Source of the DNA: a virus
DNA length: 43,989 bases
Virus record (IMG/VR): IMGVR_UViG_3300025133_000223
Location: 1-43,989 of that record
Reading direction: 5' to 3' (one strand)
The translations under genes and the position numbers were made by a program. Every line of letters begins with the position of its first letter. The first letter of the stretch is position 1. Under the pieces are notes generated by a model. The model searched no databases, was not told where the DNA came from, and was given only the letters and a program-made list of their open reading frames with translations. Shown here piece after piece: positions 1 to 43,989 of the stretch.

Positions 1-156
1 TAACCTCATAGGCTTTACTAAGGTGCATAAAAGAACCTCAGGAGTACGGTTCGCACCAGAAGCAAACAGATTTATTTTTCCTATATTCTCCCCTGACATG
101 GAACGCAGGGGGGTTGTGCTAAGGTCATACACAGGAACAAAACCTAAAGCACTGAC
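1..156. repeat. Terminal redundancy, left copy
   Basis: These 156 bases recur at 43834-43989. The only difference is position 127 (A here, G at 43960), which is silent in the primase frame (TCA/TCG, Ser). Because the repeat lies inside one gene that reads straight across the join, it is most simply an overlap of a circular assembly, giving a unique genome of about 43,833 bp. A real short direct terminal repeat cannot be excluded from sequence alone. Confidence 0.95.
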
Positions 157-550
157 CCGTATGGACACAGAAGAACCTAGTATCAGTTGGTATACAGATG
201 GAAACCGAGAGAAGTCTCTCATCATTGTAGAGGATATACCGTCAGCGGTAAGGGCATCCCTGTACACCAACTCAGTAGCATTGTTAGGCACACACACTGC
301 CCAGAAGTATATGTATGAGATAACAAACCATGCAGACAATGTTATATGGATACTAGACAATGATGCGTCTAGCACAGCACTGAAGCACGTCAAGGAACAC
401 AGGTTGTTGTTCAAGACGAGTAAAGTCCACATACCGACTAAGGACTTAAAGAATATGTCGGAACCAGAGCTATCATCTTTAATGGAACGCCTAGTACACA
501 AGAACAATAATAATGGGGCAACAAACAATGACGGAAGGAGTCAATTATGA
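1..550 (+). CDS. DNA primase, TOPRIM part (3' portion of a gene that starts at 43520)
   Basis: This is the C-terminal part of a 287-residue primase whose first part lies at 43520-43833; the frame is continuous across the circular join. It contains a TOPRIM fold: a glutamate motif VEDIPSA (E182 of the joined protein) and an aspartate pair ILDNDAS (D224, D226), which in this family bind the metal needed for primer synthesis. T7 gp4 fuses primase and helicase. Here they are separate genes, and the helicase start lies inside the last 38 bases of the primase, suggesting coupled translation. It should make RNA primers for lagging-strand synthesis. Confidence 0.9.
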   Translation, partial: NLIGFTKVHKRTSGVRFAPEANRFIFPIFSPDMERRGVVLRSYTGTKPKALTRMDTEEPSISWYTDGNREKSLIIVEDIPSAVRASLYTNSVALLGTHTAQKYMYEITNHADNVIWILDNDASSTALKHVKEHRLLFKTSKVHIPTKDLKNMSEPELSSLMERLVHKNNNNGATNNDGRSQL

Positions 551-1751
551 GTCGCAAACACTCGCGGCAGCGTATCAAGACCGCAAAGCATGGGAACAAC
601 TCAGCAATTATGCAGAGCATGGGGACTTTTCTGAGAGAGGAAAAATCGTCTGGGAGGCAATATCCGCGTACTATCAAAGGGATGAAAACGCTGACCACTG
701 CTCCAGACAAGAACTTGATGGACAGATTTCGCTCAAAGTTAAGCGGAGCGAACATAGACAACTATTTAGTGATATCATCCGCTCGATTGATTCAGATGAT
801 GTATCACCACCAAACGCCGTTGCCTACCTTCTGGGACTTAAGCGTGAGAATACCGCGCTTGCGCTTGCCTCAGCACTCGCCGCTGGAGCAAAACCCGAAA
901 AAACTCAACCGCTTCTGGAAAGGTATGCCAATCTATCCCAAGAAGAAAGTCTTGACAAAACAGACCTAGACGTACTACAGGACGTTCCCTTAGAGTCCGT
1001 TTTCAGTACTAGGTATGATGCAGAGAACTTGATACAGGTGTATCCCCCTGCCCTATCTGAGAGGATAGGCGGGGGTCTGCTCAAGGGGCATCATGCAATC
1101 CTTTATGCTAGACCGGATTGTGGCAAGACTCTCTTTGCCCTCAATGCAGCATATGGGTTCCTAATACAGGGCTTTAAAGTCCTATACTGTAGCAATGAGG
1201 AACCTGCTGCTGACATTCAGGCAAGGCTTATCCGCAGATGCACAAACCTACCGAAAGAGGAGGTGGCTAAAGACTTTGACCAAGCCACGGCTATTGCACA
1301 TGAGGCAGGATACAAGAACTTCCTGCTAAAGACTATGGAGCCGGGAAGTCCTGCACTCATTAGCTCTCTTGTAGAGAAACACAAGCCTGACGTAGTGATT
1401 GTAGACCAGTTGCGTAATCTTGAGGTAGTTGAGGACAACAGGACACAACAGCTAGAGAAGATAGCACAGTCTTTACGCACAATAGCACAGAAGCACCAAG
1501 TCCTCATGCTCTCTGTAACGCAGGCAGGAGCCTCTGCAGAGGGTAAGGGCATACTTAGTATGTCTGACGTGGATTCGTCCAATACAGGCATACAGGGAGC
1601 CTGTGACGTGATGATAGGTGTAGGTATGACACAGGAAGATGATGAGATAGGACGGAGAGTAGTATCATTAGCAAAAAATAAGTTTGGTAGGCATGACAGT
1701 TTCCCAGTCTTTGTCAACTATGAGACAGGGGACGTGAGGGACAGGCTATGA
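513..1751 (+). CDS. Replicative DNA helicase (T7 gp4/DnaB-like RecA fold)
   Basis: A 412-residue protein. The P-loop is ARPDCGKT (residues 199-206), with Ala in place of the usual first Gly. The Walker B strand is DVVIVDQLRN (D298), followed by a glutamine-containing motif in LSVTQAGASAEG. It should be the ring helicase that opens the fork and works with the separate primase just upstream. The N-terminal 150 residues lack recognisable motifs and are overlapped by another frame (547-969). The start is uncertain: ATG 513 has no good ribosome site and ATG 528 is an alternative. The strong GGAAGGAG at 533-540 fits neither and instead serves ATG 547 in the other frame. Confidence 0.88.
   Translation: MGQQTMTEGVNYESQTLAAAYQDRKAWEQLSNYAEHGDFSERGKIVWEAISAYYQRDENADHCSRQELDGQISLKVKRSEHRQLFSDIIRSIDSDDVSPPNAVAYLLGLKRENTALALASALAAGAKPEKTQPLLERYANLSQEESLDKTDLDVLQDVPLESVFSTRYDAENLIQVYPPALSERIGGGLLKGHHAILYARPDCGKTLFALNAAYGFLIQGFKVLYCSNEEPAADIQARLIRRCTNLPKEEVAKDFDQATAIAHEAGYKNFLLKTMEPGSPALISSLVEKHKPDVVIVDQLRNLEVVEDNRTQQLEKIAQSLRTIAQKHQVLMLSVTQAGASAEGKGILSMSDVDSSNTGIQGACDVMIGVGMTQEDDEIGRRVVSLAKNKFGRHDSFPVFVNYETGDVRDRL
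547..969 (+). CDS. Possible overprinted ORF inside the helicase gene (140 aa, +1 frame)
   Basis: This ORF lies wholly inside the N-terminal, motif-free part of the helicase gene. In its favour are a near-perfect ribosome site (GGAAGGAG, six bases before its ATG) and CpG-rich sequence (TCG, CTCG, GCG) in the shared stretch, unlike the rest of the helicase gene. Similar CpG enrichment is seen in other overlapping gene pairs here. The product is basic, rich in Lys/Arg/Pro, and resembles no family I recognise. It may equally be a chance ORF whose ribosome site is incidental. Confidence 0.3.
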   Translation: MSRKHSRQRIKTAKHGNNSAIMQSMGTFLREEKSSGRQYPRTIKGMKTLTTAPDKNLMDRFRSKLSGANIDNYLVISSARLIQMMYHHQTPLPTFWDLSVRIPRLRLPQHSPLEQNPKKLNRFWKGMPIYPKKKVLTKQT

Positions 1752-1825
1752 ACGTGGACAAGCGTTATGCACCTGTCTTGATTATAATTTTAGTTATCTT
1801 TATAATTGTGAGGAGCAGTTCATGA
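1748..1825 (+). CDS. 25-residue single-span membrane microprotein
   Basis: It starts with ATG overlapping the helicase stop (ATGA) and ends overlapping the next ATG (CATGATG). The product is a short charged head (MNVDKRY) followed by a strongly hydrophobic stretch of Ile/Val/Leu/Phe and a short RSSS tail, which would form one membrane span. Tight start/stop coupling on both sides argues that it is translated. No family is recognised and the function is unknown. Confidence 0.5.
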   Translation: MNVDKRYAPVLIIILVIFIIVRSSS

Positions 1826-2349
1826 TGAAGGCACTATGGGTAGGTATACAGGTGTTAGCTTGGTGTTTGACTACAGTTTACCTTATTGCGGGCAAAGTAC
1901 TTGCCCCAGTGATGGTAGCAGTAGGTATCTGGACAGGCTGGCCTAAATGGTGCTGGCCTTGGAACGCTATGGTCAATAAGAAAAGCACTGGCACATACTA
2001 TGATGGGTGGTATGCAAACATAGACAGCACCAACCACACACCACTATCAAGGTGGGCGTGGAACAAGGATGGGTTTTGGCGAGAGTACTACTGGCGTAAT
2101 CGCAATGGCTTTAGTAATGGTATGCGCTATGCCTTTCCTTTCACAGAAGCCAAGGACATTTGCCGCACTCAATGGAAGTACGGATTCTATGAGTATGACA
2201 CACAGCACAAATGGATGGCACGTATCAGGTGCAGCTACCCCATTGGTCTAGGCTTACGTATCACATTTTATGTAGGGTTTAAAATCGACCGTACTGAAGG
2301 CAGTGGCTTCACCAACAGACTGCCCTTCAGGATTCGGAGGGATGATTGA
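1822..2349 (+). CDS. Conserved-type phage membrane protein, Trp/Tyr rich
   Basis: A 175-residue protein with one or two N-terminal membrane segments (about residues 5-40) followed by a Trp- and Tyr-rich soluble part with Asn, Arg and Trp clusters (WAWNKDGFWREYYWRNRNG). The pattern resembles a family of uncharacterised phage proteins of similar length found in replication regions of many tailed phages, but I cannot name a function. It is coupled to its neighbours: its ATG overlaps the upstream microprotein stop, and its own stop overlaps the next ATG. Confidence 0.75.
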   Translation: MMKALWVGIQVLAWCLTTVYLIAGKVLAPVMVAVGIWTGWPKWCWPWNAMVNKKSTGTYYDGWYANIDSTNHTPLSRWAWNKDGFWREYYWRNRNGFSNGMRYAFPFTEAKDICRTQWKYGFYEYDTQHKWMARIRCSYPIGLGLRITFYVGFKIDRTEGSGFTNRLPFRIRRDD

Positions 2350-2516
2350 TGGATGCGGAATTGATAAAACTCAGGGAGCGCATCCAGCAGCTTGAGGCTG
2401 TCATAAAAAGCGCCCCGCATACCGCATATTGTCAATCTGGGGACACAGATGAAAACGGCGACATGGTGAAATGCGAGTGTTGGAAAGCCACAGTGAAGGA
2501 GGATAAAAAAGGATGA
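2349..2516 (+). CDS. Small protein with possible Cys/His metal site (55 aa)
   Basis: Begins at the ATG overlapping the preceding TGA and ends overlapping the ATG of the DEDDh exonuclease. The first 20 residues are helical and charged (KLRERIQQLEAVIK). The rest contains H24, C28, C43 and C45, which could bind one zinc ion. No family is recognised. The exact start/stop overlaps on both sides support real translation in the replication operon. Confidence 0.55.
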   Translation: MDAELIKLRERIQQLEAVIKSAPHTAYCQSGDTDENGDMVKCECWKATVKEDKKG

Positions 2517-3139
2517 GAAAACATTATGACATTATGGTTGACCTTGAGAGTCTGTCACTACGCCCAAGTTGTGCAATTCTACAGATTGGAGCAGTTGTGT
2601 TTGACCCTTATGGGCGGGGCATTATAGGCAAGCCCTTCCTAGTATCTGTGAAGCAGTACAGCTACTTGGACGACAAGTACAACAAGTTTCACATTGACCC
2701 TGAGACTGTTGACTGGTGGACTACTCAGTCTGAGGCTGCAAATGCTTCACTGGAATTACGGCTCGTAGATAACTTGGAGGAGGCTTTAGAGAAGTTCTTC
2801 TTCTGGATAACTAAGACCCCATTCCATAGGAAGAACGCAACTGACTCATGTATCTGGGCACAAGGGTCACAGTTTGACATAGCTGCCCTTAACCTTGCAT
2901 CGGCTGAGTTAGGTGTGACACCACCGTGGCAGTTCTACCAAGAGCGGTGCTGTCGTACTGTGATTGAGGACACGTACAGGGAACTTCTACCTTATGAAGT
3001 TGTCCAATACCCTGATGATTTGACTGCACACAGGGCTGACCACGATGCAATTAGACAAGTATATAACTTACAACTAGCACTAAGGGCAAAAAATGAAAAT
3101 AACGAATATGCCCCATTTTCTGAGGAACCCCAATCCTGA
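2513..3139 (+). CDS. DEDDh 3'-5' exonuclease (DexA/Rv2179c-like)
   Basis: A 208-residue RNase H-fold exonuclease. Visible motifs are ExoI with D10 and E12 (MVDLESLS), ExoII around D122 (QGSQFDIAALN), and ExoIII with H173 and D178 (HRADHDAIRQ), the DEDDh type. These enzymes remove nucleotides from 3' ends using two metal ions. The closest known functional relatives are T4 DexA and the Rv2179c family of RNA or DNA exonucleases. It lies between helicase and polymerase, so roles in host DNA/RNA turnover or repair are plausible. Its 3' end overlaps the polymerase start by 47 bases. Confidence 0.85.
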   Translation: MRKHYDIMVDLESLSLRPSCAILQIGAVVFDPYGRGIIGKPFLVSVKQYSYLDDKYNKFHIDPETVDWWTTQSEAANASLELRLVDNLEEALEKFFFWITKTPFHRKNATDSCIWAQGSQFDIAALNLASAELGVTPPWQFYQERCCRTVIEDTYRELLPYEVVQYPDDLTAHRADHDAIRQVYNLQLALRAKNENNEYAPFSEEPQS

Positions 3140-4952
3140 GCTATATCTATCTGACAATTATATAGTTCTTGATTTTGAAACAACTAACCTAGACAAGGGC
3201 TCTGCCCTAAACAATAACAATAAGATAGTGCTGTCAGTGTGGAAACACACTGGCAGTAAACTACACCATAGCTGGAACAACGAGTTTGACTTAGAAGAAC
3301 TAACAAAAGCAGTTGAACAAGCAGACTTCTTAGTAGCACACAACGCTAAATTCGAGCTTCAATGGCTTGCTAGATGCGGGCTTGACCTGTCCAACGTGTT
3401 AGTATATGACACGATGATAGGTGAGTACGTCATAGGCGGTAACAGGTGGAAGTACGGACAACTCAGCTTAGATAAGATAGCGAAGAAGTACGGGCTAGGA
3501 GGCAAGGAAAGCCTTGTGTCCAAACTCATTAAGCAAGGGGTGTGTCCCTCTGAGATACCTACAGAATGGCTACACAGGTACTGTGAGCAGGACGTTAGGC
3601 TGACTGAGAACCTCTTTCTATTGCAGAGAGAGCAGTTGTTGGCAGAGAAGAAACTAGCTGTCCAGTTCACACGGTGTTTACTGACACCAGTACTAGCTGA
3701 CATTGAAACTAACGGTATGCAACTAGATACCCCTAAGGTAGAGGAGGCGTACAAAAAGGCACAGAAGCTAGAGAAGAAGCTAACAATTGAGCTAAACAAG
3801 ATTGCAGTAGGAGTCAACTGGAGTTCCCCTCAGCAAGTAGCAGAGTTAGTGTACGGGGACTTAGGTTTTGAGGAGTTAAAAGACAGGAGTGGCAATGAAA
3901 TAAGAACACCAACGGGTAAAGCCAAGGCAGACAAGGAGACCCTGCCCAAACTTAAAGCTCGTACAGCAGAGCAGAAAAAGTTCTTGGAGTTATACGGCAA
4001 ATGTCGTGGGGCAAGGACGCAGTTAAGCAAGTACTTAGAGAAGTTTAAGGAGTGTTGTGACGAGAGTGGAGGGTTACTACAAGCATCTTTTAATCAGACT
4101 GCAACGTCAACCCACCGTCTGTCTAGTTCAGGCAAGACACAGTTCCAGAACTTCCCTAGGATATACAAGCACTTCTTTAAAGCTAGACACGAAGGATGGG
4201 GAGTTGGGGAGTCCGATGGAGCGCAGCTAGAGTTTAGAGTTGCAGTTCACCTAGGACGGGACAGACAAGGCCTAGCCGATATCCTGAATGACATAGACAT
4301 ACACTCATTCAGTGCTGGCATCATCTTTGGTGCTAAGAAGAATGAAATGGAGGAGAGTGAGTATAAGAGATACAGACAGAACTCTAAGGAGCACACATTT
4401 AAACCCTTATACGGAGGTACGTCAGGGACACCTAAAGAGAGGAAGTACTATAAGTTCTTCAGGGAAAGGTACACAGACATTACAAATACCCAGAACAGGT
4501 GGATAGACACCGTACTGACTCGCAAGAGTCTAGTAACAGAGTGGGGTATGGAGTATTTCTGGCCTGACACGAAGATAACAGGGTCTGGATATGTGGTTAA
4601 CACCACCTCTATCTGTAACTACCCTGTCCAAGCACTGGCTACGGCTGAGATTATACCGATTGCACTAGTATATTTCTGGCATAAAGCTAAACGCTTGGGT
4701 CTAAAGTTATTTGTTGTGAATACGATACACGATTCAATCATTGCAGAAGTTCCTCCTGATGAGGAAGATATCTTCCACGAGCTATCGAAACAGTGTTTGA
4801 TTGATGATGTATACCCTTACTTATCAAAGGTTTACAACATTAACTTTACAGCACCGTTAGGGTGTGAAACAAAGATTGGTGAGTTTTGGAGTACTGGTAA
4901 AGAAAAAGTTTACCAAGCAGACGAGGAACTTTACAAAAGTTCTGTTGTCTAA
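3093..4952 (+). CDS. DNA polymerase, family A (T7/Pol I type)
   Basis: A 619-residue protein. The N-terminal 3'-5' proofreading domain shows LDFETTN, HNAKFELQWL and YCEQDVRL. The polymerase domain has motif A as SDGAQLEFR (D375, E380, R382), motif B as R428-x3-K432-x3-F436-x3-Y440, and motif C as IHDSI (D547). Phe436 occupies the site of E. coli Phe762, and motif C carries Ser where Glu is usual (HDS rather than HDE). No 5'-nuclease domain is fused; that activity is in a separate gene at 5851. ATG 3093 has AAGGG just upstream; ATG 3108 is an alternative. Confidence 0.95.
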   Translation: MKITNMPHFLRNPNPELYLSDNYIVLDFETTNLDKGSALNNNNKIVLSVWKHTGSKLHHSWNNEFDLEELTKAVEQADFLVAHNAKFELQWLARCGLDLSNVLVYDTMIGEYVIGGNRWKYGQLSLDKIAKKYGLGGKESLVSKLIKQGVCPSEIPTEWLHRYCEQDVRLTENLFLLQREQLLAEKKLAVQFTRCLLTPVLADIETNGMQLDTPKVEEAYKKAQKLEKKLTIELNKIAVGVNWSSPQQVAELVYGDLGFEELKDRSGNEIRTPTGKAKADKETLPKLKARTAEQKKFLELYGKCRGARTQLSKYLEKFKECCDESGGLLQASFNQTATSTHRLSSSGKTQFQNFPRIYKHFFKARHEGWGVGESDGAQLEFRVAVHLGRDRQGLADILNDIDIHSFSAGIIFGAKKNEMEESEYKRYRQNSKEHTFKPLYGGTSGTPKERKYYKFFRERYTDITNTQNRWIDTVLTRKSLVTEWGMEYFWPDTKITGSGYVVNTTSICNYPVQALATAEIIPIALVYFWHKAKRLGLKLFVVNTIHDSIIAEVPPDEEDIFHELSKQCLIDDVYPYLSKVYNINFTAPLGCETKIGEFWSTGKEKVYQADEELYKSSVV

Positions 4953-4990
4953 GCATACATACAACAATAATAACAAAGAGGTATGAAACT

Positions 4991-5521
4991 ATGGCACAAG
5001 CCACAGGAACAGTAGCACAAGTGTCAACTAAGACGTGGGGGCCAGATAATATTCTGCTCTACTCTTTCCAGTTGACAGGTAATGGTGATTGGTTCAGGAC
5101 TGGTCGCAACCAGCCTCCATTTGCAGAGGGAGCAAGCATTAGCTTCAACTACTCTGATGATGGTAAACGGAATGTAGACCTTAAGACAGTTGCACCTGCA
5201 GCAGGTGGTGGGGCACAACCAGCAGCTATGGCGCAACCGGCAGCAAGTCCTACACCAACACGGCCCACAACAACTAAGAACGACTATTGGGACAACAAAG
5301 ATAAGTATGACAAGGAGGTCAGACAACCTGCTATTGAGTGGCAGGCAGCACGTAACGCTGCAATTTCTCTTGTAGCTATCATGGCGCAGAGTGACTCACT
5401 TCCGGGCGTAACTGCTAGTTCTAAGCCTGCAAAGAGGGCTGAAATTATAGAGAGTACGGTAGACCACTACACGCAGAAGTTTGCTGCTGACCTGCCGCAC
5501 CTGACTAACAATGACGCTTAA
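4991..5521 (+). CDS. Single-stranded DNA binding protein-like (OB fold, then Ala/Pro linker)
   Basis: A 176-residue protein. Residues 1-65 look like a small beta-barrel with aromatic residues (TWGPDNILLYSFQL, GDWFRTGRNQPP, FNYSD), as in OB-fold SSBs. An Ala/Pro/Thr-rich linker (about 68-95) follows, then a helical C-terminal domain (about 100-176). It directly follows DNA polymerase, the usual place for the SSB of a T7-like module, and no other SSB candidate exists. It lacks the strongly acidic tail of T7 gp2.5, so the assignment rests on context and fold-like pattern. Confidence 0.6.
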   Translation: MAQATGTVAQVSTKTWGPDNILLYSFQLTGNGDWFRTGRNQPPFAEGASISFNYSDDGKRNVDLKTVAPAAGGGAQPAAMAQPAASPTPTRPTTTKNDYWDNKDKYDKEVRQPAIEWQAARNAAISLVAIMAQSDSLPGVTASSKPAKRAEIIESTVDHYTQKFAADLPHLTNNDA

Positions 5522-5843
5522 TATTACTGGCTCAGGTGTTGTATACACCAATGACTATTACATTGTATCCGTTGAGGACAGTGTAGGGGCTGGGACAGTA
5601 GAAACTGAGGGGGCGGAGTATAAAGTCTTCTATATTGCCACTAACACGGTAACAGGCGTTGTAGAACTGAAGCACCCAAGTCTCCCTGTGATACTCCACA
5701 ATGTAGAACGCTGGTCTATGGATTTAGAGAATGAGTCTTATCTATGGGCTAGACAGAGTGGGGATTACTCAGAAGATGAGTACGGGGAAGAAGGACTGCT
5801 TGACGTTGAAGTAGAACTAGAAGAAGAACCACAGAAGCACTAA
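5511..5843 (+). CDS. Hypothetical protein with acidic C-terminus (110 aa)
   Basis: Overlaps the end of the SSB-like gene by 11 bases and precedes the 5'-3' exonuclease. The first 75 residues have a beta-rich look (alternating Val/Tyr/Thr). The last 30 are strongly acidic (YSEDEYGEEG, VEVELEEEP). An acidic tail next to an SSB-like protein that lacks one is worth noting: it could act as the partner-binding tail in trans, but that is speculation. No family is recognised. Confidence 0.65.
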   Translation: MTLNITGSGVVYTNDYYIVSVEDSVGAGTVETEGAEYKVFYIATNTVTGVVELKHPSLPVILHNVERWSMDLENESYLWARQSGDYSEDEYGEEGLLDVEVELEEEPQKH

Positions 5844-5850
5844 TAACAAT

Positions 5851-6720
5851 ATGAAGATACACGTAGACGGAGACGTTATTAAATATCGTGCTGGTTTTGC
5901 AGCAGAGAAGATGCACTACTATCTGGATATACATTCAGAGGGGCATCTAGTTGAGTCCCTTCACTTTGACTACAAGAAGGACTTAGACGCACACTGTAAA
6001 GACCGGCCTGAGTTGCACGGGGATAACTGTATAGTCCGCAAGGAGCGTATAGCTGAACCAGTAGAGAACGCTCTACATAACGTCAAAACTCTAATTAGTG
6101 GTATCGAAGAGTTCTTTGGTGGTGGGGACCTTATCATTTACTTGAGTGGTAAGGGAAACTATAGGGAGGGGGTTGGTGAGCTTATCTATGCTGACCATCC
6201 CTGTCCCGGCTACAAAGCAAACAGGAAGGACGCACATCGTCCTGTACATGGCCCAGCTATCGTTGATTACATACAGAAGCAGTACACGTATGTAACAACT
6301 GAAGATGAAGAAGCAGATGATGCTATGGCTATTGCTCACTACTCTTTGTGGCTACGTGACCCAGATTCAACTTGTATAGCAACTACGGACAAAGACTTGG
6401 ACATGATTCCGGGGCAACACTTTAACTTTGTCAAAGAGGAGCATTACGAGATTGACCCTGAGGATGCGGACATAGTGTTTTGGAGGCAATTACTGACAGG
6501 TGACGGAACTGATAATATTCCTGGGATTAAAGGAGTGGGCCCAAAAACCGCTGCTAAGGTAATTGCTTCCGAGGCCTCTGCTACAGAAGCATATGCCATA
6601 GCTCTAGAGTGCTATGAGAAACAGTACGAGGAGGATGCCGCGCAAGCTTTGTTAGAGAACGCACGGCTCATATGGATACGGAGGAAGGCAAATGAGTTTT
6701 GGAACGCCCCTACTGGGTGA
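5851..6720 (+). CDS. 5'-3' exonuclease (FEN/PIN-like)
   Basis: A 289-residue flap-nuclease type protein. Acidic metal-binding residues are seen at D6/D8 (HVDGDVIKY), in EDEEADD (151-157) and in TTDKDLD (178-184). YKANRK (121-126) matches the arch/helix basic motif, and GDGTDNIPGIKGVGPKTA (217-234) is the helix-hairpin-helix DNA-binding motif. It would degrade DNA from 5' ends and remove RNA primers, supplying the activity missing from the family A polymerase, as T7 gp6 does. It is preceded by a short gap rather than an overlap. Confidence 0.9.
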   Translation: MKIHVDGDVIKYRAGFAAEKMHYYLDIHSEGHLVESLHFDYKKDLDAHCKDRPELHGDNCIVRKERIAEPVENALHNVKTLISGIEEFFGGGDLIIYLSGKGNYREGVGELIYADHPCPGYKANRKDAHRPVHGPAIVDYIQKQYTYVTTEDEEADDAMAIAHYSLWLRDPDSTCIATTDKDLDMIPGQHFNFVKEEHYEIDPEDADIVFWRQLLTGDGTDNIPGIKGVGPKTAAKVIASEASATEAYAIALECYEKQYEEDAAQALLENARLIWIRRKANEFWNAPTG

Positions 6721-7066
6721 GGGGTTATTGTTATCACTAGCTGTATTTGCAGTCTACTTCTGCTATGTGTTCTTACGCGCATTTCAGCAGCAGAATGTCA
6801 TACACGCTAACTGGTTAATGATAGCACCTATATCAATGGCTATGGCTTTCGGTGATGCATACATCATCCAAGCAGTAGCTGAACATGGAATAGCATTATG
6901 GTGGGCAATGGGTGTTGGAGGCTTTACAGGCTGCTGGTTCTCAATGTGGATACACCGGAGGTATTTTAGCAATGCAAAAAGTATATATAGACCGAGCGCG
7001 GGGGCGACTTCTCGCAGAGCAGAACTTCTTCGCACTAGAAACAACACTCTCAGACGCGAAGGCTAA
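6692..7066 (+). CDS. Three-span membrane protein (124 aa)
   Basis: The ribosome site GGAGGAAGG lies just before the ATG, inside the end of the exonuclease gene. Three hydrophobic stretches (about residues 10-30, 40-62 and 67-90) predict three membrane spans, followed by an Arg-rich cytoplasmic tail. The tail region (6972-7066) is shared with the next gene in another frame. No family is recognised. Middle-region membrane proteins of this kind are common in phages and mostly uncharacterised. Confidence 0.65.
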   Translation: MSFGTPLLGEGLLLSLAVFAVYFCYVFLRAFQQQNVIHANWLMIAPISMAMAFGDAYIIQAVAEHGIALWWAMGVGGFTGCWFSMWIHRRYFSNAKSIYRPSAGATSRRAELLRTRNNTLRREG

Positions 7067-7262
7067 GAACTTAATAGCCCTGTCACTGTTGTTTGATGTG
7101 TTCAGGAGCTACCTTGAGGAGCTAGTGATGGATGAGGCTGCTCCTATGCCTAAAGAACTAGAGGAACACTTTAATGCCAAGAGCAATAAGGGGAAGAAAG
7201 TATCGAAGTCGGCTAGAAGCGGACGTAGCAAGAAAAGCGCAAAACTCAAAGATAGCATTTGA
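6972..7262 (+). CDS. Hypothetical protein with basic tail (96 aa)
   Basis: Starts inside the preceding membrane protein gene (95-base overlap) and ends inside the endonuclease I gene (89-base overlap). The middle is amphipathic helix (LIALSLLFDVFRSYLEEL), and the last 30 residues are Lys/Ser/Arg-rich (KKVSKSARSGRSKKSAK), suggesting nucleic-acid binding. Both overlapped stretches are richer in CpG than the surroundings. No family is recognised; the start at ATG 6972 is chosen over upstream in-frame non-ATG starts. Confidence 0.5.
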   Translation: MQKVYIDRARGRLLAEQNFFALETTLSDAKAKNLIALSLLFDVFRSYLEELVMDEAAPMPKELEEHFNAKSNKGKKVSKSARSGRSKKSAKLKDSI

Positions 7263-7587
7263 TTACGAGCCTTTCTTTATACCGTGGGAACAACCTGCTA
7301 AGAATCGTAAGTACAAGCCTGACATGGTCTTGGAGAACAATGTAGTAGTAGAGGTCAAGGGCAGACTAACTGTTGAGGACAGGTTCAAGATGCTCAAGGT
7401 CAAAGAACAATGGCCTGAGCTTAGAATCAGGTTCGTGTTCAAGAGGGACGACTGGTTGACCAAGAGTAAGAAACATAAGTACTCGCACTGGTGCAAGAAA
7501 AATAACTTTAAATATGCAATTGGGAGGATACCAAAATCATGGGCGAACGAAGAGCACAGAGCCCTACCGGCTGGACTTATCAAGTAG
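7174..7587 (+). CDS. Endonuclease I (T7 gp3-type Holliday junction resolvase)
   Basis: A 137-residue protein that matches T7 endonuclease I in length order and active-site spacing. E15 (YRSRLEADV), D50 (YKPDMVL), E60 and K62 (VEVKG) correspond to T7 E20, D55, E65 and K67 with a constant offset of five. It should cut branched DNA, resolving replication and recombination intermediates and helping to degrade host DNA. GAGG lies nine bases before its ATG. The N-terminal catalytic Glu is encoded within the overlap with the preceding gene. Confidence 0.93.
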   Translation: MPRAIRGRKYRSRLEADVARKAQNSKIAFDYEPFFIPWEQPAKNRKYKPDMVLENNVVVEVKGRLTVEDRFKMLKVKEQWPELRIRFVFKRDDWLTKSKKHKYSHWCKKNNFKYAIGRIPKSWANEEHRALPAGLIK

Positions 7588-7973
7588 GCGATGTCAACTC
7601 AGAGGAGAAAGGAAGTGGAGCAAGAGCGAATCAAGGCAAAACAGAGTTTCATCTTGTCCCACTCTCACTGCTCGAAGGAACAGCTCAAGTCTTCATGTAT
7701 GGGAGAGACAAGTATGCAGCATGGAACTGGGCAAAAGGGATGGACTGGTCAATTCCGTATGATTGTGCGCAGAGGCATTTATCAGCTTGGTTCTTTAAGA
7801 AGGAAGAACTGGACGTTGAAAGCTCTCTTCACCACATTGACCATGCTATTTGCAATCTTATTATGCTTAAACATTTCCTAGAGTATTACAAGGAAGGCGA
7901 TGATAGACCCGATAGATTTATGGACAGAGGAGCTACTGGCACAGCAGAGGAGGACGTACGAGATTCTGTTTAA
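7539..7973 (+). CDS. dATP/dGTP pyrophosphohydrolase-like protein (DUF5664-type)
   Basis: A 144-residue protein. Residues about 32-115 match the all-alpha dNTP pyrophosphohydrolase pattern of this phage family: GKTEFHLVPLSLLEG, an aromatic block YGRDKYAAWNWAKGM, and the metal-binding helix with EELDVESSLHHIDHA. Family members remove pyrophosphate from purine dNTPs. GGAGG stands eight bases before ATG 7539, and the gene overlaps endonuclease I by 49 bases. Related enzymes occur in phages that use 2-aminoadenine, but no PurZ gene is present here, so pool balancing or host-DNA recycling is more likely. Confidence 0.75.
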   Translation: MGERRAQSPTGWTYQVGDVNSEEKGSGARANQGKTEFHLVPLSLLEGTAQVFMYGRDKYAAWNWAKGMDWSIPYDCAQRHLSAWFFKKEELDVESSLHHIDHAICNLIMLKHFLEYYKEGDDRPDRFMDRGATGTAEEDVRDSV

Positions 7974-8016
7974 GGATTTGTACAAATGGTTAAATGATAA
8001 CAATAACAAAACCTGA
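7900..8016 (+). CDS. 38-residue ORF overlapping the dNTP hydrolase end
   Basis: It has a strong ribosome site (AAGGAAGG) directly before ATG 7900, inside the 3' end of the preceding gene. The product is a charged helix-like peptide (LWTEELLAQQRRTYEILFKD) with an Asn-rich tail. Its stop lies inside the following small gene. No family is recognised. Support comes from the ribosome site and from filling the gap in the operon. Confidence 0.4.
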   Translation: MIDPIDLWTEELLAQQRRTYEILFKDLYKWLNDNNNKT

Positions 8017-8164
8017 GTTACAACATATAGCAGACCTCATTGAGGAACTTGAAGCTATCATTGACGCTGACACTGAGGAGGGACAGCTCATACCATACTA
8101 CCTAGTAGAACGTAAAGACATTGTTAAACAAATAGTAGAGGAAAAGTATGCCGAAACAAACTAA
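7994..8164 (+). CDS. Small acidic helical protein (56 aa)
   Basis: Starts at ATG 7994 inside the previous small ORF and overlaps the exonuclease start at 8148 by 17 bases. The product is acidic and helical (LQHIADLIEELEAIIDADTE, then LVERKDIVKQIVEEK), possibly a small oligomerising or inhibitor-type protein. No family is recognised. Confidence 0.5.
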   Translation: MITITKPELQHIADLIEELEAIIDADTEEGQLIPYYLVERKDIVKQIVEEKYAETN

Positions 8165-8957
8165 ATACACAGGCATGAAGGTCTTAGAGATTGACATAGA
8201 GACAGCTCCGCATAGAGTTTATGCATGGGGTCTGTTCAAGGAGAACATCTATATTGATAGGGTTATCTCTCCGGGGTATACTCTGTGCTTCGCTGCTAAG
8301 TGGCAGCATGAACGCCCAGTAATCTTTAAGAGCTTGCATAGCGACACAAAAAAGGATATGCTTAATACGGCATGGGACTTACTGAATGAAGCAGACGTAG
8401 TTGTACACTACAACGGGAAGCGGTTTGATATCCCAACTCTGAACAAGGAGTTTGTGCTCAACGGTATGGTTCCACCAACCAACTATAAGCAGATTGACCT
8501 GTACCAAGTGGTGAGGTCTAACTTCAGGTTTGCTTCAAACAAGCTTGACTTTGTATCTGAACAGCTAGGCTTAGGGACTAAGGTGGCTCACAAGGGTATG
8601 GAGTTGTGGCGTGATTGTATGGATGCACTCAACTACTCCAAAAAGGAGAAAGTACCTGCAAGGCTGCAGAAGTCATGGCGCACGATGAAGACGTACAATA
8701 TACAGGACGTTAAGCTACTGAGTTCCTTGTATAACGTACTTCAGCCGTGGATTAAGTCACATCCAAATAGGGCTCTGTATATGGACGACCCAAGCACACC
8801 TACCTGCCCCAACTGTGGTGGCACTAAGGTAGTTAAGAAAGGGGTTGAGAGGCCTTCTAAGATTAATGCTTACCAGCGTTACAAGTGTAACACCTGTGGA
8901 GCTAACTCTAGGAGTCGTCTGCCATTGACAGAGAATGTTAAACCGAGCATAGTGTGA
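8148..8957 (+). CDS. DEDD-type 3'-5' exonuclease with C-terminal zinc ribbon
   Basis: A 269-residue protein. The N-terminal RNase H-like nuclease shows D16/E18 (LEIDIETAP), D94 (YNGKRFDIPTLN) and D187 in a YNIQDVKLL motif, the DEDDy pattern. A C-terminal zinc ribbon is formed by C220, C223, C247 and C250. The same architecture is widespread in marine phages as an uncharacterised RNase H-like nuclease; DNA repair or editing outside the polymerase is a likely role. This is the second stand-alone DEDD nuclease in the operon, distinct in type from the one at 2513. Confidence 0.82.
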   Translation: MPKQTKYTGMKVLEIDIETAPHRVYAWGLFKENIYIDRVISPGYTLCFAAKWQHERPVIFKSLHSDTKKDMLNTAWDLLNEADVVVHYNGKRFDIPTLNKEFVLNGMVPPTNYKQIDLYQVVRSNFRFASNKLDFVSEQLGLGTKVAHKGMELWRDCMDALNYSKKEKVPARLQKSWRTMKTYNIQDVKLLSSLYNVLQPWIKSHPNRALYMDDPSTPTCPNCGGTKVVKKGVERPSKINAYQRYKCNTCGANSRSRLPLTENVKPSIV

Positions 8958-9016
8958 AGACTTTTATTATAATTATACTATGTATAGTAATTTACGTATT
9001 GGTGAACACATCATGA
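8954..9016 (+). CDS. 20-residue membrane microprotein (GTG start)
   Basis: GTG at 8954 overlaps the exonuclease stop (GTGA), and the TGA at 9014 overlaps the next ATG (ATGA). The product is almost entirely hydrophobic (KTFIIIILCIVIYVLV), giving one membrane span. The exact coupling at both ends is the main evidence that it is translated. Function unknown. Confidence 0.4.
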   Translation: MKTFIIIILCIVIYVLVNTS

Positions 9017-9156
9017 AGTTTTTAGATGGTATTATAATGATTTTACTGGCAGGGCTAGCTATTAAAGGCTTCTATCAGGAGGACGCGGCACTTGGCTGCG
9101 TCTCCTTGGTAGGTGTTCTAGGCTACTTACGCCTGACTCACAGTGATATTCTGTAA
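9013..9156 (+). CDS. Two-span membrane microprotein (47 aa)
   Basis: Starts with an ATGA overlap and ends with a TAATG overlap, so it is locked into a chain of coupled genes. Two hydrophobic stretches (about residues 5-18 and 26-40) are separated by a short loop with charges (KGFYQEDAA). No family is recognised. Holin-like behaviour is possible but unproven, and the location in the replication operon argues against a lysis role. Confidence 0.5.
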   Translation: MKFLDGIIMILLAGLAIKGFYQEDAALGCVSLVGVLGYLRLTHSDIL

Positions 9157-9740
9157 TGGTTGATGTAACAGATTTAGGAGACTCTAAAGTTCTCCAGCAT
9201 ACAGTCCTAGAGAACAGGGACGGTGGTGTATGGTTCGCTATATACCACAACCCTGATGGGCTTGACGTTGAGTGCCAGTTCGCTGAGAAGCCTAAAGGAC
9301 AGGCAATGAGTAGTTTCTGTGACCAAGTTAGGAGAACACTAAGTGAGCGAGAAAAGGCAGAGGAGAATAAGAAGAAGCGCGAAGCGGCTGCACGTAGAGA
9401 TGCTGAGGAACGGGAGGCTCCCAGCCCCCCAGAACCCAGAGGACGTGATGATGCAGCTCCGAGCGATAGAGAAAACTTTAAAGAGAAACTGGAACGCAGA
9501 GCCAGAGAGAACGAGTCAGTTGCTGAGTCAATTCGTCAGCAAATCAACACCCTCTCAGGACAGCTAGAAGATTTAACCAATGAAAAAGCCGCTGTAGAAG
9601 CGGCCTTAGAGGTGTATAATGGTAGACAGATTGATACAAGACCCACATCGCCCAAGTCTGGACGCAAGCGAGATAGGTCAGTTCAAAGCAAGGATGCTAA
9701 AGCTGGAGCAACAACTGATGGAAAAGCAGGAAAGGATTGA
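9156..9740 (+). CDS. Coiled-coil, highly charged hypothetical protein (194 aa)
   Basis: The ATG overlaps the preceding TAA. The first 60 residues look folded (VWFAIYHNPDGLDVECQF). From residue 60 the protein is Lys/Glu/Arg-rich with a Pro-rich hinge (about 88-97), then a coiled coil (about 105-150) with heptad Leu/Ile/Ala, and a basic tail. Most of the charged part overlaps other open frames. No family is recognised. Confidence 0.6.
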   Translation: MVDVTDLGDSKVLQHTVLENRDGGVWFAIYHNPDGLDVECQFAEKPKGQAMSSFCDQVRRTLSEREKAEENKKKREAAARRDAEEREAPSPPEPRGRDDAAPSDRENFKEKLERRARENESVAESIRQQINTLSGQLEDLTNEKAAVEAALEVYNGRQIDTRPTSPKSGRKRDRSVQSKDAKAGATTDGKAGKD

Positions 9741-9825
9741 CGTGTTGACTGACTCTCTCAATAGAGAGCACACAAGGTCAGAGTATTTTAGAAAGCAATG
9801 CACTTGCGGAGCATACGATGAGTGA
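9619..9825 (+). CDS. Small coiled-coil protein with CTC motif (68 aa)
   Basis: Starts inside the preceding gene (122-base overlap, other frame) with a GAGG-containing ribosome site just upstream, and ends overlapping the next ATG (ATGA). The product has a helix with heptads (KARMLKLEQQLMEKQERIDV) and a CTCG motif near the C-terminus. No family is recognised. The coupling at its 3' end supports expression. Confidence 0.5.
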   Translation: MVDRLIQDPHRPSLDASEIGQFKARMLKLEQQLMEKQERIDVLTDSLNREHTRSEYFRKQCTCGAYDE

Positions 9826-10003
9826 AGCAGCAGTACTACCTCATGACCTGTTCATAGACAGGTGGGCACGTTTGTTCCTGTACAAGTACCACTCTATTGG
9901 CCCTAAAGAGGCTGAGCATTGGGCTAATGTGCATATGAACAGACGGGACTTTAAGCGCATTAAGAAGCGCATTACTGAGCTCAGTTCTTTGCCGTCTTTA
10001 TAA
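9818..10003 (+). CDS. Hypothetical basic protein (61 aa), last gene of the rightward block
   Basis: ATGA overlap with the preceding gene. The product is helical and basic, with aromatic residues (DRWARLFLYKYHSIG) and a KRIKKRITEL tail, suggesting nucleic-acid or protein binding. Its last 23 bases overlap, tail to tail, the metallopeptidase-like gene on the other strand. No terminator hairpin is visible at this convergence point. No family is recognised. Confidence 0.55.
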   Translation: MSEAAVLPHDLFIDRWARLFLYKYHSIGPKEAEHWANVHMNRRDFKRIKKRITELSSLPSL

Positions 10004-10286
10004 TCTGATACACAGCCTGAGCCACCTGCTCAGTGTATATCTCATTGGCATAGAGCTCATCGTATCCTAGGAGGCCATTAACCATGTGGACGACCTCGTG
10101 ACAGAAGGTTGTCCACCTCTGGGTACTCCTCAAAGATGCATCAATATAAACACAAAGACCGTCAAGGTCTGCTAAACCATTGACGGCCACACCGTTCTCG
10201 TCCTTTAAGTCTTTTACTTTCTTTACGACGATACGGTTCCCAAATAGCTGGAACTCTTTAGGACAGTTTGAGTTTGGATGCAGCAT
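9981..10286 (-). CDS. Small HExxH metallopeptidase-like protein (101 aa)
   Basis: Contains CHEVVHMV (H63, E64, H67), the zinc-binding motif of HExxH peptidases. A downstream helix with E82 and E86 could supply the third ligand, as in ImmA/IrrE or SprT-like folds. It is the last gene of the late leftward block, immediately after the holin candidate, so a role in lysis or in processing a host protein late in infection is possible. ATG 10286 is preferred over an upstream TTG; it overlaps the end of the holin gene by 29 bases. Confidence 0.6.
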   Translation of the reverse strand: MLHPNSNCPKEFQLFGNRIVVKKVKDLKDENGVAVNGLADLDGLCVYIDASLRSTQRWTTFCHEVVHMVNGLLGYDELYANEIYTEQVAQAVYQIIKTAKN

Positions 10287-10671
10287 TAAGCCTGATACCA
10301 ATAGAGGCTAAGCTATGTGCCACAAACACTGTCTGTAACCACAGAGGCCATCCTTGCATTATAAGTACAGCTTGAGCCACAAAGGGCTGTAGTACTGGGA
10401 TAGCCCCAGCAAAGAAGAACACCCACAGGGCGATGCTGTTCAGCTCATCCTTCCACCCTGATTGTTTCCAAGCTTCCGTAGCCCAAGACACGTCTGCAGC
10501 AGAGTCTACCTTCTTCTGTTCTGCGGCTGCCTTGGCTGCTTGTGCTGCCCACTCTGCTCTCTGGGCTGCATTCTCTAAGTCAGCAATATTCCTTTCGTGT
10601 TTACGGGCGTTGCGGTTATCAATACCCTTCACCACACTCTCTACTACCTTCCCTATAATTGGTATACTCAT
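10258..10671 (-). CDS. Holin candidate (3-span holin type)
   Basis: A 137-residue protein. Residues 15-70 form an Ala-rich charged helix, followed by a conserved-looking TEAWKQSGWKDELNSIALW junction and two to three hydrophobic segments (about 75-130). This layout (N-terminal helix, WKDE motif, then membrane spans) is that of the 3TM holin family associated with phages and gene transfer agents. Such proteins open the inner membrane so that the amidase can reach the cell wall. The start (ATG 10671) shares a base with the TGA of the upstream virion gene. Confidence 0.6.
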   Translation of the reverse strand: MSIPIIGKVVESVVKGIDNRNARKHERNIADLENAAQRAEWAAQAAKAAAEQKKVDSAADVSWATEAWKQSGWKDELNSIALWVFFFAGAIPVLQPFVAQAVLIMQGWPLWLQTVFVAHSLASIGIRLNAASKLKLS

Positions 10672-12515
10672 CAATAACCTCTTAACTTATCAAGCTCTGC
10701 CTGCCTCTTAAGCAGCTCTTTTTCTAATCTACGTCTACTTAGCTCGTCAAGAGCGTCTGCGCCGTGCTCTATTGAGTACAGTTGGTCTGTGATATCATCA
10801 ATAGCGTCTACTGTGTGGCTAATCTGTGCCTGCACCTGCTGCTTGGCTACTTTATCTACCCCGTCCTTCATAATCTTAGCGGCTTTATCTTTACCCTCTT
10901 GCGTTATTGTCTTGCCTGTGTGGGCGAGGTACTGGTCGTCAATGTCCGCCAGCCTTTTCTGCATAGCCTTTGTGATTCTACGCTCATCCAAAGATTGATT
11001 CTTCTCGAACCCCCTGTGTATTAGAGCTCTGTCCACCTCAGAGTATTGCTCCTTTAAGTCGCGAGACCTTTCCGCTGCTTTTACTCTAGCTGTTTCTAGT
11101 CTATTGCCTTCTACTATAGAGAGCTCATCCTCAAATCTTTGGGCATTGGTCATACGCTTTTCCCCAAACTTAGAGGCCATGCGCTCTTGTAACTCCTGCC
11201 CAAGTATATACTTATCAGCTTCTTTAGACACCTCTCTGCCCACGGGTGTCCCATCAACCTTTACCCACATGCGCTGGTATGGGTCGTAGTGCGCAGTCTC
11301 CCTTCCAACAAGCTCTTCCACCTGTATGCCTCTGCTGCGCCTAAGCTTATTTAGTTCTTTGTCACTAAGTTTAGGATAAAGCTTGTCCACCTCATTACTG
11401 ATTCCCCTAGTTCCTACAGGGCCACGGTAAAGCTTATCTAAAGACTTCATGGTGGAGGGCTTGAATAATTTGTCCAGCTTGGTTACCTTGGTTATACCAC
11501 CACCAACAAACCCTTCTGCTAACTCATAGGCAGCTTCTGCATCGCCCTCCATCGCCTTCTTCCAAGGCGCTGACACCTGCTCATTACGCATGTCAATGAA
11601 CTGGCCAAAGGTCTTACCTCTGTCCACGGGTTCTGGAGGCATAGCATTGACTACAGCCCCCGGCATACCCCTCTCAAATGCACCTTGCAGTGAGTCTAGG
11701 TACGGGGATATCTGCATGTCAAGAGTCTCACGCCTCTCTTGTGGAGGGAGTGCTAAGAAGTCAGGGTCTTCCTGTTGTCTCTTTAAGAGCTGCCCATACT
11801 GGTACGAGTCCTCTATCGGGCCTCTAAACCTAGGGTCTGTCACTCTCCTCTTAGAGCCTTCAATAGCAAGCTTCTCTATCTTGTCTATGTGCCCAGAGAA
11901 TAGATTTAACACCTCTGTAGGCTCTTGTGGAAAGCCCCCACCAGTGGGGTGCATCAACCAGACTCGCGCCTTCGACCTCTCCTGAGGTGTCCTAGCGTAT
12001 TTGTAGTCAAGTAGCTGGGTAAAAGCCTCCTCTGACATACCCATCTGCTTACGCAGCTCAAAGATTTTTGACCTGTTAGGGTTTTCTCTTATTGTCTTGT
12101 GTCTGAACTCATGTCTAAGGTTAGTGTCTGTATCAATGGCGTCTGTGCCACGGGCGTCCACTACGTTAGCTATTTTGCCTCGCTCAAGCGTTTTCCCATC
12201 TAATACAGATACCTCCGTAGTTCTCTTATTCCACGGATTATGCACGGCTCCTACATCTTTAAACTCATCAGGAAACTCAAAAGGTGCTACTACATCTTCG
12301 TCATACCTAGGCCACGGAGTGTCCCCTGCTGAGAACGGGCCATGCCCAGTTGGGCCGTAGTAGTCCTTGTTAGGGTCAAACTGCTTTAAAGGAGTAGGCT
12401 CTTCCTCTTCATCCGTACCTGCAAACAGGTCAATAAGGTTGCCCACAATAGAGAAAGGCCTATCAAAGGCTCTCTTACGCTCACTCCTAGCAAATGATTT
12501 TAGTTTATTAGCCAT
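10671..12515 (-). CDS. Large virion protein with an HExxH motif (614 aa)
   Basis: Belongs to the run of large late proteins behind the tail genes, where T7-like phages encode internal/ejected virion proteins. It is hydrophilic and charged, with long helical stretches (residues about 430-600). A zinc-peptidase-like HEFRH lies at residues 135-139 within a NLRHEFRHKT context, suggesting a peptidase domain as seen in some ejected polyvalent phage proteins. The rest is not recognised. It begins inside the amidase gene end (16-base overlap) and is followed directly by the holin candidate. Confidence 0.6.
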   Translation of the reverse strand: MANKLKSFARSERKRAFDRPFSIVGNLIDLFAGTDEEEEPTPLKQFDPNKDYYGPTGHGPFSAGDTPWPRYDEDVVAPFEFPDEFKDVGAVHNPWNKRTTEVSVLDGKTLERGKIANVVDARGTDAIDTDTNLRHEFRHKTIRENPNRSKIFELRKQMGMSEEAFTQLLDYKYARTPQERSKARVWLMHPTGGGFPQEPTEVLNLFSGHIDKIEKLAIEGSKRRVTDPRFRGPIEDSYQYGQLLKRQQEDPDFLALPPQERRETLDMQISPYLDSLQGAFERGMPGAVVNAMPPEPVDRGKTFGQFIDMRNEQVSAPWKKAMEGDAEAAYELAEGFVGGGITKVTKLDKLFKPSTMKSLDKLYRGPVGTRGISNEVDKLYPKLSDKELNKLRRSRGIQVEELVGRETAHYDPYQRMWVKVDGTPVGREVSKEADKYILGQELQERMASKFGEKRMTNAQRFEDELSIVEGNRLETARVKAAERSRDLKEQYSEVDRALIHRGFEKNQSLDERRITKAMQKRLADIDDQYLAHTGKTITQEGKDKAAKIMKDGVDKVAKQQVQAQISHTVDAIDDITDQLYSIEHGADALDELSRRRLEKELLKRQAELDKLRGY

Positions 12516-12907
12516 TCTTGTACATCAAAGCAAGGGCAAGCTTTATCACTCACCTCGTTATGTCCGATTACTTTAGCGTCTGGATACATTCTTCGTAGAA
12601 ACTCTACAGTTGTGCTCAAGCTTTTCCACTGGTCTATCGTGTAGTTCTCTTCGGGCTCTCTCTCTTCGTTCGCGCCGCCAATCATACAGATACCAACTGA
12701 CCTCAAGTTGGAACCCCTTACGTGTGCGCCTACCGCATCCACATGCCTTCCAGCCTCTACTGAACCGTCGCGCCTTATCACAAAGTGATACCCAATTCCG
12801 TCCCAGCCACGCTCCTTGTGCCATTCGTCTATCGTGTCCCTTCCAATATCCATACTGGGTGGAGTGGCAGCACAGTGGACTACAATGTAGTCTGTGTATT
12901 CCCTCAC
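12500..12907 (-). CDS. N-acetylmuramoyl-L-alanine amidase (T7 lysozyme-like endolysin)
   Basis: A 135-residue enzyme that cleaves the amide bond between muramic acid and L-alanine in peptidoglycan. Zinc ligands are visible at H11 (IVVHCAA), H116 (IGHNE) and C124, with the catalytic Lys two residues before the cysteine (K122), matching T7 H17, H122, C130 and K128 in spacing. YHF at 40-42 also fits. The start is GTG at 12907, overlapping the stop of the 1117-residue gene. No N-terminal signal is seen, so export needs a holin. T7 lysozyme also inhibits phage RNA polymerase, but none is present here. Confidence 0.93.
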   Translation of the reverse strand: MREYTDYIVVHCAATPPSMDIGRDTIDEWHKERGWDGIGYHFVIRRDGSVEAGRHVDAVGAHVRGSNLRSVGICMIGGANEEREPEENYTIDQWKSLSTTVEFLRRMYPDAKVIGHNEVSDKACPCFDVQEWLIN

Positions 12908-15900
12908 TGTACGCCCCTAGCTTCTTTCTCTCTGTCCATAGCAGTGCCACCACTACCATTCTGCTGCATCTGCTTCTGGATAGCTTCCATGATTCTTGGG
13001 TTGGCTTGAACCTCAGGCGGGAGTGAGTTCATAAACTCAATCTGCTTCCTAAAGGACTGTCTCTGTTGCTGCGCCTGCTGTATACCGTACAGGGCTGCAG
13101 CTACTTGGTCGTCCTCTCCTCTCCACCACTCAATGTGGTCACTACGGAGTTTATTACCTTTGACACCTTCCCAACCCTCTCCAATAAATATACCTACTTG
13201 GTCAAGGATAGTAGCTATAGCAGCAAAGTCTCCGGGCTTAACCCACTTGAGTTCATTGTACTTAGCTAACTTTTTAGGGTTAGTCATTATGTCGCGCAAC
13301 GCTTTGTTACCATTCTCTTTGAGGATACGGGTAATAGCAGTAAGACCACGTTGTTTCTTGGACAGAGGCCCAAGCAATGCCCTTGTAAGCTGTAGTATAG
13401 CAGGCTGTGCAGAGTCCTTAGAGGCCTGTGCCATACCACTCTTATCAATCATCTTCAAGACAGCCTGCAAGTCCTGCAACTGGCTAATGTACTTATTCCC
13501 GTAGAGCACTCGTAAACGCTCCCCTTGAGTGTCTAGCACCTTAGCTAGGCTTGAGGAGTTAACCTCTAAGCCACCAGTCTTGACCAGCTCATTGTCTAAC
13601 CACTTGGCTCCATTAGCTTGAATATCTTCCCAAAGTGCAGGAGCTATCTTGCTAAGCCTTGTCTTAAGGTTACGCACTTGGTTAAGTGTGAGCTTGTTTG
13701 TGAGCATATCCTCTACAAGGTTACCTGCATAGAACTTCTCATCAGTAACCATGCCAATGCCATACTCCTTCTCTAAAGCGCGTTTGACTGCTCCTGCTTT
13801 TCTATTGAGGGTATCTACGCTCTGTAACAGAGAACCAGAACCTTGTATATGCTCAGCCTGCTCTTTACCAAAGATTAAGTCCATATGGTCAGTGTAGTCA
13901 TTCATGAACTGCTCGTGGCCAGCCAGTGTAGGCTTACCGCCCTTAAACACCTTCTCCTTATACATACGCAGCAGCTCTTCTCCCAATGCTGCCTTGTGGG
14001 CAGGGGATGCACCAGTAACCTCTAGTATGTCTGAGAGGCCTCCAGTATCTCTAGGCTTGAACACTATGTCTGCTACAGCAGCAGGGTTGTTCTTAATCTT
14101 ATACCTAAGAACCTTCTTACCCTTCTCTTCTACTGCTACTAAAGCAACAGTATCTGACACTACACGCTTATCAGTAAAGATGTTATAGTTCTCGGTGGCA
14201 CGGGCTGCATTGTCCCATGACTCAATTACCTTAGCACCATAGTCCGCAGACATGGCTTTGCCACTCTTGTTCACATAGCGGTTAGGGTCTCTCTTAAGGG
14301 TCTCTAAGGAATCAATAAGGAAACTCATATCGTGGATATTCCACCCATCAGGGTGCTTACCCTCTTTAGCAATACGCACCTGCCTCTTAAGGTCAGACAG
14401 TAAGTACTGCACCTGCACGGGGTCTAGCGTCCTCTGTGAGAGAAACTCAAGGCCATCATCTTCAGTTACGCCTCGCTTGCGCAGTGCTCTAGCTTCGTCA
14501 GTGAAGCCCATGTTTTCCCTAATACTTGCCTTAGACCTTTGTATACTCTTAGAGAGCGCCATCTGCTCGTCCTTGGACATACGGTTAGCCCACTGCAGTA
14601 TAGGGGAAGGCCTGCCATCTATAGTCGTGTTAAGGAGGTGTACGCCAGTGTTGCCAGTCTTAGGGTTGTACTGGACACGGCTCTCAAAGCCTCCTTTAGA
14701 TTTCCACGCTCTGTCCTCTTCCATCATGAGTCTATCAGCATTCTGGTTGATAGCATTCTGCTCTGAGACCCAGTGGTCAGGTTTGTATACCCTGTCACTT
14801 ACGTCTCCACCATACTCAATGATATCTGCCTCAGCCTGAGCAAGGTCACTCTGTGCTCCCTTAAGGCTAGTACCTGTGCCGGGGGCTAAGTCATGCTGTA
14901 AAGCTTGCTGAGCTTTCTGTCCAGAACTGGCAGAAGTGTTTAAACTCCTTGGGCCCCCACGGACAGTGACCTGCCCATGTATAGAGTCAAGAGTACGCTG
15001 TGTCTCAAACCTATTACTTATCTCTATCCCTTTGAGGAACTCAGAAAACTTATCCTTGGCACGGCGCATGACGTTCTGCTGCGCCACAAGCACCACAGGG
15101 TCTCCTGTCAGCTCTCCTGCTGCAAGGTTATACTGAGACCCAGTCTCACGCTCCAACCTCTCTACTATCTTGAGGTTCTCAGACATCTCAGCCACTAACT
15201 GCTCATACTCCTCATCAGTAAGGTCTAAGGGTCTGCGGCTGTTGCGTATACGCCTAACAAGTCCCATACCAGCACCAGCCACTAGCTCACTAGAGCCTGC
15301 CATCATAGCGTCAAACCATGCTTGGTCGTCTGTGATAGTATCAAGAACACTCTGAGGGACGCCAAACGTCTTAGCAATTCCCTTCTGTATCTTAGTAACT
15401 GTATATCCAGCGGCTGCTGAACCAGCAGAAGCTAGTAACACAGAACCAGTAGGACTCTTGCCTGCTGCAGCGCCTGCTGCGGCTGCTGAGGTCTCTATCA
15501 CAGCTCTAGGTACTTCCACCCCTAAGAAGTCAATAACGTCGTCAGGGGCCATACCCTCCCTGTTAATGAGGGTCTTGCGGAGCTGTCCTGTCTCTTCATC
15601 TAACCTGTAGTAGGCTGGTTGGGACGTAGTAAGGTCTTTAGTTACGATAGCCCTGTTATCAGGCCATTCAATACCCTGACTCCTTAGCTTCTTCCTTGCA
15701 GCTATCTCCACTAAGCCCAGTACGGCTAGAGGGAAACCGCGCAACAAATGGATTGATGCACCTTCATCAGTTGAATAGGGGAAGTCAATGCCTGTGGACG
15801 TATCTACACCATTCTGCCTAGCCATAGCGTAGTAGTCTTCGGACTGGGGGTTCTCGTAGTCAATGGGCCGTCTTGCAGGGCCAGACGGTGGGTTGGGGAG

Positions 15901-16257
15901 CCCAAGAGGGTTAGCCATAAAAGCCATAGGAGGGGGCGCGTAAACAGTGCCGTCACCAATAGGCTCCTCTGAAATCATGGGCTGAACAGCTTTCCACTTT
16001 TTATCCTGTGACCATGTATCCAAGGCGTTCAAGGCCTTGTCCATGTCAGGGGCAGACATGTTTATCTGTCCGTCATAGTGTGCGGCTATAGAGTCCTGCA
16101 CCATCTGTGCATCCTCATCTGAGCCAAGCACGAGTGGGCCTGCTTCCTGTGAAGCACGTTGCTCTATACGCTTGCGTATAGAAGCCTTCTCTTCCTCAGA
16201 AAAATTAGAAGCTTCTAAGTCAGCCAGCACGGCTGCTTTATCAAACTCAGGCCGCAT
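12904..16257 (-). CDS. Very large internal/ejected virion protein (1117 aa)
   Basis: The largest gene of the genome, in the position of T7 gp16-type ejection proteins. It is mostly hydrophilic and helical, with an Ala/Gly-rich hydrophobic patch at about residues 250-300 (VIETSAAAAGAAAGK and following) that could enter membrane. The C-terminus is Gln-rich (QQAQQQRQSFRKQ). I see no clear transglycosylase motif. It is coupled to its neighbours by 1-4 base overlaps, so it is expressed with the structural genes. Confidence 0.72.
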   Translation of the reverse strand: MRPEFDKAAVLADLEASNFSEEEKASIRKRIEQRASQEAGPLVLGSDEDAQMVQDSIAAHYDGQINMSAPDMDKALNALDTWSQDKKWKAVQPMISEEPIGDGTVYAPPPMAFMANPLGLPNPPSGPARRPIDYENPQSEDYYAMARQNGVDTSTGIDFPYSTDEGASIHLLRGFPLAVLGLVEIAARKKLRSQGIEWPDNRAIVTKDLTTSQPAYYRLDEETGQLRKTLINREGMAPDDVIDFLGVEVPRAVIETSAAAAGAAAGKSPTGSVLLASAGSAAAGYTVTKIQKGIAKTFGVPQSVLDTITDDQAWFDAMMAGSSELVAGAGMGLVRRIRNSRRPLDLTDEEYEQLVAEMSENLKIVERLERETGSQYNLAAGELTGDPVVLVAQQNVMRRAKDKFSEFLKGIEISNRFETQRTLDSIHGQVTVRGGPRSLNTSASSGQKAQQALQHDLAPGTGTSLKGAQSDLAQAEADIIEYGGDVSDRVYKPDHWVSEQNAINQNADRLMMEEDRAWKSKGGFESRVQYNPKTGNTGVHLLNTTIDGRPSPILQWANRMSKDEQMALSKSIQRSKASIRENMGFTDEARALRKRGVTEDDGLEFLSQRTLDPVQVQYLLSDLKRQVRIAKEGKHPDGWNIHDMSFLIDSLETLKRDPNRYVNKSGKAMSADYGAKVIESWDNAARATENYNIFTDKRVVSDTVALVAVEEKGKKVLRYKIKNNPAAVADIVFKPRDTGGLSDILEVTGASPAHKAALGEELLRMYKEKVFKGGKPTLAGHEQFMNDYTDHMDLIFGKEQAEHIQGSGSLLQSVDTLNRKAGAVKRALEKEYGIGMVTDEKFYAGNLVEDMLTNKLTLNQVRNLKTRLSKIAPALWEDIQANGAKWLDNELVKTGGLEVNSSSLAKVLDTQGERLRVLYGNKYISQLQDLQAVLKMIDKSGMAQASKDSAQPAILQLTRALLGPLSKKQRGLTAITRILKENGNKALRDIMTNPKKLAKYNELKWVKPGDFAAIATILDQVGIFIGEGWEGVKGNKLRSDHIEWWRGEDDQVAAALYGIQQAQQQRQSFRKQIEFMNSLPPEVQANPRIMEAIQKQMQQNGSGGTAMDREKEARGVQ

Positions 16258-17864
16258 TACTGGGCACTGTTGAGGTTATGTCTGCGCAAAAAGTCAGCGG
16301 CTGTTTCTGATGTGGGCATAGCTGTCTCTTCCTGCTCTTGCTCAGGCTCAATACCCTCACCCAGTACTCCCTCGTTCTCTGTAGTACCAACATCCCTGAA
16401 GGGGTCAATCTTGCCATACACACTCTCGAACCTAGGTTTGGATACCTCCTCATAGTACTTAAGTGCTGCAGGGTCAATGATAGGTCTAGGGCCACTCTTG
16501 GCATAGTCAGGGAGAGTCCTGTAGTTGATGTAGAAGGTGCGGTCAGCTTCTGTCATCTGGTCAACCATGTTGTCAGAGAGCTGTTTCAAGTTACTTGATG
16601 CACCACCTGATATGGTGTATGCATTCTTGAAGTCTTGGTCAGAGAACTGTCGTCCCTGTGGCTCAAAGATACGCATGTTCGCCCATGTAAGGCGCACTAA
16701 CATAGCTCCGTACCTACGGGCTACGTCACCATTAGCTCTGATGCTGTCTACTATAGACTGGTCAAGACCCCAGCTTTCTGCTATGTCTCCTATCTGGTCT
16801 TGTGGTATGCTTTTGAGGTGCTTGTCAAAGTAGCTTGTAGCTTCTGCTGAAGAGGGGCTAGAGGCCATCACTCGGCCCCCCTCATCGCCAATACCAAGGA
16901 ACTCATAGTCAGGGTCGCTATTCCTTACAAAGGAAGTAGCAGCATCAACAAAATCAAAGGTCTTCGTCAAGAAGGCTGTGAGCTTACCAGCACCATCAAA
17001 CACTGGGCCAGTGGTTCCATCAGGAGATACTTTAATGACCTCCCTCAAGACACCTGCCATGTCTGTAGCAACTGCAGAAAACTTAGTTGCAGCACCAAGA
17101 GAGATACGGTGGTTCTCTGCGGCCTTAGGTGATACTGAGGATTTGGGGGTAGCTGGTTTATGTTTAGCAGGAGGCTTCCTTGGGGCGTATGTAGTGAAGT
17201 TACCTGCTAGCTTAGTTACTGGGGCTGCTGGGTTAGCTGCTTGATGCAGGTTACCAGTCTCAGGGTTTATCCAGCCTGTCTGTGGGGCTGCGCCATACTT
17301 GGCGTCAGTGTCCCAAGCATTAACAAACTTACCCCGCTGGTCTCCCTTGCCCGCACCATTCCTGCCACGCAGGTAGGTAGCATTGGCCCTGTTCTCATCA
17401 CTCTCTGTTCTAATCTTTTCAAGCTCTGCAGATGCAGACTCTTTCGCAGCTTGCTGTTGAACCTGTTGCTGGCTTATCATACCCACCAGTTCATAGTCCC
17501 CGTGCTTTCTGGCAGCGTCCATAGCTGTCCTCGCCTGCACATCCAGCCTCTCTTGAGCAGTGAGTACCTGCCCTTCTTGATTAGCTAACCGCTCAAAGCT
17601 TATTGCTGCTTCATTGGCCTCATTGAATATACGGGCACGTCTAGTCTCAGTCGTGTCAAGCTCAACTTGTTTTCCTTTGCCCAAAAGCTTAGCGAGGCCC
17701 TGTCCAAGAGCGTAGCCACCAGCGAACTGTTTGCCCCCCTGTGAGGCAGCTTGGAAGTCCCGGCGTCTCTCATCAGCAGCCTGCCGCCTCTTACGGGCAA
17801 GTTGCTCTTCCTCAGACTCTAAACCAAGGCTGTCATAAAAAGATAATTGTGTTTCATCTGACAT
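16257..17864 (-). CDS. Internal virion protein (535 aa)
   Basis: A hydrophilic protein with an Arg/Gln-rich N-terminal helix (LARKRRQAADERRRDF), long Ala/Gln/Glu helices up to about residue 170, a Pro/Lys-rich linker (about 225-250) and a more compact C-terminal half. This is typical of podovirus internal virion proteins. It overlaps the 1117-residue gene by one base (TAATG) and the upstream 415-residue gene by one base, so the three are translated as a set. No enzyme motif is recognised. Confidence 0.65.
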   Translation of the reverse strand: MSDETQLSFYDSLGLESEEEQLARKRRQAADERRRDFQAASQGGKQFAGGYALGQGLAKLLGKGKQVELDTTETRRARIFNEANEAAISFERLANQEGQVLTAQERLDVQARTAMDAARKHGDYELVGMISQQQVQQQAAKESASAELEKIRTESDENRANATYLRGRNGAGKGDQRGKFVNAWDTDAKYGAAPQTGWINPETGNLHQAANPAAPVTKLAGNFTTYAPRKPPAKHKPATPKSSVSPKAAENHRISLGAATKFSAVATDMAGVLREVIKVSPDGTTGPVFDGAGKLTAFLTKTFDFVDAATSFVRNSDPDYEFLGIGDEGGRVMASSPSSAEATSYFDKHLKSIPQDQIGDIAESWGLDQSIVDSIRANGDVARRYGAMLVRLTWANMRIFEPQGRQFSDQDFKNAYTISGGASSNLKQLSDNMVDQMTEADRTFYINYRTLPDYAKSGPRPIIDPAALKYYEEVSKPRFESVYGKIDPFRDVGTTENEGVLGEGIEPEQEQEETAMPTSETAADFLRRHNLNSAQ

Positions 17865-19111
17865 TATAGTACCTTACTATAGTCAACTGCTTTAAAGCCT
17901 GATGGGGTATCAATTGCTGCATGAGGGACCTCATCAGCCATCACGCCAATCTGGCGCTCAGCATCATCTGCATCCCACAAGTAGTGGAACTTGTACAGCT
18001 TGTTGCCACCAATACTTTTGCCTACATAGTCAACATTCTTCTTGAGGCGTCTGTCAGAAAATCCGAACCCTTCTGCCATACCGCCAAGGCCACCCAGCAC
18101 GCTGCCCCAACCATTGTCAGTCGAGGAGGTCGTAGTAGTAATAGGTCTAGTAGCATTAGTAACACCTGTAGTACCTGCCATTGCAGCGTTCCACCAGTTA
18201 AGGAACTGGTTCTGCACAGCGTTCTCAGACTCAATTGAGCCAAGAGCGTTCTGAAGATTCTGCTGGTCAAGCTGATTACTGAAGTCGAACAAGCCCATCG
18301 AGTTCTGCATCCTCTGCTGAGCACGGGTAGCGTTGAGTTCGTTTAAGCCAACCCCTCGGTTGAACAAGTCTCCCTCAAACCCTGCCATACCTGACAGTGT
18401 GCCTAACTGAGTAGCAGCACCTTGGTTCATGATGTTATGGTACTGGTTCTGCTGGCCCATTGCAAAGTCTTTAGATGCAAGCTGGAAGCCTAAGTCCTGC
18501 TGTCTCTGTGCTTCATCTAAACCCCTTATCTGCCTAGCACCACCCTCAGTGCCTAAGACACCAGAGTTGATTAAGGACGATATCTTGCTAGAAGCACCAA
18601 AGTTGTTGTCCTTAGCCACGCCTGCGCGTAGCTGTCCAAGCATGTCTCCTTCTAGGCCTTTGAACTCATCGTTCAGACCACCTACGGATAGGTTCTGAGG
18701 CAAGCTGTTGAACAGGTTACCTAAACCACCACGGACGTTTGCAAGCATCCTAGGGTCTTGGGAGAATGCTGGCATGAGGCTAGAAGCCTGCTGGGCTCCT
18801 TGGTATCCGCCATAGATATCACCACCAGCCCTGTACCCAGCCATCCTTGGGTCTGCTGTAGGGTTTGCATACCCCGGCAAGAGATTCAAACCAGTCTGCC
18901 CAATACTCCCCATCTGCTGGAGAATGTTCATAGTAGCTGGGCTTGCGAACCCTGACGAGCCTAAGGTGAAGTTACCATCATCATCTTCTGTCCACCCCAT
19001 GTTACCAAAGGGGGAGTCGATGCCTACCTGCTTGAGTGGAACATCATGGAGCTGTTGGCTCGATTCAGAGCCGCCCTTAATGCTATCTGTTAAGCCACTT
19101 AGCCAACCCAT
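17864..19111 (-). CDS. Virion protein with short C-terminal S74-like chaperone domain (415 aa)
   Basis: Most of the protein is Gly/Asn/Gln/Leu-rich with repeat-like text (NLLPGYANP, QNALGSIES), as in internal or tail-associated virion proteins. The last 64 residues match the intramolecular chaperone/S74 peptidase pattern: SDRRLKKNVDYVG (Ser352 at the expected self-cleavage site), LYKFHY, GVMADEVP and AVDYSKVL. In tail spikes this domain helps trimer folding and then cuts itself off. Here it is short and sits on a protein that does not look like a fibre. Confidence 0.65.
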   Translation of the reverse strand: MGWLSGLTDSIKGGSESSQQLHDVPLKQVGIDSPFGNMGWTEDDDGNFTLGSSGFASPATMNILQQMGSIGQTGLNLLPGYANPTADPRMAGYRAGGDIYGGYQGAQQASSLMPAFSQDPRMLANVRGGLGNLFNSLPQNLSVGGLNDEFKGLEGDMLGQLRAGVAKDNNFGASSKISSLINSGVLGTEGGARQIRGLDEAQRQQDLGFQLASKDFAMGQQNQYHNIMNQGAATQLGTLSGMAGFEGDLFNRGVGLNELNATRAQQRMQNSMGLFDFSNQLDQQNLQNALGSIESENAVQNQFLNWWNAAMAGTTGVTNATRPITTTTSSTDNGWGSVLGGLGGMAEGFGFSDRRLKKNVDYVGKSIGGNKLYKFHYLWDADDAERQIGVMADEVPHAAIDTPSGFKAVDYSKVL

Positions 19112-19395
19112 TACTCTAACCTCTCTAGAATCCTATCTAGTTTGTCTGCGTTGCTATCAAGTTCCTTCAAGATGACTTGCTGCCTTTCCTCTACACGAAT
19201 TAGAACATCGTGGTCAGCATCCTGTATCTCCTTAATCTCTTCTATCTCTTCTTCATGGTTAGCTACGGTACTCTCAGTTTCACTTGTCCACTGTCCTATA
19301 GTGAAGACAGTGCCCCCAATACCCACAAAACCTGAAATAAGAATAGCCCCAATGCCCTTTATGAACATGCTGGGGGTTAGTACGTCTGCTACCAT
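19111..19395 (-). CDS. Membrane-anchored coiled-coil protein (94 aa)
   Basis: One N-terminal hydrophobic segment (about residues 10-33, Gly/Ile-rich) is followed by a long acidic coiled coil (EEEIEEIKEIQDADHDVLI, then EERQQVILKELDSNADKL). This membrane span plus coiled coil is seen in inner-membrane spanins and in other small phage proteins. The location between tail fibre and virion genes, away from the amidase, makes the lysis role uncertain. It overlaps the 415-residue gene by one base. Confidence 0.6.
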   Translation of the reverse strand: MVADVLTPSMFIKGIGAILISGFVGIGGTVFTIGQWTSETESTVANHEEEIEEIKEIQDADHDVLIRVEERQQVILKELDSNADKLDRILERLE

Positions 19396-19419
19396 GATGA
19401 ATCTTACCTTTATTTATTA

Positions 19420-19581
19420 TTAAATGTAGTAACCAAGTACAACTCCAAGAACAAAAGCAGCTACTACTACTTTCTTAAGGTCTCTGTTCTTCTCTTTAAG
19501 AGACTTTGCTTTCTTCCACTGCTCTACGAATAGAGTGGACATTTTTTCATAGGCCTTAATAGGCACACTTGTATAACTCAT
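19420..19581 (-). CDS. Small single-span membrane protein (53 aa)
   Basis: GGAG lies six bases before ATG 19581, in the gap after the tail fibre gene. A basic helix (residues 22-37, KKAKSLKEKNRDLKK) leads into a C-terminal hydrophobic segment (VVVAAFVLGVVLGYYI), giving a tail-anchored or small holin-like shape. The next gene is also a membrane protein, so the two may work as a pair. No family is recognised. Confidence 0.6.
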   Translation of the reverse strand: MSYTSVPIKAYEKMSTLFVEQWKKAKSLKEKNRDLKKVVVAAFVLGVVLGYYI

Positions 19582-19604
19582 AATGCTCTCCTTTATTATT
19601 TGGG

Positions 19605-21119
19605 CTATGCGCCCCTCTTGTCAATCCAGCCTTGTGTAGATATTGAATTGGATGGGGAAGATGATGTTCCTCTAGACCGTATCTGAGACGACGTATCCAT
19701 AAGCAGTTCTAACCTACCGAACTTAGACCCGTGAACATCGTTGTCCGTAGACAGATAAAAGGTGTTTATAGACGAGGAGGGGGTACTATCTGTCTGCCGA
19801 GTTGCAGTAAACAGGATATAGCGAACGGCCGCTCCAGGGGGGTGGTACATACTTAAGTCAAAGAGACCAATTACATCGGTATCAGGAGGGGCAGACACAG
19901 TATGAAGAGCTGCAGAAGTAGACCAACTCACCCCTGTCACGTCTCTAGGAGGTACGTCCCATATGAATTTATCTCCTGTTTGGTGGTATGGAGTTATGTC
20001 TGAGGAGCCATCAGTCAGTATCCAGCCTATCTGTCTGTATAGGGTGTAGCCTGAGGTGTCTGCTAACAGTGCTGATGCGTCAGAGTTGGCTACAGAGTCA
20101 AACCCTGCATCAGTTGAGCCATCAGTGTGCCCAATCAAGAACACTCTGTACCATGTATCAATTGCTGGCGAACCTCCTGACAAGGTGCTAGGAAACCCAC
20201 CAGCAGCCGTGCCGGGGGCCCATACGTTGTCAATCTGCTTAGTGAGTCCTGCAGAGACAAGACCATATTCACCTGTGTAATCTGCGGCAGTACCTGCTGC
20301 AACAGCTATGTCTGTAGTACCGCTAGTGCTCGTGCCTAACCCGTACAAATGTCCTTGGAGACAAGGGAGAGTACCACCATTTACATAGGGCATCTTCTCG
20401 AAGTCAACAGTCTGGTCAGTGGCATCAAAGGTTACTAATGTGTTACCTGCACCATCCCTGAACTCAACGTCATCTGTACTCTGAGGCTGTGTAATAGAGA
20501 ATCTTAAGGCACTTGAGTCCCCTGAGTCCTTAACCTGTATAGTGTCTGAATCTGCAGAAGTATTATCTGACAGGAAGCTCGACTCTGCCGTCAGGTTCAG
20601 GGAAGTGGATGCAATTACTGCGAATACGGGTTGGGAGAAGACTGCTGCGCCTACGTTTATAACAGTGACCAGACCTCCACTTATAGCCATCCCGGTACTG
20701 GTAAACAGGTTAGTCCCTGCAGTAACATCACCATCCACATCACCAACTAAGTCAGCAGTAACGGTGTCAAAGGTGGGGCTACCTGTAGCCAAGAGTCCAA
20801 GGTCATCAAGAACATCATTAGTCTTGAGGGGGGTCATTAACTTAACATCGCTAGTACCCGTTTCTGCTTCTAGGGTTGTGGCAGTTATATACGCCACATA
20901 GTCATTCACCCTCTGGGGCGACATGAGCACACTCGTAGAGCTGCCAGCCTCTGCCTGTCCCTCTGTGGCTAAGTCAGCAGAGTCGTACTTACTGTTGACA
21001 GCCGTTTGGACAAGGTTGAATTCGTCATCTACCTCTGTTCCCTTTGCCAACTTGCCGGGGTCACCCGTTGGTAGGTCATCCTTAGCCTTAAAGTTAGTTC
21101 CTCTTGCAAAATTACTCAT
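19605..21119 (-). CDS. Tail fibre / receptor-binding protein (504 aa)
   Basis: A Thr/Ser/Gly/Asp-rich beta protein. Near the N-terminus are fibre-type repeats of the form ATEGQAEAGSSTSVLMSPQRV and EAETGTSDVKLMTPLKT, which occur in many phage fibres. Residues about 120-260 have a beta-helix-like Asp/Thr/Val pattern, and the C-terminus ends in ISTQGWIDKRGA, a free globular tip candidate. It follows tail tubular B (4-base overlap), where podoviruses often place the fibre. This is the most likely determinant of host range. Confidence 0.8.
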   Translation of the reverse strand: MSNFARGTNFKAKDDLPTGDPGKLAKGTEVDDEFNLVQTAVNSKYDSADLATEGQAEAGSSTSVLMSPQRVNDYVAYITATTLEAETGTSDVKLMTPLKTNDVLDDLGLLATGSPTFDTVTADLVGDVDGDVTAGTNLFTSTGMAISGGLVTVINVGAAVFSQPVFAVIASTSLNLTAESSFLSDNTSADSDTIQVKDSGDSSALRFSITQPQSTDDVEFRDGAGNTLVTFDATDQTVDFEKMPYVNGGTLPCLQGHLYGLGTSTSGTTDIAVAAGTAADYTGEYGLVSAGLTKQIDNVWAPGTAAGGFPSTLSGGSPAIDTWYRVFLIGHTDGSTDAGFDSVANSDASALLADTSGYTLYRQIGWILTDGSSDITPYHQTGDKFIWDVPPRDVTGVSWSTSAALHTVSAPPDTDVIGLFDLSMYHPPGAAVRYILFTATRQTDSTPSSSINTFYLSTDNDVHGSKFGRLELLMDTSSQIRSRGTSSSPSNSISTQGWIDKRGA

Positions 21120-22726
21120 GCGTATCGTCCTATTTTAGATACTATATCAAGCTGTTGAAGGCCGAGAGTAGCGCCATTAATCTCTGCACTCACTCCAACC
21201 TTTAAATACTGGCCTGTACCAGAGCCGGGGATATGGAATGACCTGAGCCTCATGCCTCCTGACCATTCATACTCATCGTCTAGCACTGTCTCGCCGCCAC
21301 TTATGTTACCGTCGTTCCACTCCATTAGTCCCCACTCATCTATTGCGTCACCCTCAAAGGTGACTGAGTGGCTGCGAAACGTAGAGTCAAAGTCCCACCA
21401 CCACTTGTACATAACCTCGCCTGCAGAGGCGCTTTGCAGTACTGACTTTATTCTCTTCAGTATCTTCAAATAAGTGGCCACATCCTCACTCATCTCTAAC
21501 CAGCCCGACTCATACTCAAACATATAGGGCTCACCATCATCTAAGTACCCAGCGTATGACCCCAGCTCTCCAGTAATACTGCCCAAAGAGAAAACGAAAC
21601 TCTCATCCCTCCTATAAGACATAGCTGTAGGGGCCACAGTCCACTCAGATACCCTTGCTGCGCCCTCTTGGGTCAAGCCTGTCGTATCAAATGCAAAAGA
21701 CCTGCTCTGCTGTGGGAAAGATAGTATGTACAGTCTGTCCTTGGCAGAATACTCAGCACGTATTGTGCCCAAGCCATCTGTTGACATTTCGGTATTGATG
21801 TACCGAATAAGGTGGTCTTGAATCTGTTTAGAGACTGCTGCCATTGGTGCTGACTTCTCTTGTATGAGCCGCCCAAGTGAGATAACACCGTACTCTGAGA
21901 GGAACCAAAGGTCTCCTTTGACTGCTCTAACGGAGTCTCTGGACACGCATCCTACACTTGAGATAGTATCTACTACTCTAAAGTCTGTCGCGGAAGGGTC
22001 TACACCGTCTGCAGCACCTCCTGAGTTATCAAATATAACTATCTGCTCTCTGCCAAAAACTATTAACTGGCCATTATGAGCCACAATAGCAGTAATAGTG
22101 TCAGTACCTTTGGGCCAGATTCGCTGCATATAAATAGCCCCAGCATCACCCGGAGCAGTAGCATCGTCCCAAATAGTCTCATCAAGAATATCACAGTATC
22201 TAATTGTGTGTCCTGAGCTTGTCGTTACCCATATCCTACCAAAGGCAGACAGGCCTACTCCCCCTGTAGGGATAGTGCCATCTGTGTCTACAGTTATTGC
22301 AGCAAAGTTTACTCCTGAATATATAATCGGGGTCTGTCCTTCCTGAAACCCTACGCACTTCTCTACGAAGTTCTGGAACTGCCAGTTGCCGTCAGTGATG
22401 GTCAAGGCCCCGTCAATAGATGCTGGGACGGTTGTTCCAGAGTATATGTCCGCGTCAGTTGAGCTAATCTGCTCTGTAGTACCATCAGACTTGACGTACT
22501 CAAAGGTCTGCTCAATAGCCTCTGCCACAGGACTTGTAGTGAGTGACTGGAACCCTTTACGTGCTCCTAACCTGCCAGTATCATCAATGACAGCGTTGTT
22601 CAGCTTCGTAGACCACTCAGGCCCAAGAATAGAGTTCTCCTCCTGCTTGTTTAACCCGTAAAATCCTGGGGATACCAAGGGAATCGGGAATATAGGGGCT
22701 CCGCCATGAGCTCTAGGAGTTGGCAT
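21116..22726 (-). CDS. Tail tubular protein B (nozzle, T7 gp12-like)
   Basis: A 536-residue beta-rich protein beginning with a proline-rich segment (APIFPIPLVSPGFYGLNKQE) and then ALLNNAV/ARKGFQ-type motifs (LNNAVIDDTGRLGARKGFQ) that are characteristic of podovirus nozzle proteins. Size, order (right after tail tubular A) and coupling by one base to the adaptor gene all agree. It forms the tube through which DNA leaves the virion. Confidence 0.82.
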   Translation of the reverse strand: MPTPRAHGGAPIFPIPLVSPGFYGLNKQEENSILGPEWSTKLNNAVIDDTGRLGARKGFQSLTTSPVAEAIEQTFEYVKSDGTTEQISSTDADIYSGTTVPASIDGALTITDGNWQFQNFVEKCVGFQEGQTPIIYSGVNFAAITVDTDGTIPTGGVGLSAFGRIWVTTSSGHTIRYCDILDETIWDDATAPGDAGAIYMQRIWPKGTDTITAIVAHNGQLIVFGREQIVIFDNSGGAADGVDPSATDFRVVDTISSVGCVSRDSVRAVKGDLWFLSEYGVISLGRLIQEKSAPMAAVSKQIQDHLIRYINTEMSTDGLGTIRAEYSAKDRLYILSFPQQSRSFAFDTTGLTQEGAARVSEWTVAPTAMSYRRDESFVFSLGSITGELGSYAGYLDDGEPYMFEYESGWLEMSEDVATYLKILKRIKSVLQSASAGEVMYKWWWDFDSTFRSHSVTFEGDAIDEWGLMEWNDGNISGGETVLDDEYEWSGGMRLRSFHIPGSGTGQYLKVGVSAEINGATLGLQQLDIVSKIGRYA

Positions 22727-23478
22727 TAATCAGCTACTGCTTCAAATTTGTTAGTCAGGTATAGTGGGTACTGGTCATTGTATTTAGCGTCAGCAAGAGC
22801 TTTTAAGTAGTTCTGCTCTGCTACACCACCGGGCTCTCCTAGCTCCTCACCACGTTCATTCAATGCGAGGAATAGAGTGCCTAGTAAGAGTACACGTTCA
22901 TTGTACCTTAGGGATGTGGAATCGTCGTCCCCATCCACCTCTAAGAGGGTCTGTGGGTCATAAAAGTATACTACGGAAGTAAAGGAGGTAGTACTAGCAT
23001 CAATGCCGGGGGAGAAGGTTATAGCCCATCCATTGGCATCTTGCTTCAAACTGAAGTAATCAGGCCTGCCATCTGTCTTGTAAGTAATATTATCTGTATT
23101 AGCCTTATACGCTTTCAGGTTTGATGCATTGACATGGTACTTTATTCTCTGTGGGGAGTCCCCAAAAAAGTACCCAGTTACGATTGGTACACCGTCTAAG
23201 TCTACCTGTGGGTGTGCTTCATCGCTATTTAGACCTGTTGAGCCCATTACGTAGGATGCGCCATCATACAGCCCCGCGCTTCCAAAGGTAGCAGATGTCG
23301 TCTGGAGAATTACTAACTTCTCGTCTGCACTCCAGTTGTGTTCTTGGCCTACCTCAGATAGAATCTGATTAAGGAAGTCTGCAATAAGGGTAGAGTAGGA
23401 AGTCTGAGAAACAGAGGTTACCTCGCTCTCTCTCAAACGCCTAAGGACTTTATTTACAAGCTGTAATTGTGTGGCCAT
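22726..23478 (-). CDS. Tail tubular protein A (adaptor, T7 gp11-like)
   Basis: A 250-residue protein with a typical adaptor start (QLQLVNKVLRRLRESEVTSV), a helical segment with DFLNQILSEVGQEHNW, and a beta-rich middle. This family forms the ring joining portal and nozzle. It lies between the major capsid and nozzle genes. AAGG precedes the ATG, and an intrinsic terminator-like hairpin lies just upstream, between this gene and the capsid gene. Confidence 0.85.
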   Translation of the reverse strand: MATQLQLVNKVLRRLRESEVTSVSQTSYSTLIADFLNQILSEVGQEHNWSADEKLVILQTTSATFGSAGLYDGASYVMGSTGLNSDEAHPQVDLDGVPIVTGYFFGDSPQRIKYHVNASNLKAYKANTDNITYKTDGRPDYFSLKQDANGWAITFSPGIDASTTSFTSVVYFYDPQTLLEVDGDDDSTSLRYNERVLLLGTLFLALNERGEELGEPGGVAEQNYLKALADAKYNDQYPLYLTNKFEAVAD

Positions 23479-23499
23479 TGATACCTTAAAATTGGACTA

Positions 23500-23520
23500 G
23501 GGGCCTTGATTCAAGACCCC
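23500..23520 (-). terminator. Hairpin after the capsid gene (partial terminator)
   Basis: On the minus strand the RNA can form a nine-pair stem, GGGGUCUUG-AAU-CAAGGCCCC, including one G-U pair that would be a C-A mismatch on the plus strand, so the structure is suited to leftward RNA. It is followed by only a weak U-rich stretch (about 10 bases later, UUUU). It may reduce read-through from the highly expressed capsid gene into the tail genes, or protect the 3' end of the capsid message. Confidence 0.6.
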
Positions 23521-23534
23521 CAGCCACCTGTCAA

Positions 23535-24527
23535 TTACTCAGGAACGATAAGTGCTACACCGCCTTCAGGACGCAGAACACCAGTATCAAAGATAATATC
23601 AGCAGTAAACAAATCTGCAAGATATTCCTGTTTGTACTGAGTCTGTGTACGCGGACGCTGCTGCTCAAAGAGCGTCAGAGCCTCCTTCTGGAAGATAAGC
23701 ACAGCACGTTGGTCAAGGTCGCCATTGTCGTCATCCACAATCGGTGCGTTCGTTGAAACGTAGACCGGGACTCCATAGATGTCTGCAATCAAGCCTGACC
23801 GAATCTGGTTAGCAGAACCTGCTTCACCAGTCGAGGAGTACTGACTGTACGTACGAAGGTCATTCGACGTACCAATACCACCCAAGATGTTGCTCTTCTC
23901 CACTGGGGGAACAATCATCACACGTCTAGCCGAAGGCACGTCATCGTCATCAAGACGCTGCAGTGACCGACGAATAGCTGCGTCAGTTAGTGTTGATGCA
24001 TTACCAGTTGTTGCATTATCATACAACGTAGTACCGTCATTACCAACGTAGGCCGTATCCCAATGTTCTGGGTTAGTAGCCTGACTCCACTGCACAAAGT
24101 TGGAATCACCGAAGCCAGCACCCTCACGGAGGATGTTAGTATCTACGAGCTTAGAAAGCGCGTAGCCAGCGTCGTCAGTGTAGAACGAACGGTATGTGTC
24201 AATTGCCTGCACCTTAGCGAAATCCTCAATCAAACGAGAATACTCAAAGTGCTGGTTAATTGTGAAAGTCTTATTCCCTTCTGTGTTCGCAATGATAGTA
24301 ACCGCAGTGGTTTCTGCCTTTGCGTTTGCAGATTCACGAGTCGGGGTCGGGATGTGAACAGTATCGCCTTTCTTGCCAACGTGGTCCATTGTAACCACGA
24401 GAGGGGCAGCTACAAGATTGCTCTTGTATGTACCGATAATCTCATCCGACCATAACTCAGGAATAAAGACTCCTAACTCGGTTGTGGCGGTAATACCACC
24501 AGCGCCGGGATAAGTAGCTGTTGCCAT
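23535..24527 (-). CDS. Major capsid protein
   Basis: A 330-residue protein with the look of a podovirus capsid protein: N-terminal arm, ELWSDEIIGTYKSNLVAAPL, an early segment GDTVHIPTPT, then RLIEDFAKVQAIDTYRSFY helices and a C-terminal LADLFTADIIFDTGVLRPEG block. It directly follows the scaffold gene and precedes a terminator-like hairpin, the usual arrangement. Codon use is more even and CpG-rich than in neighbouring genes, as expected for a very highly expressed gene. HK97-type fold is inferred from order and size. Confidence 0.88.
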   Translation of the reverse strand: MATATYPGAGGITATTELGVFIPELWSDEIIGTYKSNLVAAPLVVTMDHVGKKGDTVHIPTPTRESANAKAETTAVTIIANTEGNKTFTINQHFEYSRLIEDFAKVQAIDTYRSFYTDDAGYALSKLVDTNILREGAGFGDSNFVQWSQATNPEHWDTAYVGNDGTTLYDNATTGNASTLTDAAIRRSLQRLDDDDVPSARRVMIVPPVEKSNILGGIGTSNDLRTYSQYSSTGEAGSANQIRSGLIADIYGVPVYVSTNAPIVDDDNGDLDQRAVLIFQKEALTLFEQQRPRTQTQYKQEYLADLFTADIIFDTGVLRPEGGVALIVPE

Positions 24528-24580
24528 TTTATTTACCTATTAGTATATAGTCAATTTAAAAAACATCTAAAAAGAGTTCT

Positions 24581-25375
24581 TTAGTCAACTACGCGGCCTT
24601 CCTTGTATGCTTTAGCAATAGCCTCTGAATTAGCATGTAACCAGCGTTCGGCTTGGTCATCTCCTTGCTTTGAGGCTATGCGTTTATTCATAAGCTCGTA
24701 GCGTGAGAACGTCTCGTTACCGGACGAAGTGGCTGAACTTGCAACACTGCCTCTTTCGAGACTAGCATTAGCTAAATCAGCTCTATTTGTTACATTCTGC
24801 TTAGGGGCTGTGCTGTCACCATACATGTCGAGCAGCTCAGTTGCGGCCTCTAGGTCATTCTGACTTGCTGCAACAGCGAGTCTCTGCCTATAAGGCTTTT
24901 CTTGAACCCATCCTTGAAACTGAGCGTCAGAAGTAGTTTGTTCCCATTCTGGGTACTGATTAGTGAGCTGCTGCTCAATCAGTGCCGATTTCAGAGTGGC
25001 AATTTCCTTCTCCATGTCGTTCAATTGTGGGGAAACACTGCGTTGGATAGCCACTTCTGGGTTATCCCACAGGTCGTCCACTGTAAGCGGTTCCTCGGGT
25101 ATCGTTGGTTCCGCCGGTTGAGATTGTAGGGCTATGAGTTGGTCAACTGTTCGCCTCATCTGTCCTAGGTCATTCCCTTGCTGTGAGTACGTCTTTTCAA
25201 GTTGTACGTAGCTTTGGGCTATTTCCTCAGGGGATTTATTAGCAAACTTGTCAGGCATAGCGAACCCGTCATCTTCGAGACGAGCAGCATGGTTTTCCTG
25301 AGCGCTTGTAATTTCGTCCTCAAGCTCTTGTCCGACGCCATCGCGTTTTTGGACATAATCTTCATATCTAGCCAT
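24581..25375 (-). CDS. Capsid scaffold protein
   Basis: A 264-residue acidic, helical protein rich in Glu/Gln/Ala, with PDKFANKSPEEIAQSYVQLE at residues about 40-60 and a long charged middle; its C-terminus is basic/helical (RIASKQGDDQAERWLHANSE). It lies between portal and capsid genes, as scaffolds do in T7-like phages. It guides procapsid assembly and is then released. Its ribosome site lies in the loop of a hairpin (25374-25402) whose stem includes the first two bases of the start codon. Confidence 0.8.
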   Translation of the reverse strand: MARYEDYVQKRDGVGQELEDEITSAQENHAARLEDDGFAMPDKFANKSPEEIAQSYVQLEKTYSQQGNDLGQMRRTVDQLIALQSQPAEPTIPEEPLTVDDLWDNPEVAIQRSVSPQLNDMEKEIATLKSALIEQQLTNQYPEWEQTTSDAQFQGWVQEKPYRQRLAVAASQNDLEAATELLDMYGDSTAPKQNVTNRADLANASLERGSVASSATSSGNETFSRYELMNKRIASKQGDDQAERWLHANSEAIAKAYKEGRVVD

Positions 25376-25401
25376 AAGTATTCTCCTCTTAGTGGTACTT
25401 A

Positions 25402-25662
25402 TTATTTATCATCTAGGTAGCGAGTGTTGTTAGTATCTGACACCTGCTCCCTATTTTTAGACCTCTGCATCTTCTCCCATTTCCAAGCAGCAGTAGGCAT
25501 ATCTGGGTCTACTCCTTGCCTGATGGGAAAATGTGGTGCAGAGAGCTGTCTTGTGGCTAAAGCGCCACACTCGTCACACTCCATTTCTCTAATCTCTGTA
25601 TTGACTAGATGGGCTGTAACGTGTTCGTTCTCACATTTAAAGTTAAATAGCAGCCGAGGCAT
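25402..25662 (-). CDS. Small zinc ribbon protein (FmdB-like, 86 aa)
   Basis: MPRLLFNFKCENEH starts a zinc-ribbon-like protein with C10, C29 and C32 (MECDECG) and a nearby His (H14) as possible fourth ligand. The pattern resembles FmdB-type putative regulatory proteins and similar small proteins coded near phage portal/scaffold genes. ATG 25662 is chosen because GGGGAGG lies about eight bases upstream; an upstream in-frame start would lengthen it by seven residues. Function unknown. Confidence 0.65.
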   Translation of the reverse strand: MPRLLFNFKCENEHVTAHLVNTEIREMECDECGALATRQLSAPHFPIRQGVDPDMPTAAWKWEKMQRSKNREQVSDTNNTRYLDDK

Positions 25663-25942
25663 TATCGTCTTCCTCCCCATCAAAAACGTCTTCAGGTGGG
25701 TTCTCAGCGTACTCCTTTTCGAGTGCTACCATCCTTTCAAGGTCAAGCAAAGACTTCATAACCTTAACTCCTCCGCGAATTTCACGAATCTGCCCATCGG
25801 TCAGCTCGTTTTCCGTGAGTCTAGCTACATTGTCTTCAAATTGCTGGAGCACTGAATCCATCAAATGCTTTCTCCAACCTTGCCCTGCAAACATAGCTTC
25901 CATATCGTCAAAATACTTCCGCTGGTCTTCTGTTAAACTCAT
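25643..25942 (-). CDS. Hypothetical helical protein between portal and scaffold (99 aa)
   Basis: Overlaps the portal stop by four bases and the zinc ribbon gene by 20. The product is helical and acidic (EDQRKYFDDMEAMFAGQGWR, then GGVKVMKSLLDLERMVALEK, then an acidic tail). Similar small proteins next to podovirus portals are usually of unknown role; head completion or assembly is possible. No family is recognised. Confidence 0.65.
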   Translation of the reverse strand: MSLTEDQRKYFDDMEAMFAGQGWRKHLMDSVLQQFEDNVARLTENELTDGQIREIRGGVKVMKSLLDLERMVALEKEYAENPPEDVFDGEEDDNASAAI

Positions 25943-27927
25943 TGTCCGCCTCCATTATTAGTAGTTGGTGAGTTGTTTTGTTGACTACGAATCTGCTCCT
26001 GCTTAGTCTTGTTGTCGAGAACTTTACCAGCAAGGGTTACGCGCTGTTTATTGGCATCCTTGTTGAGCTTCTCGGCTCCAGTAACTGCATTTGCAGCCAT
26101 GATTTCAACCTTGTCATCTTCAAGCTCCGCAAGCACCATTTCTCTATACGTTTTAGCTTCTGCCAAGGATGCTTCTGCCTGCTTTTTAGCAGCGTCAGCT
26201 TCTTCTTTTGCAACTTCAGCTTGACGGGCCCGCAATGCGAGTTGTTCCATCTGCTTCTGCTGCTTTTGTTCCTCTTCACTGGGCGGCCTAGTGAGTTGCT
26301 CGAAAGCACTCCTAAGTTCTTGCTCATTTGCAGAGGTAGTATTCGTTAGGATTGCTCCTAGTATAATCTTGTGTGCCTGACTCTCGGGGGGCACGAACCC
26401 TATGAGCTGTGTTAGCTGTGACTGCTCGTATTCCCTAGCCATAATACCCATAGTCGAGTTGACCCTGAGTTTATAGTCAGTAGGGAACTTCTCTGGGGAG
26501 AACTGCATGTAGCGCCACAGAGACTTCTTGACCACATCTTGCAAGTAACACTCTGCATTGTGCATGGTCAGTTTGGCTCGTTTAATAAACGCACCATTCA
26601 TCTGTGACATACCTGAAGCTGTCTCGTTTCTGCGGTTTATCCCCATTGGGGTAGCAGAATCCATTGCTCCCGTGCCCATCTGTACCATTCTCTCCAAATC
26701 CCCAGACTGTTGGAAGGTCGCTGGGTTAATTGGGGGAAACTGGACGGGCTCCAGTATCTCAGAAGGACGGCCTCTAGTCATCCAAATCTTACCGGGTCTA
26801 ACCCGTAAGTCTGGGTTCCTAGGCATCCTAGTGACATCAGCACCCATCATTGGGGCTGTTACTAAGGCAAGAGCGTCAATCCTTGCTCTAAGCTCTGCAT
26901 CAAGGGCTTTCTGAGGGTTGTAACCCTTCTCTCCTACACCCCTTCCCCAGAACTCACCCGGCACCTTCTCGTGCGAATAAGCCACTATAGGTCTATCCTT
27001 CATAGTGAAGGGGGACTCAACTGCTTTTAGTAGAAACGCTTCATTTGCTAACACTATAATAGCCTCTACTCTGCCATCATAGTCTGGGGTTGACCCTGGG
27101 ATGTACTCTGCAGGCACCCTAGCAAAACACTCAGTAATTAGTACTGAATCGCATATATCATTCCGTTTTGTGTTAACACCATCCAGCTTTGGAAGATTCG
27201 GGTAGCCTCCCACATATGGAGGTACATGCCCCTTTCTATAGATACCACGACCTTGCTTGTCCTCAACGATGTGACGAGGCAAAAGCATTTCGTGTGCAAC
27301 ATATTGGGCTTCCTCTACGGTCTTGGCTGATGGGTCAATCAAGAACTGGTCTGGGCGTATTGCCTGTAGGTCAACCACCACTGTAGAAGTCAACTGTACG
27401 TCCAGAGAGCCGTCAGGCATCCGCTTAGGCGTCCTTTCTATCTTTTCACGCACATCAATCTTAGATATACCTGTGCCATACAGAGCTCCTAGCAAGTAGG
27501 TCTCGCGCACTGCATCAGGCACTTTATTCAGTTCAAACTCTTCTAGGAGCAGGTCCCTGAGTTGTGTAGCATCCTCCTTCTCTTGGTCTTGGATATTATC
27601 ATCAATATCAATCCATGCCTTGCGCCCAAAGGTGGCTTCTGTCATCTCCGCCACAGTCATTTCAATGGACTGTTGTAGGGCTGGAGCTATAAGCTTAGAC
27701 CGCTCAGAGTTACGAGTCTGGTCTTCTGGGGCCCACATACCACGCCAGAGGCGGGTGTAGTCTTCCCAACGAGCACGTCTTCCTTCAGAGTCCCTATGAA
27801 CCCTAGCTTCTTGTAGTTTAGGCACAATATACGATATAACACCCATCTGCCTGACAGGCTCTCCCTCATCTGCCTTAGCGTTTTGAGGGTCGTAGTTATG
27901 TCCAAATTGGTTAGGTATTCCGGCCAT
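25939..27927 (-). CDS. Portal protein (head-tail connector)
   Basis: A 662-residue protein, long for a T7-type portal (about 530) and nearer the 60-75 kDa portals of other podoviruses. It has an N-terminal Trp/Arg-rich helix (RARWEDYTRLWRGMWAPED), a central RPIVAYSHEKVPGEFWGRGV block typical of portals, and a long C-terminal Gln/Lys/Glu coiled coil (about residues 560-640) that would form the barrel. It lies directly after the large terminase gene. Confidence 0.85.
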   Translation of the reverse strand: MAGIPNQFGHNYDPQNAKADEGEPVRQMGVISYIVPKLQEARVHRDSEGRRARWEDYTRLWRGMWAPEDQTRNSERSKLIAPALQQSIEMTVAEMTEATFGRKAWIDIDDNIQDQEKEDATQLRDLLLEEFELNKVPDAVRETYLLGALYGTGISKIDVREKIERTPKRMPDGSLDVQLTSTVVVDLQAIRPDQFLIDPSAKTVEEAQYVAHEMLLPRHIVEDKQGRGIYRKGHVPPYVGGYPNLPKLDGVNTKRNDICDSVLITECFARVPAEYIPGSTPDYDGRVEAIIVLANEAFLLKAVESPFTMKDRPIVAYSHEKVPGEFWGRGVGEKGYNPQKALDAELRARIDALALVTAPMMGADVTRMPRNPDLRVRPGKIWMTRGRPSEILEPVQFPPINPATFQQSGDLERMVQMGTGAMDSATPMGINRRNETASGMSQMNGAFIKRAKLTMHNAECYLQDVVKKSLWRYMQFSPEKFPTDYKLRVNSTMGIMAREYEQSQLTQLIGFVPPESQAHKIILGAILTNTTSANEQELRSAFEQLTRPPSEEEQKQQKQMEQLALRARQAEVAKEEADAAKKQAEASLAEAKTYREMVLAELEDDKVEIMAANAVTGAEKLNKDANKQRVTLAGKVLDNKTKQEQIRSQQNNSPTTNNGGGQ

Positions 27928-29265
27928 TTAGTATGCTACCATGTCGTCTAATGGAACCCACTCGTCAATGCAGTCTGGGCCATCGTAGAAGGGTATCGCA
28001 ATCTGGTCAATGTAGGATAGTGCGTCCAGCATATCGTTTTTTGCGATTGGGCTCGGGAAGTCTTCTGCCTGAGATATGAAGGCTTCTATCCACTTCTCTG
28101 AGTCCTTTAGTTTTGAGTCGTCTTCCAGTTGAACTCGGCCTTTCTCGGCCCGTCCTGATAAAGCCCATTCAATACGCTCTTCTTTCTTCTGGTTACCGTG
28201 GCTTAGCGGCTCCACGTTGAAATAAATCCCTAGTCTATTCATCTCATCTTGCATATATGGGAGTACTGCAGACATTGATATAGTCTTTTCAATGCCAAAC
28301 TTGACTGGTCTGTACCTGTGGTAAGCTCGAACAAGCCTTAAGGCGCACTCACGTACATCCCAACGACCAAATTCAATCTTCTTCACGTACCAACCGTGCT
28401 CATGGGCCTTGACAACGGCAATAGCGTGGTCTGAGCGTCTTTCTACTCTCCTACCTTGCTCTGCCTTCTCAAACCCTGCCAAGTCACAGCAGATGTAGTA
28501 GTCTCCATCACTAGGCTCATGCTCAAGTACTGAGAACATGTCCCCTTTAAGGAATAAACCACCACCTGACTCAAATGATGCTTCATACTCTTGTGAGAAC
28601 CTCTCTTTAGAGAGTCTTACCTTCTTCTTCTCTACCTCTTCCTGAGATATGAAGGGAGAATCTAGGGTCTTAAACTGCCAAGATTTGTACTCTGGGGAGT
28701 ATTGGTACTTGTCCCCATCCATTGAGAACCCTTCTCCCTCTTTGAGGTTGCCCATGCACCAAGTCTTGTAGAAATGGTTCTTACCTGCAGGCGTTCCAAT
28801 AAAGAGGGCTCCCCCTTGACTCCAAGCCAACGCAGGCTCAACAATCATGTCCCAGACTTCCTCCTTCATAAAGGCATACTCGTCTAGAACTACATAAGAG
28901 AGACCGACACCTCGTAGTGAATCAGGTCTATCAGCACCTTTAATGCTAATACGCCTTCCATTCTTTAGTATCAGAGTACCCGTGTTCTCGTACTTCTTGT
29001 CAATTAAATCTTCGCCAATCTGTTTAAGGAGTGGCCAGAGGATTTTCTTTCCTTGCTCATAAGTAGGCGCAATATAGTACACTTCCTCAAGAGCTAGTGA
29101 CCTAACCTCCCCGTCAGGCATCTGCTTCTCGTCCTTAGCCGCCTCGACAAATAATGTCAAGGCAGCCAAGTAGGATTTGCCGAAACGCCTTCCAGCAGCT
29201 ACAGCTTTGAAGCGTGTTTCATCTTCAAATATCTCTTGCTGGTGGGGGTGTAAGTCAACGTGCAA
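27928..29265 (-). CDS. Terminase large subunit (packaging ATPase and nuclease)
   Basis: A 445-residue motor. The ATPase domain has Walker A AGRRFGKS (24-31), Walker B SYVVLDEYA (D128, E129) and a coupling motif in ALFIGTPAG. The nuclease domain has D261 (YYICCDLAG) and a C-terminal NDMLDALSY (D411, D414). No ATG lies upstream of Walker A in this frame; the only reasonable start is TTG at 29265, at the edge of an 18-base perfect palindrome. It is separated from the small subunit gene by 82 bases. Confidence 0.92.
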   Translation of the reverse strand: MHVDLHPHQQEIFEDETRFKAVAAGRRFGKSYLAALTLFVEAAKDEKQMPDGEVRSLALEEVYYIAPTYEQGKKILWPLLKQIGEDLIDKKYENTGTLILKNGRRISIKGADRPDSLRGVGLSYVVLDEYAFMKEEVWDMIVEPALAWSQGGALFIGTPAGKNHFYKTWCMGNLKEGEGFSMDGDKYQYSPEYKSWQFKTLDSPFISQEEVEKKKVRLSKERFSQEYEASFESGGGLFLKGDMFSVLEHEPSDGDYYICCDLAGFEKAEQGRRVERRSDHAIAVVKAHEHGWYVKKIEFGRWDVRECALRLVRAYHRYRPVKFGIEKTISMSAVLPYMQDEMNRLGIYFNVEPLSHGNQKKEERIEWALSGRAEKGRVQLEDDSKLKDSEKWIEAFISQAEDFPSPIAKNDMLDALSYIDQIAIPFYDGPDCIDEWVPLDDMVAY

Positions 29266-29280
29266 GGCTAATTAGCCTTG
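29263..29280. repeat. 18-bp perfect palindrome at the large terminase start
   Basis: CAAGGCTAATTAGCCTTG reads the same on both strands. Its 3' end on the minus strand contains the TTG start codon, and its AAGG could serve as ribosome site. It may be a protein-binding site (operator or packaging-related) or an RNA element limiting terminase translation. Confidence 0.5.
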
Positions 29281-29347
29281 TTTACCGCGACTATCACTCT
29301 GGGAACTGCCTGAAGACTGGTTTGCGCTTGGAGAAGCGCTAGCCGGT

Positions 29348-29782
29348 TTAGCCTTCGTCTGTTCCTGAAAGCGAGTCCCCGAGGCGCTCTTCGGAGTCTG
29401 ATAACTCGGGAGAGGTGCTGGTGATTGCTTGCTGGACATCTTGATTACCTTCTTCTATGGTTACGTTTTTGACTTCAGGCTGTTCGTGAGTACCAATAGT
29501 AATAGAAACCTTATCTACTACCTCTTTGTCCTCCGCGATGCCTTTACTCATGTGTAGCTCCAGTAGCAGTTTAAGCATTGTTCGGTCTCCCTCTAATGCC
29601 AGCTCAACTGCCTTATCCATCAACTTAGGAAGCTCTGGAGCCGCCTGCTCTCTAAGTTGTACCTCAAGCGATTGCTTAAGGATTGTTAATTTGTTCTTAG
29701 AACCCCTAGGTCTACCGGCAGGGTTACCTGACTGGCCTTTTACCCATTGACTAGAGTTCTTTTGTGGGGATACCTCACCCAT
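29348..29782 (-). CDS. Terminase small subunit candidate (DUF5681-like)
   Basis: A 144-residue protein. The N-terminal motif WVKGQSGNPAGRPRGSKNK (residues 13-31) is the hallmark of a family commonly found just upstream of large terminase genes and thought to bind DNA. It is followed by helices (LPKLMDKAVELALEGDRTML) and an acidic, Ser-rich tail. Position directly before the large subunit supports the packaging role: recognising phage DNA for the motor. Confidence 0.75.
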   Translation of the reverse strand: MGEVSPQKNSSQWVKGQSGNPAGRPRGSKNKLTILKQSLEVQLREQAAPELPKLMDKAVELALEGDRTMLKLLLELHMSKGIAEDKEVVDKVSITIGTHEQPEVKNVTIEEGNQDVQQAITSTSPELSDSEERLGDSLSGTDEG

Positions 29783-29784
29783 TG

Positions 29785-30249
29785 TTACGGCGTGGCGTCG
29801 TTACCAACAACCGCCCAATCGGTTGTGATAGTTTCGCCAAATGCTGCGGCCGCCGTTTGTAGTTTTGCGTCCCTGTCGCCGGAGTCGATGCTTACAATAA
29901 TCGGATTATGGTGCGCCTTGAATTGCTCCGCATAATCTAGCGACTCCTGCAAAGGACATATTTCCTCGCTACGCCCGGCCCAGCTGTCGGCGGTTGCGGT
30001 TGCGTCGCGTTCCGTTGTGCAAATCAGGGGGTCGTACAGCTCTATAAATTTGTCTATTTCCTGCCGGTTTTGCGGGACTAAATGAGCAATAGCAAATCCG
30101 ACGTGCCGGAATCCATTTGCCTGTTGTGCACGATATATAAGGTCCGCAAAGAACCGCGTTCCAGTATGCGGAATGGTAGCAAGCAAAACATTTTTCTGCC
30201 CTTTTCGCGGCCTGACTACTTCCAAAATTCCTTCAAATGCTTTAGTCAT
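29785..30249 (-). CDS. Sulfotransferase-like protein (154 aa)
   Basis: Near the N-terminus is LLATIPHTGTRFFADLIY (residues 22-39), like the phosphate-binding loop of PAPS-dependent sulfotransferases (PxxGT). CTTERDATATADSW (77-90) fits their second motif, in which Arg (R81) and Ser (S89) hold the 3' phosphate. At 154 residues it is shorter than cellular enzymes (about 250-300), so it may be a reduced form or act on a small or phage substrate. CpG and GC content are visibly higher than in neighbouring genes, suggesting recent acquisition. Confidence 0.5.
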   Translation of the reverse strand: MTKAFEGILEVVRPRKGQKNVLLATIPHTGTRFFADLIYRAQQANGFRHVGFAIAHLVPQNRQEIDKFIELYDPLICTTERDATATADSWAGRSEEICPLQESLDYAEQFKAHHNPIIVSIDSGDRDAKLQTAAAAFGETITTDWAVVGNDATP

Positions 30250-30255
30250 ACTCGT

Positions 30256-30675
30256 TCACCATTGAACCGTCGTAGAAGATGTTCCAGTTCCGGGAAACGC
30301 TGCAACCGCCGCGTCAACCCAAAACCACGTAGAACGTCCACTTGTAAGATTATATGTACATGTAGGGTCCGATACTAAAAACACCGTCCCCGCCGAATCC
30401 GTGATGCTATAGATAAAGTCCTCGCCAACATCCGAACCCATACCAAAAACTATGGTTCCACCGGCAATAGCAGTGTTTGCTTCGTATGGTTGCAGCCCAT
30501 TCACAAGTCCATCAATCCATGAACCATACGGGTATTGCGTATCCCACCCCGTAACCACCCCGTAAAAACTGGCACTATTAAAGTTCACCACAACGGAACC
30601 GCCTGGACCATCTGGAGCTTCTCCTACTACTGTAGGGATAGAGATGATTGAGTTACTGTTGGTATTCGAGGGCAT
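30256..30675 (-). CDS. Hypothetical beta-rich protein (139 aa)
   Basis: A Gly/Ser/Thr/Val-rich protein with many aromatic residues in alternating patterns (GSVVVNFNSASFYGVVTGWD, DEFIYSI-like strands), suggesting a beta sandwich; a virion decoration protein is possible. It shares the CpG-rich composition of the sulfotransferase-like gene next to it, so the two may have arrived together. No family is recognised. Confidence 0.6.
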   Translation of the reverse strand: MPSNTNSNSIISIPTVVGEAPDGPGGSVVVNFNSASFYGVVTGWDTQYPYGSWIDGLVNGLQPYEANTAIAGGTIVFGMGSDVGEDFIYSITDSAGTVFLVSDPTCTYNLTSGRSTWFWVDAAVAAFPGTGTSSTTVQW

Positions 30676-30678
30676 ATC

Positions 30679-30903
30679 TTAAGTGGCGTATAGGCCTGTG
30701 ACAGTACCTGCGGCAGCTTCTAAGGACTTAATCTGGATAGGATGGTACCCAGCCTTAAGGGTTCTAGTAATAGATGTTCCCTTGACTGTGGTATACTCAT
30801 ATTCCCCATCAGTGTCCACTGTAAAGCCTCCTGTAGTGGCTTGGACATCACCTATAGATAGTACTGTCTCGTCAACTGCTGGGTTAATATACATTGCTGG
30901 CAT
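30679..30903 (-). CDS. Small beta-rich protein (74 aa)
   Basis: A 74-residue acidic protein with strand-like Thr/Val/Tyr patterns (GGFTVDTDGEYEYTTVKG, then YHPIQIKSLEAA). Size and character fit a head decoration or head-tail joining protein, but no family is recognised. AGG precedes the ATG. It lies three bases after the preceding gene's coding frame, in the late leftward block. Confidence 0.6.
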   Translation of the reverse strand: MPAMYINPAVDETVLSIGDVQATTGGFTVDTDGEYEYTTVKGTSITRTLKAGYHPIQIKSLEAAAGTVTGLYAT

Positions 30904-30909
30904 GGTTTG

Positions 30910-31221
30910 TTACCTGTGTGAGTGGCACCCCCCTGAAGGGGCACAAAGGGGCGGGTCAGTAGATTCTCCTACCTCATCCTGTTGAATTGTCCCATCTTGG
31001 TCCTCATCTGCCTCAACTAGGGCAGAATAGCACTTACCGTCTTCTAGGACAGATATGCTCAAATAAGGGTACGGGACTCTGTAATAAGGGTATTTGACCC
31101 CATTTATCGTGATAAAGAGCACTGTGTCTTTAATCGTGCTCTGGTCGAGTAGCTGTGCATCTTCTGTATGAGTAGGGAATGTCCATGAGAGGATTGCTGT
31201 TGCTACTAGTAGTATCCTCAT
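30910..31221 (-). CDS. Secreted EF-hand-like protein (103 aa)
   Basis: Begins with a signal-peptide-like segment (MRILLVATAILSWTFPTHT). Residues 72-83, DEDQDGTIQQDE, are a textbook EF-hand calcium loop (Asp at 1, 3 and 5, Gly at 6, Ile at 8, Glu at 12). Three cysteines (C64, C93, C99) and a His-rich end (CHSHR) follow. It would act outside the cytoplasm, perhaps in the periplasm during lysis or entry exclusion. No Shine-Dalgarno site is visible; instead a branched RNA structure lies directly upstream (31231-31287). Confidence 0.6.
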   Translation of the reverse strand: MRILLVATAILSWTFPTHTEDAQLLDQSTIKDTVLFITINGVKYPYYRVPYPYLSISVLEDGKCYSALVEADEDQDGTIQQDEVGESTDPPLCAPSGGCHSHR

Positions 31222-31230
31222 AATAGGAGC

Positions 31231-31287
31231 GGGGTTCTAGCCCATTGGCAGGACTCTGCCATGCGTGGCATGAGCTAGAGAAACCCC
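31231..31287 (-). promoter_or_regulatory. Three-way-junction RNA structure upstream of the EF-hand gene
   Basis: Complementary segments are 31231-31236 with 31282-31287 (GGGGTT/AACCCC), 31237-31241 with 31274-31278 (CTAGC/GCTAG), 31247-31251 with 31256-31260 (GGCAG/CTGCC, 4-base loop) and 31261-31264 with 31268-31271 (ATGC/GCAT). Together they form an outer stem with a three-base bulge and two inner hairpins. It lies 10 bases before the start of the EF-hand gene, which lacks a visible ribosome site. It may be a leader controlling translation, or a processing or termination structure. The drawing works on either strand; minus is inferred from the genes. Confidence 0.5.
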
Positions 31288-31299
31288 TTTAAATTGGTA

Positions 31300-31497
31300 T
31301 TATTGCGGTTCTGCTGGTATGCGCCACGTGATGAGGGCTTTAAACTTCTCATCTTCGTCCTTTGTCTTTCTTCCCTCTACATACTCCACTGCTACAGCTT
31401 CATATGTGTCATTGGTATAGAAGAAGTTGTTAATAGCGTCTGCTAGGATATCCCACGAGTGGCCATAAATTATCTGAACACCTGATATTGCGGGCAT
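31300..31497 (-). CDS. Hypothetical protein, first gene of the leftward block (65 aa)
   Basis: AAGGGGAA lies about nine bases before ATG 31497, which is preferred over the ATG 14 codons upstream (no ribosome site). The product has aromatic and acidic parts (IIYGHSWDILADAINNFFY, EYVEGRKTKDEDEK), with a predicted alpha/beta character. No family is recognised. It is the first gene transcribed leftward from the control region. Confidence 0.6.
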   Translation of the reverse strand: MPAISGVQIIYGHSWDILADAINNFFYTNDTYEAVAVEYVEGRKTKDEDEKFKALITWRIPAEPQ

Positions 31498-31790
31498 AAT
31501 GGGAGTTCCCCTTAAAAAAGATACAATGCAACCATGCAACTGTTTTCAGGCGAGTGTGTGTGTGTACATACACGTATTTACCGTTCTTTTCTAGAGCGGA
31601 GTCTATAAACGAAGCGATAAACACCAGTACTTTAACAATAATGGTATATTAGACAATAAAAAAGAGCAAAAGTTCAATTTATTTTACAAATACGTTTAAA
31701 AACAACATGTTACAGTTTCGCTCCTTTTTGAGTCGCTCTTGTGCCCCCTGTTATGCGCTTAATAAAAACAAAGTGACCATCCTAGTCCGC

Positions 31791-31852
31791 CCCTAAACAC
31801 ACCCTTAGGCCGAGCCTAGGGACGCTACACGTTGTTTTCGCTTGGTTTAGGG
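31791..31852. ncRNA. Candidate structured RNA, nested stems in the control region
   Basis: An outer stem CCCTAAAC (31791-31798) pairs with GTTTAGGG (31845-31852). Inside it CCCTTAGGC (31802-31810) pairs with GCCTAGGG (31814-31821) through eight base pairs with one bulge and a three-base CGA loop. The surrounding 300 bases are unusually GC-rich for an intergenic region and contain further short stems. Nested stems of this length are unlikely by chance but could be DNA cruciform or protein sites rather than an RNA; strand is unknown. Confidence 0.4.
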
Positions 31853-31933
31853 TCTTACCACCACCCTGCCGCTACTCTCGTCAGGGGCCCGCTGGCGGCC
31901 TCTAGTGCCCTGTGCTGCTAATCCCCGTTTTTT

Positions 31934-31972
31934 GCCCTCTGGTGTACAGATGTGGGTGCTTTTTTCTTTTTC
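31934..31972 (+). terminator. Possible rightward terminator
   Basis: GCCC-TCTG (31934-31941) can pair with CAGA-(TGT)-GGGT (31947-31957) and is followed by TTTTTTCTTTTT. The stem is interrupted by a three-base bulge and is only moderately stable, so the call rests mainly on the T tract. If real, it would end a rightward transcript of the structured segment at 31740-31930. Confidence 0.35.
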
Positions 31973-32153
31973 GTGCCCTTCACAGGGGGTGCCCCCCGCC
32001 GACCACCACGTGGACAGCCAGCCCGCATTGATTGACGACACGGTTTTTTTATGAATGAAAAACACGGTGCGGCTACCACACCACACTAGGCCAAGTCAAG
32101 GTCAATTGCTATTGTATTATCATTCTACTTATGTTAGGCAGGGGAAACACGTT

Positions 32154-32210
32154 CACACTATCCAAGCAATTACAATAGGCATAGGGGGTTGTATTGTTTC
32201 CAATAGTGTG
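32154..32210. repeat. Inverted repeat in the control region
   Basis: CACACTAT (32154-32161) is complementary to ATAGTGTG (32203-32210), with an inner CAATA/TATTG pair (32173-32177 and 32192-32196). GTTCACA precedes the left arm and follows the right arm as a direct repeat. The arrangement fits a regulatory or origin-associated site. Confidence 0.45.
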
Positions 32211-32240
32211 GTTCACAATGCCCACCATTAGGTGGTTACA

Positions 32241-32268
32241 CTTGTGGAAACAGGTTGCGCGGACAGGT
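32241..32268 (+). promoter_or_regulatory. Repeat element, copy 1 (divergent)
   Basis: CTTGTGGAAACAGGTT, six bases, then ACAGGT. It matches the two other copies (32453, 34048) in layout, with T to A in the loop and A to G in both right half-sites, so the two half-sites changed together. It lies 42-70 bases before the extended -10 at 32313, a place suited to an activator or repressor. Confidence 0.5.
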
Positions 32269-32309
32269 CTGTTAGTGTAGCAGAATCAGTGGCTTTACTT
32301 GGCTAGGTT

Positions 32310-32318
32310 TGCTACTAT
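32310..32318 (+). promoter_or_regulatory. Extended -10 promoter candidate
   Basis: TGC-TACTAT is an extended -10 of the sigma70 type; the -35 position (about 32290) matches poorly. Transcription would begin near 32325, just before the boxA-like site, and run into the gene at 32536 through a 210-base leader. Confidence 0.4.
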
Positions 32319-32331
32319 AGTGGGGTATTAG

Positions 32332-32345
32332 TGTTCTTTAACAAT
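32332..32345 (+). promoter_or_regulatory. boxA-like antitermination site
   Basis: TGTTCTTTAACAAT closely matches the boxA of gammaproteobacterial rRNA leaders (TGCTCTTTAACAAT, one difference), the RNA site for NusB/S10 antitermination complexes. It lies in the leader of the first rightward transcript, upstream of a strong terminator at 33785-33815 that such a complex could help to read through. Confidence 0.5.
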
Positions 32346-32452
32346 ATGGTTCTCTGAGTTATGCCAAAGCTTTGGGGCTTTGCCTGTGCCTGTATGTGAC
32401 AGCATTGCTGCAAGTATCCTGCAAGTAGCATAAGAGAATCAGCCGGATTCAA

Positions 32453-32480
32453 CTTGTGGTAACAAGTTTGTTGAACAAGT
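32453..32480 (+). promoter_or_regulatory. Repeat element, copy 2 (hairpin in leader)
   Basis: CTTGTGGTAACAAGTT, six bases, then ACAAGT. With flanking AA the core forms a seven-pair hairpin AACTTGT-GGTA-ACAAGTT (32451-32468). It lies 55 bases before the ATG of the gene at 32536. Its first 16 bases are identical to copy 3 at 34048. Confidence 0.6.
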
Positions 32481-32535
32481 CAAAAGCCACAAGCGCAACA
32501 CAACACTTCCCTAAACTAAATGAGAGTAAATAGTT

Positions 32536-33519
32536 ATGAGTATTTCCAATAGTGTTAAGAGCAAAGCCGAAGCATTAGGTGTAACTGATTCAGAGCTTGA
32601 ATCAATTAAAGGCACAGGCAGTAGAGGCAATATTTTGATTGCTGATATTGTTGCCTTTGTTGATGCCCGTTCAGAGTCTGCGCAGGGTTCACTACAAAAC
32701 GTGATATCCGAAGCACCAAAGCCAGAGGTTAAAGTGCCGAGCGTGGTCAATCAGAAAGCAATTGAGATTCTTACAATTGCCGTGACTGACTCCCTTGATG
32801 CTGAAACACAACGACAGGCGGCGCTGGTTAAAGCTCAGGGAGTCTATGTAACGCATACCCACGCGGCTATAGAGTGTGAAACATTTGCAAGCTATAAAGC
32901 CACGACAGCATTCCTGATGCATCAGATACAGACTAACGCTGATGGAATTGCCGTTCGCATGGGTTGCATTATCGGAAAGCGTAAAGACAAGGAAACAGGT
33001 CAACTGTTATACAAGTTGCCTAGTAGCTGGAATACCGCTACGAGTTTCCTGCGATACGCCAAAGAGAATGCTTTGCCTTTAGTTGATGCAGAAGGGCGCG
33101 TTCTAAGTTTTGAAACAATCAAACAATCAGTGATTGATGCAAAAACGAAGGACAATCCTGATGAAGATAAAATTGACAAGGCAGTACGCGAAGCAGGTGA
33201 AAAATGCGAGGGTATTAAAACTCGTGGAAAGCATCTGAATCCCGAAGTAGCCGAGCTTTATAGCGAGCTAATGACAGGCGTAAGAGCATGGGTAATGTCT
33301 CACAATGTCAACGGTGAATATTCTCGCCTTGATTGCACCGCAGTTGTTGAGCGGTCAATTGAAATACTGAGAATCACACCAGCAATGATAGAGGCCGGTG
33401 TTTCCGCAGCTGATGAGCTTTCAGAAGCCGTGATTGAAACAGAAGCCGAAGTTGATGCAGACTCCATACAGGGTGACGTTGATGCCATTATGGAAGCTTT
33501 GGCAGGGGATGCAGAATGA
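32536..33519 (+). CDS. First rightward gene: unknown protein with PSBD-like N-terminus (327 aa)
   Basis: Residues about 14-42 (LGVTDSELESIKGTGSRGNI) match the peripheral-subunit-binding-domain pattern (a small helical fold with GTGxxGRI), known from 2-oxoacid dehydrogenase E2 proteins and also seen in some phage proteins as a small binding domain. The rest is helical with no motif I recognise; the last 45 residues are very acidic (EAVIETEAEVDADS). As the first gene after a boxA-type leader it is probably early and abundant. Codon use differs from the small genes downstream. Confidence 0.7.
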   Translation: MSISNSVKSKAEALGVTDSELESIKGTGSRGNILIADIVAFVDARSESAQGSLQNVISEAPKPEVKVPSVVNQKAIEILTIAVTDSLDAETQRQAALVKAQGVYVTHTHAAIECETFASYKATTAFLMHQIQTNADGIAVRMGCIIGKRKDKETGQLLYKLPSSWNTATSFLRYAKENALPLVDAEGRVLSFETIKQSVIDAKTKDNPDEDKIDKAVREAGEKCEGIKTRGKHLNPEVAELYSELMTGVRAWVMSHNVNGEYSRLDCTAVVERSIEILRITPAMIEAGVSAADELSEAVIETEAEVDADSIQGDVDAIMEALAGDAE

Positions 33520-33764
33520 CAGCCGCATATAGGCAGTTATTAAAAACGCGCGAAGGTCTGAACGATATCCAGAATGAGATTGAACAGACACAAGCTTATT
33601 TAAATAAGCAAAAGAAAAAGCGCAAAAGACAGCATCTGCATCTAGTTAACCTTGCAGTCGAAAATGGTATGCAAGACTGCCTGTCAGTCAATATCAGAAA
33701 ACTTGATGTATACCTTGAGCGGGGTATTGACGGTTATGGCAGAGAGTTAGTAAAGAAAAAGTAA
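33516..33764 (+). CDS. Small basic coiled-coil protein (82 aa)
   Basis: Overlaps the preceding stop (ATGA). The N-terminal half is a coiled coil (EGLNDIQNEIEQTQAYLNKQ) followed by a very basic stretch (KKKRKRQHLHL); the C-terminus is KKK. The shape suggests a nucleic-acid-binding or host-interacting protein. It forms a two-gene unit with the 327-residue protein, closed by an intrinsic terminator. No family is recognised. Confidence 0.6.
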   Translation: MTAAYRQLLKTREGLNDIQNEIEQTQAYLNKQKKKRKRQHLHLVNLAVENGMQDCLSVNIRKLDVYLERGIDGYGRELVKKK

Positions 33765-33784
33765 AATTCGCAAGTGCGCGATTT

Positions 33785-33815
33785 AGCCCAGTCAGAAATG
33801 GCTGGGCTTTTTTTT
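33785..33815 (+). terminator. Strong rho-independent terminator
   Basis: AGCCCAGTC-AGAAAT-GGCTGGGCT forms a nine-pair stem (one G-U) followed by eight T. It closes the two-gene unit 32536-33764 and separates it from the next promoter at 33967. Confidence 0.92.
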
Positions 33816-33966
33816 GTCTCAAATTCCATAGTGGCACAAGTCTGTGCCCAGAAAGCCCGTGATATGTCTGGGCTACCAAAAACCCTTATCAAAGTACGGC
33901 ACACAAAACCCAAGAATACGGCTCGTGGCCGTCAAATGGACAGCTCACACGGGCTGCCTGATTAGC

Positions 33967-33995
33967 TTGCAATATCCCTTGATTTATGAGATAAT
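33967..33995 (+). promoter_or_regulatory. Sigma70-type promoter for the small-gene/amidoligase operon
   Basis: TTGCAA (33967-33972), 17-base spacer, GATAAT (33990-33995). This is the best sigma70 match in the window and points right, about 115 bases before the first gene of the operon. No gene lies between the terminator at 33785 and 34109. Confidence 0.75.
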
Positions 33996-34005
33996 ATGTT
34001 TGTGG

Positions 34006-34034
34006 ATGGGGTATTGCGTGTGCGATACACCCAT
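34006..34034 (+). promoter_or_regulatory. Leader hairpin just after the transcription start
   Basis: ATGGG-GTATTGC-GTGT-GCGATAC-(A)-CCCAT gives 12 pairs with one bulged A and one G-U, starting within about ten bases of the expected transcription start. No T tract follows, so it is not a terminator; it may stabilise the 5' end of the message. Confidence 0.6.
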
Positions 34035-34047
34035 TTGCATTTCACGG

Positions 34048-34080
34048 CTTGTGGTAACAAGTTATTGTCACAAGTTATTG
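34048..34080 (+). promoter_or_regulatory. Repeat element, copy 3, with paired GTTATTG
   Basis: CTTGTGGTAACAAGTT, six bases, ACAAGT, as at 32453. GTTATTG occurs at 34061 and 34074 (13 bases apart), the same spacing as the pair upstream of the primase gene (43431, 43444). The element ends 28 bases before ATG 34109, in the 5' leader. Confidence 0.6.
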
Positions 34081-34108
34081 GCAACAATTGAAGTGAGGAA
34101 CATTAGCA

Positions 34109-34297
34109 ATGCGATTGCATAGTTGTGAAGGCAAGCTGGTACGCTTGTCAGAACGTGGAGTTACACCACCTGACCTGCCTAATGTGGCAAAAGGTGGTAT
34201 GTACCGCGTGGGCAAGACAGATGGTATGTATACCAACTGTTTTGATAAAGACAACAATCTTTTCTTTATTGCAGCATGGACTGAGGTAGTGACATGA
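34109..34297 (+). CDS. Hypothetical small protein (62 aa)
   Basis: First gene of the operon driven by the 33967 promoter; GAGG lies about 11 bases upstream of the ATG. The product looks beta-rich (KGGMYRVGKTDGMYTNCFDK, LFFIAAWTEVV), possibly a small SH3-like barrel. Early genes of this size often act on host proteins, but no family is recognised. Confidence 0.55.
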   Translation: MRLHSCEGKLVRLSERGVTPPDLPNVAKGGMYRVGKTDGMYTNCFDKDNNLFFIAAWTEVVT

Positions 34298-34491
34298 GCA
34301 GACGCAGGGCAAAGCGTAACAAGCGGATACGTAACCAGCAACAGCAGACTGAGACTCAGTTTGAAGCTGGTCGTCAAGAGCTTTTGGATAAGATGCAAGT
34401 AAGGCGCATCCATTCAAAGGGTGGAACAACGATGGGGGAAGCACTGGCTAGTCAGTTCGCTCAAGTGAAGCAAGGATTGCACACTACATGA
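34294..34491 (+). CDS. Hypothetical basic small protein (65 aa)
   Basis: ATGA overlap with the preceding gene. The N-terminus is very basic (MSRRRAKRNKRIRNQQQQ) and is followed by a helical part; RNA or DNA binding is plausible. No family is recognised. Confidence 0.5.
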   Translation: MSRRRAKRNKRIRNQQQQTETQFEAGRQELLDKMQVRRIHSKGGTTMGEALASQFAQVKQGLHTT

Positions 34492-34655
34492 GCGCACATC
34501 ATTGGTTAGCCTTGGTATCCTTGGTGGGGTTGGTTGCGGCCAACCTCATCAAGGTATATCTACCACGTAAGTATTTGAATCTGCGGGCATTAGCAGATTT
34601 ACTTATTTTTATCAATCTAGGCGTGTTCTTCTACGCCGCTTTTTTTACTCACTAA
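34488..34655 (+). CDS. Two-span membrane protein (55 aa)
   Basis: ATGA overlap with the preceding gene. Two hydrophobic segments (about residues 6-22 and 37-53) are separated by a basic loop (KVYLPRKYLNLR). No family is recognised. An early membrane protein could serve superinfection exclusion, but that is only inference. Confidence 0.6.
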   Translation: MSAHHWLALVSLVGLVAANLIKVYLPRKYLNLRALADLLIFINLGVFFYAAFFTH

Positions 34656-34669
34656 AAGGAGTACGGCTC

Positions 34670-34897
34670 ATGGGTCAGGCATCATTAGTAGCAGCCAAAC
34701 CATTGCCGAGCTACTTGGCATCCCCTAAAACCTCACGTAGGCATCCTCACATACATGACATTGTAGAGGCTAATATCTGTGGTCACAGGCACGTAGGCAT
34801 AGTGACTGAATTGCTCTCCACACAATTTGTTTTCGTTGACTCAGGGGGTACATCAAGGTTTGCCTTCTACACTGACAAGTGGGGGAAGGTGTTATGA
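34670..34897 (+). CDS. Hypothetical small protein (75 aa)
   Basis: AAAAGGAG stands ahead of ATG 34670 in a 14-base gap. The product has a His-rich middle (RRHPHIHDIVEANICGHRHV) that could bind metal, then beta-like sequence (TQFVFVDSGGTSRFAFYTDK). No family is recognised. Confidence 0.5.
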   Translation: MGQASLVAAKPLPSYLASPKTSRRHPHIHDIVEANICGHRHVGIVTELLSTQFVFVDSGGTSRFAFYTDKWGKVL

Positions 34898-35202
34898 AAC
34901 TCTTAATGTGCGATTCCTGCTTTGACGTATTCAAACTCGCTATAGGCGAGGTCAGGCAATGCTCTTGTGGCAAGTGCAAGGGTAAGTATGATGATGATGG
35001 TCACAGGGCTTCCACCAATGGTGAAGGTATGTGCATCGCCCTTGACAACAATACAATCTTGCCACATCTGAGGCAGCTTGATAGAATCAATGCAAGCCTT
35101 TCAGCAGAATATGGTTCTTTACCCATCACAGCATGGGTGAGGCCACATACAGGTGCGGGCAATCCGCGTTCATCAATTGATGTTGATTTGGAGATAGAAT
35201 GA
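34894..35202 (+). CDS. Small zinc-finger-like protein (102 aa)
   Basis: Start at ATG 34894 with GGGGGAAGG just upstream; it overlaps the previous stop. Cysteines at residues 6, 9, 23, 25 and 28 (CDSC, then QCSCGKCKG) form a likely zinc site at the N-terminus. The remainder looks alpha/beta (IALDNNTILPHLRQLDRINA). Role unknown; a regulator of host or phage expression is one option. Confidence 0.55.
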   Translation: MKLLMCDSCFDVFKLAIGEVRQCSCGKCKGKYDDDGHRASTNGEGMCIALDNNTILPHLRQLDRINASLSAEYGSLPITAWVRPHTGAGNPRSSIDVDLEIE

Positions 35203-35471
35203 ATATGTTTATTGTAATGTCACTAGTTAATAGCACTGCTACTTCCAGCAGTTTTCAGACGTTTGAAACTCTCGATGAGGCTGAGGAGTTCGCTTCTGAG
35301 AAGGCGGCTGATGCCACTTATCCCAAATCACGTTATGTGGTGACTCAGGTGGTGTGCGTCAAGAAGCAGGTGCGTGAGCCTCTCACTATGTCAGGCAAGT
35401 CCTTTGCCTTAGAGCGTGAGGATGCCTTTGCGAATAAACCAGCACCACTACCACCACAAGGCCGGAGATAA
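35199..35471 (+). CDS. Hypothetical protein (90 aa)
   Basis: ATGA overlap with the preceding gene. The product begins with a beta strand (MNMFIVMSLV), then has an acidic helix (LDEAEEFASEKAADAT) and a basic Pro-rich end. The beta-helix order with a DEAEEFAS helix resembles small ferredoxin-like folds, but no family is recognised. Confidence 0.5.
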   Translation: MNMFIVMSLVNSTATSSSFQTFETLDEAEEFASEKAADATYPKSRYVVTQVVCVKKQVREPLTMSGKSFALEREDAFANKPAPLPPQGRR

Positions 35472-35472
35472 C

Positions 35473-35751
35473 ATGAAAAAGCCTTTATATTTCATATACA
35501 TACTAGCGTTGGCTGCTGGCTTGAACATTGGTTTGTTCTTTGTCAGCTTCATGCTAGGGTATATGCTTGGCCTTGCTACGTTGTGTCAAGGTGAACCACT
35601 ACCTCCACCAACGTACCCTGCCAAGCTAGAGTGCATTGACCATCCCACTAACCCTGCAGTCTACCCATGTGCAGTTGTCAGAATGGACGGGTATCACGAA
35701 CCCTTCTGGACTGAGAATGGTGTAGCAAGACAAAGGAAGATTGAGTTATGA
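35473..35751 (+). CDS. Small membrane-anchored protein (92 aa)
   Basis: Start at ATG 35473 (GCCGGAGATAAC upstream). An N-terminal hydrophobic span (residues 6-36, LYFIYILALAAGLNIGLFFV and onward) is followed by a Pro-rich segment (PLPPPTYPAK) and an outer part with three cysteines in all (C38, C54, C66). It would sit in the inner membrane with a periplasmic tail, or be exported. No family is recognised. Confidence 0.55.
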   Translation: MKKPLYFIYILALAAGLNIGLFFVSFMLGYMLGLATLCQGEPLPPPTYPAKLECIDHPTNPAVYPCAVVRMDGYHEPFWTENGVARQRKIEL

Positions 35752-36164
35752 GAACTCGTACACTGTATCTCAACAAGCGTGTTACCACGCATAAGAGCTA
35801 CTCCACAGTCACTCTTGGCAATGCTCCTACCAGAACCCTGATTGACCGTACTACTGTAGAACACGGGTGGGTGCTGCACAAGCAAAAGAATCAGGTTGGG
35901 TATGTCACGTGCTGCTCTAATGCTGACCTCAAAAGGTATTTGGGGAAGCTGGTTCACTTACCTAATACCAAAGAGCTGACAGTAACTCTCAGCACTGAGG
36001 CCATTGATGAAACCTCTATTGTACTGACGCAACACAACCGCAGGGAGCGGTATGGTGCGCTGGAGCAGGTGAAACTTGATGGGTACATGATGGGCTGCTG
36101 GTCACATGGTCTGTTGTGTCGCTACTATCGCTACGGCTATCGCTACATTACATTGGAGTACTGA
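35748..36164 (+). CDS. Hypothetical protein, basic and Tyr-rich (138 aa)
   Basis: ATGA overlap with the preceding gene. Strand-like Thr/Val/Leu sequence dominates, and the C-terminus has a repeated Tyr-Arg pattern (CRYYRYGYRYITLEY). It lies just upstream of the amidoligase cassette in the same operon. No family is recognised. Confidence 0.5.
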   Translation: MRTRTLYLNKRVTTHKSYSTVTLGNAPTRTLIDRTTVEHGWVLHKQKNQVGYVTCCSNADLKRYLGKLVHLPNTKELTVTLSTEAIDETSIVLTQHNRRERYGALEQVKLDGYMMGCWSHGLLCRYYRYGYRYITLEY

Positions 36165-36167
36165 GTT

Positions 36168-36575
36168 ATGCAGAAAAGAAACATAGTAGCTTTCATGCTG
36201 CAACGTGACAAGAGGTACAACAAGCAGCACCAGAAACCTCTGCCTATGGAGTTGCAGATTCCTCTCAAGGACGTTACACCTAAACCACCTAAGCTGAATC
36301 CTGAGGTGTCCTCAAATGACTTGTTCCACTACTGGTATCAAATCTTCTCGACAGGGAGGTCTGACCGCTACGGCCTCACAAGAAAGCCTGCCACGTACAC
36401 GGTCTACAGGGACGCGGAACAGTGGGGGTATACTAGCAACATCATATCAGGTGTCGGATGGTGTAAAGCTGCCACCCGTTTTTTTAAACGAAAGTACCAC
36501 ATTAAGGCCACCCCTGTCTCAGAAGTAATGGCAGGTATTCAACATCAACAGAAACTCTTAACCCACAATGGGTAG
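36168..36575 (+). CDS. Hypothetical basic protein (135 aa)
   Basis: Starts three bases after the preceding stop. The product is basic with a Pro/Lys-rich N-terminal third (KPLPMELQIPLKDVTPKPPK) and a more compact, aromatic C-terminal part (GVGWCKAATRFFKRKYHIKA). No family is recognised. It is the gene immediately before the amidoligase cassette. Confidence 0.5.
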   Translation: MQKRNIVAFMLQRDKRYNKQHQKPLPMELQIPLKDVTPKPPKLNPEVSSNDLFHYWYQIFSTGRSDRYGLTRKPATYTVYRDAEQWGYTSNIISGVGWCKAATRFFKRKYHIKATPVSEVMAGIQHQQKLLTHNG

Positions 36576-36603
36576 TCACATACCTAACGAAGGAGCGTAC
36601 GAT

Positions 36604-37122
36604 ATGCCACAAGAGAAGCAGAAAAAGAAGGAACCTAACAAAGACAAGCCAATGGTCTTTGTGTATGGCACACTTAAAAAAGACCATCCCAATCATGGGT
36701 ACTTGCGCCATTCTGAGTTTGTCCGTAGAATGTACCTCACCAAAGACTTTTACATGGTGAGCCTTGGTGGGTTCCCTGCTATTGTCAGTTCACATGACAT
36801 TGAAAAGCCTCCGAAAGCATTGGGCAAGCCTTACCATATCTACGGTGAGCTTTACCGTGTCAATGCTGCAACCCTCGAATCCCTCGACTGCCTCGAAGGT
36901 CACCCTGACTTTTACTCAAGGAAGCAATTAGATGTTCATGATATGGAAGAAAATGCGTGGGTATATGTACTCCCCAAATCGTACGTTGTGGATGATACCC
37001 TCAAAGCCCGCGCGGGGCTTAGTTCTGCGCTTATTTCCGAAGGCGTTTGGCTTCCAACCGATGAAGAAGCCACATGGATGCGTGGCCTCACAGATGAAGG
37101 AGCAACAATCAATGTTAAATAA
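36604..37122 (+). CDS. AIG2/gamma-glutamylcyclotransferase-like protein (172 aa)
   Basis: Start at ATG 36604, with GAAGGAG eight to nine bases upstream, in preference to the ATG 12 codons earlier. After a Lys-rich leader comes FVYGTLKKDHPNHGYL (residues 19-34), the substrate-loop motif of the GGCT fold, then GELYRV (81-86) and LDCLEGHPDFYSRK (94-107) with E98 at the catalytic acid position. GGCT enzymes cyclise gamma-glutamyl-amine isopeptides, releasing 5-oxoproline. In this cassette it may trim or reverse products of the neighbouring ligases. Confidence 0.8.
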   Translation: MPQEKQKKKEPNKDKPMVFVYGTLKKDHPNHGYLRHSEFVRRMYLTKDFYMVSLGGFPAIVSSHDIEKPPKALGKPYHIYGELYRVNAATLESLDCLEGHPDFYSRKQLDVHDMEENAWVYVLPKSYVVDDTLKARAGLSSALISEGVWLPTDEEATWMRGLTDEGATINVK

Positions 37123-37828
37123 AGATACTGACCACGTTTATCTACTGGTTCCTGTCCCTACTGGCACTAAGCGGGGGTCGAGGCAAGACGTGGTGTATGC
37201 TTCATTCCTGTCTACCTCGCTACGTATGTTTGCCTCTATTAGCTTCAAGGGTCGTCCAGCAGACAACTGTTGTGGGGCGTGGCATATGTGGGAGCCTCGC
37301 GTATCTTTGGGGCGGTGGAATAAAGAGAAGTCTGTATGGGGGAACACCGAACCGCCTTCCAACTACCACTTTGATATTGATAAGTACCTGCCTAAAGGGT
37401 CTGTGACAACACCAGAAGAGTTTGAGCGGTATGCGTGGGCGTGTCTTGCCAATGCTGTAGCTGCTCATTCCTGCTCAGTGCGTCAGGCTGCTGCCTTCTG
37501 CCAAGATGGAGATAGAAAGAAGGTTGACAGGCTGGCAGAGGAAATGACTTACCTCCAGCGCACGGTGATTAACAATGCTACAGGGGCTGAGGCTATCTCT
37601 GTACGCGGGTACATGACTGACTTGTTGTGTTACAATACCTGTGATGTAGTAGTGCATCACCACAAGTTCCCTTCATCACATGGGGAGTATATGTGCAATG
37701 GGTACTGTATCACCTTTGAGCGTGTGCCTTGGCGTGGCACTGCGCAGTCTGTGCCTAAGTCACAGTACATTAGCACACACAAAAATACTTTAGTGCAAGC
37801 CAAAGAAGGCACTAAAGGTCAATGGTAA
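37112..37828 (+). CDS. Cassette protein of unknown function (238 aa)
   Basis: Start at ATG 37112, overlapping the AIG2-like gene by 11 bases with GAAGGAG upstream. The first 90 residues contain Trp/Pro/Gly-rich text (AWHMWEPRVSLGRWNKEK). A helical middle follows (about 105-165), then a Cys/His-rich part (CYNTCDVVVHHHKF, EYMCNGYC) that could bind metal. Tight coupling within the amidoligase cassette implies a linked role, but I recognise no family. Confidence 0.65.
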   Translation: MLNKDTDHVYLLVPVPTGTKRGSRQDVVYASFLSTSLRMFASISFKGRPADNCCGAWHMWEPRVSLGRWNKEKSVWGNTEPPSNYHFDIDKYLPKGSVTTPEEFERYAWACLANAVAAHSCSVRQAAAFCQDGDRKKVDRLAEEMTYLQRTVINNATGAEAISVRGYMTDLLCYNTCDVVVHHHKFPSSHGEYMCNGYCITFERVPWRGTAQSVPKSQYISTHKNTLVQAKEGTKGQW

Positions 37829-37849
37829 CAACAACGTGAGGAATAGATA

Positions 37850-38698
37850 ATGTCTTTTACATTTGGTGCTGACCCAGAAGTATTCGTTTCGGACAGGCGT
37901 ACAAATAGCCTTGTGCCTGTATGCGGTTTGTTAGGGGGGACTAAGAAAGAACCTAAGCGCATGAAAGGTATGAAGCAAGGCTTTGCTTATCAGGAAGATA
38001 ATGTCATGGCCGAGTTCAATGTGCCTCCAACTGGCGACCTTAATATGTTCATGGTGAACATACACACAGGTCTACAGGGTGTGCGTGATGCCTTGGCTGA
38101 TAAAAACCCAAACCTTGATGTGGTAAGAGGCAACGAGTTTCTGTTTAACTATAGCAAGCTCAATAGTCCTGAGGCTAAGGTGTTTGGCTGCTCACCTGAC
38201 TTTAATGCTTACACGCATGGGCAGGCTCGTGAGGCTATCAACCCCAATGACTTGCGTGAAACAGAGGGGGAGTGGCGGTTTGCTGGGGGACACGTACACA
38301 TAGGCACAGACATGATAGGTACAACAGATGATAAGATGCCGCCATTTGTTCTGGCTATGCTCTGTGATGTGCTGATTGGCTTGCCTTCTGTGTCTGCTGA
38401 TAAGCAAGGGGGTAGACGCAGTAAGTATGGGCAAGCAGGGACGTTCCGCCCAACAAGCTATGGTCTTGAGTATCGTGTGCTGTCTAACTTCTGGGTATTT
38501 GAGCGGGAGTACACGCGCAACATTGCGCAGCGACTCTCTGCCCTGAAGTATATGCTGCGAGAGCGCGACATGGACTTCTTCCGCACCCTCATTGCTGAGG
38601 CTCCGTGGGAAGATGTACAGGCAGCAATCAACACAGAGAACGAGGAAATGGCTTCCTCCCTGATAAATCACTTTGGTGGCAGAGGGTTACGCATATGA
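37850..38698 (+). CDS. COOH-NH2 ligase, type 2 amidoligase (phiEco32-type)
   Basis: A 282-residue protein of the glutamine-synthetase-fold amidoligase superfamily. Visible motifs are FGADPEVFVSD (D8, E10) at the start, YQEDNVMAEFNVPP (E55, N57), AGGHVHIGTD (H148, H150) and SYGLEYRVLSNFW, all expected around the ATP/metal site. Such enzymes join a carboxyl group to an amine with ATP, as in glutamate-cysteine ligase. The N-terminal GADPE signature is that of the phiEco32 group. Substrates are unknown. Confidence 0.85.
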   Translation: MSFTFGADPEVFVSDRRTNSLVPVCGLLGGTKKEPKRMKGMKQGFAYQEDNVMAEFNVPPTGDLNMFMVNIHTGLQGVRDALADKNPNLDVVRGNEFLFNYSKLNSPEAKVFGCSPDFNAYTHGQAREAINPNDLRETEGEWRFAGGHVHIGTDMIGTTDDKMPPFVLAMLCDVLIGLPSVSADKQGGRRSKYGQAGTFRPTSYGLEYRVLSNFWVFEREYTRNIAQRLSALKYMLRERDMDFFRTLIAEAPWEDVQAAINTENEEMASSLINHFGGRGLRI

Positions 38699-39348
38699 GT
38701 ATTGAAGCAAGGGGTAGTGACCTGAGACAGTGGATACGGGGAGGTACGTGTATTATTGACAATGCACCTAATGCCATAGCCCACAATATCTCAGTGTCTG
38801 AGAGTGGGCGCATGGAAGCGCAGTGCTACAGGCTTAATAGTGAAGGTAAGGTAGAGGCTTTTGCTCATAATGTAAGTGCCAACAATCTCACTTTGTGGTG
38901 GCCTCTGATACGCTGTGTCTCCATAAAGCGTAGTGGGTTTGAGTTTGGCCTCAACAGCTACAGGGTAGGGGCGCGTCAGTGGCGCAGAACCTACCACCCT
39001 GAGTTTGCCCATGTGGAAATCATCAGGGATTATGATGTGGCTTATGAGTCAGGGGAGCGAGTGAGCCACGTAAGTGCAACTGATGCTGATTATGTGCTTG
39101 CCTTAAAGAACTATGAGTACTTACCCTGCGATGAGGCTATGGCGCGTATGCAAGCCAATGATAAGTGCTTGTCTCTTGCAGTCAATGACAACACTGTCCT
39201 GTACTATGACGTGAACGGGCGGTTCTTGGTGTACTATCGAGGAGAGTACGTTGCTGACATTGATGCCAGAACCCATTACCTGTCCTGCTTCAAAGAGGGG
39301 ACAATCGAAAAACGTCTGTCTAAAGCCTTAGGAGTACCATTAGCATGA
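38695..39348 (+). CDS. Cassette protein of unknown function (217 aa)
   Basis: Start at ATG 38695 (ATGA overlap with the type 2 amidoligase) rather than the upstream in-frame ATG at 38605. The product is mixed alpha/beta with many Tyr/Trp/Asn residues (NLTLWWPLIRCVSIKRSG, VLYYDVNGRFLVYYRGEYV). It lies between two amidoligase genes with four-base overlaps on both sides, so it probably belongs to the same pathway. I recognise no family or catalytic motif. Confidence 0.65.
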   Translation: MSIEARGSDLRQWIRGGTCIIDNAPNAIAHNISVSESGRMEAQCYRLNSEGKVEAFAHNVSANNLTLWWPLIRCVSIKRSGFEFGLNSYRVGARQWRRTYHPEFAHVEIIRDYDVAYESGERVSHVSATDADYVLALKNYEYLPCDEAMARMQANDKCLSLAVNDNTVLYYDVNGRFLVYYRGEYVADIDARTHYLSCFKEGTIEKRLSKALGVPLA

Positions 39349-40424
39349 AGGAAAACACAATTGCACAACTGAACAGGGCTGTTAAGCAAGGCAGGAAGCA
39401 CCTGTTTGAGCGGCCTAAACGCCTGAGCAAGGGACGACTTCTCTCTGATTGGGCTATAGGGCTAGAGTTAGAGTACGAGGACGTTACTGGTGGCTCTACC
39501 AGATTAGCGCGTGATGATAGCCCGTGGGAAGTCACAGGGGATGGTTCCTTGCGCAACATGGGTGCTGAGTTCCGGTTCAAACAAGGACTTGGGGGCAAGG
39601 AAGCATTGGACGCCATTGATATGTTCTATGATATCAAGCGCAAGTCAGGTAAGGCATGGGCGGCCAACAGGCGCACCAGTGTACACGTACACCTTAATAT
39701 GCTCCCCCTCACTTATGGGGAGGTGCAGAGGATACTAGCCGTGTACGGACTTGTTGAGCCAGCACTCTATACCTTTGTAGGGGCAGAGCGAGAGGAGAAT
39801 ATCTACTGCATACCTTTTTATCGAGCAGACAAGGTAGATGTAGGTAGGATTAAAGAGTTGGACATGATGGCTAAGGACGAGAAGATAGACACGACTGATG
39901 TTCGTGCGTACTTTCGTCACACCTTCAGACATAACAACAAGTACTCTGGCCTCAACACTCAGTGTCTCGCATCATTTGGCACTCTGGAGTTCAGGCAAGC
40001 CCCGTCACTATCACGGCCTAAGCTATTGGTTTGGTTGAACTTATTGACCAGCATAGCCCATTATGGTTTAGAGGCAGAATCGACAGAGGAGATAATAGCC
40101 CAGTATGAGGAGCTTGGTGCGTTGCTTTTCTGTCGCAAAGTCTTTGGGGAATACTACTCCAACCTTGACATAAGGGAACTAAACACACGTACTGGCAAGA
40201 AACTACAAGCGTTCAATGATGCTGTTGATGTAGTCTCTATTGCCGAGCGTTTAGGGGGTATCTTGCCCGTCAGGAAGGCAGACACTGGTGCTATGTGGCA
40301 GATAGGCTCAAGTGTTGTCGGGCGTAGGAGTAAGGAAAGGAAGCCGAAGAAAAAGAGGTTGTATGGCAAGAGAAAGCCTAAGTATTTAAATATGTTACCA
40401 CCTGAAAATGATATTAACGGTTAA
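39345..40424 (+). CDS. Amidoligase (second, distinct family member, 359 aa)
   Basis: Shows the amidoligase pattern: WAIGLELEYED (E41, E43) for metal binding, TGDGSLRNMGAEFRF (D66, E75), TSVHVHLNM (H114, H116) and TLEFRQAPSLSR late in the fold. It is longer and different in sequence from the type 2 enzyme at 37850, so two different amide bonds or two partners may be involved. The C-terminal 40 residues are very basic (RRSKERKPKKKRLYGKRKPK). It overlaps the upstream gene by four bases. Confidence 0.83.
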   Translation: MKENTIAQLNRAVKQGRKHLFERPKRLSKGRLLSDWAIGLELEYEDVTGGSTRLARDDSPWEVTGDGSLRNMGAEFRFKQGLGGKEALDAIDMFYDIKRKSGKAWAANRRTSVHVHLNMLPLTYGEVQRILAVYGLVEPALYTFVGAEREENIYCIPFYRADKVDVGRIKELDMMAKDEKIDTTDVRAYFRHTFRHNNKYSGLNTQCLASFGTLEFRQAPSLSRPKLLVWLNLLTSIAHYGLEAESTEEIIAQYEELGALLFCRKVFGEYYSNLDIRELNTRTGKKLQAFNDAVDVVSIAERLGGILPVRKADTGAMWQIGSSVVGRRSKERKPKKKRLYGKRKPKYLNMLPPENDING

Positions 40425-40436
40425 GGAGCAAAACCA

Positions 40437-41981
40437 ATGTGTGGAATAGTTGGATTTATCACCAACGAGACGGAGCAAGGTGCGCAAGTGCGCCGAGCTT
40501 ACTCAGAGTTGGCCTTAGTACTAGATTCTATCCGAGGGGATGATTCTACAGGCGTGTTCTTTCTTGAACATAAGCCGACAACAGACGCACCCCCTGTCAT
40601 AAAGACAGATGCAGATGGGTATGCCTTTGTTAATACACCTGAGTATATGGCCTATATGGAAGATGTGTCGGCCTATCGTGCTGTTGTGGGACATAATCGT
40701 GCTGCCACTCGTGGGGGAATCTCTCCTGCTGCAGCACACCCGTTCCAAGAAGGGGCAATTACCCTTGTGCATAATGGAACGATACAAACAGGCAGCTTGC
40801 CCATAAAGTTTGAGAAGAAGTTAGCGACCACTGTGGACTCTCACCTGCTCACATACAACCTTAGTCAGAAGCCTTACAAGGAGGTTTTAGAGGCTATTGA
40901 TGGGGCGTTTGCTCTGGTGTGGCATGACTCTAGGGACGATGCTATAAGGGTGTCAAGGAACGGGGAAAGACCCTTACACTTTGTACGGTCATTGGAACAG
41001 GATACTATCTTCTTTGCTTCTGAAGCACAGATGCTTACCCTGCTCATGGATAACCTGATGCATCGGTGTACTGACATAATGCAGCCTGAGGTAGGGGAAC
41101 TATTCACCTTCCATAAAGGTCAAAAGCAGCCTACAAAGGAGGTACTTACCCTACGCCCAAAAGTGCAAGCATATTCCCCGAACCAAAGTTGGGGCAACCG
41201 TCACAATGGCACGAGAAACTCGTATTCTGGGGAATCATCTGGTGGTTCGCGCTCGTTCTCCTCATCCGCTACGATTAATAACCGAGGCAAGTACAAGATA
41301 GGGTATGAGAACTACAAGCAGGTTCCTGCACCTCTTGCGCAGTACCTAAGGCAGGAAACGGACTACAGTTGCTACAAGTACTACCCGTTCACCCCTCTTA
41401 ACTCTATTAACTTACATTGCCATAGTGGTCAGACACCTATATGGTCGTCAGTTTTGGGGCGTATTGGTACTGACTTGGTGAATCATGAGGCACTTATCAT
41501 CAAGCACATCATCCATAAGTATGACAAGGAAAAGGATAACGAGTGGACTGTGCAGCCTATTGGTATGAAGTACCGTGTAGATGAGGCAACAGGGGAGCGT
41601 ATACCTGTAATCATCTGTCGTGAGGTGCTATACACTGTGCATCAGGAAGCCAGAGAGTGGGGCGTAGCCGAGGATAGGAAAGTAGTGGCTAAACAAGAGG
41701 TAAAGGAGAAGGCTAAACACGTAGGAGAGTTCGTAACTGGCCCGTATTCCGTGAAAATACCAGTTACTGAGTATCTCGACCTCACCCGTGATGGATGTGG
41801 GTTCTGTCGTCAGCAGATAACTATACCTGAGGCCGATAGACTGTTCTGGCTGGAAGGTGAAGCACATACTCCGGGCTTAGAACCTATCTGTGAGGGTTGT
41901 GCAGGTAGTGTGGTCATGGGTGCTGATGGTATAGTATCTGAAGGACGGCTAAACATTTTAGAAATCAAGGAGATACACTAA
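40437..41981 (+). CDS. Class II glutamine amidotransferase with Cys-rich C-terminal part (514 aa)
   Basis: Starts MCGIVGFI with the N-terminal nucleophile C2. GHNRAATRGG (R88), AAHPF (H101), HNGTI (N113, G114) and D134 complete the glutaminase site, which releases ammonia from glutamine. The C-terminal 250 residues are not a known synthase. They contain a Ser/Gly/Asn-rich linker (about 250-285) and a four-cysteine site C454, C457, C485 and C488, probably binding zinc. The ammonia could feed one of the neighbouring ligases to form an amide. Confidence 0.87.
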   Translation: MCGIVGFITNETEQGAQVRRAYSELALVLDSIRGDDSTGVFFLEHKPTTDAPPVIKTDADGYAFVNTPEYMAYMEDVSAYRAVVGHNRAATRGGISPAAAHPFQEGAITLVHNGTIQTGSLPIKFEKKLATTVDSHLLTYNLSQKPYKEVLEAIDGAFALVWHDSRDDAIRVSRNGERPLHFVRSLEQDTIFFASEAQMLTLLMDNLMHRCTDIMQPEVGELFTFHKGQKQPTKEVLTLRPKVQAYSPNQSWGNRHNGTRNSYSGESSGGSRSFSSSATINNRGKYKIGYENYKQVPAPLAQYLRQETDYSCYKYYPFTPLNSINLHCHSGQTPIWSSVLGRIGTDLVNHEALIIKHIIHKYDKEKDNEWTVQPIGMKYRVDEATGERIPVIICREVLYTVHQEAREWGVAEDRKVVAKQEVKEKAKHVGEFVTGPYSVKIPVTEYLDLTRDGCGFCRQQITIPEADRLFWLEGEAHTPGLEPICEGCAGSVVMGADGIVSEGRLNILEIKEIH

Positions 41982-42811
41982 TGCGTTTATTTTTGTATGC
42001 TACCCGACCTAGCCGTGGGGCTAGAGCACTCGCAAGAGCGTTGGGTATAAAAAAGATAAGAACAAGCAACTCAAGGTATAAGCCGAGGGCAACTGACGTA
42101 ATTGTCAATTGGGGTAACACCACTATACCTGTGTTTGCACCTGCAAGGGTGCTTAATACACCACAGGCTGTGGCTAACTCCAGCAACAAGCTGACTACCT
42201 TCAGGCTGCTAGAAGAAGCAGGGGTTAACATTCCTCTCTACACAACAGAAGCTGCTAAAGTTGTTGAGTGGCTCAAGAACAACTATGTTGTAGTGGGGCG
42301 GCAGTTGTTACGGGCAGGTGAAGGGCGTGGTATTGTCATGCTCGACCCTGCTGACCCTGATGTGCTAGAGAAACTTAAGTGTCCTTTGTACACCTTGTAC
42401 AGGAAAAAGAAGGACGAATATCGTGTTCATGTAATGAATGGCAAAGTTATTGATGCTCAAAAGAAACGGAGGGCAGTAAGTGATGGCCGATGGAAAGGTG
42501 ACAACCGTATTAGAAACTCGCTTGGAGGTTGGGTCTTTACAAGAGAAAACATCAGCGTTCCCAAAGATGTTCTTGAAGCCTCGACCAAAGCTGTTGGGAC
42601 ACTTGGACTCGATTTCGGAGCAGTCGATTGCGGCTACTCTGTGTCCAGAGCTAGGGCAACTGTTTACGAGGTCAACTCAGCAGCAGGAGTCACCGCCACC
42701 ACGCTCGAGAGGTACGCGAAGGGGCTTGAGGAGAACTTCGCCACGGGCTACTCGAAGCCAAGACGAGCAAGACGTGTTAGACGCACGGGCAGAGCAGGAG
42801 CGGCGACTTGA
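41981..42811 (+). CDS. ATP-grasp ligase (RimK-like, 276 aa)
   Basis: Contains the ATP-grasp elements VVVGRQLLRAGEGRGIVM (103-120), KDEYRVHVMNGKVID (144-158), LDFGAVDCG (210-218) and TVYEVNSAAG (227-236; E230, N232 for magnesium). Such enzymes add amino acids or other amines to a carboxylate through an acyl phosphate. The last 18 residues are Arg-rich (KPRRARRVRRTGRAG), coded in the stretch shared with the next frame. From about 42483 the codons avoid NTA/NTG and use TCG/CTC/GTC, unlike the first part of the gene. Confidence 0.87.
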   Translation: MRLFLYATRPSRGARALARALGIKKIRTSNSRYKPRATDVIVNWGNTTIPVFAPARVLNTPQAVANSSNKLTTFRLLEEAGVNIPLYTTEAAKVVEWLKNNYVVVGRQLLRAGEGRGIVMLDPADPDVLEKLKCPLYTLYRKKKDEYRVHVMNGKVIDAQKKRRAVSDGRWKGDNRIRNSLGGWVFTRENISVPKDVLEASTKAVGTLGLDFGAVDCGYSVSRARATVYEVNSAAGVTATTLERYAKGLEENFATGYSKPRRARRVRRTGRAGAAT

Positions 42812-43151
42812 GGAGCTGGTAAACACTTCTACTCAGAATCTTAGCGTAGCCCAACTCGACAATATGCCTCATACAAGGGCAATCTTAGAGCGGGGTCGCC
42901 AACGAGACGCTGAGGAGATGCAACAAGCCGCTCCACCTAGGGATGAGTCTATGTCTGACAGGATAATCAGGTTAGCTGCACAAGCTAGGCAAGACCGCAT
43001 AGATGAACGAGTTGTACCAGCAGGTACTTGGGTAAGTGATTGGGATGGGCTAAACAATGGAGAAAATGCCACAACGGATAACACAGTCCGTGTTGTCTTT
43101 GATGAAGCGGATAGAGACGGAGGGTCTGACGGAGACGCAGATAGCGAATGA
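42483..43151 (+). CDS. Overlapping gene: acidic-tailed unknown protein (up to 222 aa)
   Basis: Open from ATG 42483, with GGAGGG nine bases upstream, overlapping the ATP-grasp gene by 329 bases in the +1 frame; it continues 340 bases beyond it. The part after 42811 looks like a normal protein (QNLSVAQLDNMPHTRAILER, then MSDRIIRLAAQARQDRIDER) with an acidic end (DGGSDGDADSE). The overlapped part is Arg/Ser/Pro-rich. A shorter product from GTG 42774 or ATG 42864 is possible, but those starts lack ribosome sites. No family is recognised. Confidence 0.55.
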   Translation: MADGKVTTVLETRLEVGSLQEKTSAFPKMFLKPRPKLLGHLDSISEQSIAATLCPELGQLFTRSTQQQESPPPRSRGTRRGLRRTSPRATRSQDEQDVLDARAEQERRLEELVNTSTQNLSVAQLDNMPHTRAILERGRQRDAEEMQQAAPPRDESMSDRIIRLAAQARQDRIDERVVPAGTWVSDWDGLNNGENATTDNTVRVVFDEADRDGGSDGDADSE

Positions 43152-43245
43152 AGTCAGGAGTTTGGCAACGAATTTTCGGAGTGAATATGATGGAAATATT
43201 AAGATTGATAGAGCAACAACAGAAGAAGAACCCGCAGAAGAATAG
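43057..43245 (+). CDS. Small acidic-tailed protein (62 aa)
   Basis: Overlaps the end of the previous gene by 95 bases in another frame. The product is helical (ITQSVLSLMKRIETEGLTET) and ends in TTEEEPAEE. Composition and helix pattern look protein-like. Small acidic proteins ending in Glu are known substrates of some amidoligases (for example Pup), and this one lies just behind an amidoligase cassette; the link is inference only. The ribosome site is weak. Confidence 0.45.
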   Translation: MEKMPQRITQSVLSLMKRIETEGLTETQIANEVRSLATNFRSEYDGNIKIDRATTEEEPAEE

Positions 43246-43408
43246 TTTAATTCCTGTCGGGGCAATTAAAGTTTGGGAGCCGGGAAAGAACTACTTGTCC
43301 GACTCTAAACGTGTTACGCAGGACGGTACTAACACCAATAGGACTGCTGATATGGCCGGAGGATACGAAGAATTTCAGTTTTCCTGCCGAATAGCTGGAA
43401 CTTTCTGA
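43148..43408 (+). CDS. Hypothetical small protein upstream of primase (86 aa)
   Basis: The ATG overlaps the preceding stop (ATGA) and the gene overlaps 43057-43245 by 98 bases. An internal start at ATG 43187 has CGGAG upstream. The part after 43245 (PVGAIKVWEPGKNYLSDSKR, then YEEFQFSCRIAGTF) is not shared with another frame. No family is recognised. Confidence 0.45.
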   Translation: MKSGVWQRIFGVNMMEILRLIEQQQKKNPQKNSLIPVGAIKVWEPGKNYLSDSKRVTQDGTNTNRTADMAGGYEEFQFSCRIAGTF

Positions 43409-43428
43409 TGTTTTTGCTGTCCAATACT

Positions 43429-43491
43429 GTGTTATTGTTACGTGTTATTGTACAGCTTTTTCTCTTGAAAGAAAAAGAGTGAACAGTTCAC
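43429..43491 (+). promoter_or_regulatory. Control region upstream of primase: tandem repeat, hairpin and palindrome
   Basis: Three elements sit in the 111-base gap. A tandem repeat GTGTTATTGTTAC / GTGTTATTGTAC (43429-43453) places GTTATTG at 43431 and 43444. An eight-pair hairpin CTTTTTCT-CTTGAA-AGAAAAAG spans 43456-43477. A perfect operator-like palindrome GTGAACAGTTCAC spans 43479-43491. The palindrome ends 28 bases before the primase ATG. No clear sigma70 promoter is visible. Confidence 0.55.
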
Positions 43492-43519
43492 CTGAAAACA
43501 ATATAGGATACATGGGGTT

Positions 43520-43989
43520 ATGTCTAGACAAGACGCATTACTAGAAGCTGAGGCAGTAGCACTGAACCTAGCTCCTAGCGATAGGACGAACCACTTTACC
43601 TGCCCTACCTGTGGAGGTGGTGCAAGTAGAGAGAAGTCCTTTGTCGTGTGGAAGAATGAGGATGGGTTAGGTATTGGTTGGAAGTGCTACCGCGATAAGT
43701 GCAATGAGGCAGGGTTCAAGGCTGAGAGTGGCTGGCTACCTGCTAATGTATCAGAGAGTAGACCTGCACCCCGTACCCGCCCTTGGAAAGGCGAACAGTT
43801 GAGGCTGACGCGGGAGCAGGACACCTTTCTTCTTAACCTCATAGGCTTTACTAAGGTGCATAAAAGAACCTCAGGAGTACGGTTCGCACCAGAAGCAAAC
43901 AGATTTATTTTTCCTATATTCTCCCCTGACATGGAACGCAGGGGGGTTGTGCTAAGGTCGTACACAGGAACAAAACCTAAAGCACTGAC
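43520..43989 (+). CDS. DNA primase, zinc-binding N-terminal part (continues at window base 157)
   Basis: First part of the 287-residue primase (the last 156 bases repeat the window start). A T7-type zinc domain is seen: C28 and C31 (HFTCPTCGG), then C56 and C61 (KCYRDKCNEAGF), which read the priming site in the template. A Pro/Arg linker follows before the catalytic core, whose TOPRIM motifs are coded at 227-365. ATG 43520 is used because the ATG at 43512 is in a frame closed at once. The upstream control region has a palindrome and repeats. Confidence 0.9.
   Translation, partial: MSRQDALLEAEAVALNLAPSDRTNHFTCPTCGGGASREKSFVVWKNEDGLGIGWKCYRDKCNEAGFKAESGWLPANVSESRPAPRTRPWKGEQLRLTREQDTFLLNLIGFTKVHKRTSGVRFAPEANRFIFPIFSPDMERRGVVLRSYTGTKPKAL
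43834..43989. repeat. Terminal redundancy, right copy
   Basis: Identical to 1-156 except for G at 43960 (A at 127). See the left copy. The single difference is silent and could be strain variation in the source population or a sequencing error. Confidence 0.95.

Follow-up and report, generated by a model that had tools for sequence, protein, structure and literature searches.

A seven-gene phage locus assigned to the RIO-1/phiEco32/LUZ24-type amidoligase cassette

The locus at positions 36604-42811 of the window, the 43,989-base virus record analysed here over its whole length, is almost certainly a divergent member of the widespread RIO-1/phiEco32/LUZ24-type phage amidoligase cassette. It combines the traits of this type, namely a COOH-NH2 ligase, an Amidoligase_2, an ATP-grasp enzyme, a class II amidotransferase fold and a gamma-glutamyl cyclotransferase (GGCT), and it is adjacent to a primase gene. 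The cassette has already been described; new are the near-universal presence of its protein B, and the observation that GGCT and a C26-type gamma-glutamyl hydrolase seem to be mutual stand-ins. Several hundred reference phages carry the cassette, including well-studied Pseudomonas and E. coli laboratory phages, as do crAss-like phages, and with the part list fixed, B counting among the core components and GGCT and C26 being alternatives to each other, the question of product and target becomes directly testable.

Operon context and enzyme complement

The window has a 156-bp direct terminal repeat, given which the record is probably a complete genome; the phage is podovirus-like, and a nucleotide search of the phage collection for a close relative of the window returned no similar record. 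All seven cassette genes lie on the + strand, and neighbours overlap or are separated by gaps of at most ~21 nt, in agreement with the tight coupling and extent given in a preliminary description made from the sequence. The same description had placed the cassette in an early/middle operon, and this placement is sound: it occupies the early/replication half of the genome, directly ahead of a primase gene (start at 43520-43987, + strand, running on across the terminal repeat to 2-550), a DnaB-like helicase (513-1751) downstream of the primase and a DNA polymerase (3093-4952) downstream of the helicase, with the genes for packaging, for the head and other structural parts and for lysis on the opposite strand. 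In the relative PSA-HP1, the cassette genes are transcribed immediately upon infection (PMC7082346).

The five enzyme identities proposed initially are borne out by Pfam and PHROG matches, and the four Pfam assignments (PF06094, PF14395, PF12224 and PF13522) all exceed gathering scores. The first gene (36604-37122) encodes the GGCT, an AIG2-like gamma-glutamyl cyclotransferase (PF06094, 2.7e-21; phrog_2520, 5.5e-18) containing YGTLK and YGELY segments. The other enzymes were aligned with some ten phage relatives, and the ligases as well as the glutaminase fold retain family-typical residues. The glutamine-synthetase-like type-2 COOH-NH2 ligase (37850-38698; PF14395, 4.3e-6; phrog_3815, 1.9e-61) keeps D8/E10, HVH and R residues; the Amidoligase_2, a second glutamine-synthetase-like ligase (39345-40424; PF12224, 4.6e-7; phrog_7469, 2.1e-35), keeps GxExExE, HVH and ExR; and the RimK-like ATP-grasp ligase (41981-42811; phrog_2599, 1.1e-71) keeps D216/E230/N232, its profile matching the alpha-L-glutamate ligase RimK among solved structures (3.7e-11). 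By sequence, one coupled early operon encodes three carboxylate-amine ligases that depend on ATP and represent two folds.

The remaining enzyme (40437-41981; PF13522, GATase_6, 6.8e-16; phrog_4736, 6.8e-58) has the class II glutamine amidotransferase (Ntn) fold, with conserved Cys2 at the N-terminus, R88, N113, G114 and D134, and an extended C-terminal part that closes with a CxxC...CxxC element. Against the PDB it gives weak matches to EgtC and GlmS, EgtC being nearest by sequence (E=0.002), and Pfam identifies the GATase domain alone, with no synthase domain. EgtC hydrolyses a gamma-glutamyl amide. The role of ammonia donor assigned to this enzyme in the preliminary description is only one reading, and sits less easily with EgtC as the nearest solved relative and with the missing synthase domain. 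By reading, no obvious signal peptide occurs in any of the seven cassette proteins. PADLOC models of anti-phage defence gave 0 matches among the seven, a result that is neutral on counter-defence, speaking neither for nor against it.

Distribution and the two proteins lacking family assignments

Searches of 50,697 phage records by tblastn gave 316 records with the COOH-NH2 ligase, 314 with the ATP-grasp enzyme and 307 with Amidoligase_2, and the host tallies of the three are near-identical. The same gene set is found in the annotated records of tf, phiEco32, Zobellviridae, LAh_8, Slicky01 and Lyrsu01, as well as an Alcaligenes phage, a Rhizobium phage and a crAss-like phage, and in unrelated phages it usually lies near the primase. 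Failure of these genes to co-occur in other phages had been named beforehand as evidence against a functional cassette. In a neighbourhood test with three separate anchors on viral contigs extending at least 6.5 kb to either side, the genes do co-occur: the remaining core enzymes were found in 36-38 of 38 loci anchored on the COOH-NH2 ligase, 38-43 of 43 anchored on the ATP-grasp enzyme and 37-38 of 38 anchored on Amidoligase_2, and across 110 dereplicated viral loci the cassette enzymes occur together almost without exception. The comparison with phiEco32-like phages made in the preliminary description was right as to the type of cassette but too narrow, since the spread reaches beyond those phages and the seven-gene cassette is already in print (PMC5498523). 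The cassette is essentially virus-specific: a COOH-NH2 ligase profile found 535 viral stretches, compared with 15 contigs in 84,980 bacterial and archaeal genomes, and these 15 are probably phage-derived because all are metagenome-bin contigs of less than 50 kb. Alignment profiles were required for such comparisons, as viral searches with the individual sequences of A, B and the COOH-NH2 ligase turned up no relative.

The two proteins initially left without assignment, A and B, indeed match no family on their own, and tblastn against reference phages found no relative of either. Protein B (38695-39348) was placed by a family HMM, built from nine B proteins and extended without the window, which matches it with E=3.5e-14; other members of the family match phrog_4877 or phrog_11055. 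B is encoded in 95 of the 110 loci, between the COOH-NH2 ligase and Amidoligase_2, and is a near-universal core component of the cassette. With the A slot also commonly filled, the earlier suggestion that these two genes define a variant of the system falls away. In all 15 loci lacking B, Amidoligase_2 carries an N-terminal extension of 86-218 aa, whereas none of the 95 loci with B has an extension of at least 100 aa. This pattern suggests that B is a probable fused or partner domain of Amidoligase_2. The replacement of B by the extension is positional, because sequence homology between them is undetectable (HHalign E 0.81; a single HMM match at 0.0022, in locus L082). The B-less loci are probably mostly related, which makes for a strong pattern with few independent events.

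Structure prediction, put forward earlier as a check, was informative for B, with a confident AlphaFold model (pLDDT 93.1, pTM 0.87), but much less so for A, with a low-confidence model (pLDDT 54.7) and weak matches to GNAT folds. The modelled B fold matches nothing in the PDB at E <=0.001, the top hits (TM ~0.2) being noise; it matches ten phage proteins, and part of it weakly resembles DUF8033 domains.

Protein A (37112-37828) starts at ATG 37112, which corrects an earlier reading of its start codon. The slot that it occupies, upstream of the COOH-NH2 ligase, is filled by very divergent proteins. A motif of the C-C-G or C-F-G type is enriched about fivefold among neighbouring ORFs (17%) relative to shuffled sequence (3%), and an N-x-N-S-G motif further along is common to many A-slot proteins; the window protein has the CCG motif and lacks N-x-N-S-G. 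In HHalign, 162 columns of it align with the A proteins from the closest relatives, L013-L021 (E=8e-4). Proteins with a CFG motif, from phiEco32 (gp87), LAh_8 and comparable phages, were not merged with the CCG family, given HHalign E values of 0.23-0.94. The predicted order of strands and helices in the window protein is GNAT-like, with a best GNAT match at E=0.15, and a short member of the family (L079) carries the GNAT P-loop as YRRKGVG. By reading, the acetyl-CoA P-loop RxxGxG/A is absent from the window protein, and an assignment as acetyltransferase was withheld on that account. A belongs to a fast-evolving family for which the modelled GNAT-like fold is a weak lead.

Gamma-glutamyl chemistry and candidate substrates

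The distribution of the two gamma-glutamyl-removing enzymes is complementary: GGCT alone is found in 34 of the 110 loci, the C26-type hydrolase alone in 47, both in 27 and neither in just 2 (Fisher p=2e-9). On the ligase tree, the GGCT and C26 states change 19 and 12 times, respectively. Simulations of independent evolution on this tree gave P of ~0.004 or less at rates of at least 0.5, and P of 0.06-0.18 at slower rates, for which few draws were accepted; a phylogenetic pairs test had too few supported pairs and was powerless. Support for the alternation is thus weaker once kinship is modelled, because P ranges from <0.004 to ~0.18 with the assumed rate. The pattern suggests that gamma-glutamyl removal is a required step of which either enzyme is capable. 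Together with the EgtC-like fold and the glutamine-synthetase-like ligases, we infer that it points to gamma-glutamyl chemistry rather than to simple ammonia supply.

Taken as a whole, the explanation that we favour, with somewhat better than even confidence, is that this known cassette would act by successive ligation, with B as partner and with addition and removal of a gamma-glutamyl group, on a peptidoglycan precursor. Specifically, the ligases would form successive amide bonds on a single cytosolic substrate, with B acting as the putative partner domain of Amidoligase_2. One ligase would make a gamma-glutamyl amide, transient or protecting, which GGCT (or the C26 hydrolase in other phages) would strip off, and the class II enzyme would handle glutamine or the gamma-glutamyl intermediate. 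The substrate may be a host peptidoglycan precursor peptide, a guess taken from the literature, as is the idea that its alteration early in infection could exclude other phages or prepare for lysis. In print, peptidoglycan modification by the cassette is a hypothesis only (PMC5498523, PMC11945000): PMC5498523 (2017) names a seven-gene 'peptidoglycan modification cassette' and repeats a superinfection hypothesis, crediting Hardies et al. 2013 (10.1128/JVI.01521-13) with listing the cassette in RIO-1, phiEco32, 7-11, PA11, tf, MR299-2, LUZ24, PaP3 and CW02, and PMC11945000 proposes altered peptidoglycan as preparation for lysis. We found no experiment on the product or target of the cassette in the literature. 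The action on the host suggested in the preliminary description agrees with this published view. However, only cytosolic precursors and proteins are within reach of proteins that have no obvious signal peptide, and an alteration limited to newly made wall is a poor block to superinfection. We give a minor share of our confidence to a version with a cytosolic target other than peptidoglycan, in which Amidoligase_2 has B as an obligate partner, a fused N-terminal domain taking the place of B in crAss-like and related phages, and in which a gamma-glutamyl group is put on for protection and removed again by GGCT or C26 interchangeably.

The cassette could instead attach amino acids or a short peptide to a protein of the host (or phage), in the manner of RimK or TTL, to seize transcription or translation. 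We consider this possible but rather doubtful: the window ATP-grasp enzyme is closest to RimK, the glutamylator of ribosomal protein S6, all cassette proteins appear cytosolic, and such tagging has been proposed earlier for other phage ATP-grasps (R2K clade), as would suit immediate expression in PSA-HP1 (PMC7082346); yet three ligases and two gamma-glutamyl enzymes exceed the needs of a single tag, and neither a target protein nor a recognition domain was recognised. Production of a small diffusible amide or peptide, such as a counter-defence molecule or an enzyme inhibitor, along a butirosin-like route with gamma-glutamyl protection, would accommodate the EgtC-like class II enzyme and the GGCT/C26 alternation. 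The combination of ligase and GGCT parallels BtrJ/BtrG, the corresponding pair of butirosin biosynthesis, but neither a carrier protein nor a tailoring enzyme could be recognised among the window's cassette genes, and we regard this route as unlikely. Addition of amino acids to phage DNA bases, for which the adjoining primase, helicase and polymerase could be cited, is very improbable: amino-acid modifications based on 5-hydroxymethyluracil require base-hypermodification enzymes such as a dUMP hydroxymethylase or 5hmdU kinase, and none of 20 larger window proteins tested is such an enzyme, small ORFs having been partly covered.

Relation to known cassettes and enzymes

As cited in PMC5498523 after Hardies et al. 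2013, the RIO-1/PSA-HP1 cassette likewise comprises seven genes amid replication genes, with a gamma-glutamyl amidoligase, a second amidoligase, an ATP-grasp enzyme, a GGCT and a class II amidotransferase, although the window sequences are strongly diverged from it. The phiEco32 cassette (gp77-gp87; L007) also adjoins the primase and helicase and shares GGCT, ATP-grasp, GATase II, Amidoligase_2, B (gp85), the COOH-NH2 ligase and an A-slot gene. It differs in the position of its GGCT at the opposite end, in extra small ORFs, in longer C-termini of its GATase II and ATP-grasp enzymes, and in its A-slot protein gp87, which has a CFG motif and for which HHalign detected no homology to window A. 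LUZ24 and tf (L003) share the order A slot, COOH-NH2 ligase, B, Amidoligase_2, GATase II and ATP-grasp, plus GGCT, but their GGCT closes the cassette downstream, and a 69-aa ORF separates GATase II from ATP-grasp.

Among characterised enzymes, RimK (ribosomal protein S6--L-glutamate ligase) shares the ATP-grasp fold and the D/E/N metal ligands with the window ligase, although their profile similarity is only moderate. In ergothioneine biosynthesis, the GCS-like ligase EgtA works alongside EgtC, a class II Ntn enzyme by which a gamma-glutamyl amide is cleaved; the sequence link of the window enzyme to EgtC is weak, and the resemblance of the cassette ligase to EgtA is presumably one of fold.

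Early and lysis regions of the window

A strong terminator-like hairpin, with 10 pairs followed by seven T, lies upstream of the window's small early genes (33785-33808, + strand), and from this hairpin to the end of the cassette no + strand site of equal strength was found. A 327-aa early protein (window 32536-33519) has no PHROG match; its relatives in two other cassette-bearing loci, L014 and L016, are upstream of the cassette. The lysis amidase of the window is adjoined by two large proteins encoded on the - strand, of 1117 aa (12904-16257) and 614 aa (10671-12515), both without a PHROG match.

Variation in cassette-associated proteins

The class II glutaminase-fold proteins possess a zinc-ribbon-like C-terminal element, CxxC...CxxC, encoded at window 41800-41981 and common to several of the phage relatives in alignment A4. 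In some phages, two proteins of the CCG-motif A family occur close to the cassette: L006 (6676-7410 and 7391-7969, overlapping tandem paralogues), L089 (6978-7604 and 8462-9004) and L105 (4657-5313 and 13321-13797).

NAD-salvage type genes in other phages

Several phages carry genes of NAD-salvage type upstream of the cassette, at a distance of a few kb: L002 (994-3275), L058 (2058-3692), L092 (2071-3705) and L068 (710-2305). These encode either ribose-phosphate pyrophosphokinase together with nicotinate phosphoribosyltransferase, or proteins resembling nicotinamide phosphoribosyltransferase.
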